Source: Hyphomicrobiales bacterium
Lineage (GTDB): Bacteria; Pseudomonadota; Alphaproteobacteria; Rhizobiales; Aestuariivirgaceae
DNA: 64,000 nt
Reading direction: 5' to 3'
Assembly (NCBI GenBank): GCA_025363755.1
Contig: JANYLQ010000061.1
Location: 1-64,000, forward strand
Shown: piece by piece, positions 1 to 64,000 of the stretch
How the letters are laid out: each line of letters starts with the position of its first letter
How positions within the stretch are numbered: position 1 is the stretch's first letter
The notes under the pieces: model-generated
What the model was told of the DNA's origin: nothing
Databases searched by the model: none
Seen by the model: only the letters and a program-made list of their open reading frames with translations
Program-made: the position numbers and the translations under genes

Positions 1-22
1 TCAGAAAGGCGCCCTCTTCATT

Positions 23-1330
<1,308 letters not shown>

Positions 1331-1532
1331 TTATGATCAGGTCATATGACAATTGCAAGAAAATTGAGGTGCGCACATCAGAATGTTGATGTGTGACTTA
1401 GGCATGGCTCAGCTGGATATGAAAGCAGTTATTCCATCCTTTAGTGGGGAGAAGTGAAGCTATGGCCATCTTACCCGGACTGGGGGAACGGTGATGTAGA
1501 CGTATTGTTGCTTTTCGTCTTAAACTGTTCCT

Positions 1533-2105
1533 ATGAAAGTTTATCATATCGCAAGTTTGGTTTTGGTCTCTGTTATGACGCAGCCGCAGATTGCTTTTGC
1601 CGACTGCAGTGCGACTGTATCAAAAAAATGGAATGTGGGGCGAAGTTTGCCCTACTCCGTCGACGCATCATCGCTTGGTCCAGACTGTAAACGAGCGGTA
1701 GCTGTGATGGTGGTGCGTGATGGCAAGGGCGATGTTAAATATAGTCTTTCGATGGCCACTAAGGATAACGCGGTGTTTAGCAACTTGGCCGATGCATCAG
1801 TTGCCGATATCAAGAGCATGCGCGTTGCTTTGGGAGACTGGCTTGATGCGGGTCTTTCTTCAAAGAAGAACAAGCTTTCTAAATTTCTTGAATGGAAGGC
1901 CGGCACAGAGGGCCCCTCCGAAAACCCACCAGCGGAGTTTCCATTTACAGTGAATAGTGAAGTTTCGCGTGATACTTATGAAGAGTGGCGAAAGCAAAAC
2001 GTTCCGGTGTTTTGCTTTGTGCAAGGTATGGAGAGCATGCGCTGTGTTGTGTTGACGAAGGATGGTAATATTAGCGAAGTTGGAATTCAAAGTTTTCCAG
2101 GTTAA
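1533..2105 (+). CDS. Small exported protein of unknown function
   Basis: 190 residues beginning with a typical Sec signal peptide (about 1-23, cleavage expected after IAFA), so the mature protein is probably periplasmic. The mature part contains four cysteines (DCSA and PDCKR near the N-terminus, FCFV and MRCV near the C-terminus), which would allow two disulfides. I recognise no domain. There is no clear Shine-Dalgarno sequence in front of the ATG. It is convergent with rlpA, with only 3 bases between the stop codons. A real gene is favoured by the signal peptide and cysteine pattern, but no function is proposed. Confidence 0.7.
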   Translation: MKVYHIASLVLVSVMTQPQIAFADCSATVSKKWNVGRSLPYSVDASSLGPDCKRAVAVMVVRDGKGDVKYSLSMATKDNAVFSNLADASVADIKSMRVALGDWLDAGLSSKKNKLSKFLEWKAGTEGPSENPPAEFPFTVNSEVSRDTYEEWRKQNVPVFCFVQGMESMRCVVLTKDGNISEVGIQSFPG

Positions 2106-2108
2106 ACG

Positions 2109-3119
2109 CTAGTTCTTGAAAGCCACCTGTTGGATCTGCGTTTCAACGATGCGTGCATCCTCGAATCCATTTTCAACTGCTGTATCGAGCGCTGTATTTG
2201 CATCCTCTTTATTATCCAGAGGACCGATCTGCACACGGTATAATGGCCCATTTGCACCGACGGCTTTTACGATCTGGGTGGGGCCAAAGCCCGCCAATCT
2301 GTTATAGGCATCCTTGGCGTTTTCCAAATCATGGAACACCCCGACGCGTACCATATAGCCTGCGCTATCCGATGGCAGTATGTCTTGTCCGTCAACACTT
2401 GCTTGTTGAATGCCTGAATCCTGGGGTTCAACATCGTATTTTGGATTGTGTTTTCGCGTCGCTATTTGAATTGGAGCTTGGGCATTTGAATCATCAGCCA
2501 TTGATGCGATCTGACTTGAAGATGCACCATTGTTCAGCGCTTCGTTCATGGCCATCATGTGTTGCGACGAATCCTCCAATGGTGCCGGGCCAATGAGTTT
2601 GACACGAACATGGGTTTTGCCTTTGTTACGGTAGCCCAAAACATCTGCGGCTTTTTTGGAAAGATCAATGATACGCGTATCAACAAAAGGTCCACGGTCG
2701 TTGATCCGAACGATTACTTTGCGACCATTATCGAGATTGGTGACCAAAGCGTAGCTCGGCAGCGGTAAGGTGGCGTGAGCAGCGGTCAACGTGTTCATGT
2801 CGAACCACTCGCCGTTTGAGGTTCTGCGCTTGTGGAAAGCTTCACCATACCAAGAAGCGATGCCGGTTTTGTCGTAGCCCGGCTGTTCATGGGGCGTCCA
2901 GGTGCGGCCTGCAACTTGATAAGCGTTGCCGACTTGATATTTTCCGCCGCCAAAAGGAATGGGGCCTCGCCCACGATAATATGGACTGCCCTTTCCAGCG
3001 AAAGGATCAAGGCCTGCGCCTTTCCAACCGCGATGAGGTGGTGGATTATGGCTCGAGCAGCCTGCAAGAAAAACCGCGCAGAGGCTGGCGATCACAACAC
3101 TTGAAGATGATTTACGCAT
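2109..3119 (-). CDS. rlpA: RlpA-family septal ring lytic transglycosylase, lipoprotein
   Basis: Envelope protein expected to act on denuded peptidoglycan strands at the division septum. The sequence has a lipoprotein signal with lipobox LAGCSS, a double-psi beta-barrel RlpA domain (GIASWYGEAFHKRRTSNGE through NDRGPF, about residues 85-180) and a C-terminal SPOR domain (about 250-325) that would bind denuded glycan. The ATG at 3119 is preferred over the upstream TTG because GTGGAG sits just before it. Two other SPOR proteins occur in this window (near 43-45 kb and 51 kb). Family assignment is firm; transglycosylase activity is inferred from characterised homologues. Confidence 0.93.
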   Translation of the reverse strand: MRKSSSSVVIASLCAVFLAGCSSHNPPPHRGWKGAGLDPFAGKGSPYYRGRGPIPFGGGKYQVGNAYQVAGRTWTPHEQPGYDKTGIASWYGEAFHKRRTSNGEWFDMNTLTAAHATLPLPSYALVTNLDNGRKVIVRINDRGPFVDTRIIDLSKKAADVLGYRNKGKTHVRVKLIGPAPLEDSSQHMMAMNEALNNGASSSQIASMADDSNAQAPIQIATRKHNPKYDVEPQDSGIQQASVDGQDILPSDSAGYMVRVGVFHDLENAKDAYNRLAGFGPTQIVKAVGANGPLYRVQIGPLDNKEDANTALDTAVENGFEDARIVETQIQQVAFKN

Positions 3120-3226
3120 ACCCGACTCCACACACAAAAGAACTGAGCTTTAGAAGCCACAGAAAATGTTTTTGCGCGCGGAACGTAAAATTTTAGTCAA
3201 ATTGTTTGGTTAGCGTTTAGTAAAGT

Positions 3227-3991
3227 TTAGGGCTTAGACGGTGCTACTATTGGGCTGGCCGGAGCTGGCGTCGCGCTTAAGCTCGCGAGGCGCACTAAGT
3301 TTTTTGTCGAAATCGCAATACCTTTGTCTGCCGCTTTTTGATAAAACAGTTTGGCCTTATCCAAATCTTTTTTGGTGCCCCAGCCCATTTCATACATTCC
3401 GCCCAGATTATTCATGGCCCAACCATCTTCACCTTGGGCCGCTTGGTCGAACATTTTGAAAGCCTCATCGAGATTGCGGTCGGTGCCTAAGCCCTTGAGC
3501 AACATGACGCCTAAATTATTCTGTGCGACAGCGAGTTTTTGATCGGCGGCTTTTTTGTACCATTCGACAGCGGCCTTCAAATCCACCGACATGCCGTCGC
3601 CATTCTGAAACATTTGACCAAGCAGATTTTCTGAAGGGGCGTGCCCGTGTTTTGCAGCTGAATCTAAAAGTTTAATTGCTGTCGATTTATCTGCCTTAAG
3701 ACCAGGAGCGCCCTTATCCACCAGCTTGGCTAAGCGGTATTGAGCTTCGTAATTACCTGTGAGGGCAGCTTCGCGGTACCATTTTGCAGCCATGGCTGGG
3801 TCGGCTTTTGTATCGATACCGGACTCCAAAGCTTGGGCCACGGCCATCTTAGCATCAGGATCACCAGCCTTAGCCAATTGCATTTTTTTAACGAAGGGGA
3901 GCTGTTCCAAGCCATTATCGGCAGCATATGCTGTGGGGTTACCCAACAGCAAACACAGTGCCACCAAACTTATCCGGCTTAAAACAGACAT
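3227..3991 (-). CDS. Exported Sel1-repeat (TPR-like) protein
   Basis: 254 residues with an N-terminal signal peptide (about 1-23, ending TAYA) followed by roughly five Sel1-type repeats. The repeats carry the recurring pattern A-x-WYR/K-K-A-A and NLG-x-M/L-x-x-x-G (for example AAKWYREAA, AVEWYKKAADQ, NNLGVMLLKG, NNLGGMYEMGWG). Sel1 repeats form helical scaffolds for protein-protein interaction; partners cannot be read from the sequence. The start is supported by AGAGGAATGGG just before the ATG. It lies between rlpA and a DUF2147 gene on the same strand with modest gaps, so an envelope-related role is plausible but unproven. Confidence 0.88.
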   Translation of the reverse strand: MSVLSRISLVALCLLLGNPTAYAADNGLEQLPFVKKMQLAKAGDPDAKMAVAQALESGIDTKADPAMAAKWYREAALTGNYEAQYRLAKLVDKGAPGLKADKSTAIKLLDSAAKHGHAPSENLLGQMFQNGDGMSVDLKAAVEWYKKAADQKLAVAQNNLGVMLLKGLGTDRNLDEAFKMFDQAAQGEDGWAMNNLGGMYEMGWGTKKDLDKAKLFYQKAADKGIAISTKNLVRLASLSATPAPASPIVAPSKP

Positions 3992-4028
3992 CCCATTCCT
4001 CTTTTGTATTCGGTCAAAGCAGCGCTGG

Positions 4029-4451
4029 CTATTTTACGCGAACAAAATTTGAATCACGGCAGAATACCAGCCAGCAGCCTTTCAGAACCATTGTGCTGTC
4101 GGTCAGTGTTGCAATGGCGCGATATGAACCGCCGTCATCAGCATTATAGATATATCCCTTATAAGTATTTGGGCCGGTTTGCGTCATGCCGCTGATCACG
4201 GGCAGGCCCATAACGGGCCGACTGCGCAATGATTTGTTTGGGTTTAGCGCATCAAGCAACGGTGTGCCGTCGGGGTAGTTCTTGCTGGCAAGGTCAACAA
4301 TATTTGCACAAATGTTTTTACCACAATGAACAACTTTTACGGTAACTTTGCCCGTATTCAGTTTCCAGATTCCTTCTGGATTGATTTCAGCCAGAGCCAA
4401 AGGGCTGGCAATGACCATGGCGGCTAATGTTAGAATAAATTTACGAAACAT
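4029..4451 (-). CDS. Exported DUF2147-family protein
   Basis: 140 residues with a signal peptide (about 1-22, ending ALA) followed by a beta-rich DUF2147-type domain that opens with the pattern EGIWKLNTGKVTVKVV and closes with LKGCWLVFCRDSNFVRV. Four cysteines (HCGKNIC and GCWLVFC) suggest disulfides in the periplasm. The family lacks an assigned biochemical function. The ATG at 4451 is chosen over an upstream one because GAGGGACGTT precedes it closely. It is divergent from the class II aldolase gene, with about 100 bases between them. Confidence 0.85.
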   Translation of the reverse strand: MFRKFILTLAAMVIASPLALAEINPEGIWKLNTGKVTVKVVHCGKNICANIVDLASKNYPDGTPLLDALNPNKSLRSRPVMGLPVISGMTQTGPNTYKGYIYNADDGGSYRAIATLTDSTMVLKGCWLVFCRDSNFVRVK

Positions 4452-4547
4452 AACGTCCCTCATTCTCAATTCACTTTAAATATAGAAGCGGTTGTCGCCG
4501 TTCTCCGCTTACTATAGCATATCCCGAAATCCAAGGGAGTAGCTACG

Positions 4548-5315
4548 TTGAGCAATGTGACCAGCTTTAAATCGCAAAAGACTTCTGACGCGGACGAATG
4601 GCAATACCGTGTTGATCTTGCGGCAGCATTTAGGCTTGCGGCAAATAATGACTGGCATGAAGGTGTGGCCAACCATTTTAGCCTTGCAGTTTCGAAGGAT
4701 GGCAAGAAATTTCTAATGAATCCGCGATGGCGGCATTTTTCCAAAATCAAAGCATCAGAGCTTTTATTGCTGGATAGTGACGATCATGACACAATGAAAC
4801 GACCAAATGCACCAGATCTGACGGCTTGGAGTTTGCATGGCAGGCTTCATGCTGCCCTGCCCCAAGCACGGTGTATTATTCATCTGCATCCGCCTTATGC
4901 AACAGCAATTGCCTCATTGGCTGATCCCGAGATTAAGCCGATTGACCAAAACACAGCACGGTTTTTCAATCGTGTGGCGGTTGATATGGGTTATGGCGGC
5001 ATGGCCAATTCGGACGAAGAAGGTGACCGCCTGGCACGGTTGATGGGCAATAAGTCAATTATGATGATGGGCAATCATGGGGTTTTGATTTGTGCAGAGA
5101 CTGTGGCTGAAGCTTTTGATCTAACCTATTATTTGGAACGTTCATGCCGCAATCTCGTTTTGGCATATCAGACCGGGCAGCAGTTGCATGTGATGGCGCC
5201 CGATGTTGCCGAGAAAACGGCGCAAGAATGGGAAGCAGACCGCGAGCAGTTCCTGTCGCATTTTGAAGAGATGAAAAGCTTGTTGGACGGAACCGATCCA
5301 TCCTACAAGAATTAA
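4548..5315 (+). CDS. Class II aldolase/adducin-family protein
   Basis: 255 residues of the class II aldolase/adducin head-domain fold. Zinc-ligand positions are visible as the HLHPPYAT motif (two histidines) and MGNHGVL further on. Close relatives are annotated only generically, and the substrate, if it is an enzyme, cannot be deduced. The start is a TTG with AAGGGAG about ten bases upstream; no ATG lies close by in frame. It converges with the unknown gene at 5321. It is not adjacent to the DenD-like gene at 6.2 kb, although DenD-type dehydrogenases elsewhere work with class II aldolases (OtnC) in tetronate catabolism. Confidence 0.88.
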   Translation: MSNVTSFKSQKTSDADEWQYRVDLAAAFRLAANNDWHEGVANHFSLAVSKDGKKFLMNPRWRHFSKIKASELLLLDSDDHDTMKRPNAPDLTAWSLHGRLHAALPQARCIIHLHPPYATAIASLADPEIKPIDQNTARFFNRVAVDMGYGGMANSDEEGDRLARLMGNKSIMMMGNHGVLICAETVAEAFDLTYYLERSCRNLVLAYQTGQQLHVMAPDVAEKTAQEWEADREQFLSHFEEMKSLLDGTDPSYKN

Positions 5316-5320
5316 GCCTA

Positions 5321-5977
5321 TCAAGCTACAGTACGAATACGGAGCATGTCGGCGCGCAGGTTTTCCAGCACAGGAAGAAGTGTATGATTATCATTGGGTG
5401 ATTGATGCGCTTGATAAGCTGCAGCATCCGCCATTGCAGTTAGTTTTTCGAGCAACTCATTATATGTCTGTGCTGGCCGATCAAGCAATTCGTCCGGGCT
5501 GCCTGTGCGGGCTCTAGTTGGCAACGCTTCTAAAATATTATCGAGGCGCGAAGCTAATTTCGAAACTTGTTCGGATGGACCAAAGAAACCAAGATATTGC
5601 GGCTCTTCCGGCGTTTCAGACCCGGCTTGGCGACTAAATATCAATGGTTCGCTTGTGGTTTCTGCATCTTCATGTTCTTCTGCTTCCACATAAGACGTTT
5701 CGAGTTGCTCTTCGACTTCTACTCCAGCAAGTTCAGCGTGAATTTCACCTGATAATTTGGAGAGATCATAAGAGTGATAGAGTTTTGTCAATTCTCCGGA
5801 AGCCTGACCCAGCAACTTTTCAACTGCGCTTACGGCCTCAAACATAAACTGACCGCTGATTTGGAAATCAGTTTCATTTTTGTCGTAACAGTTTGTCAGT
5901 GATGAAAGAATTCCTCCAGCACGTAACAAAGCCTTGCCGATTTCATCAGCTGGATGCTTTTCCTCTTGCGCTGTCAA
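5321..5977 (-). CDS. Hypothetical protein, mostly helical
   Basis: About 218 residues, acidic and predicted mostly helical from composition, with no signal peptide, membrane segment or domain I recognise. There is an ATG at 6019, but GGGGAG lies seven bases ahead of a TTG at 5977, so the shorter form (starting TAQEEKHPADE after the initiator) is preferred. The upstream region is AT-rich. It converges with the class II aldolase gene (5-base gap). It is probably a real gene because the frame is long and free of a better competing frame; function unknown. Confidence 0.65.
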   Translation of the reverse strand: MTAQEEKHPADEIGKALLRAGGILSSLTNCYDKNETDFQISGQFMFEAVSAVEKLLGQASGELTKLYHSYDLSKLSGEIHAELAGVEVEEQLETSYVEAEEHEDAETTSEPLIFSRQAGSETPEEPQYLGFFGPSEQVSKLASRLDNILEALPTRARTGSPDELLDRPAQTYNELLEKLTAMADAAAYQAHQSPNDNHTLLPVLENLRADMLRIRTVA

Positions 5978-6222
5978 TGTCGTCTCCCCAACCACAATTC
6001 GCTGCAATATGGTTAACATATTATGTCGTTAATAATCATTAACGAGAATAAGTGCTTGATTTCAAGTGTAAAAATGTTTGTCCACAACCTATCATAGTCT
6101 TGGAAACGAATTTACTGATTCTCTTTTGTTAAAAAATCACCGATCAAATATGTATTTGGAGTTGCCAAATTTTGCGTATTTAAGATGTTTGTTCAGCATA
6201 TAGTTCTGATAGGATGGCGGAA

Positions 6223-7203
6223 ATGAATATTCTTGTAATTGGTGCTGGCGGAATGTTGGGAGACAAGCTTGTGAAACAGCTTGCGCAAGCCGGGCAGATA
6301 GCCGGCCAACAGATTACCAAGCTAACACGGCATGATGTTATTTTGCCGCCTGCTCCGCCCTCGAGTGATTTTGCAATCGCAACTTTGATGGGCGATGTTT
6401 CGAATGTTGGGGAAGCTGTTTCGGTTATCGCAGAAAAACCAGATCTGATTTTTCATTTGGCGGCAATTGTTTCAGGCGAGGCCGAGGCCGATTTTGACAA
6501 GGGTTACCGGATCAATCTGGATGGAACGCGAAATTTGCTGGAAGCGATCCGCGCTATCGGTGGAGGCTATTGCCCGAGGTTTATCTTTACGTCTTCGATC
6601 GCGGTGTTTGGCGCGCCATTTCCGGATTCGATTAGTGATGAATATTTCACGACGCCTTTGACCAGCTATGGCACGCAAAAGGCGATTTGTGAGTTGCTGA
6701 TTTCAGACTATTCACGACGGGGCATAATTGATGGTGCTGCGTTGCGCATGCCCACCGTTTGTGTGCGCCCGGGAAAGCCGAACAAAGCTGCTTCAGGATT
6801 TTTCTCAAATATCATTCGAGAACCTTTGGTTGGGTTAGAAGCTGTGCTGCCAGTGGGCGATAACGTGCGGCATTGGCATGCCTCGCCCCGCAAAGCTGTT
6901 GGAATGCTAATGCATGCGGCGGAAATGGATTTGACACAAATGGGAGCAAGGCGTGCGATTTCAATGCCTGGTGTTTCGTGCACGGTGGCTGAGCAGATTG
7001 AAGCATTGGCAAAGGTGGGCGGGGCCGACCGGGTAAAGTTGATCCGACGCGAACCGAATGAAACGATCATCAAGATCGTCAGCGGATGGCCCGAAAAATT
7101 TGATGCGCGGCGCGCTTCTGCTTTGGGATTTGTCGCTGATAGAAGTTTTGAAGATATTATTCGGGTGCATATTGATGACGAATTGCAAGGGAAACTGGCA
7201 TGA
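6223..7203 (+). CDS. denD: NAD-dependent epimerase/dehydratase, DenD (D-erythronate dehydrogenase)-like
   Basis: Extended short-chain dehydrogenase with a Rossmann nucleotide-binding motif at the N-terminus (GAGGMLG), the HLAA motif, a serine in FTSSIAVFG and the catalytic pair in SYGTQK. The stretch RPGKPNKAASGFFSNIIREP resembles DenD, which oxidises D-erythronate to 2-dehydro-D-erythronate. An in-frame ATG also occurs at 6214, but AGGATGGCGGA suits the ATG at 6223 better. The stop overlaps the next gene's start (ATGA), so it leads an operon with an oxygenase and a transporter. The family call is firm; the D-erythronate substrate is by resemblance only. Confidence 0.85.
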   Translation: MNILVIGAGGMLGDKLVKQLAQAGQIAGQQITKLTRHDVILPPAPPSSDFAIATLMGDVSNVGEAVSVIAEKPDLIFHLAAIVSGEAEADFDKGYRINLDGTRNLLEAIRAIGGGYCPRFIFTSSIAVFGAPFPDSISDEYFTTPLTSYGTQKAICELLISDYSRRGIIDGAALRMPTVCVRPGKPNKAASGFFSNIIREPLVGLEAVLPVGDNVRHWHASPRKAVGMLMHAAEMDLTQMGARRAISMPGVSCTVAEQIEALAKVGGADRVKLIRREPNETIIKIVSGWPEKFDARRASALGFVADRSFEDIIRVHIDDELQGKLA

Positions 7204-8000
7204 GCGAATTCAAGGTTGATGCGGCCACGATTGAAACTTTCAAGCGCGATGGCGCAGCCGTTATTCGCGGGGCATTTGCAGACTGGGTTGAGGTTTTGAG
7301 TGCAGGCATTGCGCGCAATATGGCAGAGCCCAGTGCTGATGTTAAAATCTATACTGGCACTAGTGGAGCTGGTCGGTTTTTTGGCGATTATTGCAATTGG
7401 GCGCGGATCTCGGAATATCGTGATTTCATATTTAACTCTTCTGCGGCATCAATTGGACGACAATTGATGGGCAGCCAGCATGTGCGATTATTTCACGAGC
7501 ACGTGTTGGTAAAAGAGGCGAGTGCTGATGTGGCAACGCCCTGGCATCAAGATCAGCCTTATTATTGCGTGGACGGCGATCAATCAGTGAGTCTTTGGAT
7601 TCCACTCGATGATGTGCCGCGCGAGCGCACTTTGGAGTTTGTTGCCGGTTCCCATAAATGGGGTAAATATTTCAGGCCCGAACGGTTTAATAAAACGCCA
7701 TTGAACGAAAATGATGGGTTGGAGCCTGTGCCTGATATTAATGGCAATCGCGATCAATATGATGTTTTGGGTTGGGCGTTAAAGCCAGGTGATGCTGTGG
7801 CGTTCAACTATAAGACACTGCACGGTGCGCCAGCCAATAACAGTGCATCGACTGGCCGACGTGCGTTTTCATTGCGGTTACTTGGTGATGATATTCGCTT
7901 TGCGCGGCGCGAAGGTGTTGTGACGTCTCCGCCATTTCGCGGCGTTACTTTGAAACATGGCGCTGTGATGGATGCGCCTGAGTTTCCCTTGATTGGCTAA
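7200..8000 (+). CDS. Phytanoyl-CoA dioxygenase (PhyH)-family oxygenase
   Basis: 266 residues of the PhyH family of non-haem Fe(II)/2-oxoglutarate-dependent oxygenases. The iron facial triad is visible as H-x-D in the PWHQDQPYY segment and a distal histidine in YKTLHGAP, and the 2-oxoglutarate-binding arginine is likely within GRRAFSLR. The family hydroxylates varied small molecules, so the substrate is open. It overlaps the DenD-like gene by four bases and the downstream transporter gene by eight, which implies translational coupling and a common substrate route. Confidence 0.9.
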   Translation: MSEFKVDAATIETFKRDGAAVIRGAFADWVEVLSAGIARNMAEPSADVKIYTGTSGAGRFFGDYCNWARISEYRDFIFNSSAASIGRQLMGSQHVRLFHEHVLVKEASADVATPWHQDQPYYCVDGDQSVSLWIPLDDVPRERTLEFVAGSHKWGKYFRPERFNKTPLNENDGLEPVPDINGNRDQYDVLGWALKPGDAVAFNYKTLHGAPANNSASTGRRAFSLRLLGDDIRFARREGVVTSPPFRGVTLKHGAVMDAPEFPLIG

Positions 8001-8901
8001 GAGCGCGATCATTCCCGAAAACCGATCGGTTGGCATTTTATGGATGCTGGCCACGATGTTTTGTTTCATCACGCTTGATGCAATTATGAAATACTCTTTG
8101 CAAACTTACTCACTTGTCGAAGTGACTTGGGCGCGGTTTTTCTTCGCAACTGTTGTTGCGGCTTTGGTGTGCGGTAAACGCTTGCCAGATTTGATGGTGA
8201 GCAAAGCGCCAAAACGGCAATTGTTGCGTTCAGTTTTTTTAATGACAACCACGGGGCTGTTTAATGCGGGTATTACGCACTTGCCCTTGGCCACTTGCAC
8301 GACAATTATGTTTTTAAGTCCGATCTTAGTGACCATGCTCTCCAATGTTGTGTTGGGTGAGCAAGTGGGGTGGCGGCGTTGGGCTGGAATTGTCATTGGG
8401 TTTCTCGGCGCTTTGGTGGTGATCCGCATATGGGAAGTTGGGATCACTGGCCTCAACATCGGAGCAGTGTTTATGTTGGGCGCAGCTTTTGCAAATGCGA
8501 GTTATCAAATCACCACGCGCGGTTTGCGCCATGACGATCCTCTGACATCGCTCCTTTTTACGGGTGCGGCAGGGGCTTTGGTGACTTCAATTCTTTTGCC
8601 ATTTCACTGGTCAATGCCGAACGCTTTTGGATGGCTGTTGCTGGTTTCAACTGGCGTTATGGGATGTGTGGGGCATTTATGTTTGATCAAAGCGTTTCAA
8701 GCCGCCCCTGCTTCGGTTGTGGCACCCTTTTCCTATAGTTCGCTTGTTTGGGCCACTCTGTTTGGGTTTGTGATTTGGGGCGATGTGCCAATCTGGACAA
8801 CAGCGCTGGGTGCCGCAATGATTATTGGATCAGGACTCTATATTTTCTTGCGCGAGAGGCACTTGGCTCTGGCTACCACTGAAGCTGCGGTTGAGACTTG
8901 A
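7993..8901 (+). CDS. EamA/DMT-superfamily transporter
   Basis: 302-residue integral membrane protein with ten predicted membrane segments arranged as two EamA repeats (first beginning near VGILWMLATMFCF, second near GAVFMLGAAFANASY). Drug/metabolite transporters of this type export or exchange small metabolites. The start is a TTG overlapping the end of the oxygenase gene; the first ATG would cut into the first membrane segment, so TTG is preferred. It is the last gene of the DenD-oxygenase-transporter operon and converges with the hydrolase gene. Substrate unknown. Confidence 0.9.
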   Translation: MAKSAIIPENRSVGILWMLATMFCFITLDAIMKYSLQTYSLVEVTWARFFFATVVAALVCGKRLPDLMVSKAPKRQLLRSVFLMTTTGLFNAGITHLPLATCTTIMFLSPILVTMLSNVVLGEQVGWRRWAGIVIGFLGALVVIRIWEVGITGLNIGAVFMLGAAFANASYQITTRGLRHDDPLTSLLFTGAAGALVTSILLPFHWSMPNAFGWLLLVSTGVMGCVGHLCLIKAFQAAPASVVAPFSYSSLVWATLFGFVIWGDVPIWTTALGAAMIIGSGLYIFLRERHLALATTEAAVET

Positions 8902-8906
8902 GTCCA

Positions 8907-9827
8907 TCACAATTTCACATTCAGAAATGCGATGACCTCTTCAACAATTCCCTTGTGGTCAACACCCCAGAAACAATGGTCTGCGCCTTCGATTGTCAAA
9001 AGTGTAACATCGCATCCCGCCCTCTTAAGACCGTTAGTCAAAGCGACACTTTGTGCATGCGGCACAAGGCGGTCTGCTGTGCCATGTTGAATTAAAAAAG
9101 GCGGTGCATTCGAATGCACATAATTGACAGGTGACGCTGCAATTGCGGCTGCTTGGTTTGTCTGAACAGCGCCACCGATCAGTCGCGACTCCGGTGATTT
9201 GGGATCATCAACTGACGACCAGTTTTGATCGATGCGCTGGCTTTGCATGGTCAACAACTCAGCTGGGCCAAACCAATTGACGACAGCTTGCACAGCACTC
9301 GAAGCTTTGGCTTTGCCGACTTCGCCTTCAAGTTCCGGACGGTGGCCAGTCAACCCGACCAAGGATGCCAAATGCCCGCCCGCTGAATCGCCCATTGCCG
9401 CAAAGCGATCGGGATCAACATTAAAATTCGCTGCGTTGACACGCAGAAAACGTATCGCTGATTTGCAATCATACAGCTGCATGGGGAAGATGCCTTCCGA
9501 TGAAAGGCGATAGGATATGCGCGACACGGCATAACCCGCCTCAAGAAGTTTGTTTATGAAATCAAGCTTGCGGTAGGTTGGGTTGGTCACAGTTGGGTCG
9601 CCTGCCAACCATGCGCCGCCGTGAATAAATATAACCAAAGGAAACGGCCCTACTCCCTTGGGCAGTGTTAAATCCAAAGTGAGAAACCTGAATCCAACTT
9701 CTGCGGCAAAAACTACATCGCGCCATTGCTTGCGGCCTTTGGCATCGACACCAGAGTTGTTTAAAGCTTCGTCAAAATCCATGCCGATGTCTTTGAACAT
9801 CGCGTCATAGGATTTATCCACCTTCAT
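8907..9827 (-). CDS. Alpha/beta hydrolase (esterase/lipase, hormone-sensitive-lipase-like)
   Basis: 306 residues. The oxyanion motif HGGAW, the nucleophile elbow GDSAGG, an acid in GTADRLVPH and the catalytic histidine in GADHCFWG mark an active serine esterase of the BD-FAE/HSL-like group. There is no signal peptide, so it is cytoplasmic. It overlaps the XRE/cupin regulator gene by four bases (ATGA) and is co-transcribed behind it. The neighbouring convergent operon encodes a dehydrogenase, an oxygenase and a transporter, so it may act on the same unknown compound. Confidence 0.9.
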   Translation of the reverse strand: MKVDKSYDAMFKDIGMDFDEALNNSGVDAKGRKQWRDVVFAAEVGFRFLTLDLTLPKGVGPFPLVIFIHGGAWLAGDPTVTNPTYRKLDFINKLLEAGYAVSRISYRLSSEGIFPMQLYDCKSAIRFLRVNAANFNVDPDRFAAMGDSAGGHLASLVGLTGHRPELEGEVGKAKASSAVQAVVNWFGPAELLTMQSQRIDQNWSSVDDPKSPESRLIGGAVQTNQAAAIAASPVNYVHSNAPPFLIQHGTADRLVPHAQSVALTNGLKRAGCDVTLLTIEGADHCFWGVDHKGIVEEVIAFLNVKL

Positions 9828-10438
9828 TGGCCTTGACCCGTTTGCCTCAACGCCAAGACCATAACCGCATGCGCCTCACCCTGCCCTACATTGACAATTT
9901 TATGCGGAACATCGGCGCGGTAACGTAACGCCTCGCCGGGCTTTCCGGTTTTGGTTTCGGTACCCGTCGTAATCTCAAGTTCGCCCGAAACAATATAAAG
10001 ATGCTCTATTGTACCTTGCGGATGAGGCTCAGATTCCAAGACGCCTTTCGGCTTTGCATGGAAGTCATACCACTGAAAACTATCAACCAAACTCAATGGC
10101 CCAACAATGGCCAGCCGGCACAGGCCGTCCTGACTTTCAAGCATGGGGATGCCCGATTTGGTCTGATGCTCAATAAAAAGTGAACTTGTCTCACCGCGCA
10201 ACACTTCATCGACGGTTGTATCCAACGCCCGCGAGAGGCGGATAACGGTTGAAAGCGTGGGGTTGGTTTCGTTGCGCTCGATCTGCGAAATGATGGATTT
10301 GGCCACACCAGATTGTTCCGACAACTCACCCAGCGACAGGTTATAAGCCTTGCGCAAACGCTGAATGGTTTTGCCCAATTCAGCGCCCGATTCACCATTA
10401 TTTGAAGGGGGAGTTTTTACCCCGCGACGCGTTGACAT
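9824..10438 (-). CDS. XRE-family transcriptional regulator with C-terminal cupin domain
   Basis: 204 residues. The N-terminal helix-turn-helix (about 23-78) has the pattern IQRLRKAYNLSLGELSEQSG and SQIERNETNPTLST. The C-terminal half is a cupin_2 barrel (PHPQGTIEHLYIVSGELEI, ALRYRADVPHKI) that probably binds a small ligand. GGAC lies ahead of the ATG. A perfect 7+7 inverted repeat 24-45 bases upstream suggests autoregulation. It is the first gene of an operon with the hydrolase and is a candidate regulator of the facing DenD operon. Confidence 0.93.
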   Translation of the reverse strand: MSTRRGVKTPPSNNGESGAELGKTIQRLRKAYNLSLGELSEQSGVAKSIISQIERNETNPTLSTVIRLSRALDTTVDEVLRGETSSLFIEHQTKSGIPMLESQDGLCRLAIVGPLSLVDSFQWYDFHAKPKGVLESEPHPQGTIEHLYIVSGELEITTGTETKTGKPGEALRYRADVPHKIVNVGQGEAHAVMVLALRQTGQGQ

Positions 10439-10461
10439 TTGCTTGTCCTTTGTTTAGAACC

Positions 10462-10483
10462 ATCGTTCTGTATAACGAACGAT
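10462..10483. promoter_or_regulatory. Candidate operator upstream of the XRE/cupin regulator
   Basis: Perfect inverted repeat ATCGTTC-N8-GAACGAT, centred in the 162-base gap between the regulator gene (minus strand) and cysG (plus strand). Its size and symmetry fit a dimeric helix-turn-helix protein. The minus strand contains TTATAC inside the repeat, a possible -10 element, so binding would block the regulator's own promoter. No experiment supports it. Confidence 0.5.
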
Positions 10484-10600
10484 TTGTCTTCTAACCTGAT
10501 TTTGAGCCTAATTTCAAGCCAATACAACGGAAATCTTGGGGAAATCTGGGTTCTGGTTAAAGATCGCAAATCGTGCGGATGAACGAACGGAGACTTTAGA

Positions 10601-11632
10601 ATGCGCTATTTCCCCATATTTTTCGATCTTCAAGATCGTAAAGTCATCGTCGTGGGCGGTGGTGAAGAAGCCGTTCGTAAAATCCGTTTACTCCTCAAAA
10701 CCCCAGCCCGGATCAATGTGATAGCCCCCGCCCTGCATGATGAAATCAAAACTGATTCCCGGATTCATTGGTTAGCGACTGAATTCACTGCGGAATTGCT
10801 GGAAGGTGCAGCTCTCGTCTATTCCGCCGAACCTGAATTAAACGCAGCTGTCAGTGCAGCCGCCCAGGCGCGCGGAATCCCGGTCAATGCCGTTGACCAA
10901 GCTTCGATCTCCACATTTATCGTACCCTCGATTGTCGATCGTGATCCCGTTGTGGTGGCGATTGGCACAGAGGGCACAGCGCCCGTTTTAGGGCAAGGTA
11001 TTCGCGCCAAGATCGATGCGTTACTGCCAGCCAAATTGGGCGAGCTCGCATCGGTGGCCAGCACCTTGCGCACGCGGGTGGCTAGACAAGTGCCGCATGG
11101 CAATGCACGCCGCAGCTTTTGGCAGAATTATTTTTTTGGCGCACCCCGTGAAACATTGTTTGCCGGTGATAAATCTGGTTTTGCCAATGCCATTAAATCT
11201 GCTCTTCGCACTGCAGCCATTCCTTCTGAAGGCATTGTGACACTGGTCGGTGTCGGCCCCGGCGATGCAGAACTCATCACCATCAAAGCCCAGCGCAAAA
11301 TGATGGAAGCTGACGTGATTATTTACGACGCGGGCGTACCAGCCCAGATCATGGAAATGGCAAGGCGCGATGCGACTCGGATCATCGCACCTTTGCGTTC
11401 CTATGAATTGGAAAAAGCTCTGGTTGAGCAGGCGCGTGCGGGAAAATTGGTCGTGCGCTTGATTGCTGGCGCTGAACAAAACATTCAGGCCCATGATGAA
11501 TATGTGATGCTGCGAGCTCAGGGTATTGCGGCCGATGTTGTGCAGGGACTTTCGCCACTGCATGTTCAAAACGACAGCGCTTTTCCTATCGATCTTGATA
11601 TTCAAAATGCAATTCTCAGGAGCGCTTCATGA
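10601..11632 (+). CDS. cysG: Siroheme synthase with truncated methyltransferase half
   Basis: 343 residues. Residues 1-150 form a precorrin-2 dehydrogenase/ferrochelatase domain (VVGGGEEAVRK, then GTEGTAPVLGQGIRAKID). Residues 211-343 begin like uroporphyrinogen-III methyltransferase (GVGPGDAELITIKA) but stop after about 130 residues instead of the usual 240. The SAM-binding GGDPF/GRGGEE block is replaced by RLIAGAEQN, and the GIT and C-terminal segments are missing. The oxidation and iron-insertion steps to siroheme are probably intact, whereas methylation must come from another enzyme. It heads the sulfate-assimilation operon and overlaps the DUF2849 gene by four bases. Confidence 0.88.
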   Translation: MRYFPIFFDLQDRKVIVVGGGEEAVRKIRLLLKTPARINVIAPALHDEIKTDSRIHWLATEFTAELLEGAALVYSAEPELNAAVSAAAQARGIPVNAVDQASISTFIVPSIVDRDPVVVAIGTEGTAPVLGQGIRAKIDALLPAKLGELASVASTLRTRVARQVPHGNARRSFWQNYFFGAPRETLFAGDKSGFANAIKSALRTAAIPSEGIVTLVGVGPGDAELITIKAQRKMMEADVIIYDAGVPAQIMEMARRDATRIIAPLRSYELEKALVEQARAGKLVVRLIAGAEQNIQAHDEYVMLRAQGIAADVVQGLSPLHVQNDSAFPIDLDIQNAILRSAS

Positions 11633-11967
11633 GCGACGTTGAAAAAGGCCAGGTGATGACTGCCAATCGTTTGCGCGATGGCGATGCCGTATTTTTGACT
11701 CGCGCCGGAATCTGGAGTGAAAAAATTGACGATGCTGCTTTGGTGCAAGAGCCACAGGCGACAGCGGCGCTTGAGGCGCGTGCTGCGGAAGACGTGAAAA
11801 CCAATCACATCACCGGACAATATCTGATCGATGCTGAGCGCATTGACGGAAAAATTCGCGCCGCATTAACCCGCGAACGTATTCGCACTTTAGGGCCAAG
11901 CGTGCGCACCGATTTAGGCAAACAAGCGACAGGAACAGCAGGCGCATTCGCCGCTGTGGAGGCATAA
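11629..11967 (+). CDS. DUF2849 protein of the sulfite reductase operon
   Basis: 112 residues, cytoplasmic, matching the small DUF2849 proteins usually encoded between cysG and the sulfite reductase gene in alphaproteobacteria. Recognisable parts are the N-terminal block TANRLRDGDAVFLT and a central AEDVKTNHITGQYLIDAE. It overlaps cysG (ATGA) and is followed by cysI after one base, so it is translationally coupled to both. The biochemical role is unknown; an auxiliary function for sulfite reductase is inferred from constant linkage. Confidence 0.88.
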   Translation: MSDVEKGQVMTANRLRDGDAVFLTRAGIWSEKIDDAALVQEPQATAALEARAAEDVKTNHITGQYLIDAERIDGKIRAALTRERIRTLGPSVRTDLGKQATGTAGAFAAVEA

Positions 11968-11968
11968 T

Positions 11969-13624
11969 ATGTATCGCTACGATGAATTTGATCACCAGTT
12001 TGTATCTGAGCGCACCGCGCAATTTCGCGATCAAGCCAATCGCCGTATGTCGGGTGAATTAACTGAAGACGAGTTTCGCCCCCTGCGCTTGATGAATGGA
12101 CTTTACTTGCAACTCCACGCCTACATGTTGCGTGTGGCCATTCCGTACGGAACCTTATCAGGCAAGCAAATGCGCCAGCTGGCTTACATCGCGGATAAAT
12201 ATGATCGCGGTTACGGCCATTTCACCACGCGCCAGAACATTCAATATAATTGGATCAAACTGGAAGAAACAGCTGATATTCTGCAAGCCCTTTCCGACGT
12301 TGAAATGCACGCCATTCAAACTTCTGGGAATTGCATTCGCAATGTGACGACAGACCATTGGGCTGGTGCAGCGGCAGATGAGTTGCTTGACCCACGCCCA
12401 ATTGGTGAGTTGATCCGCCAATGGTCATCACTGCATCCTGAATTCTCATTTCTGCCACGCAAATTCAAATTCGCCATCACCGGAGCACCGCATGACCGTG
12501 CAGCTGTCAAGGTACATGACATTGGTTTGCGCGCCCACAAAAATGACAAAGGCGAAACCGGCTGGGAAGTTATGGTGGGCGGTGGCCAAGGCCGCACGCC
12601 GATGATTGCTGTAACGGTGCGCGATTTTCTGCCTGAGAAAGAAGTCATTCCGTATATGGAAGCCATCATGCGGGTGTATAATCTGTTTGGACGCCGCGAT
12701 AATAAATACAAAGCCCGTATCAAGATTTTGGTGCACGAGCTCGGAGCTGAAAAATTCAAAGCCGAAGTTGAAGCTGAATATGCAAAGCATCCTGCACAAA
12801 CAACCGAAGTAGAACAGCGTGAACTCACGCGGATTGAAAAATACTTTGCTCAGCCTTCATTTGAAAAGATGTCACGCTTTGCGCCACACTTCGAAAATGC
12901 AAAACGTGAAAACGTTGATTTCGCACGTTGGGCTAAGAATAATTTGGCGACACATCAAGTTGATGGATATACGATTGTCAATATCTCACTGAAGCCCGAG
13001 GGCGGCATTCCGGGCGATGCGACGGGCGAGCAAATGCGCGTAATGGCTACTTTGGCTGAACGTTATTCTTTTGATGAAATGCGCGTCAGCCATGCCCAAA
13101 ACATCGTGTTGCCGCATGTGAAACTCGAAGATACTTTCGCGATTTGGCAGGTGTTGAAAGCCAATGATCTGGCAGCAGCGAATTATGGTTTGATCGGCGA
13201 TATTATCGCCTGCCCTGGTCTTGATTATTGCGCGCTGGCCACTGCGCGTTCAATTCCGATTGCCCAAGCAATCTCGCGCAAGTTTGCCGATGTGAAAAAG
13301 CAGGAAGAATATGGGCCGGTTAAGCTCAATATCTCAGGTTGCATAAATGCCTGCGGCCATCACCATGTAGGCCACATCGGCATCCTTGGCCTCGATAAAA
13401 AAGGTGAAGAGTTTTACCAGATTACTCTCGGTGGTTCGTCTTCCGAGAATGCCTCAATAGGCACCATATTAGGACCGGGCTTTGCGGCACATGAAGTGCC
13501 AGATGCCATTGAAACAATATTGAACACTTATGTGAAACTGCGCGAGCCAGGCGAAGAATTTCTCGGTGCCTACCGCCGCCTCGGCCCAAAACCATTCAAG
13601 GAGGCCCTCTATGCCGCTGCTTAA
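11969..13624 (+). CDS. cysI: Sulfite (nitrite/sulfite) reductase hemoprotein
   Basis: 551 residues, two ferredoxin-like half-domains followed by the siroheme/4Fe-4S core. The cluster cysteines are C415 and C421 in CPGLDYC, and C458 and C462 in GCINACGHH, the classic arrangement of siroheme sulfite/nitrite reductases. It reduces sulfite to sulfide with six electrons. Context (cysG, DUF934, cysH) argues for sulfite as substrate. It overlaps the DUF934 gene by 14 bases. The electron donor is not encoded nearby, as no cysJ flavoprotein gene is present. Confidence 0.95.
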   Translation: MYRYDEFDHQFVSERTAQFRDQANRRMSGELTEDEFRPLRLMNGLYLQLHAYMLRVAIPYGTLSGKQMRQLAYIADKYDRGYGHFTTRQNIQYNWIKLEETADILQALSDVEMHAIQTSGNCIRNVTTDHWAGAAADELLDPRPIGELIRQWSSLHPEFSFLPRKFKFAITGAPHDRAAVKVHDIGLRAHKNDKGETGWEVMVGGGQGRTPMIAVTVRDFLPEKEVIPYMEAIMRVYNLFGRRDNKYKARIKILVHELGAEKFKAEVEAEYAKHPAQTTEVEQRELTRIEKYFAQPSFEKMSRFAPHFENAKRENVDFARWAKNNLATHQVDGYTIVNISLKPEGGIPGDATGEQMRVMATLAERYSFDEMRVSHAQNIVLPHVKLEDTFAIWQVLKANDLAAANYGLIGDIIACPGLDYCALATARSIPIAQAISRKFADVKKQEEYGPVKLNISGCINACGHHHVGHIGILGLDKKGEEFYQITLGGSSSENASIGTILGPGFAAHEVPDAIETILNTYVKLREPGEEFLGAYRRLGPKPFKEALYAAA

Positions 13625-14141
13625 AAACAACCAATTCGTGAATGATGAATGGACAAAAGTTTCCGATACGGACGCACTTCCTGAGGGTGCCAAGATTATC
13701 GTTACGTCGACGCGCCTCATTCAAGATTGGGATTTGTTGGCGAAATACACTGGCCTCTTGGGTGTGAGCTTAGCAAACAACGAACGCGCTGAAATCTTAA
13801 CGCCTTATCTATCACAGCTCAGTTTGATCGTGTTGAGCTTCCCTGCCTATACTGATGGCCGCGCTTATTCTCAAGCCAAAGACTTGCGGCTTGATGGCTA
13901 TCGCGGTGAGCTTCGTGCAGAAGGCAATCTGCTTCTCGACCAATTTCAATTCATGCATCAAGTGGGCTTTGACTCATTTGAAGTGAACGAGCGCTTCGCT
14001 CTTCAACAATGGCAAGCTGCTTCAAAGCAAATGTCACTTGCCTATCAACGTGGACTTTACCGCACTTCGGGTGAGCGCGAAGTGTGGTCGCAACGCCACC
14101 AAGGCTTTGCACCGTGGGAAGAACAACCCCATGCTGGCTAA
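13611..14141 (+). CDS. DUF934 protein of the sulfite reductase operon
   Basis: 176 residues of the DUF934 family, routinely linked to cysI and cysH in proteobacteria. The segment FPAYTDGRAYSQAKDLR followed by YRGELRAEGNLLLDQ is the family core. The ATG at 13611, preceded by AGGAGG, is chosen instead of an upstream ATG at 13566 inside cysI. It overlaps cysI by 14 bases and cysH by 11. The function is uncharacterised; it is assumed to be accessory to sulfite reduction. Confidence 0.9.
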   Translation: MPLLKNNQFVNDEWTKVSDTDALPEGAKIIVTSTRLIQDWDLLAKYTGLLGVSLANNERAEILTPYLSQLSLIVLSFPAYTDGRAYSQAKDLRLDGYRGELRAEGNLLLDQFQFMHQVGFDSFEVNERFALQQWQAASKQMSLAYQRGLYRTSGEREVWSQRHQGFAPWEEQPHAG

Positions 14142-14877
14142 ATCACCACCGCTCAATAATGAAAACGATATTCTCGAAGCCTATGCTGGCTTGGAAGGTC
14201 GCGATCTCATCCGCACAGTTGCGCGCGATTACAAGGGGCGCACGGCACTACTCTCTTCGTTTGGCGCCGAGTCATCCGTGCTGCTGCACATGGTTTCGGA
14301 AATTGATTCATCGTTGCCAATTGTTTTTTTGGATACTGAAAAACTATTCCCTGAAACGATTGCTTACCGCAACCGGCTGGTGGACGAATTGGGTTTGACC
14401 AATATCAAGGTCTGGCATCCGTCTGCTGAGGATATCAGGCTCCAAGATCCGCAAGGCGATTTACACGCCAGTAATCCCGATCAATGCTGCAACATTCGCA
14501 AAACCTTACCGATGGAAAAGGCATTTGCGAATTATGATGTGATGATTTCAGGACGAAAGCGCTTTCACGGTGCGGGCCGCGCTGATTTAAAATTTGTTTC
14601 AATTGATGGCGATCGTTTGAAAGTTGAACCACTCGCTGGATTTACTGCACTTGATCTGCGAACCTATATGGTCAATCATCAACTGCCTTCTCATCCCCTG
14701 AGACTTGCAGGCTATCGTTCCATCGGTTGTATACCTGTGCAATGCACAAGCCCCGGCGGCACCGACGATAATCCACGCGAGGGTCGTTGGATGGGCAGTG
14801 ATAAAACAGAATGTGGAATACATTTTACGGCAAACGGCAAAATTATTCGTACCGATAATCGCAGCGCGAATATTTAG
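14131..14877 (+). CDS. cysH: Phosphoadenylyl/adenylyl-sulfate reductase
   Basis: 248 residues; reduces activated sulfate to sulfite. The PAPS-reductase fold is visible from SSFGAESSVLLHM (PP-loop-like), FLDTEKLFPET and GRKRFHG, and the active-site cysteine in TECGIH is C228. It has the extra iron-sulfur cysteines typical of APS-using assimilatory reductases: C119-C120 and a second pair, C200 and C205. The second pair is spaced C-x4-C (CIPVQC) where C-x2-C is common. The ATG at 14131 is selected because the earlier ATG falls deep in the DUF934 gene. Presence of the cluster cysteines favours APS as substrate. Confidence 0.92.
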   Translation: MLAKSPPLNNENDILEAYAGLEGRDLIRTVARDYKGRTALLSSFGAESSVLLHMVSEIDSSLPIVFLDTEKLFPETIAYRNRLVDELGLTNIKVWHPSAEDIRLQDPQGDLHASNPDQCCNIRKTLPMEKAFANYDVMISGRKRFHGAGRADLKFVSIDGDRLKVEPLAGFTALDLRTYMVNHQLPSHPLRLAGYRSIGCIPVQCTSPGGTDDNPREGRWMGSDKTECGIHFTANGKIIRTDNRSANI

Positions 14878-14899
14878 ACATCAACCTTAGGAGTGCCTC

Positions 14900-15157
14900 A
14901 TGGCCGCTGCAATTATTGCAAAGAATGCAAACTCAAACCCAAAACGCTCAATCGTAAAAGCTGTGAGTTGGCGCATATTGGGATCGCTTGACACTGCCTT
15001 TTGGGGTTGGTTTTTCACCGGATCGTTCAAAATTGCCGGATCAATTGCGGCCTTTGAAATTATCACAAAGATCGGGCTCTACTATCTTCATGAGCGCGCA
15101 TGGGCACACAGCCGATTTGGTTTGAAAAAAATGAACTTGGCGACAGAAGAAAGTTAA
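14900..15157 (+). CDS. DUF2061 small membrane protein
   Basis: 85 residues with two likely hydrophobic segments (WRILGSLDTAFWGWFFTG and GSIAAFEIITKIGLYYLHE). It matches DUF2061, small inner-membrane proteins often beginning with a KRSIVKAVSWR-like stretch, as here. AGGAG precedes the ATG. It is the last gene of the sulfate-assimilation operon, 22 bases after cysH, and converges with metZ, overlapping it by four bases. Its role is unknown; some relatives occur near sulfur genes. Confidence 0.88.
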   Translation: MAAAIIAKNANSNPKRSIVKAVSWRILGSLDTAFWGWFFTGSFKIAGSIAAFEIITKIGLYYLHERAWAHSRFGLKKMNLATEES

Positions 15158-16353
15158 TCCGCCAAAGCCTGCTTCACATCATCCAGTATATCTTTGATAT
15201 CTTCCAAGCCGACAGAAAGCCGCAACATGCCGTCCGTGATTCCCATCATCGCGCGGGCTTCGGGGCCGATGTTGCGGTGGGTGGTGGAAGCTGGATGCGT
15301 CATCAAGGATTTGGCATCACCAAGATTATTGGAAATGTCGATCACTTTCAAATTGCGCAAAACGTCAAAGGCCTTTTCTTTGCCGCCTTCCACCTCAAAG
15401 GTCACCATGGTTCCGCCGAGGCTCATTTGTTTTTTGGCAAGAGCATATTGCGGATGACTTTCAAGATGCGGGTAGAGTGCGCGGCTGACAACTTTTGTGG
15501 CTTGAAGATGTTGGGCCACTGTTAGTGCAGACAGACTCTGGGCTTCAACGCGTAGCTTTAAAGTCTCCATGCCTTTGAGCAGAACCCAAGCGTTGAAAGG
15601 CGAGATTGATGGGCCAGTATGACGGAGAAATGGCTTTAGCATTTCTTCTTTAAATTTACGCGTTGAAACGATGGCACCACCTAATACGCGCCCCTGCCCG
15701 TCAATATGTTTTGTGCCAGAATAAACGATAACGTCCGCTCCAAAGTTGAGTGGCTTTTGTAAAATTGGCGTTGCAAAAATGTTATCGACAACAACCAATG
15801 TTCCAGCTCTTTTGGCAATCTCCGCAACAGCGCCAAGGTCGACCAAATCGAGTGTGGGGTTTGACGGTGTTTCCAAGAACACGCATTTAGTTTCGGGGCG
15901 CATAGCCGCTGCCCACGCGTCTAAATCAGCACCGTCCACCAAAGTATGAGTGATCCCAAAGCGTGGTAGAATATTGGTGATGACTTGGTAGCATGAACCA
16001 AACAGAGCTTTAGATGAAACAATGTGGTCGCCTGCTTTCAGTTGACATGCCAGTGCACCAAACACGGCAGCCATGCCGGAGGCCACGGCATAACAAGCCT
16101 CGGCCCCTTCAAGCAGCGCTAAACGTTCTTCAAACATCGAAACAGTGGGGTTGCCATAACGACCATAAACATAGCCATCATCCTCGCCCATAAACCGTTT
16201 TTCAGCAGTCTCTGGCGCATCATAAACGAAGCCGGAATTGAGAAACAGAGCTTCTGAAGTCTCACCAAAAGGCGTGCGCTCTAATCCGCCGCGAACAAGC
16301 TTTGTCGCATCACCCCAACCGGGAGCATTTTTAGTACGAGTCTTTTTGGTCAT
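15154..16353 (-). CDS. metZ: O-succinylhomoserine sulfhydrylase (PLP-dependent)
   Basis: About 400 residues, Cys/Met-metabolism PLP enzyme family. The PLP lysine is in VYSGTKHIDGQGR, and GSCYQV and the VVDNIFATP motif hold the cofactor. MetZ-type enzymes make homocysteine directly from an O-acylated homoserine and sulfide, so this uses the product of the neighbouring sulfite reductase operon. The ATG at 16353 is chosen because it overlaps the rhodanese stop (TAATG); an in-frame start at 16368 lies inside the rhodanese gene. O-succinyl versus O-acetyl specificity cannot be settled from sequence. Confidence 0.9.
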   Translation of the reverse strand: MTKKTRTKNAPGWGDATKLVRGGLERTPFGETSEALFLNSGFVYDAPETAEKRFMGEDDGYVYGRYGNPTVSMFEERLALLEGAEACYAVASGMAAVFGALACQLKAGDHIVSSKALFGSCYQVITNILPRFGITHTLVDGADLDAWAAAMRPETKCVFLETPSNPTLDLVDLGAVAEIAKRAGTLVVVDNIFATPILQKPLNFGADVIVYSGTKHIDGQGRVLGGAIVSTRKFKEEMLKPFLRHTGPSISPFNAWVLLKGMETLKLRVEAQSLSALTVAQHLQATKVVSRALYPHLESHPQYALAKKQMSLGGTMVTFEVEGGKEKAFDVLRNLKVIDISNNLGDAKSLMTHPASTTHRNIGPEARAMMGITDGMLRLSVGLEDIKDILDDVKQALAD

Positions 16354-16754
16354 TAGCTTTGAACCCAAGGAAGGCCAGCGGCCTTCCAGCCATTTGTATT
16401 AGCGCGGTGGCCATCGGCGTCTTTATCGCCTTCAAAGCCTTGGGCGATATTCCAGCAATTGCTATATCCGGCCGCTGACAAAGCATTGGCGGCTGAAGCC
16501 GAGCGCGCACCCGAACGGCACAGACACAATATCTCAGCATCTTTCGGAAGGCCCATGGCTTGCACTTCTTCAACAAAGCGAGCGTTCACTTCCATGGTCG
16601 GATAGACCTGCCAAGACAGCCGAACCAAACGGTCAACCATCGGCACACCGACAAAAGTCCATTCTGGTTGGGTGCGCACATCGATGAGCACAGCAGCAGA
16701 ATTGCCCTTAAGGCGCTGATGCGCTTCGGTTGGTGGAATATCGCCTTGATGCAT
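16353..16754 (-). CDS. Rhodanese-like domain protein
   Basis: 133 residues, a single rhodanese domain. The active-site cysteine is in the loop LCRSGARSASAAN, and the WTFVGVP and GWKAAGLP segments fit the fold. Such proteins carry sulfur as a persulfide. The gene is directly upstream of metZ with a one-base TAATG overlap, so the two are co-translated; a sulfur-handling role beside O-acylhomoserine sulfhydrylation is plausible. It is divergent from the dehydrogenase at 16.9 kb. Confidence 0.92.
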   Translation of the reverse strand: MHQGDIPPTEAHQRLKGNSAAVLIDVRTQPEWTFVGVPMVDRLVRLSWQVYPTMEVNARFVEEVQAMGLPKDAEILCLCRSGARSASAANALSAAGYSNCWNIAQGFEGDKDADGHRANTNGWKAAGLPWVQS

Positions 16755-16943
16755 TTTAGAACCCCTAATTTACACCGTACCTTAGCGAACCGTAGCAACA
16801 GTCGCAAAGGAAAATGATGGGCAGGTTCGGTGATTTTATTGGCGTGAGTTTCTGGCCTAGGGAGGTGAAAGAACTGGCGCTTCCAAGTTAAACCATGAGC
16901 CTGCTAAGGTTTAAATTGAAGAATCTATCCAGGAGCCAAAAGA

Positions 16944-19403
16944 ATGTCTAAACCACTGCCTAAACAAGCTGATGTTGTAATTATCGGCGGTGGTATTGTT
17001 GGCTGCTCGATTGCATATCACTTAACCAAGATAGGCATCACCAATGTGGTGGTTTTGGAACGCAAACAATTAACTTCAGGAACCACGTGGCATGCAGCCG
17101 GGTTGGTGGGGCAGCTTCGCGCGTCTCGTAACCTGACGGAGCTAGCGAAATATACGGCAGGCCTTTTTGAAGGACTTGAAAAAGAAACGGGCCAAGCGAC
17201 TGGCTTTAAGCAAAATGGTTCGATCTCGATTGCTCTAACCGAAGGCCGCATGGAAGAGTTGTTGCGCGGCGCTTCGATGGCCAAGAATTTCGGGCTAGCT
17301 GTTGATGTGATCTCGCCAGAAGAAATTGGCAAACGAGTACCACATTACAATTTGGACGGCGTCAAAGGCGGCGTATTTTTGCCCAAGGATGGTCAAGTCA
17401 ATCCCATCGACGTGACCCAAGCTTTGGCAGCTGGCGCCCGCAGCCGTGGCGCGCAAGTTTTTGAAAATGTAAAGGTAACGCGCATTCTCACAAACAAAGG
17501 TCAAGCCATTGGTGTTGAAACCACCGACGGCACGATCATGGCAGATAAGATTGTGATGGCAACTGGCATGTGGTCGAGAGAGTTGGGTCGCTCAATTGGT
17601 GTCAATATTCCACTTCATGCCTGCGAACATTTCTACATTGTATCGGAACCGATTGCAGAGTTGCCGCGCAATATGCCGGTGGTGCGTGTGCCTGATGAAT
17701 GCACTTACTACAAAGAAGACGCTGGCAAGTTGATGGTGGGTGCGTTTGAACCTGTGGCCAAGCCTTGGGGTGGTGGCGGCATTGATGATGAACACGCATT
17801 CGTCACACTGCCTGAAGATATGGATCACTTTGAGCCAGTCCTAGCCAATGCAATCAACCGCGTGCCCTTGCTCGAAACCGCTGGCATTCAATTGTTCTTC
17901 AACGGGCCTGAAAGTTTTACGCCTGATAATCGTTATTATCTTGGCGAAGCGCCTGAGGTGAAGAACTTGTTCGTGGCCACGGGCTTTAACTCCATCGGCA
18001 TTCAATCATCTGGCGGTGCGGGCTTGATGTTGGCCGATTGGATAAAGAACGGCCATGCGCCAGTAGATTTAAACGGCATTGACGTAAGACGCATTCATCC
18101 GTTCCAGTCCAACACCAATTACGTGCGCGACCGTGTGACGGAAACGTTAGGCCTGCTCTATGCAATGCATTGGCCTTACCGCCAAGCTGAGACCGCGCGT
18201 GGGGTTCGCCGCTCACCATTTCATCAGTATACGGATAAATTGGGTGCGGTGTTTGGCGAAGTAAATGGCTGGGAGCGGCCAAACTGGTATGCGCGTGGTG
18301 GCGTGAAGCGCGAATACGAATATTCATATGGCCGCCAGAATTGGTTCCCTTGTGCTGACCACGAAGCCAAGGCATTGATGAATGATGTGGTGTTCTTCGA
18401 CCAATCTTCATTTGCAAAATTTGAGGTGGCGGGTCGCGATGCTTGCAAGGTGCTGAACAACATAAGCGCCAATAATGTAGACGTTGAGTCAGGCAAAATT
18501 GTTTACACCCAGTGGACGAACGAGCGCGGCGGTATTGAGGCCGACTTAACGGTAACGCGTTTGGCCGAAGATAAGTTTTTGGTTGTCACAGGTGCCGTTC
18601 CACAAACCCGAGACATGGCTTGGCTGAGGAAACATACGCCTGAAAATGCGCATTGTGTTTCGACGGATGTAACATCTGGCCTGCCGATGCTTTCGGTCAT
18701 GGGGCCAAAATCTCGAGCTTTGCTACAGAAAGTATCTCGCGCTGATTTGTCAAATGCTGCGTTCCCGTTCGGCACGTCGAAAGAAATCGAAATTGGCTAT
18801 GCCCGTGTTCGCGCCAGTCGAATTACTTATGTGGGTGAGTTGGGTTGGGAACTTTATGTGGCGGCAGAGTTTGCCGCACATGTTTTTGAAACCATCCAAG
18901 CTGCAGGTGCGGAATTCAACCTCACCCCAGCTGGTATGCACACCATGAACAACGCCCGCATGGAAAAAGCTTACCGGCACTGGGGCCATGATATGTCGGA
19001 TGAGGAATCCGTTTTGGAAGCAGGCCTTGGCTTTGCCATTGCTTGGGATAAGCCCGGCGGGTTTATTGGGCGTGACGCTTTGTTAAAGCAAAAAGCATTG
19101 CCCGTGTTGACGAAGCGCTTAGTTTGCATTGCTTTGAACGATGACAGCGAAAAGGCACCGATGATTTACCACGAAGAACCGATCTTTCGGAACGGTGTGA
19201 ATATAGGTTCAACGACATCTGGCGCATGGGGCCACCGCGTGAACAAGTCATTGGGCCTCGGTTACGTCAAAAATAGCGAAGGTGTGACTAAGGACTGGAT
19301 TGAATCTGGCAAGTGGGAAGTCGAACTGGCTTGGAAACGTTACGACTTAAAAGTCCAGCTTGGCAGCTTCTATGATCCGAAGGGTGAACGCATTAAAGCT
19401 TGA
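16944..19403 (+). CDS. FAD-dependent sarcosine/dimethylglycine dehydrogenase-family protein
   Basis: 819 residues in four blocks: an FAD-binding DAO domain (GGGIVGCSIAYHL near 15-27), an FAO_M linker domain near 375-430, and GcvT and GcvT-C aminomethyltransferase-like domains (about 430-815). H50 in TTWHAAGL is at the position that carries covalent FAD in dimethylglycine and sarcosine dehydrogenases. The enzyme would demethylate an N-methylated glycine and pass the one-carbon unit to tetrahydrofolate in the GcvT half. AGGAG lies upstream of the ATG. Exact substrate among sarcosine, dimethylglycine or related amines is uncertain. Confidence 0.9.
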   Translation: MSKPLPKQADVVIIGGGIVGCSIAYHLTKIGITNVVVLERKQLTSGTTWHAAGLVGQLRASRNLTELAKYTAGLFEGLEKETGQATGFKQNGSISIALTEGRMEELLRGASMAKNFGLAVDVISPEEIGKRVPHYNLDGVKGGVFLPKDGQVNPIDVTQALAAGARSRGAQVFENVKVTRILTNKGQAIGVETTDGTIMADKIVMATGMWSRELGRSIGVNIPLHACEHFYIVSEPIAELPRNMPVVRVPDECTYYKEDAGKLMVGAFEPVAKPWGGGGIDDEHAFVTLPEDMDHFEPVLANAINRVPLLETAGIQLFFNGPESFTPDNRYYLGEAPEVKNLFVATGFNSIGIQSSGGAGLMLADWIKNGHAPVDLNGIDVRRIHPFQSNTNYVRDRVTETLGLLYAMHWPYRQAETARGVRRSPFHQYTDKLGAVFGEVNGWERPNWYARGGVKREYEYSYGRQNWFPCADHEAKALMNDVVFFDQSSFAKFEVAGRDACKVLNNISANNVDVESGKIVYTQWTNERGGIEADLTVTRLAEDKFLVVTGAVPQTRDMAWLRKHTPENAHCVSTDVTSGLPMLSVMGPKSRALLQKVSRADLSNAAFPFGTSKEIEIGYARVRASRITYVGELGWELYVAAEFAAHVFETIQAAGAEFNLTPAGMHTMNNARMEKAYRHWGHDMSDEESVLEAGLGFAIAWDKPGGFIGRDALLKQKALPVLTKRLVCIALNDDSEKAPMIYHEEPIFRNGVNIGSTTSGAWGHRVNKSLGLGYVKNSEGVTKDWIESGKWEVELAWKRYDLKVQLGSFYDPKGERIKA

Positions 19404-19408
19404 GCTCG

Positions 19409-19861
19409 CTACTTCGATAAATTCGGCCAGTTCTTATCCGCTTGGACAATGTAACCCGGAATATCTTGCGACCACTGTTCTCTGATGGCGGGCGATAGAT
19501 TTACATAGAGCTTATCTTTAAAGATCGTCCAAGCTTCAGGGTCGCCCGGCGCAACAGCACCCTTGGCTGCGGCAAAGGCGCAATAGCCACCATATTGCGG
19601 AGCATATTTTTCTGGGCTCGCAGCAAAGAGTTTCATGTTTTCGGCAGATGTGAAATACCAATCAACACCGTTCCAATTTAACTTGATGGACGGGTCGCCG
19701 GGCTTTGCAGCTTTTTCTGCAAAATAGGCAACAGCGTCATAACCACCCAGAGCAGCATTTTTTAGATGAATATCAAAGCCTGTGGCAGCTTTAGCAAGAG
19801 TTGGTGCGAGGCTCAAGAATGCCCCAGCAAGAAGCAGGCCTCTACGATTGGTGATGTTCAT
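19409..19861 (-). CDS. Exported YHS-domain protein
   Basis: 150 residues with a twin-arginine-looking but short signal (NRRGLLLAGAFLS, ending AKA) and a YHS domain (GYDAVAYFAEKAAKPGD to KYAPQYGGYCAFAAAKG), a small metal-associated fold. The ATG at 19861 is chosen over an upstream start because CGGAGAAA precedes it. It diverges from the peroxiredoxin gene across a 169-base intergenic region rich in repeated boxes. The function is not established; a periplasmic metal- or sulfur-related role is possible. Confidence 0.85.
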   Translation of the reverse strand: MNITNRRGLLLAGAFLSLAPTLAKAATGFDIHLKNAALGGYDAVAYFAEKAAKPGDPSIKLNWNGVDWYFTSAENMKLFAASPEKYAPQYGGYCAFAAAKGAVAPGDPEAWTIFKDKLYVNLSPAIREQWSQDIPGYIVQADKNWPNLSK

Positions 19862-19876
19862 GGGCTTTCTCCGTTT

Positions 19877-20008
19877 TTTGTAATATACTCGTTGACGTTC
19901 ACACCTGCGAGACACAATGGTTTGTAATATCGTCACCTTGTGTTGATGGTGTTCGGAATATTTACATTTTGTTCTTTATTCCGAACGATGGACGCACTAT
20001 ATTACAAA
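19877..20008. promoter_or_regulatory. Three TTTGTAATAT boxes in the YHS/peroxiredoxin intergenic region
   Basis: The 10-mer TTTGTAATAT occurs at 19877-19886 and 19921-19930, and its reverse complement at 19999-20008. The outer two are just upstream of the two start codons. Three exact copies in 132 bases suggest a binding site for a regulator of both genes, although the AT-rich composition raises the chance of coincidence. Confidence 0.45.
19951..19986. promoter_or_regulatory. Perfect 10-bp inverted repeat between YHS and peroxiredoxin genes
   Basis: GTTCGGAATA at 19951-19960 is matched by TATTCCGAAC at 19977-19986, with 16 bases between. It sits in the shared upstream region of the two divergent genes, 45 bases ahead of the peroxiredoxin start. 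It could be a dimeric operator or, if transcribed, a hairpin; no T-tract follows, so a terminator is unlikely. Confidence 0.5.
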
Positions 20009-20030
20009 AGAACCACAACAGGAGGCCCAA

Positions 20031-20687
20031 ATGGCATTGCAACTCGGTGATATTGCTCCGGATTTTGAAGCAGACACGACTGAAGGTCGTATTCATTTTT
20101 ATGATTATATCGAAGGCTCTTGGGCGATGATTGTGTCGCATCCGAAAGATTTCACACCCGTTTGCACCACTGAACTTGGTTCTATGGCGACCTTGAAGCC
20201 AGAATTTGACAAGCGCGGCGTGAAGATGATCGGCATCTCGGTTGATAGCGTGGATGATCATTTGCGTTGGAAGTCAGACATCAAGGATGTAACAGGTTCA
20301 GACGTAAACTATCCAATGATTGGCGATAGCGATCTGACCGTGGCCAAGCTTTATGGCATGATTCACCCTAACGCTTCCGGCAACGCCAAGAGCCGCACGG
20401 CGGCTGACAACGCCACAGTGCGCAATGTGATGATCATCGGGCCCGACAAGAAAATTAAATTGATTTTGACTTATCCCATGAGCACGGGTCGCAACTTTCA
20501 TGAAATTCTGCGCGTGATTGACTCGCTGCAATTAACAGCGACGAAATCTGTGGCAACACCTGCAAATTGGAAACAAGGCGAGGATGTGATTATTCTGGCT
20601 TCAGTTTCCGACGAAGCTGCGAAAGAAAAATTCCCTCAAGGTTGGAAGACGCTGAAGCCATATCTGAGACTGGTGAAGCTGGGATAA
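20031..20687 (+). CDS. 1-Cys peroxiredoxin (Prx6 group)
   Basis: 218 residues, AhpC/TSA domain with the Prx6-type active site PVCTTELG (peroxidatic C45) and a C-terminal Prx domain. C45 is the only cysteine in the whole protein, so it must be a 1-Cys enzyme needing an external thiol to be recycled. It reduces peroxides in the cytoplasm. AGGAGG precedes the ATG. It diverges from the YHS gene, and the shared region contains probable operator elements, so peroxide- or redox-responsive control is a reasonable guess. Confidence 0.95.
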   Translation: MALQLGDIAPDFEADTTEGRIHFYDYIEGSWAMIVSHPKDFTPVCTTELGSMATLKPEFDKRGVKMIGISVDSVDDHLRWKSDIKDVTGSDVNYPMIGDSDLTVAKLYGMIHPNASGNAKSRTAADNATVRNVMIIGPDKKIKLILTYPMSTGRNFHEILRVIDSLQLTATKSVATPANWKQGEDVIILASVSDEAAKEKFPQGWKTLKPYLRLVKLG

Positions 20688-20717
20688 ATTATTCATCATC
20701 CCTATTTGCCACATTAG

Positions 20718-20803
20718 CCGTCACCCCTGCGAAGGCAGGGGCCCAACTTTCTTAAATCCGTACGCGTAAACAAGCTGGATCCCTGCTGTCGCAGGGATAA
20801 CGG
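20718..20803. repeat. REP-like paired hairpin element
   Basis: Two about 30-base arms, 20718-20747 and 20774-20803, are imperfect inverted copies of each other. Each also folds on its own: CCCCTGC-GAAG-GCAGGGG in the left arm and TCCCTGC-TGTC-GCAGGGA in the right. This resembles the repetitive extragenic palindromes common in proteobacteria. It lies between the convergent peroxiredoxin and gatA genes and may act as a bidirectional transcription barrier. Confidence 0.75.
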
Positions 20804-20843
20804 AATTAATAAGTAAAGATATTTAGATATAACAGAAATAAAT

Positions 20844-22310
20844 CTACCACCAGTTTTTCGCCATAAACTTCCCTGCCGCTTGTTCAATCACATATGCAGT
20901 CTGAAACAGGGTTTCCTCATCGAACGGTTTACCGATCAGCTGCAAGCCCAACGGCAATCCCTCCGATGAAAGCCCAGCGGGCACAGCGATACCGGGCAGA
21001 CCAGCCATGTTCACCGTCACCGTAAAAATATCGTTCAGATACATCTGAACGGGATCAGTGATTTCACCAGGTGCAAAGGCCGCGCTCGGTGTAGCTGGGG
21101 TTAACACCACATCAACCTTGCTCCACGCCTTGTCAAAATCCTGTTTAATCAGTGTACGGACTTTCTGGGCTTTCACGTAATACGCATCATAGTAACCAGC
21201 AGACAATACATAGGTGCCGATCATCACACGGCGCTGCACCTCAGGGCCAAAGCCAGCGGCGCGAGTCTTTTCATAAGTGTCAATCAAATCATCACCTGGC
21301 ACACGCAGGCCATAACGAACACCGTCATAACGCGCGAGATTTGATGAAGCCTCGGCAGGCGCTACGATGTAATAGGCCGGAAGCGCATATTTTGTGTGCG
21401 GCAGCGAGATTTCAACAATCTCAGCGCCCTGCTCTTTCAGCCACTGCGCGCCCTTATCCCACACGGCATTGATTTCTGATGAAAGACCATCAGGGCGATA
21501 TTCTTTTGGAATGCCAACGCGCAAACCTTTAACGGATTTGCCAATAGCTTTTTCATAGTCCGGCACTGGCAAATCAACCGAAGTTGTATCCTTATCATCC
21601 ACCGATGCCATGGCTTTGAGCATAATGGCTGCATCGCGCACGTCGCGGGTTATGGGGCCTGCTTGGTCGAGCGATGATGCAAAAGCCACTGTGCCCCAGC
21701 GCGAAACACGTCCGTAAGTTGGCTTGATGCCGACTGTGCCCGTGAAAGCAGCTGGCTGCCGGATGGAACCGCCTGTGTCAGTTGCCGTTGCCGCTGCGCA
21801 AATGTGTGCTGCAACCGCAGTGGCCGAACCGCCGGACGAACCGCCCGGCACCAGTTGGGCGTTGGAGTTGTGCCGACGCCAAGGGTTTGTGACACCGCCG
21901 TAGTATGAGGTTTCATTTGATGACCCCATGGCAAACTCATCCATGTTGAGCTTGCCAAGCATAACCGCGCCTGCATCCCACAAGTTCTGCGTGACGGTGG
22001 ATTCATAGCCGGGTTTAAAACCGTCAAGGATGTGGCTGCAAGCCTGTGTATGGACGCCTTTGGTGGCGAACAAATCTTTGATCCCCAGTGGAATGCCTTC
22101 GAGCGAACCGCCCTCGCCCTTGGCCAGCTTGGCATCCGAGGCTTTGGCCATGGCGCGGGCTTGGTCTGGGGTTTCGGCAACATAAGCGTTCAAAATCTTG
22201 GCCTTCTCGATGGCTGCGATATAGCTTTCGGTGAGTTCAAGAGCTGATATTTCGCGCGCCTTCAACTTGGCGCGGGCTTCAGCAATGGTGAGATTTGTGA
22301 GGTTGGTCAT
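20844..22310 (-). CDS. gatA: Aspartyl/glutamyl-tRNA(Asn/Gln) amidotransferase subunit A
   Basis: 488 residues, amidase-signature family. It provides the glutaminase activity of GatCAB, which converts Glu-tRNA(Gln), and often Asp-tRNA(Asn), to the amide form. The Ser-cisSer-Lys triad is visible as the lysine in [10 protein letters not shown] and the serines in [14 protein letters not shown] and [11 protein letters not shown]. Its ATG overlaps the gatC stop by four bases (ATGA). gatB is not in the window. Confidence 0.97.
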
Positions 22311-22594
22311 TCGACAACTTTCGGCACCATGAAGAAATCATCTTCGCTGGCGGCTGCATTTTGGGTGATGGCTTTTGGGTAATGACCGTCGGTCACCACG
22401 TCTTTGCGCTTCTTCATATTTTGCTCGACCACAGAGGTCAGCGGTTCAACGTTTTCTACATTTACTTCATTAAGTTGCTCTACAAAGTTGAGAATAACGT
22501 TCAACTCACCAGCAAGCTTTGGCAGATCAGCATCTGCCACTTTTATGCGCGCCAGCCGCGCCACGCGCCGCACTGTTTTTTCGTCAACCGACAT
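22307..22594 (-). CDS. gatC: Aspartyl/glutamyl-tRNA(Asn/Gln) amidotransferase subunit C
   Basis: 95 residues, the usual size for GatC, which wraps around GatA and stabilises the GatCAB complex. The N-terminal [14 protein letters not shown] and the central [17 protein letters not shown] segment are typical. It lies directly upstream of gatA with a four-base overlap, as an operon. It is preceded, on the same strand, by a GNAT gene with a 40-base gap. Confidence 0.95.
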
Positions 22595-22634
22595 GAAACA
22601 CCCTCAAGTTCTTTGAGCGCTTCCTAGCAAGAGA

Positions 22635-23321
22635 TTAGCGCACCTGCAACTTGGCTTTCTCGACGCCGTTTTCGTCGAAGTTTTCGGGCGAAAGCCACTT
22701 CTCGAACCCGGCACGGATGGCTGGCCATTCCTTGTCAATGATCGAGTACCAAGCTGTATCGCGATTGAAACCCTTGATAATGTAATGCTGACGGAAAATA
22801 CCCTCAAAGGTGAAACCATAACGCAGAGCAGCACGGCGCGAAGGTTCGTTGAGCGCATCGCATTTCCATTCCAGACGGCGCACGCCCAGTTCGTCAAAAG
22901 CATGGCGCATCATCAGGTAAAGGGCTTCCGTTCCCTCCCTTGTGCGCTGGAGCGCTGGCGCAAGCCAGATGCTGCCTATTTCAATGGCCCCATTTGCCGG
23001 ATCTGCGCGCATAAACGCTCCCATGCCCATGGCTTTTCCGGTTTGGCGATTGACCAGAGAATAAAACCACGGGTCACGCAACACTTGGCGTTGCTTCAGC
23101 CATTCTGTGAAAATTTCCAAAGTTGGAAATGGCCCAAACGCCATATACGTCCACATGCCATCATCGGCGTTGTCACCGCTGATCGATTGATAGAGCGATG
23201 CCACATGGCGTTCGGCATCAAGCGGATCAAGCCGCATCCACCGCCCACCAATGGGGCGAAGGTCTGGCAATGTGCCGGGGGGCAACGGGTCAACAATGGG
23301 ACCAACGGGATTTGTGTTCAT
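22635..23321 (-). CDS. GNAT-family N-acetyltransferase
   Basis: 228 residues, RimJ/RimL-like GNAT fold. Visible parts are the N-terminal substrate half (WTYMAFGPFP), the acetyl-CoA-binding region near ALQRTREGTEALYLMMRHAF, and ECD-like LEWKCDALNEPSRRAALRYGF. The ATG at 23321 is preferred; an upstream in-frame start at 23435 would run into the divergent ruvX gene. It may acetylate a protein N-terminus or a small molecule. The substrate is not predictable. It is divergent from ruvX. Confidence 0.9.
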   Translation of the reverse strand: MNTNPVGPIVDPLPPGTLPDLRPIGGRWMRLDPLDAERHVASLYQSISGDNADDGMWTYMAFGPFPTLEIFTEWLKQRQVLRDPWFYSLVNRQTGKAMGMGAFMRADPANGAIEIGSIWLAPALQRTREGTEALYLMMRHAFDELGVRRLEWKCDALNEPSRRAALRYGFTFEGIFRQHYIIKGFNRDTAWYSIIDKEWPAIRAGFEKWLSPENFDENGVEKAKLQVR

Positions 23322-23375
23322 CTGTATTTCATAGTTCGAGTTATTTGCCAGGCCAAGAAAAAACGCTAAGACCAG

Positions 23376-23843
23376 ATGATGTCCATCCTTCTCGATGCCG
23401 CCCTGCCCGCCATTGCGGCCTTGCCCATGAACCAACGCATGATGGCCTTAGACCTTGGCACCAAAACCATCGGCGTGGCCACGGCCGATTACACGCGCGC
23501 ATTTGCTACCCCGCGCCACACAATCGAGCGCACCAAATTCACGCCCGATGCGCAATCTCTCATTAAATTTGCCGCCGCCGAAAACATCGGCCTCATCGTG
23601 CTGGGCCTGCCCTTAAACATGGACGGCACCGAAGGCCCACGCTGCCAATCCACCAGAACCTTCGCGCGCAACTTCGGCAAACTCTCGCCCCTGCCCATCA
23701 TATTCTGGGACGAACGCCTGTCGAGTTTCGAAGCCGAACAACACATGATCGAAGCCGGACTGCGCCGCGACAAGCGCCAAGCCAATATCGATAAGTTAGC
23801 AGCTGCAATTATATTGCAGAGCTTGTTAGATGCGTTGAGATAG
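23376..23843 (+). CDS. ruvX: RuvX/YqgF Holliday-junction resolvase-like protein
   Basis: 155 residues, RNase H-like fold. Conserved motifs are ALDLGTKTIGVA near the N-terminus, VLGLPLNMDGTEGP, and WDERLSSFEAE, and the acidic residues of the active site are present. Family members process 16S rRNA 5-prime ends and may act at Holliday junctions. In related genomes this gene usually precedes pyrB; here about 2.4 kb of repeats, a nuclease gene and a DUF262-HEPN pair separate them. Confidence 0.93.
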   Translation: MMSILLDAALPAIAALPMNQRMMALDLGTKTIGVATADYTRAFATPRHTIERTKFTPDAQSLIKFAAAENIGLIVLGLPLNMDGTEGPRCQSTRTFARNFGKLSPLPIIFWDERLSSFEAEQHMIEAGLRRDKRQANIDKLAAAIILQSLLDALR

Positions 23844-23844
23844 A

Positions 23845-23894
23845 GACCTCATCAGTCACTTCGTGACAGCTTCTCCAGAGGAGGAGCGTAAAGT
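23845..23894 (+). repeat. Hairpin repeat, copy A
   Basis: 50-base unit starting GACCTCATCAGTCACTTCGT directly after ruvX. It contains two stems: GTCAC-TTC-GTGAC (23855-23867) and GCTTCTCC-AGA-GGAGGAGC (23869-23887, with one G-T pair). It matches copy B at 24357-24406 nearly base for base, and pairs head-to-head with copy D at 23911-23969. Confidence 0.85.
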
Positions 23895-23905
23895 TGATAT
23901 CGGTA

Positions 23906-24319
23906 CTAACCTTCACCCTTGCCCTCTGGGGAAGGTGCCCCGGAGGGGCGGATGAGGTCCCTAGCCACACGCTCCTCCAGCACAATCAAAATACCATCAC
24001 AAACCCCAACCATATTCTCAAAAACATCCGCATTCCAAACGCGGTAAACATACAACCCCTTCGATTGCAGAAACGCCGTCCGCCTCTCATCCCGCGCCAC
24101 CTCATCCGCATCGCCATGTGTGGCCCCATCCACCTCAACCACAACGCCCCATTCATGATTGATAAAATCCACAATATATGGCCCAACAGGAACCTGCCGA
24201 TAAAACTTAAACCCACCCAAACTGCGATTGCGAAGAACGCCCCAAAGCTTTGCCTCCGCCGCAGTCGGCTCGCGCCGCATCCGCTTGGCACGGGCATAGG
24301 TGAGTGGGGTTGGGTCCAT
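23906..24319 (-). CDS. DUF559 endonuclease-like protein
   Basis: 137 residues of the DUF559 family, a small Vsr/PD-(D/E)XK-type nuclease fold. The core has YIVDF (D51), VVEVDG (E62, D64), DERR and YRVWNADV, giving the D and E-x-D active-site residues. The ATG at 24319 is preferred because an in-frame ATG at 24364 lies inside repeat copy B and would give an N-terminus made of repeat. Its last about 18 codons (IRPSGAPSPEGKGEG) are encoded by repeat copy D. The gene is enclosed by paired inverted repeats. Function is unknown; it may cut or mobilise DNA. Confidence 0.85.
   Translation of the reverse strand: MDPTPLTYARAKRMRREPTAAEAKLWGVLRNRSLGGFKFYRQVPVGPYIVDFINHEWGVVVEVDGATHGDADEVARDERRTAFLQSKGLYVYRVWNADVFENMVGVCDGILIVLEERVARDLIRPSGAPSPEGKGEG
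23911..23969 (-). repeat. Hairpin repeat, copy D (divergent variant)
   Basis: Carries GCCCC-GGA-GGGGC (23937-23949) and ends GATGAGGTCCCTAGCCACA, which is shared with inverted copy C. It faces copy A, so copies A and D form one large inverted pair around 23845-23969. The end of the DUF559 coding region lies within it. Confidence 0.75.
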
Positions 24320-24356
24320 CTGTGCACGATATGGGAATTCGAGCCCGTGGCCAAGG

Positions 24357-24406
24357 GACCTCATCAGTCACTTCGTGACAGCTTCTCCAGAGGAGAAGCG
24401 TGAAGT
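24357..24406 (+). repeat. Hairpin repeat, copy B
   Basis: 50-base unit just upstream of the DUF559 gene, nearly identical to copy A. Its stems are GTCAC-TTC-GTGAC (24367-24379) and GCTTCTCC-AGA-GGAGAAGC (24381-24399, perfect). It faces copy C about 70 bases away, making a second large inverted pair. Confidence 0.88.
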
Positions 24407-24477
24407 GCAACAACGAGCGAACCCTCTCCCTCCCGCTCCACTAAAACATAAAGTTAGACTCGCCGCTAAACCTCCAA

Positions 24478-24531
24478 CGCTTCTCCTCTGGAGAAGCTGT
24501 CGCAACGCGACTGATGAGGTCCCTAGCCACA
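24478..24531 (-). repeat. Hairpin repeat, copy C (inverted)
   Basis: Inverted relative to copies A and B. The outer stem GCTTCTCC-TCT-GGAGAAGC (24479-24497) is the same, but the inner stem is GTCGC-AAC-GCGAC (24499-24511) where B reads, on this strand, GTCAC-GAA-GTGAC. An A-to-G change in one arm is matched by T-to-C in the other, so pairing is preserved. Its ATGAGGTCCC end supplies an in-frame but probably unused start for the DUF262 gene. Confidence 0.88.
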
Positions 24532-24603
24532 GGCTGGGAACGCAATTGTGTTAGCCGCGATGTTCCGTTAGTCTTTGATAGACGCCGAGAGGACTCTAAC
24601 TAC

Positions 24604-25689
24604 ATGACAAACGATCTACTCAAAATTGAGGAAAAGACTTTTTCAGAAGATGATAGTTCTGAAGTGCCTCCTAACGATATTGTAGCGTTTAATGAACTTA
24701 GGTCTTGTTCGGATCTTTATCGAATGAAATCGCAGGGCATATTAGACATTAGCCCCGACTTTCAACGTGATGTAGTTTGGAGTCCTGCTGATCAATCGCG
24801 CTTTGTTGATTCACTCGCAAAACAATTGCCAATTCCAAGCATGTGCTTTGCGCAAGATTACACAGCTCAAAAATGGTTGGTCATTGACGGATTACAAAGA
24901 ATTTCAACCATAGTGAGGTTTCTTGAAGGCGGCGATTGGAAAATTTCAGAACTGGATGATATCGAACCAGAAATTTCCGGAGTGTCCGTTGCCGCGATTA
25001 AAACATCAAAGACATCTTTGCATCAGTACTATACGAAAATTGAAAATCTTTCTATTCCAATAACAGTTCTCAGATGTAGTTTTTCAAAAAAAAGCCACAT
25101 GGAATATCTGTTTACTATTTTTCATCGCCTTAATACCGGCGGGATGAAATTAACAAATCAGGAAATTAGAAACTGCATTTACGGCGGTTCGTTCAATGAT
25201 CTCTTGAAAGAAATTGATAGAAATAAAACCTGGCGTGCCATCAATAAAATGAAGGGTTCCAGTTCGTTTCGCTTTGCCAAGCAGGAAATTGCACTTAGAT
25301 TTTTTGCGCAAATGGATAGAAGAAAAACATATGACGGTCAGCTTGCAAAGTTCTTGAACAGTTACATGCATGATCATCGAAAACCTGAATCAGCATTTAT
25401 CGAAGAAAAACGAAACCTTTTCACCAAGACAATTAATATGGTCTATGAAAAAATATTCGACAAATCGGTGCCGAAAAGACTTCCAGTGACTATTTTGGAG
25501 TCAGTTTTGGTAGGAGTCGGAACTAATTTGGCGCATGTTGAACAACAAAATCAAACTCAAGCACAAGCAAATTTTGCGGCCCTAATGTCTGACCCGATCT
25601 TTTCTGAAGACGCTTTGTTGGAAGGATTGTCTAAAAAGAGAAGCGTAACCACTAGGCTCGATGCCGCGACAAGCCATTTCTCTCGCTAA
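24604..25689 (+). CDS. DUF262-domain protein (ParB/Srx-like nuclease superfamily)
   Basis: 361 residues. The DUF262 core has FQRDVVW (53-59), IDGLQRISTI (94-103) and FHRLNTGGMKLTNQEIRN, all typical of this ParB-like nucleotidase/nuclease family, which also forms the N-terminal half of GmrSD-type restriction enzymes. Here there is no DUF1524 HNH half. The ATG at 24604 follows AGAGGA; a longer frame from the ATG at 24514 starts in repeat copy C. It is followed after one base by a HEPN-type gene. The coding is much richer in A and T than its neighbours, suggesting acquisition by transfer. Probable defence role. Confidence 0.87.
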   Translation: MTNDLLKIEEKTFSEDDSSEVPPNDIVAFNELRSCSDLYRMKSQGILDISPDFQRDVVWSPADQSRFVDSLAKQLPIPSMCFAQDYTAQKWLVIDGLQRISTIVRFLEGGDWKISELDDIEPEISGVSVAAIKTSKTSLHQYYTKIENLSIPITVLRCSFSKKSHMEYLFTIFHRLNTGGMKLTNQEIRNCIYGGSFNDLLKEIDRNKTWRAINKMKGSSSFRFAKQEIALRFFAQMDRRKTYDGQLAKFLNSYMHDHRKPESAFIEEKRNLFTKTINMVYEKIFDKSVPKRLPVTILESVLVGVGTNLAHVEQQNQTQAQANFAALMSDPIFSEDALLEGLSKKRSVTTRLDAATSHFSR

Positions 25690-25690
25690 A

Positions 25691-26191
25691 ATGATTGCCA
25701 AGAGCTACATTCGAAAGAATCTAACATTCTATAACAAGAAATACCTGTCGTCTGGTAAGTTAGAAGCTTTGGTTTATTCGAAGATCGCCATACTTGAACT
25801 TTGCGGTTGGATAGAGTTGTCGATGGACGACATGGTACGTACTTGCGCAAAAAAAAATCTTAAATCAGCTCCGTACTTAAAACATGTAGAGAAACAAATA
25901 ATATGGAAGACTTGGGGTTTTGACTATGAGGCCGATTTTAAGGACATGATTGTAAGGTTGGTCGGACTTATAGTATTTGAAAAAATAGAGTCCAAATTGA
26001 CAAGTTCTGACCTGCAAAAATTCAAGGCAGCATTGGGAACTTTGAAAACAATTCGTAATTCAGAAGGACATACTTATCTGAAAGGATTAACCCGAAATAT
26101 TATCGCTCCTTCCGCCACTATGGCATTGCATAAAGATGTGGAGAAAGGGCTGCTGGAATTTGAAAAGCGCTTACTGCGTTACAAGGCATAG
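25691..26191 (+). CDS. HEPN-like nuclease, MAE_28990/MAE_18760-type (candidate)
   Basis: 166 residues, helical, with no signal peptide. RNSEGH at R122-H127 fits the Rx4H catalytic motif of HEPN ribonucleases and an early helix carries acidic residues (ELSMDDM). Proteins of this type are found next to DUF262 genes elsewhere, as here. The ATG at 25691 lies one base after the DUF262 stop; a longer start at 25661 would overlap DUF262. There is no strong ribosome site, so translation is probably coupled. AT-rich like its partner. HEPN assignment rests on the motif and neighbour, without a profile search. Confidence 0.7.
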   Translation: MIAKSYIRKNLTFYNKKYLSSGKLEALVYSKIAILELCGWIELSMDDMVRTCAKKNLKSAPYLKHVEKQIIWKTWGFDYEADFKDMIVRLVGLIVFEKIESKLTSSDLQKFKAALGTLKTIRNSEGHTYLKGLTRNIIAPSATMALHKDVEKGLLEFEKRLLRYKA

Positions 26192-26264
26192 GCATTAAGT
26201 ATTAGATGTAATCTTAATTTCTGCCCTTGCACCCCGCCCCACTTCCCCCTATCACGCCCCTTTA

Positions 26265-27227
26265 ATGACATCGCGCATCGCCCGCCCTCTGCTCTTCAAG
26301 TCCCCTCACCTTTTGGGGATCAGCGATCTTTCTCCTCTTGAAATTCCGGCCTTGCTTGATTTGGCTGACACTTATGTCGACGTGAATCGTGGCTCCGATA
26401 AGCGCCAGCCGATCCTCACGGGGCTCACGCAAGTGAACCTGTTTTTCGAGGCCTCCACCCGCACGCAAAGTTCGTTTGAAATTGCGGGCAAGCGTTTGGG
26501 GGCTGATGTGATGAATATGGCAGTTTCGACGTCGGCCATTTCCAAGGGCGAGACGGTTCTTGATACGGCGATGACCATCAATGCCATGCATCCGGATTTT
26601 CTGGTGGTGCGGCATCAGTCTTCGGGCTCGGTTGAATTGCTGGCGCAAAAAGTATCATGTGCCGTGATCAATGCGGGTGACGGCCAACACGAACACCCCA
26701 CGCAAGCGCTTCTCGATGCGCTAACCATTCGCCGCCATTTCGGCAAGCTTCAGGGGCTGACCGTGGCGATTTGTGGTGACGTGCTGCATTCGCGCGTGGC
26801 GCGTTCGAATATTCACCTGCTTGGAAAAATGGGCGTGTCGGTGCGGGTTGTTGCCCCTTCAACCCTGCTGCCTTCGGGCATCGCCAATTTTGGCGTTGAG
26901 GTTTTCAACGACATGAAGCGCGGGCTGGACGGCGCTGATGTTGTGATGATGTTGCGCTTGCAGCTGGAACGCATGAGCGGCGCTTTTGTGCCATCGCAAC
27001 GCGAATATTATCATTTCTATGGCTTGACCGAAGAGAAGCTGGCTTACGCAAAGCCCGGCGCTTTGGTGATGCATCCGGGCCCCATGAACCGAGGGTTGGA
27101 GATCGACTCGATTGTGGCCGATGGCGCGCAATCAGTGATCCGCGAGCAGGTTGAAATGGGTGTGGCCGTGCGCATGGCCGTTTTGGATGCGCTGTCGCGC
27201 CATGGCCATAACCGAGGCCCGAAATGA
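26265..27227 (+). CDS. pyrB: Aspartate carbamoyltransferase catalytic subunit
   Basis: 320 residues; makes carbamoyl aspartate for pyrimidine synthesis. The carbamoyl-phosphate motif [12 protein letters not shown] (about 61-72), HPTQALLDA and the aspartate-side HPGPMNRG are intact. There is no pyrI regulatory gene; instead a dihydroorotase-like gene overlaps its stop by four bases, the arrangement of ATCases that assemble with a DHO-like partner. The start ATG is at the edge of the accessory insert between ruvX and this gene. Confidence 0.96.
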
Positions 27228-28531
27228 TCAACCGCAATTCCCAAAAGCGTCGCGCCTGGATCAATGCGCAGATTGTGGCCCCGGCTCAAGGCCTGAGCGG
27301 CAAGGGCGGCATATTGGTCGATGATGGTTGGATCTTAGCCGTGGGGGCACAGGTCACGCGCGAAATGGTGGGCGCTGGCACCGAGGTGACCGATTGCAAG
27401 GGCAAGCTGTTGATCCCCGGCTTAATCGATATGCATGTGTCAACCGGCGAACCCGGAACCGAATACCGCGAGACTTTAGCGTCTGCGTCTGAAGCCGCCG
27501 CCGCCGGTGGCGTGACCACCATGATCGTCATGCCCAACACCCAGCCAGTGATCGATGATGCAGCGATCGTCGATTATATTTTGCGCCGTGCGAGAGACAC
27601 TGCTTTGGTGCGCGTGGCCCCAATGGCCGCTATCACCAAAGGCCTGAACGGCGAATTGATGAGTGAGATTGGATTGGTGAAATCGGCTGGTGCTGTGGCT
27701 GTGACAGATGCCACCAAGGCTGTGGCCAATGCTAATATGTTCCGGCGTGCACTCATGTATGCGCGTGATTTTGATATGTTGGTTGTGCAACATGTCGAGG
27801 AGCCAACACTGTCTTCTGGTTTTATGAATTCCGGTGAGGCCGCTTCCCGGCTAGGGCTTGCGGGCAATTCGGCCATGGCCGAAGTGATCATGTTAGAGCG
27901 CGATTTGCGCCTCGTGGAAATGACGGGTGCGCGTTATCATGCAGCGCAAATTTCCTGTGCGCAATCCGTTGAAGTGATGCGGGCGGCAAAGGCCAGAGGC
28001 TTGCCAGTCACCTGCGGTGTGTCGATCAATCACCTCGTTCTGAATGAAAATGACATCGGTGCTTACCGCACGTTCTTCAAACTTTCGCCTCCACTACGCG
28101 ATGAAAACCACAGGCGAGCTTTGGTGGCGGCGATGATCGACGGCACGATTGATGTGATTGTATCCGGACATAACCCTCAGAGTGACGATACCAAGCGATT
28201 GCCTTTTGCTGAAGCAGCATTTGGTGCCATAGGCTTAGAAACTATGCTTAGTGCAGCTTTGCAACTTTACCACAGTGAAAACATGCCATTAGAACGTTTG
28301 GTGGAAGCAATGTCTCATGTTCCGGCTTCGCTTCTTGGTTTGGAAACAGGGCGTCTGGCAGCGGGTGCGCCCGCCGATTTTGTAATTGTTGATCCTCACC
28401 TCAATTGGAAAGTGGAAGCCGCAAAGCTTTGTTCGCGTTCAAAAAATACCACATTTGAAGATCGAACCCTTGAAGGCAGAGCTTTCGAAACTGTGGTTGC
28501 AGGAAACAGTGTTTACAACTACGCTTCCTAA
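27224..28531 (+). CDS. pyrC: Dihydroorotase-like protein, probably non-catalytic
   Basis: 435 residues, amidohydrolase fold of the type I dihydroorotase family. Several metal-site residues are changed. The HxH motif reads H71-V-S73, the next conserved arginine is glycine (GEPG), the expected histidine of the HVST-like motif is Q242 (AAQIS), and the catalytic aspartate of the TDHAPH-like motif is G315 (SGHNPQ). H190 remains. The protein is therefore probably the structural partner of PyrB, as the PyrC-prime subunits are in pseudomonads. An active dihydroorotase must be elsewhere in the genome. Confidence 0.9.
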
Positions 28532-28546
28532 TTGGGGAACGTGACG

Positions 28547-29137
28547 ATGCAATATTTTCTTTCAGCACTTCTAGGCTATCTTTTCGGCGCAGTGCCTTTT
28601 GGCTTGCTCCTGACCAAGGCTGCGGGGCTTGGCGACGTACGCAACATTGGCTCTGGCAACATTGGCGCAACCAATGTTTTGCGCACCGGCAACAAACCAA
28701 TAGCCATCGCCACATTGCTCTGTGATGTTTTGAAGGGCACGATCCCCGTTCTCATTGCCGCGCACTATTATGATTTTAATGCCTCGCTTTTTGCTGCGTT
28801 TGGAGCAATCGCAGGGCATATTTTTCCAGTGTGGTTAGGCTTCAAAGGTGGCAAAGGTGTCGCAACATTGATCGGGATTTTGTTTGGCCTCTATTGGCCC
28901 ATTGCGTTGATTTTTCTCGCCGTATGGCTGGCCTTTGCTTTCGCATTTAAATTTTCATCACTTGCCGCACTTACCTCTTCAATGCTCTTGCCGATTTGGG
29001 CTGTGCTTCTGGGGCATTTGGAATTGGCTTTGCCACTAACGGTTTTGGCTATCGTGGTTTGGATTATGCACCGCGCAAATATCAGCCGTCTGATGAATGG
29101 CACCGAAACTAAAATATCGTTGAGTTCGAAAAAGTGA
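28547..29137 (+). CDS. plsY: Glycerol-3-phosphate acyltransferase PlsY
   Basis: 196 residues, polytopic membrane protein that transfers an acyl group from acyl-phosphate to glycerol-3-phosphate, the first step of phospholipid synthesis. The family motifs [22 protein letters not shown] and a late NISRL segment are present, with about five membrane segments. The ATG at 28547 with GGGGAACG upstream is preferred to a TTG at 28532 directly after the pyrC stop. It is followed by dprA with a four-base overlap. Confidence 0.95.
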
Positions 29138-30246
29138 GTGGGCCGCACCAGCTTTCAGATCAAGAGCGACTGAACTGGCTACGCCTCAGCCAAACTGAAA
29201 ATGTCGGGCCTGTTACGTTTCAACAATTAGTCAGCGCCTACAAAACCGCAACGGCTGCCATTGAAGCCCTGCCCGAACTTTCGCATCGCGGCGGAAGGAA
29301 GAAAGCTCTCAAAGTTTATTCAGCAGAAGCCGCAGCACAAGACATGGCGCGCGCAGAAAAAATTGATGCAAGTTTCGTTGCCATCGGCGAACTGGGTTAC
29401 CCGCCAGATTTGAGCCACGTACCATCGCCACCGCCCATGCTCTGCGTGAGTGGCACCTTGGAACTGGCAGAAATGAAGTGCGTCGCCATTGTTGGTGCGC
29501 GCAATGCTTCCGCGCTCGGCATGAAATTTGCGCGACAATTGGCACATGGATTATGCGAGGCAGGATTTCTTGTTGTGTCCGGCCTTGCACGTGGCATCGA
29601 TACAGCAGCACATGAAGCCTCAGTAAACGCTAACACAGCAGCCGTATTAGCCGGTGGACTTGACCATTACTATCCACCTGAAAACGAAAAACTTCAACGG
29701 GTCATTGCCCAGCGAGGACTGCTTATCAGCGAAATGTTGCCAGGTACTGCACCCAAAGCCGAACATTTTCCGCGCCGCAACCGCATCATATCGGGCATGG
29801 CAAAAGCAGTTATCATAGTTGAGGCCGCCATGCGATCCGGCTCGCTCATCACCGCACGCTTTGCTGCAGAACAGGGCCGCGAAGTTTTTGCAGTGCCAGG
29901 CTCGCCACTCGATCCCCGCTGTGAAGGCACCAACAAGTTAATCAAAGACGGTGCCAATATTTTGACATCGATTGACGATGTTTTACAGGCATTGAACACG
30001 CCGCGTTATATTGGAACCGGACAATTATTTGAAACGGAAGCCGCAAGCCCCGTTGCAACATATCAGATTAGCGATGTTGCACGCGAACAAGTGGCGCAAC
30101 TCCTATCACCCTCTCCCATCGAAACCGATGATCTGATCCGTGAATCTGGAATGCCAGCTGGGCAAATTGTAACGATACTTTTAGAGCTCGAACTTGCAGG
30201 CAGAGCCATACGTCACGCAGGGGGTCGCATATCGTCTGGGGTATGA
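29134..30246 (+). CDS. dprA: DNA-processing protein DprA/Smf
   Basis: 370 residues; loads RecA on incoming single-stranded DNA in transformation, and is present in most bacteria. The Rossmann core has [30 protein letters not shown] and EMLPG followed by PRRNRIISG, all typical. A C-terminal winged-helix-like region starts near 300. The start is a GTG that overlaps the plsY stop by four bases. No other competence gene is nearby. It converges with the GST gene. Confidence 0.93.
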
Positions 30247-30313
30247 ATGTTGTCAGATATTAGATATCATGTGTAATCTCTATACCACTGGCAGAATCAT
30301 GTGCCGCGGATAG

Positions 30314-30970
30314 TTAGTCCACTTCGTCTTCCGCAAACACCCAATTTTCTTTCAGCGCGCCCGCCTTCCAATCATGGAACGCGGGCGTTGCTAATATGGC
30401 ATTCATGTAGTGTTGGGTGTCAGTTGAAACTCTGATGTCATAAGTTTCGAACCGTGTCACAACGGGTGCAAACATCGCATCTGCTATTGAAAACTTACCA
30501 AACAAAAATGGCCCGCCACGCCCGTGCTCTTTGCGACATTCTTTCCACAGCGCCTCGATCCGAGCAACGTCTGCCAAGATGCCGTCATTCATTGGCACTG
30601 GCTTTATGGGCCTACGCAAATTCATCGGGCAAGCACCGCGCAAATTACGAAAGCCCGAATGCATTTCTGCTGACACTGAACGGGCCATGGCACGCGCAGC
30701 TTTGCTCTTTGGCCATAAATTGCGATCAGGCCAAGTCTCGGCCGCATATTCCATGATCGCAAGTGAATCCCAGATCGTATTTTTACCGTGCACCAATATC
30801 GGAACGAGTCCGGCTTTGGAGATTTTCTTTACTACTTTGCCAAATTCAGGCTCGCCGAAAATAACCAGTTTTTCTTCGAAAGAAATACCGGCCATGGACA
30901 ACGCCATATATGGCCTGAGCGACCAAGACGAATAATTTTTATTGCCGATAAAAAGTAAAGGTTTTGCCAT
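30314..30970 (-). CDS. Glutathione S-transferase-family protein
   Basis: 218 residues: thioredoxin-like N-terminal domain with NKNYSSWSLRPYMAL (serines at the position that contacts glutathione thiol) and a helical C-terminal domain. The ATG at 30970 is preferred; a longer frame from 31048 runs into the MFS gene. It may conjugate or isomerise with glutathione; substrate unknown. It follows the MFS gene on the same strand with a gap of about 23 bases. Confidence 0.9.
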   Translation of the reverse strand: MAKPLLFIGNKNYSSWSLRPYMALSMAGISFEEKLVIFGEPEFGKVVKKISKAGLVPILVHGKNTIWDSLAIMEYAAETWPDRNLWPKSKAARAMARSVSAEMHSGFRNLRGACPMNLRRPIKPVPMNDGILADVARIEALWKECRKEHGRGGPFLFGKFSIADAMFAPVVTRFETYDIRVSTDTQHYMNAILATPAFHDWKAGALKENWVFAEDEVD

Positions 30971-30993
30971 TTTGATTTCTCCGCTCACTGCCC

Positions 30994-32193
30994 TTACATC
31001 GATTTCGGCAAATAGCGCCAGACCAAAACAGCAAGCCCGGCCACGCACACGCCCAAAATAACAAACACAATCGATACATCAAAATAAGAAAGTGCGATGG
31101 CGAAGATGAAGCCGGGGATCAGTTCGGAAAAATCAATGAAGGTGCGGTAAACAGCTGTCATGCGCTGGCGTTCAGACGGGCGAACGGCACGCAAATAGGG
31201 AATCCCACCCACGCTATCAATGCCCGATGCAAACAACGCAGCCAGCAAAAGAAGTGCCGCTGCAATCACCGGTGCATGCACGCCAAACATGCCTGCAACG
31301 ATGGTGCTGACCGAGATGACAGCAAAACACAGCGTGATAACCCCGCGCACTCCGATCCGGTCTGACAATGCGCCAAATCCAAATGCTGAGAGCAGGAAAA
31401 ACTGACTGATCGAAATAATCAATCCGCCTGAAAATTTGCTCATGCCGCCTTCAATCATAAGCAGCGGCCCATAGGTAAAAAACGTACCCCAGAAACAAGA
31501 CCGTCCAAATGCGATAGCCCACGCCAAGCGCAGCCGTGGCTGGGCAACAAAACGAGCGGCGTTTGCCAGTGGGTTAAAGGGTGCCAGCGTGCCCGATGGC
31601 ATGGTTGTATTTTCATGAAGGCGCAAATACCAAAAGACGCAGAGTACCAAAACACCGACAGACATAGCTGCCAGCTGAGGTGCGAATGCACCATAATGTG
31701 TATAAAGCCAAACGCCCGAAACCGGCCCGGCGACCCAGGCAAAAGTTGAAATGGCAAGGCGAAGCGGCTCAGAGCGCGTGAGTTCCGCCTTGCGAATATG
31801 ATCCATAATATAAAGCTGAAGCGTGACATTCATAATCGATGCGCCAGAGTTGCGCAGAACAACACCGGCCACCTGCCCCGTCAGCGTGAAACTTGCAAGC
31901 GCAATGCTGCCACCAATCAACATCAATCCACCGATTGTATAAGCCCAACGCCGCCGCACGCTGCCAAATAGAAATGGCATACACAGAGTAATCATGAGAA
32001 CGGTAAATGAAACGCATGTGCCCAAGATGCTAACCGCACGGCTGGAGCCCAATAGATCGTATGCTTGAATGGAAAGAACGCCCGAATTGAAAGACCGCAC
32101 CAAAGATTCGAGCAAGAACAAGAGGCCGAAAGTTCCGGCCCCTGCCCTGCGGAAATTTCCTTCGGGAATCAATCGTTCGGAAAGTGCACTCAT
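30994..32193 (-). CDS. MFS transporter
   Basis: 399 residues with about 12 predicted membrane segments, typical major facilitator. The loop GALSDRIGVRGV fits the family motif between segments 8 and 9 (equivalent to motif A in the second half), with RRRWAY in the first half. Substrate cannot be deduced. It runs away from the CDF transporter gene (divergent, 65-base gap) and is followed by the GST gene, which might suggest a detoxification pair. Confidence 0.9.
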   Translation of the reverse strand: MSALSERLIPEGNFRRAGAGTFGLLFLLESLVRSFNSGVLSIQAYDLLGSSRAVSILGTCVSFTVLMITLCMPFLFGSVRRRWAYTIGGLMLIGGSIALASFTLTGQVAGVVLRNSGASIMNVTLQLYIMDHIRKAELTRSEPLRLAISTFAWVAGPVSGVWLYTHYGAFAPQLAAMSVGVLVLCVFWYLRLHENTTMPSGTLAPFNPLANAARFVAQPRLRLAWAIAFGRSCFWGTFFTYGPLLMIEGGMSKFSGGLIISISQFFLLSAFGFGALSDRIGVRGVITLCFAVISVSTIVAGMFGVHAPVIAAALLLLAALFASGIDSVGGIPYLRAVRPSERQRMTAVYRTFIDFSELIPGFIFAIALSYFDVSIVFVILGVCVAGLAVLVWRYLPKSM

Positions 32194-32258
32194 GTCATTA
32201 TTAAAGCTCGTCCAATCACTTGTTTACAAGCCCCAGTTAGACTTGCTTAAAGCCAAAT

Positions 32259-33659
32259 ATGGACAATCATTCTAACCACCACGACAAACAACGCGTAGCC
32301 GTTATCTCGATGCTATCGAGTGCTGGCCTCGCTAGCGTTAAACTCATTGCAGCTGTTTTTTCGGGCTCTCTTGGCGTTTTGTCAGAGGCTATTCACGGGC
32401 TGATCGACTTTGGCGCAACAATTGTGACGGTGTTTGCTATTCGTTGGTCGAGCCAGCCAGCTGATGATGATCATCAGTTCGGCCACGCCAAGATAGAAAG
32501 TGTCGCGGCACTGCTTGAAACAGTGTTGCTCTTCGGAACGGCGGTCTATATTGCCTATGAAGCCATTTTGCGACTGACGACGCCACATGAACCGCTTGCT
32601 ATCGCTTGGTGGGCCTTTGCCATCATGGTGGTTTCAATAGTTGTCGATTTTAACAGGTCAAGAGCTTTGCGCAAAACCGCCGACGCTACATCGAGCGAAG
32701 CGCTCAAGGCCGATGCCACGCATTTCGAATCCGATATGTGGAGTTCACTTGCAGTGCTCATCGGTCTAGGCGGCGTTTGGGTTGGATTTCAATGGGCAGA
32801 CTCAGTGGCGGCACTTTTAGTCTCGATCTATATCGGCAAAATCGCTTGGGATTTAACCAGCACTACACTGAACACTTTGCTTGACGCCGCACCTGCGGGC
32901 GTCTCAACGCAAATCAATGATATTGCGGACAAACAGAATGGCATTCTGAGCGTCAACAGCTTGCGCGTGCGCCCTGCGGGTTCGACTTTGTTTGTAAACC
33001 TCGATGTGAACGTTCCTCGCCTTTTAAATTTGGTTTCAATATCAGATTTAAAAACCAGTTTAGTTGCGGCCATTCAGAAAAAACTGCCTCATGCCGATAT
33101 TTCAATAACCACCAATCCGGTGGCGCTTGATGACGAAACCGCCTTTGAGAAAATCGGTCTGATTGCCGCCCATTATAATTCATCAATCCACCACATCACT
33201 GTTCAACAAGTGCAAGGGCGCATGGCTGTGAGCTTCGATCTTGAAGTTGATGGTGCAACGCAGCTTGCGGCGGCGCACGACCAAGCTACAAAGTTGGAAG
33301 ATGCCATTCGCGAAGGTTTGGGTGGTGATATTGAAGTTGAAAGCCACATTGAACCTCAACCTGCAAGGTTGCTTATGGGTGAGCCAGCAATGCCTGCTGA
33401 AACCAAAAAGATTGAGAAGTTTTTACAGGAACTCGCAAGGTCTGAAAAGTCACTCAGTGACTTACATAATGTTCGCGTGCGCCACGCTGATGGCGGCCTC
33501 TACGTCCATTATCATTGCCGTTTCAAACCAACCGAAACAATCGACGCAGTGCATGCAGCAGTTGACCGAATTGAAATTGCGTTCAGCGCAAAACTCAAAA
33601 ATGTAAAACGCGTCATTGCCCATGCCGAGCCGCTGAGAGAGGCCCGACACAAGCTTTGA
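32259..33659 (+). CDS. Cation diffusion facilitator (CDF) transporter with extended C-terminus
   Basis: 466 residues, about 160 more than a usual CDF protein. Residues 1-215 are the six-segment transporter domain with the metal-binding pattern HGLIDFGAT and HFESDMWSS. Residues 215-300 are the cytoplasmic dimerisation domain. A further stretch to 466 contains additional ferredoxin-like repeats (VRVRHADGGLYVHYHCRF and AVDRIEIAF...), likely one or two more such domains. It exports divalent metal ions by proton exchange. Divergent from the MFS gene. Confidence 0.9.
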   Translation: MDNHSNHHDKQRVAVISMLSSAGLASVKLIAAVFSGSLGVLSEAIHGLIDFGATIVTVFAIRWSSQPADDDHQFGHAKIESVAALLETVLLFGTAVYIAYEAILRLTTPHEPLAIAWWAFAIMVVSIVVDFNRSRALRKTADATSSEALKADATHFESDMWSSLAVLIGLGGVWVGFQWADSVAALLVSIYIGKIAWDLTSTTLNTLLDAAPAGVSTQINDIADKQNGILSVNSLRVRPAGSTLFVNLDVNVPRLLNLVSISDLKTSLVAAIQKKLPHADISITTNPVALDDETAFEKIGLIAAHYNSSIHHITVQQVQGRMAVSFDLEVDGATQLAAAHDQATKLEDAIREGLGGDIEVESHIEPQPARLLMGEPAMPAETKKIEKFLQELARSEKSLSDLHNVRVRHADGGLYVHYHCRFKPTETIDAVHAAVDRIEIAFSAKLKNVKRVIAHAEPLREARHKL

Positions 33660-33666
33660 CGACAGG

Positions 33667-33939
33667 TTAGCCGTTTGACGCCATACTCAATTCACGCAAC
33701 TTTTCAATCTCTCCTTCCGGAATCTCTACTCTGTTCGCCACCGAAAACGCTTCATAGAAGCTAACCTCCAAAAGCCCTTGTAAGGTTTTCAGCTCGGTAA
33801 ACTTGGCCATGTTGCGAAGTTCAAGCATCATGTCAGCGATATATTGTGCAGTTTCTCGAACATTGAGTTTCAATTTAAGATTTTGTGAATTTGAATTACT
33901 CATATTAAGATTGTTTTTTTGAGCGTTATTTTGTTCCAT
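33667..33939 (-). CDS. Hypothetical protein, Asn/Gln-rich N-terminus
   Basis: 90 residues from the ATG at 33939 (another ATG at 33903 would give 78). The N-terminus is rich in N, Q and S (low complexity). The C-terminal half is helical, with the segment ETAQYIADMMLELRNMAKFTEL. No domain recognised. It is convergent with the CDF gene and divergent from topA. The upstream region is strongly AT-rich. It may be a conserved small protein of the order, but this cannot be checked here. Confidence 0.6.
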   Translation of the reverse strand: MEQNNAQKNNLNMSNSNSQNLKLKLNVRETAQYIADMMLELRNMAKFTELKTLQGLLEVSFYEAFSVANRVEIPEGEIEKLRELSMASNG

Positions 33940-34119
33940 TTTTTGCCTATCAAACAAATTTGGTAAGTTTTGGGTTCTAACAACGTTATAGTTGTATTGC
34001 ACACATCTTAAGTTGCTCTTAGGTTGTAAAACGGCTTTTATTTTCAAAAAAATAGGTTTTCTTGCCTCAAACCCCATATACGCCTAAGAGCCTCGCCCAA
34101 CTTGAACCCGGAATTATGC

Positions 34120-36756
34120 ATGACTGTTGTTGTTGTCGAATCGCCTTCCAAGGCCAAAACCATCAATAAATATCTGGGCCGCGATTTTACGGTGCTGGCA
34201 TCCTTTGGCCATGTGCGCGATTTGCCAGCTAAAGATGGCTCGGTGAAACCTGATGAAGACTTTGCCATGGATTGGGAAGTCGACAGCAAATCCGCCAAGC
34301 GTCTGTCCGACATCGCCACTGCACTCAAAGGTAGTGACCGACTTGTTCTAGCGACCGACCCTGATCGTGAAGGCGAAGCCATTTCCTGGCATGTGTTTGA
34401 AGTTTTGAAAAAGAAGGGTGCGCTTAAAGGCAAGACCGTTCAGCGCGTCGCGTTCAATGCCATAACCAAGACTTCGGTTCTCGAAGCCATGGCGCATCCG
34501 CGTGAAGTGGATGGCGCATTGGTTGACGCTTATTTGGCGCGACGTGCTTTAGATTATCTTGTTGGCTTCACACTATCACCCGTTCTCTGGCGCAAATTAC
34601 CGGGCTCGCGTTCGGCGGGCCGTGTGCAATCAGTAGCGCTTCGTTTATTATGTGATCGTGAACTGGAAATTGAAGCCTTCAAGAGCCAAGAATATTGGAC
34701 AATTGATGGCACGTTTGTAACCTCAAAGGGCCAAGAATTTTCCGCTGCACTCGCCAGCATCAATGGTAAGCGCCTCGAAAAGCTGGAGCTGAAAGACCAA
34801 GCATCGGCACAAGCCATTGAAGCAGCCGTTAAAGGCCAACGCTTTACAGTTGAAAGCCTCGAAAGCAAACCTGCTAAGCGCCACCCTTATGCGCCGTTTC
34901 GTACCTCTACATTACAACAGGAAGCCTCGCGCAAACTTGGCTTCTCATCCGCCAAGACAATGCAAATTGCCCAGCGCCTTTATGAGGGCATGGACATTGG
35001 CGGCGAGACTGTGGGTCTCATCACTTATATGCGCACCGACGGCATCGACATGGCGCCAGAAGCCATCGCGGCCACACGCAATGCGATTTTGAAAAGCTTT
35101 GGCGAACCTTATTTGCCGTCGGCTCCGCGTGTTTACACATCTAAAGCCAAGAACGCACAGGAAGCCCATGAAGCCATTCGCCCCACCGATCCAGGCCGTT
35201 TGCCAGATCAAGTGAAAGGCGTTCTCGATGGCGAGCAACTCGCACTTTATGATCTGATCTGGAAGCGCACGATCGCCAGCCAAATGGAAAGTGCTGAAAT
35301 GGAGCGCACGACGGCTGACATCGGCACTATGGGCCACGATGGCAAGCATTATTCATTCCGCGCCAATGGTTCAGTCGTGAAGTTTGACGGCTTCCTTCGC
35401 GCTTATACAGAAGGTTTGGACGACGAAGAAGATGAAGACGCAAAACGCTTGCCCGCCATGGCCCGCGGCGACACGTCTGGCGTTAAGAAAATCGAAGGTG
35501 TGCAACATTTCACTGAGCCACCGCCGCGTTATTCTGAAGCTTCGCTGATTAAGAAAATGGAAGAGCTCGGCATTGGCCGCCCTTCGACATATGTTAGCAT
35601 CATGAAAACACTGAGCGATCGCGGTTATATGCGGGTCGAGAAGAAGCGTTTGATCCCTGACGACAAGGGACGAATTGTGACGGCGTTCTTGGAAAGCTTT
35701 TTCAAGCGCTACGTGGAATTTGATTTCACTGCAAACCTTGAAGAACAGCTAGACCGGATCTCGGCTGGTGAGATTGATTACAAGCAAGTGCTGCGTGATT
35801 TCTGGAAAGACTTCACCGCCGCTTTGGCAGAAGTAAAAGACTTGCGCATCACCCAAGTGATTGACTCACTCAATGACATGTTGGAGCCGCACATATTCCC
35901 GGCCAAGGCCGATGGCAGCGATGCGCGTGCTTGCCCGTCATGCGCTGACGGAAAAATGTCGATCAAGCTAGGCCGCTTTGGATCGTTTGTTGGTTGCACC
36001 AATTATCCCACATGTAATTACACAAGGCCTCTCTCGACGAATTCGGCAGATGCCGCATCAGCCATTCCTGCAGGTGGTATTCTGCTCGGCAATGACCCTG
36101 AAACACAAATGCCAGTGACCCGCCGCATGGGCCGATTTGGTCCCTACGTGCAATTGGGCGAGGCCGTTGAAGGTGAAAAACCACAACGCGCATCAATTCC
36201 AAAACGTGTTGATTTAAACACGCTCGACTTAGAACAGGCTTTAAAGTTGCTCTCGCTGCCCCGCGAAGTGGGCATGCACCCTGAAACCAAAACACCCATC
36301 ACCGCCAACTTTGGCCGCTTCGGCCCTTATATTTTGCATGATGGTGTTTATGCGAATTTGGAATCAGAAGACGACGTATTCACCGTCGGGCTGAACCACG
36401 CCGTCGATCGCTTAGCCGAAAAACGTTTGAAAGGCCCATCAACGAGAGCAAGGCCAGGTGCGCTTCGTAATCTGGGTGTGCATCCTGATGATAATGAAAA
36501 GGTTGAAGTGTTTGGCGGGCGCTATGGTGCTTACGTCAAACATGGCAAAACCAATGCCACAATCCCTCCAGAGATTACGACTGAGTCGATCACTCTGGAA
36601 CAAGCGCTGGGCTTAATTGCTGAGCGTGAAACCAAGGGTGGAGGCAAGAAAAAAGCTGCGAAGAAAGCTCCGGCCAAAAAAGCTGCTGCCAAGAAGAAGC
36701 CTGCAAAAAAGGCGGCCAAGAAGGCCGTGAAGAAGCAAGTTGTCGAAGCCGCCTAA
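34120..36756 (+). CDS. topA: DNA topoisomerase I
   Basis: 878 residues; relaxes negative supercoils. TOPRIM domain with ATDPDREGEA, the catalytic tyrosine in GLITYMRTDG, one tetracysteine zinc ribbon (CPSC...GCTNYPTC near 607-635), then degenerate zinc-ribbon-like repeats beginning GRFGPYV. The C-terminal 40 residues are a lysine/alanine-rich tail. The ATG at 34120 is preferred to a TTG at 34102. The gene overlaps rnr by 17 bases. Confidence 0.97.
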   Translation: MTVVVVESPSKAKTINKYLGRDFTVLASFGHVRDLPAKDGSVKPDEDFAMDWEVDSKSAKRLSDIATALKGSDRLVLATDPDREGEAISWHVFEVLKKKGALKGKTVQRVAFNAITKTSVLEAMAHPREVDGALVDAYLARRALDYLVGFTLSPVLWRKLPGSRSAGRVQSVALRLLCDRELEIEAFKSQEYWTIDGTFVTSKGQEFSAALASINGKRLEKLELKDQASAQAIEAAVKGQRFTVESLESKPAKRHPYAPFRTSTLQQEASRKLGFSSAKTMQIAQRLYEGMDIGGETVGLITYMRTDGIDMAPEAIAATRNAILKSFGEPYLPSAPRVYTSKAKNAQEAHEAIRPTDPGRLPDQVKGVLDGEQLALYDLIWKRTIASQMESAEMERTTADIGTMGHDGKHYSFRANGSVVKFDGFLRAYTEGLDDEEDEDAKRLPAMARGDTSGVKKIEGVQHFTEPPPRYSEASLIKKMEELGIGRPSTYVSIMKTLSDRGYMRVEKKRLIPDDKGRIVTAFLESFFKRYVEFDFTANLEEQLDRISAGEIDYKQVLRDFWKDFTAALAEVKDLRITQVIDSLNDMLEPHIFPAKADGSDARACPSCADGKMSIKLGRFGSFVGCTNYPTCNYTRPLSTNSADAASAIPAGGILLGNDPETQMPVTRRMGRFGPYVQLGEAVEGEKPQRASIPKRVDLNTLDLEQALKLLSLPREVGMHPETKTPITANFGRFGPYILHDGVYANLESEDDVFTVGLNHAVDRLAEKRLKGPSTRARPGALRNLGVHPDDNEKVEVFGGRYGAYVKHGKTNATIPPEITTESITLEQALGLIAERETKGGGKKKAAKKAPAKKAAAKKKPAKKAAKKAVKKQVVEAA

Positions 36757-38980
36757 GCCACCAGCCAAACCCTCGAGACATCCGGGCGTTCCCTCGCCTG
36801 ATGACATCTTGAAATTTGTGGCAAGTTCACCCGGTCTGGTGGGCAAGCGCGAGATTGGCCGCGCCTTCGGTATTAAAGGCAATAACAAGATCAAGCTGAA
36901 GCAAGTTTTAAAAGACATGCAAGACCAGGGCACGCTTGGTGGTAAGAAGCGCCGCATGACGGCAAAAGGCAATCTACCGCCGGTCACCGTCATTCAAGTC
37001 GAAGGCCTTGACCATGATGGCGAAGCGTGGGGCATTCCGGTGGAGTGGGCCGAAGCCGCGGGCAAACCGCCAAAGCTCTTGATCGAACTGGCCTCAGGCA
37101 AAGCCCCCGCCGTCGGTGACCGAGTGCTGGCGAAAATCGAAGCTTTATCAGGTAAAGGCCCCTACGCACACAAAGCCAAAGTCATGCGCGTATTATCGGA
37201 TCGTGCGGGCCGCGTATTGGCAATTTTCCGTATTGTTAAAGGCGAAGGTGCGAGGCTTGTGCCTGTCGACAAGAAAGCGCGTTACGATCTGCAAGTTTTG
37301 CAGGGCGATGAAGGTGGCGCACTAAATGGCGAATTGGTGGCCGCTGAAATCATCAAGGATCAAGGTCGCGGCATGCCGATTGCCCGTGTGCGCGAACGCT
37401 TGGGAGATATGGCAGACCCGCGCAACATCTCGCTGATTGCCATCCACCAACACGGCATTCCAAATGTATTTCCTGCAAAGGTTTTGGAAGAGTCCGAAGC
37501 ACTGAAGACTTTTAGCGAAGCCAGACGCATGGATTTGCGCGATGTACCGCTAGTGACGATTGATCCACCCGATGCGCGTGATCATGATGATGCGGTGTGG
37601 GCCGAGCATGATGATAGCGCGGCCAACCCAGGCGGCTTTAATGTGATCGTGGCCATTGCAGATGTGTCTGCTTACGTTCGTCCCGGCTCGGCGCTAGATC
37701 GAGAGGCGCGCATCAGAGGCAATTCAGTTTATTTCCCCGACCGCGTTGTGCCAATGTTGCCCGAACGTATTTCCAATGATTTGTGTTCATTGCGAGAGAC
37801 GGAACTTCGGCCAGCACTCGCCTGTTTTATGACCTTTGATAAATCAGGCCGCAAGAAATCGCACCACTTCAAGCGCGTCACCATGCGTTCAGCCGCAAAG
37901 TTATCTTATGAGGAAGCGCAAGCTGCAATTGATGGCAGGCCCTCGCCCAAAGCTGAAAGTTTGGTCGAGCCTGTGTTGAGACCGCTGTGGGCGGCCTATG
38001 CCGCTTTGAAAAAAGCCCAGGATGCCCGCAGCCCTTTGAATCTTGATCTGCCAGAACGCAAAATTATTCTTGATGCAACGGGTGCTGTGGCGCGGGTGAC
38101 TGTGCCGTTGCGTTTGGATGCGCATAAGTTAATTGAAGAATTTATGATTCAAGCCAATGTGGCAGCGGCTGAAGAATTAGAGAATAAAAAAACACCCCTG
38201 CTCTACCGCGTGCATGAGCAACCTTCGCAAGAAAAAATCAAAGCGCTCGCAACATTCCTCAAAACAGTAAACCGCGAATTGCCACTAGGCCAAATCATCA
38301 AGCCATCGCATTTCAATAAGCTGCTCGCATCTGTGAAGGGCGAGGATTTTGAACAGCTGGTGCACCAGATTGTTCTGCGCACACAGGCGCAAGCTGTTTA
38401 TCGCTCGGAGAATGCCGGACATTTCGGACTCACTCTTCGTCGCTATGCGCATTTTACCTCGCCGATCAGGCGCTATGCCGATTTGATCGTGCACCGTGCA
38501 TTGATCAGCGCCCTGAATATGGGGAGTGATGGTTTGTCGGAATTCGACATCGCCAATCTCGATGAAACCGCTGAAATGATAAGCACCGCTGAACGCCGTG
38601 CGATGGTGGCTGAGCGTGAAACCAACGACCGCCTGATCGCCTCATACCTTGCCCCACAAGTGGGCGCGGTGTTCAATGGTCGCATAGGCGGTGTGGTGGG
38701 CGCGGGGCTATTTGTAAATTTAGAAGAAACGGGAGCCGACGGCTTCGTACCCGCCGCCACCCTCGGCCGCGATTACTATGTCTACGACGAAGTGCGCCAC
38801 GCTCTGATTGGCGAGCGCACCGGCGAGACATTTCAGATGGGCGACATCGTAAAGGTAAAACTCGTCGAAGCCGCCCCCGTCAAAGGCGGCCTGAAATTCG
38901 AGATCGTCGGCGAAGGCCGCAAAGGCGAGAGGCCGAAGATTCGCGGCAAGTCAAGGAAACCCCAGCGCGGGCGGCGGTAA
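36740..38980 (+). CDS. rnr: Ribonuclease R
   Basis: 746 residues; 3-prime to 5-prime exoribonuclease of the RNB family. It has a winged-helix N-terminus, cold-shock domains, the RNB catalytic segment IDPPDARDHDDAVWAE (about 274-289) with its acidic residues, and a C-terminal S1 domain (GGVVGAGLFVNLEETGADG). A basic tail ends GKSRKPQRGRR. The start is a TTG inside the end of topA, so the two are co-expressed. Confidence 0.95.
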   Translation: MSKPPKPPAKPSRHPGVPSPDDILKFVASSPGLVGKREIGRAFGIKGNNKIKLKQVLKDMQDQGTLGGKKRRMTAKGNLPPVTVIQVEGLDHDGEAWGIPVEWAEAAGKPPKLLIELASGKAPAVGDRVLAKIEALSGKGPYAHKAKVMRVLSDRAGRVLAIFRIVKGEGARLVPVDKKARYDLQVLQGDEGGALNGELVAAEIIKDQGRGMPIARVRERLGDMADPRNISLIAIHQHGIPNVFPAKVLEESEALKTFSEARRMDLRDVPLVTIDPPDARDHDDAVWAEHDDSAANPGGFNVIVAIADVSAYVRPGSALDREARIRGNSVYFPDRVVPMLPERISNDLCSLRETELRPALACFMTFDKSGRKKSHHFKRVTMRSAAKLSYEEAQAAIDGRPSPKAESLVEPVLRPLWAAYAALKKAQDARSPLNLDLPERKIILDATGAVARVTVPLRLDAHKLIEEFMIQANVAAAEELENKKTPLLYRVHEQPSQEKIKALATFLKTVNRELPLGQIIKPSHFNKLLASVKGEDFEQLVHQIVLRTQAQAVYRSENAGHFGLTLRRYAHFTSPIRRYADLIVHRALISALNMGSDGLSEFDIANLDETAEMISTAERRAMVAERETNDRLIASYLAPQVGAVFNGRIGGVVGAGLFVNLEETGADGFVPAATLGRDYYVYDEVRHALIGERTGETFQMGDIVKVKLVEAAPVKGGLKFEIVGEGRKGERPKIRGKSRKPQRGRR

Positions 38981-39067
38981 ATCTTTCCCTTTACAGCATT
39001 GCGACCCCTTGCCGCTGCGGCGGTTGGAGGGTTTGTATTCACCCTGCTCCACGCCCAAATCTACCTG

Positions 39068-39457
39068 ATGTTTGAAATCAGATCATGGCCTCAGGCGATT
39101 TGGCGCGGTTTTCGCTGTAAGTGCCCGGCTTGTGGCCAAGGTCAAATGTTCTACAAATATCTGAAGGTTGTAGACCAATGCTCGTCTTGTGGCGAGGATC
39201 TGCATTATCAGCGCGCCGATGATGCCCCGCCCTATCTGACCATTATGGCAGTTGGTCATATCATCGTCCCCGCCCTTTTTATTGTTGAACGTTTATGGAA
39301 GCCCGCCATCTGGGTTCATATGGCAATTTGGTTGCCTCTCACCCTAGTCCTCACCCTTGCCCTATTGCCGATGTTCAAAGGTGCTGTCGTGGGTTTGCAA
39401 TGGGCGCTGCGTATGCATGGGTTTGGCGTGTCTGGTGCATTTCACTCAGATCAATAG
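39068..39457 (+). CDS. DUF983 membrane protein
   Basis: 129 residues. A zinc-ribbon-like pair CKCPACGQGQ and CSSCGEDL precedes two hydrophobic segments (VGHIIVPALFIVERLW and AIWLPLTLVLTLALLP). This order and the GRGKMF-like QGQMFYKYL are typical of DUF983. An earlier in-frame start is a TTG; the ATG at 39068 fits the family length. Function unknown. It lies between rnr and rpmG, the usual place in alphaproteobacteria. Confidence 0.9.
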   Translation: MFEIRSWPQAIWRGFRCKCPACGQGQMFYKYLKVVDQCSSCGEDLHYQRADDAPPYLTIMAVGHIIVPALFIVERLWKPAIWVHMAIWLPLTLVLTLALLPMFKGAVVGLQWALRMHGFGVSGAFHSDQ

Positions 39458-39520
39458 GCCGCGCTTGACTTTTCAGGACAATTCCTGTCTATCCGCCCCA
39501 ACAGACATTCGGAGACTATT

Positions 39521-39688
39521 ATGGCTAAAGGTAACGTGATCAAGATTAAGCTGGCATCGACTGCCGATACAGGCTTTTTCTATGTGACCAAAAAAAATTC
39601 GCGCACCAAGACCGAGAAGTTCTCGTTCATGAAATATGACCCGGTTGTGCGCAAGCATGTTGAATTCAAGGAAACCAAGATAAAGTAA
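39521..39688 (+). CDS. rpmG: 50S ribosomal protein L33
   Basis: 55 residues, the usual length for bacterial L33. The sequence has the family pattern [20 protein letters not shown] followed by [22 protein letters not shown] and a basic tail. The gene is short and was read directly from the DNA. GGAGAC precedes the ATG. It lacks the paired zinc cysteines of C-plus L33 forms, so it is a zinc-independent version. A strong terminator follows. Confidence 0.96.
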
Positions 39689-39709
39689 TTGATTAGGTTT
39701 TGACTTTTT

Positions 39710-39739
39710 AAAAGGCGCTCAGAGATGGGCGCTTTTTTT
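39710..39739 (+). terminator. Rho-independent terminator after rpmG
   Basis: AAAAGGCGC (39710-39718) pairs with GCGCTTTTT (from 39729) around a 10-base loop, with one G-T pair, and runs into seven T residues. It ends rpmG transcription 22 bases after the stop codon. Confidence 0.85.
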
Positions 39740-40014
39740 ATTTTTAGAATGTGAAAATTGAGGTGCCGGCCCGGGTTTATTGTAAACGAGGAGGCCACTC
39801 AGTTACGGCCCGAGCCGGCGAGCCAACGAAATCAGGAGATGCGGCGGGCCTGACCACGAAGGCTTTGGATTCAGAAGCATATTTGCTTCAATTGAGATGC
39901 TTGAGGAACGGCTCTCGGTGCAGGAGCGCCGTTCCTCTGAGGTAATGTCCGGCGCCTTGGAGAAAGCTAACGGACGCATTCGAAATCATGTATAAGTTTA
40001 TGCATCTCGGCCAA
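39740..40014. other. Gene-free, structured intergenic stretch
   Basis: About 275 bases without a supported gene. It contains two strong hairpins: GCCGGCCCGGG (39765-39775) against CCCGAGCCGGC (39809-39819) with one mismatch, and GAGGAACGGC (39903-39912) against GCCGTTCCTC (39928-39937), perfect. Neither is followed by a T-run. It could encode a structured RNA on either strand or be a relic. I do not recognise SRP RNA, tmRNA, RNase P RNA or 6S RNA. Confidence 0.45.
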
Positions 40015-40050
40015 CAAAAAATCCAGCGTAACCTATGGTAAACGCTGGGC
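40015..40050 (-). terminator. Rho-independent terminator after scpB
   Basis: On the minus strand CCAGCGT and ACGCTGG arms (40042-40048 and 40023-40029) close a 12-base loop and are followed by six T residues. It sits 36 bases past the scpB stop and would end the dgt-argS-SPOR-nagZ-scpA-scpB transcript. Confidence 0.8.
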
Positions 40051-40085
40051 CTTTTAATTTAACCATGAATCATTAAGGTAAACGC

Positions 40086-40811
40086 TTAGGGGATGTCCCC
40101 GCCCTCTTCTGCTGCAGGAGCTGCGCGTTCATCTGGTAAATGCATTTCAAGTGGCAGTTGTTCTGTGCCATCGAGAGGTTCTTCTTCGGCTGTCAGTTCG
40201 TCTGTAACCCGTGGCATCGGCACATCAAAGCCCGGTGGAATATTGCCGTCCAATAGTCCAGCGGCTTTCAACTCATGCAAGCCTGGCAAATCGGTGAGTT
40301 CATTCAAACCGAAGTGGCTCAGGAACTCTGGCGTCGTCCCATAAGTCACAGGGCGACCAGGCGTCTTACGTCTGCCTCGCATGCGCACCCAACCAATTTC
40401 TAAAAGATTATCCAAAGTGCCCTTCGAAATCGCCACGCCGCGAATATCTTCAATTTCAGCGCGGGTTACAGGTTGATGATAAGCACAAATCGAAAGTGTT
40501 TCGAGCGCCGCCTTGCTCAGCTTTTTTTGTTCCTTTGTTTCACGACGCAGAACTGCGCCCATATCTTGCGCTGTTCGTATGGCCCATTTACCAGCCACCT
40601 GCACGAGGTTTACACCGCGATTTTCATAGTTGCTCTGCAAATCAGCGAGCAGGCCTATGACGTCCGTGCCTTCGCCCAAGAACTCTTGAAATTTTTCGAT
40701 GCCGACAGGCTCAGCCGAAGCAAACAACATAGCTTCGACAATACGCAAATTCTGGCTGCGCTCGGCGTGCGGATGCATGGTGACGACAAGTTCTTCGGTA
40801 TCGTCTTTCAT
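40086..40811 (-). CDS. scpB: Segregation and condensation protein B
   Basis: About 241 residues, winged-helix protein that joins ScpA and SMC in chromosome condensation. Motifs include RIVEAMLFASAEPV, AAL-ETLSICAYHQPVTRAEIEDIRGV and GRRKTPGRPVTYGTT. A TTG at 40850 is possible, but the ATG at 40811 is preferred. The C-terminal about 55 residues are acidic and poorly conserved. It follows scpA by 41 bases and ends the operon. Confidence 0.93.
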   Translation of the reverse strand: MKDDTEELVVTMHPHAERSQNLRIVEAMLFASAEPVGIEKFQEFLGEGTDVIGLLADLQSNYENRGVNLVQVAGKWAIRTAQDMGAVLRRETKEQKKLSKAALETLSICAYHQPVTRAEIEDIRGVAISKGTLDNLLEIGWVRMRGRRKTPGRPVTYGTTPEFLSHFGLNELTDLPGLHELKAAGLLDGNIPPGFDVPMPRVTDELTAEEEPLDGTEQLPLEMHLPDERAAPAAEEGGDIP

Positions 40812-40852
40812 GTCCTGCTCTTTCTCTATTGGCAAAGCGTGTGAGTGCAAAA

Positions 40853-41698
40853 TCAGTTTCCTTCAACAACGGTCAGGTGACGGCGGCGCATATAAATGGG
40901 CGTAAAGGCTTCGTCTTGGCGCATTTCAATGCGGCCATCACGCGCCAGTTCGAGACTTGCTGTGAAACTAGACGCCCGCACCGACCGACGCGTGGCCGGT
41001 GTGGCCAAGTACACCTCAAGCCAGCGATCAAAAGTGCCCCACTCGTCCATCGTGCCCATAAGCCGCTCTAATGCCTCACGCGCTTCTTTGATCGACCATG
41101 TGGGTTGGCGCTTTACAGTATAACTCTGGCGCACCACTTTACGCTGACGACGATCGGCATAAGCCTTGAGAAGATCAATCAAGTTATCGCCGTATTCACG
41201 CTGCACATCCACCACCAATGGCTGAGGTTGACCGCGCTCAAACACATGCAAGCCAAGTTGTGGCATGGCCATGATTTTTGCTGCCGCATCGCGCATCGCC
41301 GCCAAACGTTGCAAACGGAAAGCAAGGCGAGCAGCCATATCTTGGGGAAGCGCCTCATCGGTGCTGGGTGGTGTCGGAATCAATAGGCGCGATTTGAGAT
41401 AGGCCAGCCAAGCGGCCATCACCAAATAATCTGCTGCAACATCGAGACGAATTTTTTGGGCGCGCTCGATGAAAAGTAAATATTGATTAGCCAGCGTCAA
41501 GATTGAAACTTGCGCCAGATCAATTTTATGAGCGCGCGCTAATTCTAGCAACAAATCAAGCGGGCCCTCAAAGCCGCCCACATCGACAATCAGTTCATCC
41601 GCGTCAGGCTCAGGTACAACACGCAAAGCGGCCTGACCATCGGGCCAAACGTCTTGCTGCATTGGTGCTGTTGGTTCGGCCACTGTGTCGTTCTCCAT
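40853..41698 (-). CDS. scpA: Segregation and condensation protein A
   Basis: 281 residues, kleisin subunit of the SMC complex. The N-terminal part has GGFEGPLDLLLELARAHKIDL, and AADYLVMAAWLAYLKSRLLIP and the C-terminal EVYLATPATRRSVRASSF match ScpA. It bridges SMC head domains with ScpB. It lies between nagZ and scpB on the same strand, a conserved alphaproteobacterial arrangement. Confidence 0.95.
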   Translation of the reverse strand: MENDTVAEPTAPMQQDVWPDGQAALRVVPEPDADELIVDVGGFEGPLDLLLELARAHKIDLAQVSILTLANQYLLFIERAQKIRLDVAADYLVMAAWLAYLKSRLLIPTPPSTDEALPQDMAARLAFRLQRLAAMRDAAAKIMAMPQLGLHVFERGQPQPLVVDVQREYGDNLIDLLKAYADRRQRKVVRQSYTVKRQPTWSIKEAREALERLMGTMDEWGTFDRWLEVYLATPATRRSVRASSFTASLELARDGRIEMRQDEAFTPIYMRRRHLTVVEGN

Positions 41699-41760
41699 CC
41701 GCCAGTGTTTACTGAATAAATGGTGGCGATTCGAATATTATGGCAAGCTTATCCCCAGTT

Positions 41761-42777
41761 TCAAACGCTGAGAATAGCCTCTAAATCGTTCAGAGCCTGC
41801 TTCTTGTCATAAGGCAGCGGTTTGCGCTTGGCTTTCAAGGCCTGTTTGGCGCGGCGCATCGCCTTGCCAGCGAGCGGAATAGCAGCATCAGCGACCTCTT
41901 CCATTTCGCTCATAACGCCATTGCAATGTAAAAGCATGTCGCAACCAGCGGCCAAGGCCAGATTTGCTTTTTCGGTAAAAGTGCCTTGAAGAGCTTTCAT
42001 CGATAAATCATCCGTCATCAATAAGCCTTCAAAGCCAATCAGTTTACGAACAACATTTTTTATGATTTTGCGCGATAAAGTCGCCGGAAATTCCTTATCA
42101 AGCGCCTCGTAAATCACGTGTGCTGTCATTGCCATGGGACAATCAGCAAAGCCAACAAATGGCAAGAAATCGACTCTCTCCAATTCGATTCGTGGAGCCT
42201 TTACAACTGGCAAGTTGTGATGGCTGTCAACGTCAGCCCGTCCATGACCGGGAATATGTTTCATCACTGGCAAAACACCGCCTTCCATAAGCCCCACCGT
42301 ATGAGCGCGTGAAAGTATCATGATATGATCAAGGCGCATTGAATAAGCGCGGTTGCCGATCACATCATGCGCGCCAGGTTGTGGTACATCCAACACCGGC
42401 AGACAACTCGCTGTAATACCGATTTCAGCCAAATCATCAGCCATCAACCGGCCAACACTGCGCGCCGTCTTTAACGCCAGTGTTGGGCAACGATCATATT
42501 GTTTTCCATATTCCATTGCTGCCGGATATTTGCGCCAATAATTAGAAGGTGGGCCCAATCGTTGAACGCGCCCGCCTTCTTGATCTATAAATATAGGTGC
42601 ATCTTTGCGGCCTACCGCACCACGAAATTGAGCCGTAAGATTGCGAATTTGATCAGGGCTCTCGCAATTGCGCTTAAAAAGAATCAATCCCCAAGGGTTA
42701 GTCTTTTTAAAAAACTGAACTTCGTCTTGTGACAACGATAGGGTTGCGCAACCGCTAATGAAGGAACGTATTGTCAT
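41761..42777 (-). CDS. nagZ: Beta-N-acetylhexosaminidase (glycoside hydrolase family 3)
   Basis: 338 residues, cytoplasmic GH3 enzyme that removes N-acetylglucosamine from recycled muropeptides. The loop KHIPGHGRADVDSH (173-186) bears the general acid/base histidine, IDQEGGRVQRL the substrate contacts, and MTDDLSM the nucleophile (D256). No signal peptide. It sits between the SPOR gene and scpA. Confidence 0.95.
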   Translation of the reverse strand: MTIRSFISGCATLSLSQDEVQFFKKTNPWGLILFKRNCESPDQIRNLTAQFRGAVGRKDAPIFIDQEGGRVQRLGPPSNYWRKYPAAMEYGKQYDRCPTLALKTARSVGRLMADDLAEIGITASCLPVLDVPQPGAHDVIGNRAYSMRLDHIMILSRAHTVGLMEGGVLPVMKHIPGHGRADVDSHHNLPVVKAPRIELERVDFLPFVGFADCPMAMTAHVIYEALDKEFPATLSRKIIKNVVRKLIGFEGLLMTDDLSMKALQGTFTEKANLALAAGCDMLLHCNGVMSEMEEVADAAIPLAGKAMRRAKQALKAKRKPLPYDKKQALNDLEAILSV

Positions 42778-42829
42778 TTGACTTTAATGAACTTTCAGAA
42801 ATGACCACAATTTCTAGTTAGTGCGGAAT

Positions 42830-45349
42830 CTACTGCTTGTGTACAAGGCAGTCGCGTTCGCCGGCAGCAAAAAGCGACGAACAAAGGCTAGATGCGACAC
42901 TTGACGTTGCCATAGGGCCAATATTTAGCCGATAACGGGTGCTGCCCAATACATTTGCCTGCTCAATAATAGGAGCATAACGCTTGATAATCTCACCATG
43001 TTTTGCAACCAAGCGAGAATATTCCGCACTCGCTTCACTCTTGCTTTTAAATGAAGCCAACTGCGCAACATAGGCGCCGGTTCCACCTGTAGCAGATGGC
43101 ACGGTAACACGCGGCGTGGCAGCGGCCACCTGCTGAGGTGGAATTACGGGCTCAGGCGGAGTTACATCCGCCGGAGCAACGGTTGCGGGCGGTACTTCCT
43201 GAGTATCTGTTTTAAACAAATCAAGTAAAGTTTTGCGCTTTTTCGGTGCTTCAACTGGCGCAGCAGCAACAGTACCAACGCTCGTCTGATCAATTTCCGA
43301 ATTGCCGTACAGCCCACCATTCGATGGTGTTGTGGTTATATTCGTTCCATCGACGACAGCCTCATTTTGCGCAGCAGAAGGTTTATTTCTAAGCGCCAAT
43401 TTTGAAGGTGGAACCAAAACAACTGGTTTGGCGCCAAGCGACTTTGTTGTCGTTTCAGCTGATGCAACTTTCTTCGTCATCAACTTTTTGTCTTTGACAT
43501 CGGGTGCTGGCTCAGCGGGTGTATCCGTAATCGCTTCTGCCGCTGGTTTTGACGTTTCCGCTTTTGAAGCGAGAACTTCAGAACCAGCCGCAGCGGCAAG
43601 GCCAGTCACAGATGGTGGTGGCGCGACGTTAGAAACAGTACCTGCAACTTGCGAACCGCCTGCAACAACTGAATTGGTTTCAGTTCCGGCTGTCACAGGC
43701 GTACCGGGAACGACTGGAAGCGCATCTGCTGCCGCCGTTTTTGCACTCGAAGGCGTAATGGTGGCTTGGTCAGTTTTCGCAGAGTCGCCCTTTCCGGAAG
43801 GTTCAAGCGAGCCTTGCGTTCCAGTTGCTCCACCAGGCGGCGGAGGCAATGGCAAAGGCGTCCCATCATTTCCAGTACCAACACTAGGAGCTGGAATGGC
43901 ATTTGCGGGCGCTGCATCACCGCTTGCAGAAGGTTGTGCGGGTGCACTATTGTTAACGGGTTGAACTGGCTGCTCTTCACTCGGCGCCATTTGACCACCA
44001 AGTATTTCACGGTCGCCGACGATGCGGTCATAGATCAATTTCTTCGAAGAATTAACAGCCTTGCCCGCAGCAGCATTATCAGTTGCCGTTGCATCAGGTG
44101 CGGCCTTGGCCGGCTTTTCGGGCGCTGCAACCACTGGGACATTAGTTTGCGTTCCAGCCATACGTCCGCCATTCTTGATGTAGTTATTGTAACCCCACCA
44201 ACCGAGTAATCCGGCGACCACGGCGAGGGCGAGAAGAGAAAGCAGAATAAGCGGAGTGTATGAGCGCGGTGCCTCTTCCTCATAACCTGTTTCAACTTCT
44301 CGGTAAGCTTGACTATATTCGTCAGCGGTCGCACGCCTCTGAGTGCGCGGTGCGGGCTGCTCAAAAATATCATCCTCTTCACCTTCGGCAAACTGAACAG
44401 AAGGTGCTTGGCGTGCAGGATTTAGTCTTGGATTAGTCCGCGAATCTGGGTCAAAGCCAGATTGCGGCGTGTTAAACCCCGTCATCGGTGGACGTTGTTG
44501 CGGCACCTGCAAACGGGGCTGTGGCTGCACACCAGCTGGTTGGTAAGACGGACGCATTTGGGGATTAAATGGCGGCGGCGGCGTATAGCCTGTCGCTGGA
44601 TCAATTGGCCTATAGCCAGATGGCGGCACGGGCGCATAACCCGGTGGATATTGTTGTGGCTGAGGCGGATAATAAGGCTGCCCCTGAGGATAGGCCGAGC
44701 CCTGAGGATAAGCCTGTGGCGGATAGATCGGTGGTGGCGGCACGGCACGCGGTGGCACAGCCTGCGAACCACCCAGTGGTGGGCGTGGCGGTGCGATCTG
44801 ATTAGAATAACCTGATTGCGGTTGCGGCACAGGAGCAGTTGCGCGCTGACCTTGCGGAGCAGAACGTCCCCCAGCTTGGGCCGCAGCGGTCGGACGAGCA
44901 GAAGTTTTCGGCTCATCATCAGCAAATGTGAACTTGGGTTTTTCTGCACCGTTTGCAGCCGGTGAAATAGCGGCCTCGGCTCTTTGCTTAGCAGCAGCTA
45001 CACGTTGTTCTGCCAGCTTCTCGGCAGCATCGCGCTGAGACTTCAATTTATTTGCTAACGCATCCGGCGAAACAGCTGGAGAACGTGGAGCCGCAGACAG
45101 TCCTGCAGGCCGCGCAGATCCAGGCGCTGGAGTGGGCTTTGCCGCTGGCCGAGGTGCCATCGGAGCAGGTCGAACAGGTGCCGCAGACGCAGCCCTTACC
45201 GGACCAGCTTCAGGTTCCATCACAGCTTTGAATTCGCCCGAAACCTTGGGCATATCTTTTCCAGCTACGATAACACTGTCCTTCGTACCAATGCCAAGGC
45301 GCTCGCGCCAATTGCGTTTATCAGAGCCACCTGTCGAATTTTGGTCCAT
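42830..45349 (-). CDS. SPOR-domain membrane protein with long disordered region
   Basis: About 839 residues. The N-terminal about 390 residues are proline/alanine/glutamine-rich and disordered. One membrane segment (YTPLILLSLLALAVVAGLLGW) follows, then another low-complexity stretch, then a C-terminal SPOR domain (about 760-838, YVAQLASFKSKSEASAEYSRL) that binds denuded peptidoglycan. The topology places SPOR in the periplasm, so it is likely a septal protein. The ATG at 45349 is chosen over one inside argS. Low complexity makes internal ORFs in other frames common. Confidence 0.9.
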   Translation of the reverse strand: MDQNSTGGSDKRNWRERLGIGTKDSVIVAGKDMPKVSGEFKAVMEPEAGPVRAASAAPVRPAPMAPRPAAKPTPAPGSARPAGLSAAPRSPAVSPDALANKLKSQRDAAEKLAEQRVAAAKQRAEAAISPAANGAEKPKFTFADDEPKTSARPTAAAQAGGRSAPQGQRATAPVPQPQSGYSNQIAPPRPPLGGSQAVPPRAVPPPPIYPPQAYPQGSAYPQGQPYYPPQPQQYPPGYAPVPPSGYRPIDPATGYTPPPPFNPQMRPSYQPAGVQPQPRLQVPQQRPPMTGFNTPQSGFDPDSRTNPRLNPARQAPSVQFAEGEEDDIFEQPAPRTQRRATADEYSQAYREVETGYEEEAPRSYTPLILLSLLALAVVAGLLGWWGYNNYIKNGGRMAGTQTNVPVVAAPEKPAKAAPDATATDNAAAGKAVNSSKKLIYDRIVGDREILGGQMAPSEEQPVQPVNNSAPAQPSASGDAAPANAIPAPSVGTGNDGTPLPLPPPPGGATGTQGSLEPSGKGDSAKTDQATITPSSAKTAAADALPVVPGTPVTAGTETNSVVAGGSQVAGTVSNVAPPPSVTGLAAAAGSEVLASKAETSKPAAEAITDTPAEPAPDVKDKKLMTKKVASAETTTKSLGAKPVVLVPPSKLALRNKPSAAQNEAVVDGTNITTTPSNGGLYGNSEIDQTSVGTVAAAPVEAPKKRKTLLDLFKTDTQEVPPATVAPADVTPPEPVIPPQQVAAATPRVTVPSATGGTGAYVAQLASFKSKSEASAEYSRLVAKHGEIIKRYAPIIEQANVLGSTRYRLNIGPMATSSVASSLCSSLFAAGERDCLVHKQ

Positions 45350-45366
45350 TGTCACTTCATCCGTTG

Positions 45367-47097
45367 TTACATTTCCGAGGCGGGTTTTACGCCGAGGAGC
45401 CCGAGACCATTTGCCAGACAATAGCGAATCACCCTCAGGAAAGCGAGCCGCGTTAATGATATGTTATCTTGATCTCGCAAAATAAATCTTAATTGCGGCA
45501 GTTCTTTGCCCTTATTCCATAAAGAATGAAAATCGCTCGCTAAGTCATAGAGATAGAACGATATTCTGTGTGGTTCATGGGCCAAAGCAGCAGCCTCAAT
45601 AACCCGTGGAAAAGCTGCAATCCTTAATATCAGAGCCTTTTCAGCCTCATCTGTCAATAAAATGAAGTTAATCTTTGCATCAGATTTCAAACCCGCAGCC
45701 TCGGCATTACGCAAAACTGAGCAAATCCGAGCATGGGCATACTGCACATAAAACACCGGATTATCTTTTGACTGCTCGGTGACTTTGGCGAAATCGAAAT
45801 CCAGAGGCGCCTCGTTTTTCCGGTAAAGCATCATGAAACGCACAACGTCTGGTCCAACCTCGTCAACCACATCGCGCAATGTCACAAACTCACCTGCCCG
45901 CTTCGACATGCGCACGGGTTCGCCATTGCGGAAAAGTTTTACGAGTTGGCAGAGTTTGGGATCAACCTGAACGGCATCCCACCCAACCAAAGCAGCAGCA
46001 GCTGCTTGCAGCCGCTTAACATAGCCACCATGGTCAGCACCGAGCACGTAGATCAGCTGCTTGAATCCACGCTCAATTTTGTTTTGGCTGTAGGCAACAT
46101 CGGAAGCAAAATAAGTAAAGCTGCCATCCGATTTAAGCAAAGCCCGGTCAACATCATCACCATATGCTGTCGACCGGAACAAGGTCTGCTCGCGGTCTTC
46201 CCAGTCTTCATTCACCTCGCCTTTTGGCGGCGGAAGACGACCTTCATAAACATCGCCAGATGCACGTAGCTTGGCAATCGTCGCTGCAACTGAACCATCA
46301 ACCTGCAAGGACTTTTCAGAAAAGAAAACTTCGTGTTTGATATCAAGTGTAATGAGATCATCGCGGATCATATCCATCATCATAGCAATGGATTTATCGC
46401 GCACCACAGGCAGCCAATCATTTCTGCCCAGAAGTGACTTGCCAAATTCTTTGGCTAGCGCAACACCTACTGGCTTCAAATAATCGCCGGGATAAAGCCC
46501 CGCTGGAATCTCACCAATGTCTTCGCCCAGCGCTTCACGGTAACGCAAATATGCTGACTCAGCCAACACGTTCACTTGGCCACCAGCATCATTCATATAA
46601 TATTCTTTGGTCACATCAAAACCAGTGAACCTCAGCAATGAAGCAAGTGCATCACCAAACACTGCGCCCCGACAATGGCCCACATGCAATGGCCCAGTAG
46701 GGTTTACCGACACATATTCGACATTCACTTTTTCATTCGCACCAATGTGTGAAGAACCAAATTGATCGCCTTTATCGAGTGCCGCTTGCAACACACGCGG
46801 CCAAAATGTGTCTTTCAACTTGATGTTGATAAAGCCCGGGCCAGCCACCGTCACGGCTGCCGTATCAGGATCAGTGGCCAAAAGTGGCACAAGCAAATCT
46901 GCAACGGCCCGCGGATTCATGCCTGCAGGTTTGGCTAGCACCATCGCAGCATTCACCGCCACATCACCATGCGTTGCATCGCGCGGGGGCTCAGTCGTCA
47001 ACTTGCTTAAGTCGAGGCCAGCAGGCAGCTTGCCCTCTCTCACAAGGGTTTCGACAGCAGCCGCAACAACACCCTGAAAATGGGCGAAAAGATTCAT
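45367..47097 (-). CDS. argS: Arginyl-tRNA synthetase
   Basis: 576 residues, class I synthetase. The HIGH motif is [12 protein letters not shown] (about 136-147), and the KMSKS-like motif reads [10 protein letters not shown]. The N-terminal Add-1 tRNA-binding domain and the C-terminal DALR anticodon domain are present. It lies 17 bases upstream of the SPOR gene and 40 bases downstream of dgt, as an operon. Confidence 0.97.
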
Positions 47098-47137
47098 GAT
47101 TCTGATATTAACTCGCTAAAACAATTCCGTGCGCTGA

Positions 47138-48331
47138 CTATCGGAAAAGCGGGTCGAGGTCAAACAAACGCTTATGCTGATCAAGCGCATAACGATCCGT
47201 CATTCCAGCAATAAAGTCGCACACTTGGCGGGCATATCGACTTTGATCTGAAATAGGGTGATCTTCGCGCCAATCAGATGGCAGCAACTTCTCATCATTC
47301 ATATACGCATCAAACAAATCACGGATAACACGTTGCGCCCGCTCCATGATTTCAAGAACGCGCGCATGGCGATACATTTTAAAAGATAAGAAGCTTTGCA
47401 GCACCTTATTGTTCTCGCGCATCTGGGCACCAAATTGGATCAAAGGTTTTCCTAGTTCCCGTACAGCATCACTGGTTTTAACATGCGATTTAGAAATACT
47501 TTTGTGACCTTCAGCTAAGACATCTGCCACCATCGCGGAAATTAAACGACGAACTGTTTCATGAATAACACGGTTAGTATCAAGATCGGGATAAGCCGTC
47601 AGCACCTCCCCAAGCGCCTGCCCTGCCAACGGAATATCGCCCAGATCAATCACGTTGAAAAGCTTGGCGCGAAGGCCATCATCAACATCATGCGCATTAT
47701 AGGCAATGTCATCAGACACCGCTGCCACTTGTGCTTCCGCAGAAGCATAGCTGGATAGTTTTAAATCATGGACTTCAGCATATTCAATGATCGCAGCTGG
47801 CAATCCCGTTTCCGCGTAATGCCCCAAAGCATGGCCTTCAGTATCGACCAACGGCCCATTGTGTTTAACCAACCCTTCAAGTGTTTCCCATGTCAAATTT
47901 AAACCATCAAAGGCCGCATAACGCCGTTCGAGCTTTGTCACGATGCGCAGCGACTGCGCATTATGATCAAAGCCACCGTAAGGCTTCATCAATTTATCGA
48001 GCTCGCGCTCGCCCGCATGGCCAAAAGGTGTGTGACCCAAATCATGGGCCAGCGCCAATGCCTCCGTCAAATCTTCATCAAGCCGTAATGCTCGCGCAAT
48101 TGAACGTGCCACTTGCGCTACTTCAATGCTATGCGTGAGACGTGTCCGATAATGATCGCCTTCATGAAATACGAAAACTTGAGTTTTGTGTTTTAACCTG
48201 CGGAATGCAGATGAATGAATAATCCGGTCGCGGTCGCGTGCGAAGACACTGCGCGACGGCGCATCTGGCTCAGCCACAACCCTGCCCCGGCTTTGGCTAA
48301 AATGAGCGGCATATGGTGCAAGACTCGTCAT
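47138..48331 (-). CDS. dgt: Deoxyguanosinetriphosphate triphosphohydrolase-like protein
   Basis: About 397 residues, HD-domain dNTPase-like protein. The metal-binding residues are in RLTHSIEVAQ (H) and ALAHDLGHTPFGHAG (HD). It resembles the broad dGTPase-like proteins of alphaproteobacteria that hydrolyse dNTPs to nucleosides and tripolyphosphate. The ATG at 48331 is chosen; longer starts at 48370 run into erpA upstream sequence. It is divergent from erpA. Confidence 0.92.
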   Translation of the reverse strand: MTSLAPYAAHFSQSRGRVVAEPDAPSRSVFARDRDRIIHSSAFRRLKHKTQVFVFHEGDHYRTRLTHSIEVAQVARSIARALRLDEDLTEALALAHDLGHTPFGHAGERELDKLMKPYGGFDHNAQSLRIVTKLERRYAAFDGLNLTWETLEGLVKHNGPLVDTEGHALGHYAETGLPAAIIEYAEVHDLKLSSYASAEAQVAAVSDDIAYNAHDVDDGLRAKLFNVIDLGDIPLAGQALGEVLTAYPDLDTNRVIHETVRRLISAMVADVLAEGHKSISKSHVKTSDAVRELGKPLIQFGAQMRENNKVLQSFLSFKMYRHARVLEIMERAQRVIRDLFDAYMNDEKLLPSDWREDHPISDQSRYARQVCDFIAGMTDRYALDQHKRLFDLDPLFR

Positions 48332-48377
48332 GAAACTGACCATTGACATTTTCGCGCGAAAACACAACATCTACACC

Positions 48378-48710
48378 ATGTCCGAGCCACAAATCAGTGT
48401 CACCGCCCGCGCTGCCAAGCGCATTCATGAGATTGCAGCCAAGCAACATGCTGCGGCAGCGTTGCGCATTGCGGTGAATGGCGGCGGCTGCTCCGGCTTC
48501 CAGTATGATTTCGTGTTCAGCGACAAATCCGAAGAAGATGACCGTATTTTTGAGCGTGATGGTGCGCGTGTTTTGGTTGATGCAACATCGCTGGGTTTCA
48601 TGGCAGGGTCTGAACTTGATTTCATCGACGATCTGATGGGCCAATCATTCCGTATTCAAAACCCGCTGGCCAAATCATCCTGCGGCTGCGGAACAAGTTT
48701 CTCGTTCTAA
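48378..48710 (+). CDS. erpA: Iron-sulfur cluster insertion protein ErpA
   Basis: 110 residues, A-type Fe-S carrier. The three conserved cysteines are in NGGGCSGFQY and SSCGCGTSF. It passes Fe-S clusters to target enzymes. The ATG at 48378 suits the family length, whereas the upstream ATG at 48330 would add 16 unusual residues. Its last base is shared with the start of xth (TAATG). Confidence 0.92.
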   Translation: MSEPQISVTARAAKRIHEIAAKQHAAAALRIAVNGGGCSGFQYDFVFSDKSEEDDRIFERDGARVLVDATSLGFMAGSELDFIDDLMGQSFRIQNPLAKSSCGCGTSFSF

Positions 48711-49489
48711 TGCGTATCGCCACCTGGAACGTTAACTCCGTTAAAGCCCATCTCGAATCTGTCACCACTTGGCTTCAACAAGCAAAACCAGATGTGGTGT
48801 GTCTGCAAGAAATTAAATGCGAAGACCACGCCTTCCCCGTCGCGCATTTTGAAGAACTGGGTTACAGCTCACTAGTTCATGGCCAGAAGACCTATAATGG
48901 TGTGGCACTGCTTTCAAAACTGCCGATGGAAGATGTGCAACGTGGGCTTCCCGGCGATGCAACAGACGAACAAGCAAGATTCATTGCCGCCACGGTGATC
49001 GATGGCACTAATGCTGTTCGCGTCTGCGGACTTTATCTGCCAAACGGCAACCCCGCCCCCGGCCCCAAATATGACTACAAATTGGCTTGGATCGAACGGC
49101 TTAAAGCTTTTGCAAAATCTGAATTGCTGAAAGAAGAGGCATTTGTTCTGGCTGGCGATTACAACGTCATTCCCAACCCAGAAGACGCGCGCAACCCACA
49201 GAATTGGACAACGGACGCATTGTTTTTGCCACAAACCCGCCAATCGTTCCGTGAACTTCTAGCACTCGGCCTCACAGAATCATTCCGCGCACTTTACCCA
49301 TCCAAAATTGAATACAGCTTTTGGGACTATCAGGCAGGTGCTTGGCCCAAAAACAACGGCATCCGAATCGATCATCTGCTCTTGTCGCCCCAGGCTGCAG
49401 ATAGATTAGTCAGCGCCGAGATCCATAAAGATGTGCGCGGCCATGAAAAGCCTTCCGACCACGTGCCAGTATTGATCGAACTGCAATAA
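48710..49489 (+). CDS. xthA: Exodeoxyribonuclease III
   Basis: 259 residues, AP endonuclease/exonuclease of the EEP fold. The metal-binding glutamate is in CLQEIKCED, with AGDYNVIPNPED and the catalytic pair in DYQAGAW and RIDHLLLS, and the final histidine in SDHVPV. It repairs abasic sites and removes 3-prime blocks. It is coupled to erpA by an overlapping TAATG and converges with the phasin gene. Confidence 0.95.
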   Translation: MRIATWNVNSVKAHLESVTTWLQQAKPDVVCLQEIKCEDHAFPVAHFEELGYSSLVHGQKTYNGVALLSKLPMEDVQRGLPGDATDEQARFIAATVIDGTNAVRVCGLYLPNGNPAPGPKYDYKLAWIERLKAFAKSELLKEEAFVLAGDYNVIPNPEDARNPQNWTTDALFLPQTRQSFRELLALGLTESFRALYPSKIEYSFWDYQAGAWPKNNGIRIDHLLLSPQAADRLVSAEIHKDVRGHEKPSDHVPVLIELQ

Positions 49490-49515
49490 AAAACCCGCCG
49501 ATTTTCACCAGCGGG
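49488..49515 (-). terminator. Terminator between xth and the phasin gene
   Basis: On the minus strand a stem CCCGCTG/CGGCGGG (plus-strand positions 49509-49515 and 49494-49500, one G-T pair) with an eight-base loop is followed by six T residues. The strong T-run faces the phasin transcript; the hairpin may also end xth transcription from the other side. Confidence 0.8.
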
Positions 49516-49542
49516 CTCTTGAAACTCAAACTCAGATACAAA

Positions 49543-49893
49543 TTACTTTGTAACTGGAGCCTTCACACCGAAAGCAGCAAAGCTGGCTTCGAATGGCTTG
49601 AATGCGCTCTTTGCAGCGGCGGCATAAAGTTCACCGAGCTTTGTAAATTCAGCAACAGTTGCATCAAATGTTTCTTTTGCAAAAGCCTGTTGAACAGCAA
49701 CGGCACTTTCAAAGGACTTGGCAGCAACTGCCTTTTCCCAATGGCCAGCTGACTTTTCAAAGGATTTCTTAGAGAAATCAGCAACCTCAGTTGCAACGGC
49801 TTGATAGCCCTTCGTCATAGCAGCAGTTGAAGCTGTCATAGCTTCCATGCCTTCTTTGCTGGCAGATTGCATATCTTCAAATGATTTCATCAT
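49543..49893 (-). CDS. Phasin-family protein
   Basis: 116 residues, all-helical with a phasin_2-type heptad pattern (for example AVATEVADFSKKSFEKSA and FAKETFDATVAEFTKL). Phasins coat polyhydroxyalkanoate granules. The ATG at 49893 is preferred because GGAG precedes it; an upstream TTG exists. It implies the organism may store PHA, but no PHA synthase is in the window. It has its own terminator. Confidence 0.88.
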   Translation of the reverse strand: MMKSFEDMQSASKEGMEAMTASTAAMTKGYQAVATEVADFSKKSFEKSAGHWEKAVAAKSFESAVAVQQAFAKETFDATVAEFTKLGELYAAAAKSAFKPFEASFAAFGVKAPVTK

Positions 49894-50166
49894 GGTATTC
49901 TCCAATCAGTAGGGGGTTTGATAAATTCGATGAGCCATATTTAGGTGCACTGCAACATGAAGTCAAGTATTATTTTGCATTGCAACATAAACCCTATTTC
50001 GACTATCACGTTCAGAACAAATCGACTCGTCATTTACCCCTTGGTAAGTCCGAGGCATTTAATGGTTAATCTTGGCTTGTGACGATTTAGGGATCATCAC
50101 TTAAGATAAATATTTGCAAGACAGCTCTTTGTAATAAGCTGCACTTGCCTGAAGGTGAAAGATTAG

Positions 50167-51552
50167 ATGTTTGTGATCAACGTTGCAGTAAAGTTCAGAA
50201 CGTTAGCAGCCCTATGTTTGCTAGCCCTCTCAACCCTCGCACCATCTGTTTATGCAAAACCGCAATTCTCTGCCGTAACTGTCGATGCTCGCACTGGCGC
50301 TATGCTCTTCAGCGACAATCCAGATGGGTTGCGCCATCCCGCATCCCTGACAAAAATGATGACGCTCTATGTGTTATTCCAAGATTTAAAAGCCGGTCGT
50401 ATAAATCGAAACACATTGTTTCGCGTTTCAGCGCGCGCCGCAGCAATGGCACCTTCAAAGCTCGGCCTCCGCGCAGGCATGACAATCACCGTTGATGAAG
50501 CCATTAAGGCACTGGTTACAAAATCGGCAAATGATGCTGCTGCGACGATCGCAGAAAATCTGGGTGGTACTGAATCAAATTTCGCAGCACGCATGACCAG
50601 AGTAGCCCGTACAATTGGTATGAGCCGTTCTTCATTTCACAACGCTTCGGGATTACCGAACCCAGATCAATATACGACGGCCCGCGATATGGCCACTTTG
50701 GGTCTCAGGTTGATGCGCGACTTTCCACAATATTATCCTTACTTCCGCATCACCGCTTTTAACTTTCATGGCCGCACCATCCGCACCCACAATAAATTGG
50801 TTGAGCATTATGCAGGCACTGACGGGATAAAAACCGGTTATGTCGCTGCCTCGGGCTATAATTTGGTGACGTCAACAAAACGCGGCGACAAGCGCTTGGT
50901 TGGCGTTGTGCTGGGAGCTACTTCTTCTGCATCGCGCGGCGCTTATATGATGCGGATGTTGGAAAGCAAGTTTGCACAAGCCAAGAGCGGTGCCACAGTT
51001 GCTGCTCTTGCAGGGTCATCCAAAGGTGTTATCAACCCTGTTGCCACGGCCACAGCTTCCGCCTCTGCCCAAACCCCGAGCACAGATGAAAAAGCACAAT
51101 TGGCAGATGCTGCTGCAAGCGCGGCTGATGATCAAACAAATGATGAAGATCAAGCCGACGTTGCTTCTACGACATCACTCACCCCCAAAGTTATCGAAGC
51201 AAGCCTCGCACCTGTTGACGGTAAGAAGAAGACACTTGGTAAGTTGCCCTTTGCGGTCAAATCTGCTTCTGCAGAACCAAACACGCTCGAAGATAGCATC
51301 ACCCAAAGCTGGAACATTCAGATCGGCGCTTATCCTGACAAACAACAAGCGCAAGCCAAACTGACTGCGCTCAAGGGCAAAGGTATAGCCTCTCTCGAAG
51401 GTAAACCTGCTTACACAATTGCAGTTCAAAAAGATGGTGCAACAGTCTTCCGTGCGCGTTTTGCGGGCTTCGACTCCGAGACTGCAAAAAAGGCCTGCGC
51501 TAAAATTGTAAGCCTTGGCGAAAAATGCGTGGCCGTTTCGCCCCAGTCTTGA
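50167..51552 (+). CDS. D-alanyl-D-alanine carboxypeptidase with SPOR domain
   Basis: 461 residues, exported (signal peptide about 1-30, ending VYA). The penicillin-binding motifs are S60-L-T-K63, S120-A-N122 and K222-T-G224. A low-complexity linker (about 285-370) leads to a C-terminal SPOR domain (WNIQIGAYPDKQQAQAKL). It trims pentapeptides from peptidoglycan, and SPOR would direct it to the septum. Divergent from the phasin gene. Confidence 0.94.
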   Translation: MFVINVAVKFRTLAALCLLALSTLAPSVYAKPQFSAVTVDARTGAMLFSDNPDGLRHPASLTKMMTLYVLFQDLKAGRINRNTLFRVSARAAAMAPSKLGLRAGMTITVDEAIKALVTKSANDAAATIAENLGGTESNFAARMTRVARTIGMSRSSFHNASGLPNPDQYTTARDMATLGLRLMRDFPQYYPYFRITAFNFHGRTIRTHNKLVEHYAGTDGIKTGYVAASGYNLVTSTKRGDKRLVGVVLGATSSASRGAYMMRMLESKFAQAKSGATVAALAGSSKGVINPVATATASASAQTPSTDEKAQLADAAASAADDQTNDEDQADVASTTSLTPKVIEASLAPVDGKKKTLGKLPFAVKSASAEPNTLEDSITQSWNIQIGAYPDKQQAQAKLTALKGKGIASLEGKPAYTIAVQKDGATVFRARFAGFDSETAKKACAKIVSLGEKCVAVSPQS

Positions 51553-51635
51553 CTTACGCAGAAGGCAGACTAATCTAAAATTTCAACATCAAACTGCCAT
51601 ACTTGGACGCCCGTCTGCAAGCGCAGAGGAGGTCT

Positions 51636-53039
51636 ATGATGAACATTAAGCCGAACAATCGTTTCAACGCTGCAGAAATATGGGAAAAAGACCGTGCCCA
51701 TTTCATGCATCCATGGACGCACTTCGACAGTTTCAAAACCGAAGGGTCGATGATCGTCGCTGAAGCCAGCGGCTGCATGATTAAAGACTCAAACGGAAAA
51801 GAATATCTCGACGGCCTTGGTGGCATGTGGTGCGTAAATGTAGGCTATGGTCGCAATGAAATTGCCGACGTTATGGCCGATCAAGCGAGGCAATTGGCCT
51901 ATGCCAATCCGTTTGTTGATATGACCAATGCTCCAGCTTCAGAACTGGCGGCCAAGCTTGCCGAACTAGCTCCAACAAATCTCAACCACATATTCTTTTC
52001 GCTGTCTGGTTCCTGCGCCAATGATACGGCCATAAGGCTCGCGCATTTCTATCATTTAAGGCGCGGCGAACCATCGCGCAAACACATCATCTCGCGCATG
52101 AATTCGTATCACGGATCGACTTATCTCGGCATGTCGATGGGTAACCGCGAGGGCGACCGCACTCCGAATTTTCACTATATTACCGACTTCATTCACCATC
52201 TGTCAGCGCCCTACCCTTACCGCCGCCCCGAAGGAATGACTGAAGATCAGTTTACAGATCATCTGGTTGATGAGTTCAAAGCCAAAATCAAACAACTGGG
52301 CAAAGAAAATATCGCCGCGTTCATTGCTGAACCCATCCAAGGGTCCGGCGGCGTCGTCGTGCCACCAAAAGGCTACCTCAAGCGCATGGCCGCCCTCGCA
52401 AAAGAAAACGGCATTCTTTTCATTGCCGATGAAGTGGTGACAGCATTTGGCAGACTGGGCCATTGGTTTGCGAGTTATGATGTATTTGGCATTGAACCAG
52501 ATATCATTGTCTGCGCTAAGGGACTGACTTCAGGCTATCTGCCACTGGGCGCAACAATATTCTCCGATGCAATCTATGAAGCCATCAGCGCTCCAGACCC
52601 AAGTGTCTGGTTCGCTCATGGCTTCACATATTCGGGCCACCCGGTATGTTGTGCCGTTGGACTTAAAAATATAGAAATCATGGAGCGCGAAGACCTTCTT
52701 GGAAACGCCGCACGAGTTGGCGACCATTTTGAAAAGCGATTGAAAGAGCTCGAAGCCTTGCCGCTCGTCGGCCAACTGCGCGGCCAACGCCTTATGATGT
52801 GCGTCGAATATGTGGCCAATAAACAAACCAAACAACATTTGGCTGATGAAATTAACATCTCCAAACGGATTTCAAATGTTTGCGAAAATCACGGACTTTT
52901 GGTGCGACCCATCGGCCATCTCGATGTCATGTCACCACCGCTCACACTTTCAATAAAAGAGGCCGATTTTATCGTTGATACGCTTGGTAGCGCAATCGAA
53001 GAAGTGGCAAGTAATTTAAAGGCCGAAGGGCTCGTTTAG
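51636..53039 (+). CDS. Class III PLP-dependent aminotransferase
   Basis: 467 residues, fold type I omega-aminotransferase. The PLP lysine is in VCAKGLTSGYLP, the acidic residue in FIADEVVTAFGR, and GSCANDTAIRLA contacts the phosphate. Relatives act on beta-alanine, putrescine or other amines with pyruvate as acceptor; exact donor is not resolved. The ATG at 51636 follows AGAGGAGG; a TTG at 51603 is less likely. It converges with the DnaJ-like gene with a four-base overlap. Confidence 0.93.
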   Translation: MMNIKPNNRFNAAEIWEKDRAHFMHPWTHFDSFKTEGSMIVAEASGCMIKDSNGKEYLDGLGGMWCVNVGYGRNEIADVMADQARQLAYANPFVDMTNAPASELAAKLAELAPTNLNHIFFSLSGSCANDTAIRLAHFYHLRRGEPSRKHIISRMNSYHGSTYLGMSMGNREGDRTPNFHYITDFIHHLSAPYPYRRPEGMTEDQFTDHLVDEFKAKIKQLGKENIAAFIAEPIQGSGGVVVPPKGYLKRMAALAKENGILFIADEVVTAFGRLGHWFASYDVFGIEPDIIVCAKGLTSGYLPLGATIFSDAIYEAISAPDPSVWFAHGFTYSGHPVCCAVGLKNIEIMEREDLLGNAARVGDHFEKRLKELEALPLVGQLRGQRLMMCVEYVANKQTKQHLADEINISKRISNVCENHGLLVRPIGHLDVMSPPLTLSIKEADFIVDTLGSAIEEVASNLKAEGLV

Positions 53040-53509
53040 CCGAGCAGCACATCTTTTGCCTGATTGATTTTCGCGGCCAAATAATCAGTTCCACCCTTAT
53101 CAGGGTGGAAGTCTTTCATCAGGCGTTTATGCGCCGCTTTGATGTCGACTTCACTTGCACCAGGCTTCAGGCCCAACAAATCATAAGCTTCATTTTTCGA
53201 AAATGGTGCCAAGGGTTTGCGAGGTTTGGAATTTTCAGAGCCGTTCTGTTCTGGCGTTTTGGTATTGCCCAGATTGAATCCATTCGGAAATAATGATGAT
53301 TTGCCATAAAGACCCGCACCAATGGCAAACAGTGTGGTCGCAATTGTGGTTTGGCCGCGCAAAAACAAAAACCCAGCGGCGACAATCGCCCCAGCCCCAG
53401 CCAGTTTTTGGGCAAAGTTAGACATGTCCTTTGGGTTCATTCGCGCCGATTTGCGGATCAACCACAGCCCCCCAACCACAATGATCAGGGCAATGAGAAA
53501 CGGCGGCAT
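53036..53509 (-). CDS. Membrane-anchored DnaJ-like protein
   Basis: 157 residues. The N-terminus has one membrane segment (PPFLIALIIVVGGLWLI) and a second hydrophobic stretch, and the C-terminus is a J domain (AYDLLGLKPGASEVDIKAAH, HPD at about 135-137 in HPDKGG) that would stimulate Hsp70. The arrangement resembles TIM14-like J proteins. Four bases separate it from the EipB stop start region; both run in the same direction. Confidence 0.9.
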   Translation of the reverse strand: MPPFLIALIIVVGGLWLIRKSARMNPKDMSNFAQKLAGAGAIVAAGFLFLRGQTTIATTLFAIGAGLYGKSSLFPNGFNLGNTKTPEQNGSENSKPRKPLAPFSKNEAYDLLGLKPGASEVDIKAAHKRLMKDFHPDKGGTDYLAAKINQAKDVLLG

Positions 53510-53512
53510 AAA

Positions 53513-54340
53513 TTAATTCGCCGGTTTGGCGTCGCAAGCATCCATCTTCAACATGTCAAGCTTGGCCAGTTTGCCCTTCAGTGCATAGGTGCCGTAGTCC
53601 AAAACTAGATCCGTTGAAACGCCGTTTTCATACATATTGAAACTGGCCTGATAAACCGGTTTTTCGACGCTTTGGTCGTCGGCGGGGAAATAGCTGATCG
53701 TGATCGGCCAAGAAGGCAAAACTCTCAATGGCGAAGCTTCTGCATTGTCTTTATCAGGAGCAAACGTGCCCGGAGCTCGCATTTTTCCAATAAAGCTGAT
53801 GGCCTTGTAGGTCTTCTCACCATCAGAGCCATCATAGACGATCGAAGCATCACGCGTGATGCCCTTCTTTGCGGCATCCAGCAAATGAAGTTGATGCGTA
53901 GATGGAAACAACGCCTCAGATGGAACCGTGAAATCCAATTCTTTTGGAGCGGTCATCTGGCCCTTGGCTTCCAGATTGCTTTTCTCCCGCTTAACTTTCA
54001 GCTTTTCTTCAGAATCCAGATTACCACCCACAAACTGTTTCTGGCTCAAATTCATTTCCAGCCCATCACCTGATTCCCAAGTGGTCAACTGCGTATCCAA
54101 AACTTGCGTTCCCTTTTCGGGCTGAACGTAACGATTGGCGATCCGGTAGGTCACCGCCCAACCATCGCAGGCTGTGCCAGTCAACTCATAAGCCAAACGC
54201 CCTTCAACTGAGCTATAGCCACTACCGCTATCCAACCTTGAAGTCGAAAGATCATAGATCGCCCGGTGCGACGCCAGCGTTGCCGCTTGCGCCGAAACCG
54301 TCATCAACACCAAAGCCAAACCCGATTTAAAAAGACGCAT
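53513..54340 (-). CDS. eipB: EipB-family periplasmic cell-envelope integrity protein
   Basis: 275 residues with signal peptide (about 1-19). It matches EipB (DUF1849) in having ASHRAIYDLS at the start of the mature protein, TACDGWAVTYRI, and cysteines C58 and C269 near the two ends that would form the conserved disulfide. EipB was characterised in Brucella as a beta-spiral envelope protein; ligand unknown. It precedes the DnaJ-like gene and is divergent from ridA. Confidence 0.9.
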   Translation of the reverse strand: MRLFKSGLALVLMTVSAQAATLASHRAIYDLSTSRLDSGSGYSSVEGRLAYELTGTACDGWAVTYRIANRYVQPEKGTQVLDTQLTTWESGDGLEMNLSQKQFVGGNLDSEEKLKVKREKSNLEAKGQMTAPKELDFTVPSEALFPSTHQLHLLDAAKKGITRDASIVYDGSDGEKTYKAISFIGKMRAPGTFAPDKDNAEASPLRVLPSWPITISYFPADDQSVEKPVYQASFNMYENGVSTDLVLDYGTYALKGKLAKLDMLKMDACDAKPAN

Positions 54341-54438
54341 GTTTCATTAATCCCGTGACAAGCCGAATGGACGGCGTTTAAACTCCACACTAACATAAAC
54401 TATGGCGAAACAACGTCTAAATAAGGTTTAACGAAATC

Positions 54439-54903
54439 ATGAACAGCATTGATGAAAAACTTAAAACTCTGGGTATTGTTTTGCCAACTCCCATGAAGCC
54501 CGTCGCCAACTATGTTCCCTGGGTCAAGTCCGGCAACATGGTCTATATTTCAGGCCAAGGTGCCGTTGTCGAAGGCAAAGTGCAATACCCCGGCAAACTT
54601 GGAGTTACTGTCTCGCTTGAAGACGGCGCGCAATCGGCGAGGCTCACTTGCATCAACGTGCTGGCGCAATTGCGTGAGGCCGCTGACGGTGATCTGAGTA
54701 AAGTCAAACGCATTGTAAAACTCGTTGGATTTGTGGCCTGCACGCCAGAATTTACTGACCAGCCAAAAGTCATCAACGGTGCTTCCGATTTGATGGTGGA
54801 AGTGTTTGGTGAGAAAGGCCGCCATGCCAGATCAGCGGTGGGCGTGCCGTCGCTGCCCATGAACCTGTCGGTGGAAATCGAAGCCGTCGTCGAACTGGAA
54901 TAA
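54439..54903 (+). CDS. RidA-family protein
   Basis: 154 residues of the YjgF/YER057c/UK114 (RidA) fold, which deaminates reactive enamines or imines made by PLP enzymes. It belongs to the larger RidA-like subgroup (family motif SGQGAVVEGKVQYPGKLG and RIVKLVGFVACTPEF). The canonical catalytic arginine of the RidA group is not confidently placed, so catalysis is uncertain. It is followed by the GDPD gene after three bases. Confidence 0.9.
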   Translation: MNSIDEKLKTLGIVLPTPMKPVANYVPWVKSGNMVYISGQGAVVEGKVQYPGKLGVTVSLEDGAQSARLTCINVLAQLREAADGDLSKVKRIVKLVGFVACTPEFTDQPKVINGASDLMVEVFGEKGRHARSAVGVPSLPMNLSVEIEAVVELE

Positions 54904-54906
54904 GCA

Positions 54907-55668
54907 ATGCGCTTTTCACGGCAAATGCGCGATCTGAAATGGCTCGTCGCCAAACCAATCGCTCACCGGGGCCTGCACAAGGAATCCAAAGGCATCGTCG
55001 AAAATTGTGAGAGCGCTTTTGATGCCGCTATCAAACATGGCTATGCTATCGAGTGCGATATCGAGCTGACCAAAGATGGTGAGGCCGTGGTGTTTCATGA
55101 TGATGAGATTGACCGGTTGATGAATGGCGAAGGCAAAGTCAAAAACTTCACCGTTAAAGAACTGAAAAAGAAAAAATACCTCCATGGCAAAGATCAAATC
55201 CAGACCTTGGACGAACTCCTCGAACAGGTTGATGGCCGCACAACATTGGTGATCGAAATCAAATCGCTCTGGGATGACGATATGTCACTAACTCACCGAG
55301 CCCTTGATGTGCTTTCGGACTACAAAGGGCCTTATGCATTAATGTCTTTTGACCCGCATATAGTGGCATGCATCGCCTTGCGCTCGCCTGATACCGTGCG
55401 CGGCATAACGGCAGACCGCGTAACTGACCCCTATTACAATATCCTCTCACTTGCGCGTCGTTTGGAAATGCAAAGCTTCTCGCATTTGCCGAGCAGCAAA
55501 CCTCACTTCGTTTCGTTCGATGCAAACGGTCTACCTTTTGCCGTGGTAAATGAAATCCGAGAACGCGGCCATCCCGTAATATGCTGGACAATCCGCTCAC
55601 CTGAACATGCAGCCCAAGCCTCGCGTTACGCAGATCAAATAACCTTCGAGAATTATCACCCGGCATGA
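54907..55668 (+). CDS. Glycerophosphodiester phosphodiesterase
   Basis: 253 residues, GDPD TIM barrel. The catalytic set IAHRGLHKE (H), ENCESAFDAA, IECDIELTKDGEAVVFHD (E-x-D, H) is in place. It cleaves glycerophosphodiesters to sn-glycerol 3-phosphate and an alcohol. No signal peptide, so cytoplasmic. It follows ridA and overlaps the next gene by four bases. Confidence 0.94.
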   Translation: MRFSRQMRDLKWLVAKPIAHRGLHKESKGIVENCESAFDAAIKHGYAIECDIELTKDGEAVVFHDDEIDRLMNGEGKVKNFTVKELKKKKYLHGKDQIQTLDELLEQVDGRTTLVIEIKSLWDDDMSLTHRALDVLSDYKGPYALMSFDPHIVACIALRSPDTVRGITADRVTDPYYNILSLARRLEMQSFSHLPSSKPHFVSFDANGLPFAVVNEIRERGHPVICWTIRSPEHAAQASRYADQITFENYHPA

Positions 55669-56813
55669 CCGCCAAAATTTCTGCCATCAACTCCCTCAAT
55701 GACATCTCGGCTGATGATTGGAATACGTGCGCGCAGATTGACGGAGTGGCATCAAATCCGTTCACATCGCACGCCTTCCTTCTGGCCTTGGAACAATCCG
55801 GCTCAGCCACCATGAAAACCGGATGGGCAGCTCAGCATTTGGTTTTGGAAGAGAATGGCAAAATCGTCGGTGTCGTCCCCTGCTATCTCAAATCACACTC
55901 TATGGGCGAATATGTTTTTGATCATGCCTGGGCCGATGCCTACACGCGCGCGGGTGGGCACTATTATCCAAAGCTGCAAGTTTCGGTGCCTTTCACCCCA
56001 GCCACTGGCCCACGCCTTTTGGCCAATACAACTGAACACAGAGCCCTTCTTGCCGATGGCTTGGTAAGCCTTTGCCAACAGTCCAAATCTTCGTCCGTGC
56101 ACATCACCTTCGCAACAACGCAAGATGCGAGCGAAATGACGGCGAAGGGCTGGCTGCAACGCAACGACATTCAATTTCATTGGCATAATCAAAGCTATTC
56201 AAACTTTGCTGATTTCCTCGCAGCACTTTCATCATCCAAACGTAAAAACATCCGCAAAGAACGGCAAGCTATCGTTGATAACGGTATAAGTTTCGAACTC
56301 GTCACTGGCAGCGATTTGAAAGAAATCCACTGGGATCATTTCTACAAATTTTACATGGACACAGGCAGCCGCAAATGGGGCCAACCTTATCTCACCCGTA
56401 AATTCTTCAGCCTGATCAACGAAACCATGAAGAACGAAACGCTTCTGGTTCTAGCTAAGCGCGAAGGCAAAACCATTGCGGGCGCTCTCAACTTCATAGG
56501 CAGCGAAACACTATATGGCCGCAATTGGGGGTGCCTCGAAAACCGCCCGTTCCTGCATTTTGAAACCTGCTATTACCAAGCCATGGATTTCGCCATCGCG
56601 CGTGGCCTCAAAACCGTTGAAGCAGGTGCTCAAGGCGAACATAAATTAGCGCGAGGTTACGTGCCTGAAAAAACCTACAGCCTCCACCACCTCGCCCACC
56701 CTGGGCTTTCGCGCGCAGTAGCTGATTACTTGGATCACGAACGCGCCGCCATTGATGAAAATCAGCAAGAGCTTGGCGAACACACGCCGTTTCGCCATAC
56801 TGAGCAGGATTGA
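55665..56813 (+). CDS. FemAB-like/DUF482 GNAT-type acyltransferase
   Basis: 382 residues of the DUF482 (BioF2-like/GNAT) family. Visible segments are FLLALEQSGSA, GVVPCYLKSHSMGEYVFDHAWA, and SSKRKNIRKERQ, and the C-terminal GRNWGCLENRPFLHFE. Relatives are thought to transfer acyl or peptidyl groups, but no substrate is known. It overlaps GDPD (ATGA) and is followed by the HIT gene after 11 bases, in one operon from ridA. Confidence 0.88.
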   Translation: MTAKISAINSLNDISADDWNTCAQIDGVASNPFTSHAFLLALEQSGSATMKTGWAAQHLVLEENGKIVGVVPCYLKSHSMGEYVFDHAWADAYTRAGGHYYPKLQVSVPFTPATGPRLLANTTEHRALLADGLVSLCQQSKSSSVHITFATTQDASEMTAKGWLQRNDIQFHWHNQSYSNFADFLAALSSSKRKNIRKERQAIVDNGISFELVTGSDLKEIHWDHFYKFYMDTGSRKWGQPYLTRKFFSLINETMKNETLLVLAKREGKTIAGALNFIGSETLYGRNWGCLENRPFLHFETCYYQAMDFAIARGLKTVEAGAQGEHKLARGYVPEKTYSLHHLAHPGLSRAVADYLDHERAAIDENQQELGEHTPFRHTEQD

Positions 56814-56824
56814 TGGAGCTAATT

Positions 56825-57244
56825 ATGCAATACGACCCCAACAATATTTTCGCCAAAATACTGCGCGGTGAAATTCCCTGCCATAAAATCTACGAAGACC
56901 AACACACCTTGGCCTTCATGGATGTAATGCCGCAAGTGGAAGGCCACTGCTTGGTCATCCCCAAACACCCATCGCGCAATTTGTTAGACGCTGATCCCAT
57001 CGCCCTCGCCCATCTCATGACGACAGTCCAAAAAATCGCCACCGCCGCCAAGAAAGCACTCAACGCCGACGGCATTCAAATTCGTCAGTACAATGAGGAA
57101 GCCGGCGGCCAGACGGTGTTCCACTTGCATGTCCACATTTTGCCGATGAAAATAGGCATGCCAATGAAGAAGCACACGGGCAAAATGGCGGACAATGCAC
57201 TCTTGGCAAAACAAGCTCAGATCATAACAGCTTTGGTCAAGTAA
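56825..57244 (+). CDS. HIT-family protein
   Basis: 139 residues, histidine-triad nucleotide hydrolase-like. Motif TVFHLHVHILP provides the H-x-H-x-H triad, and ILRGEIPCHKIYED and QVEGHCLVIPK fit the HINT-like group. It likely hydrolyses nucleoside phosphoramidates or similar. GGAG lies six bases ahead of the chosen ATG; starts at 56810/56813 overlap the previous gene. It converges with clpA with no gap. Confidence 0.93.
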   Translation: MQYDPNNIFAKILRGEIPCHKIYEDQHTLAFMDVMPQVEGHCLVIPKHPSRNLLDADPIALAHLMTTVQKIATAAKKALNADGIQIRQYNEEAGGQTVFHLHVHILPMKIGMPMKKHTGKMADNALLAKQAQIITALVK

Positions 57245-59650
57245 CTACTTCACCTTCGCCGCAGGCTTCTTCACAACCTTCTTCGCATCAACCTTTTTCA
57301 CTGCCACACGAGAACGCGGCAACGACTTGCGTTCAACAGGTTTAGGCAGTGACTTCTCATCATCACGGCTGAGATAATCAAATGCCAGACCGTCATCTTT
57401 TTTCAATATACGAACCGTGCCGCCATCCTTCAGCTTACCGAACAATAATTCTTCAGCTAGCGGTTTCTTGATGTGCTCTTGAATGACACGCGCCAAAGGC
57501 CGCGCACCCATCTGCTGGTCATAGCCTTTGACCGCCAACCAATCGGCAGCTTCTGCTGAAATCTCAATATTAACCTGACGCTCAGAAAGCTGGGCTTCAA
57601 GCTGAAGAATAAACTTCTCAACCACTTTGCGAACCACTTCCGCTGGCAAATGTCCAAAGCTTACAACAGCATCCAAGCGGTTGCGGAACTCAGGTGTGAA
57701 CATTTTGGTAATCGCCTCAGTGTCATCACCCTCGCGCACATTCTTGGTAAAGCCAAAAGCTGCGCGCGCCATATCCTGAGCACCGGCATTGGTGGTCATG
57801 ATCAAGATCACATTGCGGAAGTCTACTGACTTACCGTTATTATCCGTCAACTTGCCATGGTCCATTACCTGCAACAAAATATTAAACAGATCAGGATGGG
57901 CCTTTTCAATTTCATCGAGCAGCAAAACACAATACGGCGTTTGATCAACAGCGTCCGTCAACAAACCACCTTGGTCAAAACCAACATATCCGGGAGGTGC
58001 GCCGATGAGACGCGAAACAGAATGCCGCTCCATATATTCGCTCATGTCAAAGCGCGTGAGTTTAACACCCAGCACTTCAGCCAAACGTTTTGCAACTTCG
58101 GTCTTGCCCACACCTGTAGGGCCAGAGAACAAATAGCTGCCAATCGGCTTTTCCGGTTCGCGAAGTCCTGCCCGTGCCAATTTAATGGCAGCCGCCAATT
58201 GCTCAATCGCCTTGTCTTGGCCAAACACCATGCGCTTGAGTTCAGACTCAAGGTTTTTCAGCAGCGTCGTATCATCACGCGAAACATTCTTCGCCGGAAT
58301 CCGTGCCATCGTAGCGATAGTCGCTTCAATATCTGACAAGTCGATTATTTTCTTGCGCTGATCTTCGGCCACCAACATTTGCGAAGCACCTGTCTCGTCG
58401 ATAACGTCAATCGCCTTATCCGGCAATTTGCGATCAGCCATATAACGTGCCGAAAGCTGAACTGAGCCTTCAATTGCTTCGTCCGTATAAGTGACTTTGT
58501 GGAACTCTTCGTAATAAGGCTTAAGACCCTTCATGATGGCAATTGCATCTGGAATTGAAGGCTCATTTACATCAATCTTTTGGAACCGGCGCACCAGCGC
58601 TCTGTCCTTCTCAAAATGCTGACGATACTCCTTGTAAGTCGTTGATCCGATGCAACGAAGCAGTCCACCTGCCAATGCGGGTTTCAACAAATTCGAAGCA
58701 TCCATCGAACCACCAGATGTGGCACCTGCGCCAATCACCGTATGAATTTCATCGATAAACAAAATTGAACCGGGCTTCTGCTCGATTTCTTTCATCACAG
58801 CCTTGAGGCGTTCTTCAAAATCACCCCGGTAGCGCGTGCCAGCCAGCAACGTGCCCATATCAAGCGAATAGATCGTGCAGTCCTTCAAAACTGCTGGCAC
58901 TTCGCCTTTGATAATCTTCCGCGCTAAACCTTCGGCAATGGCCGTTTTACCAACGCCGGGGTCACCCACGAACAACGGATTATTCTTGGTGCGGCGGCAG
59001 AGAATTTGAATGGTGCGATCAACTTCCTTTGAACGACCGATCAACGGGTCAATCTTGCCCTCGCCTGCCTTTTTGTTTAGATCAACACAATAAGCTTCTA
59101 ATGCGCTCTCGGTCTTTTTCTTATTCCCAGAATTAGGAGCGCCCTGCTCTTCGCCAGAATTCTCGCCATCAGACTCAGCCCCACGAACTGCGCGGGTTTC
59201 AGAAAGGCCCGGCTTCTTGGCGATGCCATGCGAAATATAATTGACCGCATCATAACGCGTCATATCCTGTTCTTGCAGAAAGAACGCGGCATGGCTTTCA
59301 CGTTCCGCAAATATCGCGACCAATACATTAGCGCCCGTCACTTCTTCGCGGCCCGATGATTGCACGTGGATCACAGCACGCTGTATGACCCGTTGGAAAC
59401 TGGCAGTCGGTTTGGCTTCGGTCACATTATCGGTCACCAGATTGGCCAGTTCGCTATCAATATAATCGCTCAAGCTTTCTTTCAACTCATCGATATTCAC
59501 GCCACAAGCCTTCATCACGCCGATGGCGTCTTTGTCATCCGTCAATGACAAGAGAAGATGTTCAAGCGTGGCAAGTTCCTGCTTACGGCTGGCAGCAAGC
59601 GCCAATGCGCGATGTAATGCTTTTTCAAGACTGCGGGAGAATGTTGGCAC
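57245..59650 (-). CDS. clpA: ATP-dependent Clp protease ATP-binding subunit ClpA
   Basis: About 801 residues. N-terminal Clp repeats, then two AAA+ modules with Walker A motifs GDPGVGKT and GPTGVGKT. The C-terminal basic tail ends in a lysine/alanine-rich stretch. It unfolds proteins for ClpP. The start is a GTG at 59650, giving the usual N-terminus [15 protein letters not shown] and having AGGAA upstream; an earlier start at 59677 adds nine unusual residues. clpS lies 112 bases upstream. Confidence 0.95.
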
Positions 59651-59762
59651 GGCATTTTTCCTTAACGCTCTAGGCAAGTGGAGAACACCAACTTGCCGAG
59701 TATTCGATTGTTCTGTCTAATATAGGTCAGAATTTAGGCGACGCTAGTCCCCCAACCCAATA

Positions 59763-60089
59763 TTATTCTTTTTCCAATGTGCATTGCAGAGGGTGGCCAT
59801 TCTGCTTTGCAAAATCCATCACCTGCGTCACTTTGGTTTCTGCCACTTCAAAAGTGTAAACCCCGCACACACCAACACCCTTTTGGTGAACATGCAGCAT
59901 AATCGTGTAAGCATCTTCACCAGACTTGTTAAAAAACAACTCAAGCACATGCACCACAAATTCCATGGGCGTGAAATCATCGTTTAGAAGCAATACTTTA
60001 TATAGCGCCGGTTTCTGGGTCTGAGGGCGCGTCTTGGTGATTACACCTGTTTCGGTGTCATTATCAGTTTTAACAGGAGCTTTGGTCAT
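59763..60089 (-). CDS. clpS: ATP-dependent Clp protease adaptor ClpS
   Basis: 108 residues, the usual size. The N-end-rule adaptor motif [21 protein letters not shown] and the histidine in MLHVHQKG are intact. It delivers N-degron substrates to ClpA. It is immediately upstream of clpA on the same strand, the normal arrangement. Divergence of the first 20 residues is usual for the family. Confidence 0.96.
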
Positions 60090-60194
60090 TGCAGCAATAT
60101 AAGCGATTTTTCAGAAATTGGGAGAGGATTGATCAAAATTTATCCGCGTTTTCAATGACCAAAAGCCGCATGGCACAAAAACATCGAAGTGTAC

Positions 60195-62228
60195 TTAGAT
60201 ATCCAAACCCTCTTCGCTCACAAATTCTGCGCGCTCGCTGATAAAATTAAATCGTTCCTCCGGTTTGTTTCCCATTAATTGCTCAACAACCCGCGCCGTT
60301 GAAGCCTGCGCCGCATCGGCTAAAGTGATCCGCAACAAAAGTCTTTTGGCCGGGTCCATTGTGGTTTCTTTCAGCTGGTGCGCCATCATTTCACCCAAAC
60401 CCTTAAAACGCCCCACCTCAACCTTGCCCCGCCCACCAAAATTGGCCAGCAACTCATCCTTGTGTTCATCAGTTTGCGCATAAACCGTTTTGCCACCTTG
60501 CGTCAGGCGGTAGAGCGGCGGCACTGCAAGATAGAGATGTCCTTGATCAATCACCTTCGGCATCTGGCGATAAAAGAATGTCATCAGCAATGAAGCAATA
60601 TGTGCGCCATCAACGTCAGCATCGGTCATGATGATGATCTTGTCGTAGCGCAAATCTTCTTCGCGGTAAGATGTGCCCATCCCGCAACCCAGCGCCTGCA
60701 CCAGATCGCCAATTTGTTGATTAGCCGCTAGCTTATCTTTGCCAGCATTGGCCACATTCAAAATCTTGCCTCGCAACGGCAGCACAGCTTGATTAACCCG
60801 GTTGCGCGCTTGCTTGGCCGAACCACCAGCCGAGTCACCTTCGACAATAAACAGCTCTGAACCATCTGTGGCAGTGGCCGAACAATCAGCCAGCTTTCCT
60901 GGCAAACGCAATTTCCGAACCGCTGTCTTGCGACCCACTTCTTTTTCTTGCCGACGACGAAGACGTTCCTCGGCGCGATCAATAATCCACTCAAGCAATT
61001 TGTCAGCCTGCGCAGGGTGTCCCGTGAGCCAATGGTCAAAATGATCGCGCACCGCATTTTCAACAATGCGCGCTGCTTCCATCGTCGCAAGTTTGTCTTT
61101 GGTCTGGCCTTGAAATTCCGGCTCGCGGATGAAAACTGACATCATTGCACCTGACTGCACCATCACATCATCAGCCGTAATCACCGAAGCGCGCTTATTG
61201 TTTGCCATCTCCGCATAGGTCTTCAATGAACGCGTCAAAGCAATGCGAAAACCCGCTTCGTGTGTTCCGCCTTCAGGTGTGGGAATGGTGTTGCAGTAGG
61301 ACGACATAAACCCGTCCTCGCCGCCAAACCACGCCACCGCCCACTCCACCGAACCATGGCCACCCTCTTTGACGACCTTGCCAAAGAATATGTCATCAAC
61401 CACCCGCGTCATCCCGTCGAGGCGTTCTTCGAGATAATCTTTCAGACCACCCGGGAAGTGAAACACCGCTTCTTCCGGTATCGATTTATCCTTCAAATGA
61501 ACGGCAGCGCATTTCCATCGGATTTCAACGCCGCCAAACAGATATGATTTTGACCGCGCCATTTTATAGAGTCGCGCCGCCGAAAACACCGTGTTGCCCT
61601 TGCCGAAAATTTGATGGTCGGGCAAAAATTTAACAGTCGTGCCGCGCCGCCCTGAAACCTTGCCCAGGCTTTGCAAGCCGCCATCTGGCTTACCGCGTCT
61701 AAATTCCTGACGGTAAAGCTGGCTGCCACGCGCCACTTCAACGATGCAATGCTCCGACAAAGCATTCACCACCGAAACACCCACACCATGCAAACCGCCA
61801 GAGGTTTCATAAACCTTGGAGTCAAATTTGCCGCCCGCATGCAGCGTGACCATGATTACTTCTAAAGCAGATTTGTCGTTAAACTTTGGATGCGGATCTA
61901 TGGGAATACCACGACCATTATCCGTGACCGCCAAATAACCATCAGCGAAATATTCAACTTCAATCCGGCTCGCATGGCCCGCCACTGCTTCGTCCATCGA
62001 ATTGTCGATAACTTCGGCAAACAAATGATGCAGCGCTTTTTCATCCGTGCCACCAATATACATGCCGGGCCTGCGCCGCACCGGCTCCAAACCTTCCAAC
62101 ACTTCAATATCAGCAGCCGTATAACTTTCCTCACCCTTGGATTTGGGCGGCAGTTTGGCTTCGGGCTTGGGTTTGGGCGCTGCGGGCATGCCGCCGAACA
62201 GGTCGTCGTTTTTAGGTGATTTAGCCAT
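60195..62228 (-). CDS. parE: DNA topoisomerase IV subunit B
   Basis: 677 residues, GHKL ATPase plus TOPRIM domain. The ATP site is EVIDNSMDEA and DNGRGIPID, with GGLHGVGVSVVNALS; the TOPRIM segment has FIVEGDSAGGSA and TDADVDGAHIASL. The PLRGKILNV signature and absence of the GyrB insert suit ParE. It decatenates chromosomes with ParC. The N-terminal 30 residues are a low-complexity linker. Confidence 0.94.
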   Translation of the reverse strand: MAKSPKNDDLFGGMPAAPKPKPEAKLPPKSKGEESYTAADIEVLEGLEPVRRRPGMYIGGTDEKALHHLFAEVIDNSMDEAVAGHASRIEVEYFADGYLAVTDNGRGIPIDPHPKFNDKSALEVIMVTLHAGGKFDSKVYETSGGLHGVGVSVVNALSEHCIVEVARGSQLYRQEFRRGKPDGGLQSLGKVSGRRGTTVKFLPDHQIFGKGNTVFSAARLYKMARSKSYLFGGVEIRWKCAAVHLKDKSIPEEAVFHFPGGLKDYLEERLDGMTRVVDDIFFGKVVKEGGHGSVEWAVAWFGGEDGFMSSYCNTIPTPEGGTHEAGFRIALTRSLKTYAEMANNKRASVITADDVMVQSGAMMSVFIREPEFQGQTKDKLATMEAARIVENAVRDHFDHWLTGHPAQADKLLEWIIDRAEERLRRRQEKEVGRKTAVRKLRLPGKLADCSATATDGSELFIVEGDSAGGSAKQARNRVNQAVLPLRGKILNVANAGKDKLAANQQIGDLVQALGCGMGTSYREEDLRYDKIIIMTDADVDGAHIASLLMTFFYRQMPKVIDQGHLYLAVPPLYRLTQGGKTVYAQTDEHKDELLANFGGRGKVEVGRFKGLGEMMAHQLKETTMDPAKRLLLRITLADAAQASTARVVEQLMGNKPEERFNFISERAEFVSEEGLDI

Positions 62229-62453
62229 GGATACTCTGCAGTTCTCGAATCAATGGGCGCAGTATGACGACCCAAGCCCTAAACCTCAAATGCTGCGCCT
62301 TATGGTGGGGCCCTGTGGAGATTGTGGCTTTTCCTTGACAAAAGGTCGCAACCGGAGTTTCCTCTGATTCAATTAAATTGCCTCAAGAGCAATAATTTCG
62401 GGGAGTGGCGTTTTGCCTTGGGGTAAAAAGGCGCCACCGGGTGGAGGAAATAA

Positions 62454-62744
62454 ATGGCTGACCTCAATCAGAGGATCGAGGCCCTATATCAAAGTGACAA
62501 GCGCAACGCTTACATTTTGATCGCCTTGCTATGGATCGTCGTCCTTTTCGTCATCATCATGTCGTGGCCCTATATCCCTGACGGCGGTGTGCGCATTGTA
62601 TCGCTGATTGGTGCTGCCGCAGTTCTAATTTTCAACACGGCTGCTGTAATGGCGATGTTGAAGCATTATGCCGAAGACAAGCACTTCATTTATGGCATGG
62701 ACATCAAGATGCTTGATGCCACCAAAGATAATCAGGGAGCCTGA
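62454..62744 (+). CDS. Small membrane protein, first gene of permease operon
   Basis: 96 residues with two membrane segments (ILIALLWIVVLFVIIMSW and IVSLIGAAAVLIFNTAAVMAML). No known domain. GGAGGAAATAA precedes the ATG. The next gene begins five bases after its stop, so it heads a compact operon of three small membrane proteins and a permease. Possible accessory subunit of the transporter; no functional evidence. Confidence 0.75.
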   Translation: MADLNQRIEALYQSDKRNAYILIALLWIVVLFVIIMSWPYIPDGGVRIVSLIGAAAVLIFNTAAVMAMLKHYAEDKHFIYGMDIKMLDATKDNQGA

Positions 62745-62748
62745 GGAA

Positions 62749-63126
62749 ATGGCAAAATATAATCCGCCAGATCAACCAATCGTCATGCAGCTTTTTGATA
62801 TCGCCTGTCTCGTCGCTGCCATTTTCTTGGCCCTCTGGTTCCCACTTTATATGGGCTGGGCAGGCATTTCTAAGAACCTCGAAAAAATTGATAATCCCAC
62901 CTGGGATGCGTTGAAACAAAACCCGACGATGGTGGCGCAATGGGAAAAGCTGGGTTTTACCCCAGAAACAGCCCACGCAATCATCCAAAACAAATGGGTC
63001 TATACGATTGACTGGACACAGTTGATCATCATGACCGTCGTGCTGCTCGGCTATTTCATATTTCTGTTCATGGCATCAGACCGCGAATACCGCGATGTCA
63101 TCGACGAAAAATTCAACAGTAAATAG
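62749..63126 (+). CDS. Small membrane protein, second gene of permease operon
   Basis: 125 residues with two membrane segments (DIACLVAAIFLALWFPLYMGW and QLIIMTVVLLGYFIFLFMA) separated by a soluble loop rich in NPT/W residues. The ATG at 62749 is preferred over an earlier one at 62668 inside the first gene, because GAGGAA lies just before it. No recognised domain. It stands 4 bases after the first gene and 11 before the third. Confidence 0.75.
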   Translation: MAKYNPPDQPIVMQLFDIACLVAAIFLALWFPLYMGWAGISKNLEKIDNPTWDALKQNPTMVAQWEKLGFTPETAHAIIQNKWVYTIDWTQLIIMTVVLLGYFIFLFMASDREYRDVIDEKFNSK

Positions 63127-63137
63127 GGAAGAAGATC

Positions 63138-63299
63138 ATGTGGGTTTATTTGACTTATTTATGTTGGGCTGTCTGTGTCGGTCTCGGTGGTTGGATGCTG
63201 TTTGATTGGTACAAAATCGACACAACCTATTCCGAAGACACACTAACATCTTCACGCGAAGGCGAAATTGAAGCCGTCTCAGAAAAGCATAAGGTTTGA
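63138..63299 (+). CDS. Very small membrane protein, third gene of permease operon
   Basis: 53 residues read directly from the DNA. One membrane segment (YLTYLCWAVCVGLGGWMLF) is followed by a short acidic cytoplasmic tail ending KHKV. GGGAAGAAG precedes the ATG. It lies 11 bases after the second gene and 10 before the permease. The reading frame is supported by spacing and by the ribosome site. Confidence 0.72.
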   Translation: MWVYLTYLCWAVCVGLGGWMLFDWYKIDTTYSEDTLTSSREGEIEAVSEKHKV

Positions 63300-63309
63300 G
63301 GGCAAAATC

Positions 63310-64000
63310 ATGACAACAACATCCATGGGTTCTGCCCCTCAAAAAATCTCCCTCAGCCGCGTGCTTGGGCCTATCCACGTGTGGGCACTGGGCGTTGGCA
63401 TCGTTCTCGTCGGTGAATTCGACGGCTGGAACTTTGCAGCCGATAAGGGCGGCGCTCTTGCTGCCTTGATCGTATTGTGGTTCTGCGGATTACTTTACAG
63501 CGCAGTTGCGATGATCGATTCAGAAGTTACATCAACAATCGCTGCGGCTGGCGGCCAGTATGCGCAAGCCAAACACATTGTAGGGCCATTGATGGCTTTC
63601 AACGTGGCACTTTATATGGTGTTTGCTTACACCATGCTCGAAGTATCCGATGCAATTTTATTTGGAGACGCAATAGTTTCGAAGTCGGGCGGAGACAGCG
63701 GTATCAACCACAACTCGTTTGTGGCGGCCAGCATCATCATCTTAGCGTTTTTAAATTATCGCGGTGTGCTTACGAATTTGAATTTCAACTTTGCAATTAC
63801 GGCAATTGCGTTTTTATCAATCGTAATCCTGTTCTTCTCAGTCATGCCTTGGAGCCAAGGAACAGTCTTAAAGCTGAATGAACTGGTCACCCCAGAAAAT
63901 GCGTTGCCTTATGGTTGGATCGGTGTCATCGCATCATTCCATTGGGGCATCTGGTATTTCCTCGGCATTGAAGGCACAACCCAAGCCGCAGAAGAAGTGC
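63310..64000 (+). CDS. APC-superfamily permease (ethanolamine permease-like), cut by window end
   Basis: First 230 codons of an amino-acid/polyamine/organocation permease; the gene continues past the window. Its opening, VWALGVGIVLVGEFDGWNF, resembles ethanolamine permeases, with a glycine-rich segment (AAAGGQYAQAK) and about seven membrane segments visible. It would import an amine or amino acid. It is the fourth gene of the operon behind three small membrane proteins. Substrate is an inference from resemblance. Confidence 0.85.
   Translation, partial: MTTTSMGSAPQKISLSRVLGPIHVWALGVGIVLVGEFDGWNFAADKGGALAALIVLWFCGLLYSAVAMIDSEVTSTIAAAGGQYAQAKHIVGPLMAFNVALYMVFAYTMLEVSDAILFGDAIVSKSGGDSGINHNSFVAASIIILAFLNYRGVLTNLNFNFAITAIAFLSIVILFFSVMPWSQGTVLKLNELVTPENALPYGWIGVIASFHWGIWYFLGIEGTTQAAEEV

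Follow-up and report, generated by a model that had tools for sequence, protein, structure and literature searches.

Among the described systems closest to the locus reported here is the REPtron, in which REP repeats accompany RAYT/TnpA-REP, an IS200/IS605-like HUH tyrosine transposase (outlined in excerpts of PMC3733652 and PMC8266576). Two further repeat families are relevant. The CGTC-tagged REPs are short tagged palindromes found mostly in Alphaproteobacteria, for which an excerpt of PMC3733652 reports no dedicated transposase. The BoxC/PIT/intrastrand triplex motif has a block order that supplies a third strand for a hairpin, and an excerpt of PMC4666352 describes triplex formation by the E. 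coli motif in vitro and reports no transposase or integrase remnants near its copies. On the protein side, one paper, to judge from an excerpt, assigns a DUF559 gene to the EDxHD group (PMC9403480), and an excerpt of another ties the Caulobacter DUF559 protein VsrA to cytosine methylation and proposes a role for it in VSP repair (PMC12907096). In the openly licensed papers listed by our searches, neither titles nor abstract beginnings connect these nucleases to the repeats.

The locus analyzed here lies in a stretch of 64,000 nucleotides from a Hyphomicrobiales bacterium (the window; Table 1), and we consider it probable, on the evidence set out below, that its DUF559 gene and the flanking repeats constitute a minimal mobile unit in which DUF559 is the dedicated nuclease of the repeat family. 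The first-pass annotation had described four related repeat copies in two facing pairs, with the DUF559 gene running between the pairs and ending inside the first. The positions hold up, both by the pairwise identities of the repeats and by the match of the protein to PF04480 (DUF559; 106.6 bits against a curated cut-off of 20.6, E = 7.9e-31). A and B form a direct pair with 94% identity (23842-23894 against 24354-24406), and, when aligned in register, D (23915-23973) and C (24477-24535) show 76% identity. The facing arrangement is seen in the complementarity of B to C (92% over 48 nt) and of A to D (71% over 62 nt), and the last ~20 codons of the gene do fall within unit D. Two hairpins had been ascribed to every copy, which is true of A, B, and C when folded as single-stranded DNA (z = -2.0, -2.8, and -2.4, respectively) but poorly supported for D, the most diverged copy, whose fold is no better than those of its own shuffles (z = -0.3). 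The match at the locus exceeds chance: among 1000 random pairs of stretches with the same spacing in the window, 2 reached a score of at least 20, and since the random maximum of 45.5 equals the locus's own score, it is likely to be a draw on the locus itself.

Table 1. Features of the DUF559 locus and its surroundings in the window
Feature	Coordinates	Strand	Remark
Repeat unit A	23845..23894	+	tag CCTCATC, hairpin 1, hairpin 2
Repeat unit D, diverged	23911..23969	-	codes for the C-terminal tail of the DUF559 protein
DUF559 gene, 152 aa	23906..24364	-	Pfam DUF559
Repeat unit B	24357..24406	+	DUF559 start codon inside
Repeat unit C	24478..24531	-	inverted partner of B
Travelling unit A-D-gene-B	23846..24400	.	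contiguous homology with an unrelated G016 site
ruvX, left flank, outside the unit	23376..23843	+	
PD-T4-2 A (GmrSD_N domain), right neighbor, outside the unit	24514..25689	+	
PD-T4-2 B, right neighbor, outside the unit	25661..26191	+	

The comparison with REP elements and RAYT genes made in the first-pass annotation is apt for the architecture, namely a gene flanked by tagged hairpin repeats that recur at other places in the genome. The window's repeat family recurs at four more places (on contigs C63, C29, C37, and C16), mostly as inverted pairs of ~125 bp, and the same genome carries two more DUF559 genes, both bracketed by repeats; the repeat sets of the three genes are mutually dissimilar (scores 10.5-11). 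REP copy numbers are often far higher than those of these repeats. The tag of the REPtron is GTAG, whereas the units of the window start with CCTCATC, CCTCAYC-like tags are found at many other loci, and tag and hairpin arm stand in a mirror relation. The enzymes differ as well, an HUH transposase there and a Vsr/EDxHD-like nuclease here: a Pfam scan of the window gene gave no HUH tyrosine (Y1) transposase match, and below the cut-off only MTES_1575 appeared for its product. The predicted structure of this protein (pLDDT 87.3) best matches 3hrl, the gonococcal putative endonuclease NGO0050 (Z 16.6, 44% identical), and then, as the next nearest solved structure, the EDxHD homing endonuclease I-Bth0305I (3r3p; Z 12.4, rmsd 2.8 over 95), with Vsr (1cw0) at Z 10.1 and an rmsd of 2.4 over 100. 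Six residues are invariant in 57 sequences (E37, D66, E77, D79, D92, and R95) and H83 is kept in at least 90% of them; by analogy with an excerpt of PMC12907096, these acidic and histidine residues would be those of the EDxHD/Vsr active site. The model has an EDxHD/Vsr-like fold, and DNA cleavage is predicted. The likeness to I-Bth0305I and Vsr lies in the fold and, by that analogy, in the conserved acidic and histidine residues; unlike them, the window protein is single-domain, lacks added DNA-binding regions, and is encoded between repeats. PADLOC returned only marginal matches for it (E 0.0027 and weaker).

The single locus of the first-pass annotation belongs to a wide pattern. Our genus and order sample comprised 85 of 99 DUF559 places (79 of 80 in the genus and 6 of 19 in the order), 10 of which had no full flanks, and in the remaining 75 the 400 nt on either side of the gene were compared with each other. 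A locus was counted as bracketed at a flank-flank match score of at least 20, a threshold that was chosen after the scores had been seen, with seven thresholds computed. The first-pass annotation had suggested comparing DUF559 genes with random genes for their nearness to repeat pairs, and DUF559 proved strongly enriched, as 62 of the 75 were bracketed against 5 of 597 other ORFs of the same regions, the best of these five being a GIY-YIG gene. ParE toxin genes, which served as an accessory control, were bracketed in 0 of 29 cases (30 loci, one too short). Beyond this sample, high-scoring DUF559 loci across the class were bracketed in 19 of 29 cases (two with a short flank). A wider contig set, limited to the best 80 of at least 555 matches, yielded 61 of 78 bracketed loci with flanks of at least 200 nt against 3 of 225 control ORFs, with 37 of 46 among contigs labeled Alphaproteobacteria and 24 of 32 among the others (by record title, 18 of 24 clearly non-Alphaproteobacteria and 6 of 8 that could be placed less surely). 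In the phylum scan, 14 of 27 new loci were bracketed, including 10 of the 18 from outside the class, and a plasmid collection gave 2 of 6 loci sampled from 34 records, with E. coli ycjD among the four failures (scores 9.0/8.5). With 13 of 75 loci failing the test in the genus and order and 13 of 27 phylum-wide, bracketing is strong in the genus and uneven and often weaker elsewhere. The gene-proximal tags point toward the gene at 35 of 78 loci and away from it at 1 of 78 in the genus and order, and at 21 and 8 of 78, respectively, in the wider contig set. Judged by sequence comparison, these counts establish the linkage of gene and repeats and, against the controls used, the specificity of the bracketing.

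The repeat sequences vary by locus; common to the loci is the order of the unit, consisting of a CCTCAYC-like tag, a variable hairpin or short spacer, and a hairpin with a polypyrimidine 5' arm of which the tag is a near-mirror. The DUF559-linked repeats thereby have the three-block order of BoxC, while the triplex formation described above is that of the E. coli motif. They also resemble the BoxC/PIT/triplex repeats in being G/C-rich, in forming inverted pairs, and in their wide spread, and they differ in that a nuclease gene often adjoins them, whereas an excerpt of PMC4666352 describes the E. coli copies as having no mobility genes nearby. Defined as a hairpin with a mirror block of at least 7 of 8 within 220 nt of the gene, the mirror signature was found near 81 of 85 and 77 of 80 DUF559 genes, 40 of 300 control ORFs (a subset of the 597), and 6 of 30 GIY-YIG genes. 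The 40 control ORFs would fit a compositional artifact, in which hairpin-rich intergenic DNA surrounds short genes generally, as would the larger number of hairpins in DUF559 flanks (mean 26-28, against 7 in the controls), which gives these flanks more trials and led us to make the comparison within loci. There, the own-arm mirror outscored permuted arms in 129 of 161 cases and the mirror of another locus in 136 of 161, and it beat a direct copy of the arm 103 times (worse in 50), although on average the advantage is slight (5.51 against 5.2-5.3 of 8) and the window's best unit reaches a mirror match of only 6 of 8. Control ORFs of at most 250 aa are bracketed in only 5 of 317 cases, and the reversed pattern is rare in genome scans, both of which also argue against an artifact, an explanation that we regard as very remote.

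If gene and repeats form one unit, as we favor, they should be inherited and move together. Among 63 bracketed loci, in which 1901 of 1953 pairs were classed as unrelated in context, the similarity of the flanking repeats rises with protein identity in unrelated contexts (Spearman 0.227, with 0 of 1000 permutations as high). The median flank score is 12-12.5 below 50% protein identity, 14.5 at 50-60%, 39 at 60-75%, and 128 above 75%, the last class holding 4 pairs, one of which is the window and its G003 orthologue, missed by the context filter and the only pair checked by hand for orthology. Genome G005 carries two DUF559 copies at a distance of 8 kb that share 87% identity across 676 nt, a stretch that comprises both repeats, the gene, and ~25 nt more on one side; as the copies share the repeats without outer context, the repeats moved with the gene. 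The travelling unit of the window likewise matches an unrelated site in another species, G016, without a break (74% over 560 nt), and beyond it the two sites match in further repeat units only. More generally, the homology of non-orthologous copies stops at or near the repeats. At the window locus itself, unit A is missing from the close relative G003, in which D, B, and C are retained. A few copies inspected by eye showed no clear target-site duplication.

The junction of pheS and pheT, viewed in 9 of 30 loci, is occupied by repeat-DUF559-repeat in G000, and the two genes abut in G023, G027, G025, and G002. The G016 junction has no nuclease gene but contains a repeat pair whose tags point toward each other; this pair has the same architecture as the G000 insert and is unlike it in sequence. 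A solo repeat pair of G000 is also absent from the matching place in G036. The first-pass annotation had suggested looking for sites with a repeat pair and no gene, and had reasoned that its idea would fall if DUF559 showed no enrichment near the repeats and no such sites existed; given the enrichment described above, one gene-free site with a repeat pair, and four empty junctions, the idea does not fall on these grounds. The aligned loci thus document shared inheritance, movement or duplication of gene and repeats together, and a gene-less pair. As a separate observation, this core junction takes different inserts in different species of the genus, with other small ORFs in G003 and G036 and an insert in G020. 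The 3' end of ruvX in G021 and G036 was considered as a further empty site and set aside, as the unit is absent there but similarity stops at ruvX. In Sphingomonas parapaucimobilis, a DUF559 gene lies between sufB and sufC (L360 2965-3375).

The gene-less pair with facing tags in G016 would also suit homing, in which some other process spreads the pairs and DUF559 cuts those without a gene, into which it is then copied by recombination between the arms. The rank of an EDxHD homing endonuclease directly after 3hrl in the structural comparison points the same way, as do facing-tag pairs whose gaps of ~45-110 nt leave no room for a gene, seen at several of the first places listed per genome, for example in G112 and G666. 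Set against this, the G005 copies share both repeats and no outer context, and homing by itself leaves the scarcity of the repeats in most genomes without strong DUF559 unexplained; we think homing unlikely.

That scarcity emerges from a scan for an exact pattern (CCTCAYCC, gap, CCYTCTCC), in which DUF559 matches were called strong at E below 1e-20. At least three pattern matches were found in 49 of 95 genomes of the class with strong DUF559, 0 of 31 with weak, and 11 of 261 with none, and, among 236 non-alphaproteobacterial genomes, in 31 of 40, 6 of 32, and 17 of 164, respectively; the p-values of such comparisons overstate the evidence because the genomes are related. The difference persists in non-alphaproteobacterial genomes of at least 3.5 Mb (23 of 28 with strong DUF559 against 15 of 101 without), and the genome-wide co-occurrence is, as a pattern in sequences, established. 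Most copies of the repeat reside in genomes with strong DUF559. Fewer than three matches despite strong DUF559 were found in 46 of 95 genomes of the class and 9 of 40 others. Many pattern matches and no DUF559 match were seen in G359 (32 copies), G591 (101 copies), G483, and G349, and G657 has 104 copies with only a weak DUF559 match. Repeat-rich genomes without DUF559 may reflect either gene loss or another driver.

The right flank of the window locus brings in a further explanation. Directly past repeat C lies a PD-T4-2 defense pair (24514-26191; E 2.9e-153 for A and 2e-50 for B), and since the family match of A begins at residue 32, its true start may be downstream of unit C. In G003, a close relative, this slot is taken by ThsB_TIR and SLATT genes. 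The interval between ruvX and pyrB looks like a slot for defense genes, the repeat marking its seam. That repeat C borders a switch of defense genes between close relatives would be expected if some other enzyme spread the repeats as landing sites or seams and DUF559 were a frequent passenger serving in VSP repair or in defense, the former being the role proposed for VsrA of Caulobacter in an excerpt of PMC12907096. Against hitchhiking of this kind, ParE genes, which also form a small accessory family, were unbracketed in 29 of 29 cases, and related DUF559 proteins carry related repeats at unrelated sites.

Hitchhiking is also at odds with the pairing of two nuclease families with two repeat types. 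In the genus, 30 high-scoring GIY-YIG loci were collected (L236-L265; in 28 the open frame is no longer than 217 aa), of which 21 of 29 testable ones are bracketed, many by CGTC-tagged repeats; a second nuclease family thus shows bracketing with another repeat type. A CCTCAYC tag with a hairpin lies within 250 nt of 36 of 85 DUF559, 3 of 30 GIY-YIG, and 20 of 597 control genes, and a CGTC tag with a hairpin within the same distance of 1 of 85, 14 of 30, and 13 of 597, respectively. The repeats around the GIY-YIG genes of this genus resemble the CGTC-tagged REPs described in an excerpt of PMC3733652; these differ from the DUF559 repeats in tag and structure, and their partner in the genus is GIY-YIG rather than DUF559. 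On balance, we hold the passenger explanation to be quite improbable.

For the minimal mobile unit that we favor, the following mechanism can be envisaged. DUF559 would recognize its own repeat, either as a hairpin or triplex exposed at the replication fork or as a duplex, and would nick at or near the tag. Host repair or recombination would then copy the two repeats, in some cases along with the gene, into new intergenic positions, and gene-less pairs would persist as non-autonomous repeats. Recognition, cutting, and copying of the repeats by DUF559, as well as the direction of cause, are what we infer from the patterns above. We know of no strand-transfer step for a hydrolytic nuclease, which counts against copying of the repeats by DUF559, and the reading is slightly weakened by the different sequence of the G016 pair and by tag orientation being less uniform outside the genus. 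Should it be correct, a nuclease could spread repeats without a transposase, and DUF559, a family without known function, would have a testable role as the candidate cause of widespread repeats of unexplained origin. More tentatively, and with the odds perhaps slightly against it, hydrolytic homing-type nucleases might form a second repeat-spreading class beside the HUH enzymes, with DUF559 driving BoxC-like repeats and standalone GIY-YIG nucleases driving CGTC REPs, so that every repeat type would have a nuclease of its own. On this reading, long-orphan repeats would be the non-autonomous partners of tiny nuclease genes that occur across many phyla and also in E. coli K-12. This would provide candidate partners for the CGTC REPs and for the E. 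coli triplex motifs, as these are described in excerpts of PMC3733652 and PMC4666352.

The occurrence of ycjD and the repeats in E. coli strains makes repeat spread directly testable. ycjD, the E. coli DUF559 gene, lies between sapF and fabI and was found there at a query coverage of at least 80% in 3362 or 3364 of 5426 genomes (two scans). Its repeat pair is on the downstream side only, and laboratory strains, among them BW25113, BL21(DE3), and MC1061, carry ycjD with the adjoining pair. The 41-nt E. coli unit is probably BoxC, to judge by its copy number, with ~20 places in K-12-like genomes against 23 reported motifs. In a spread sample of 60 rows, from which one plasmid row was dropped, the median number of repeat places was 22 in 37 chromosomes with ycjD against 7 in 22 without, a difference that probably follows lineages, the two being inseparable here. 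The sapF-fabI interval was discarded as a clean empty site, as three strains without ycjD have an efflux operon there. One 4.8 Mb E. coli record labeled as a plasmid, NZ_OL790696.1 (L356), includes the sap-fabI region and is apparently a chromosome.
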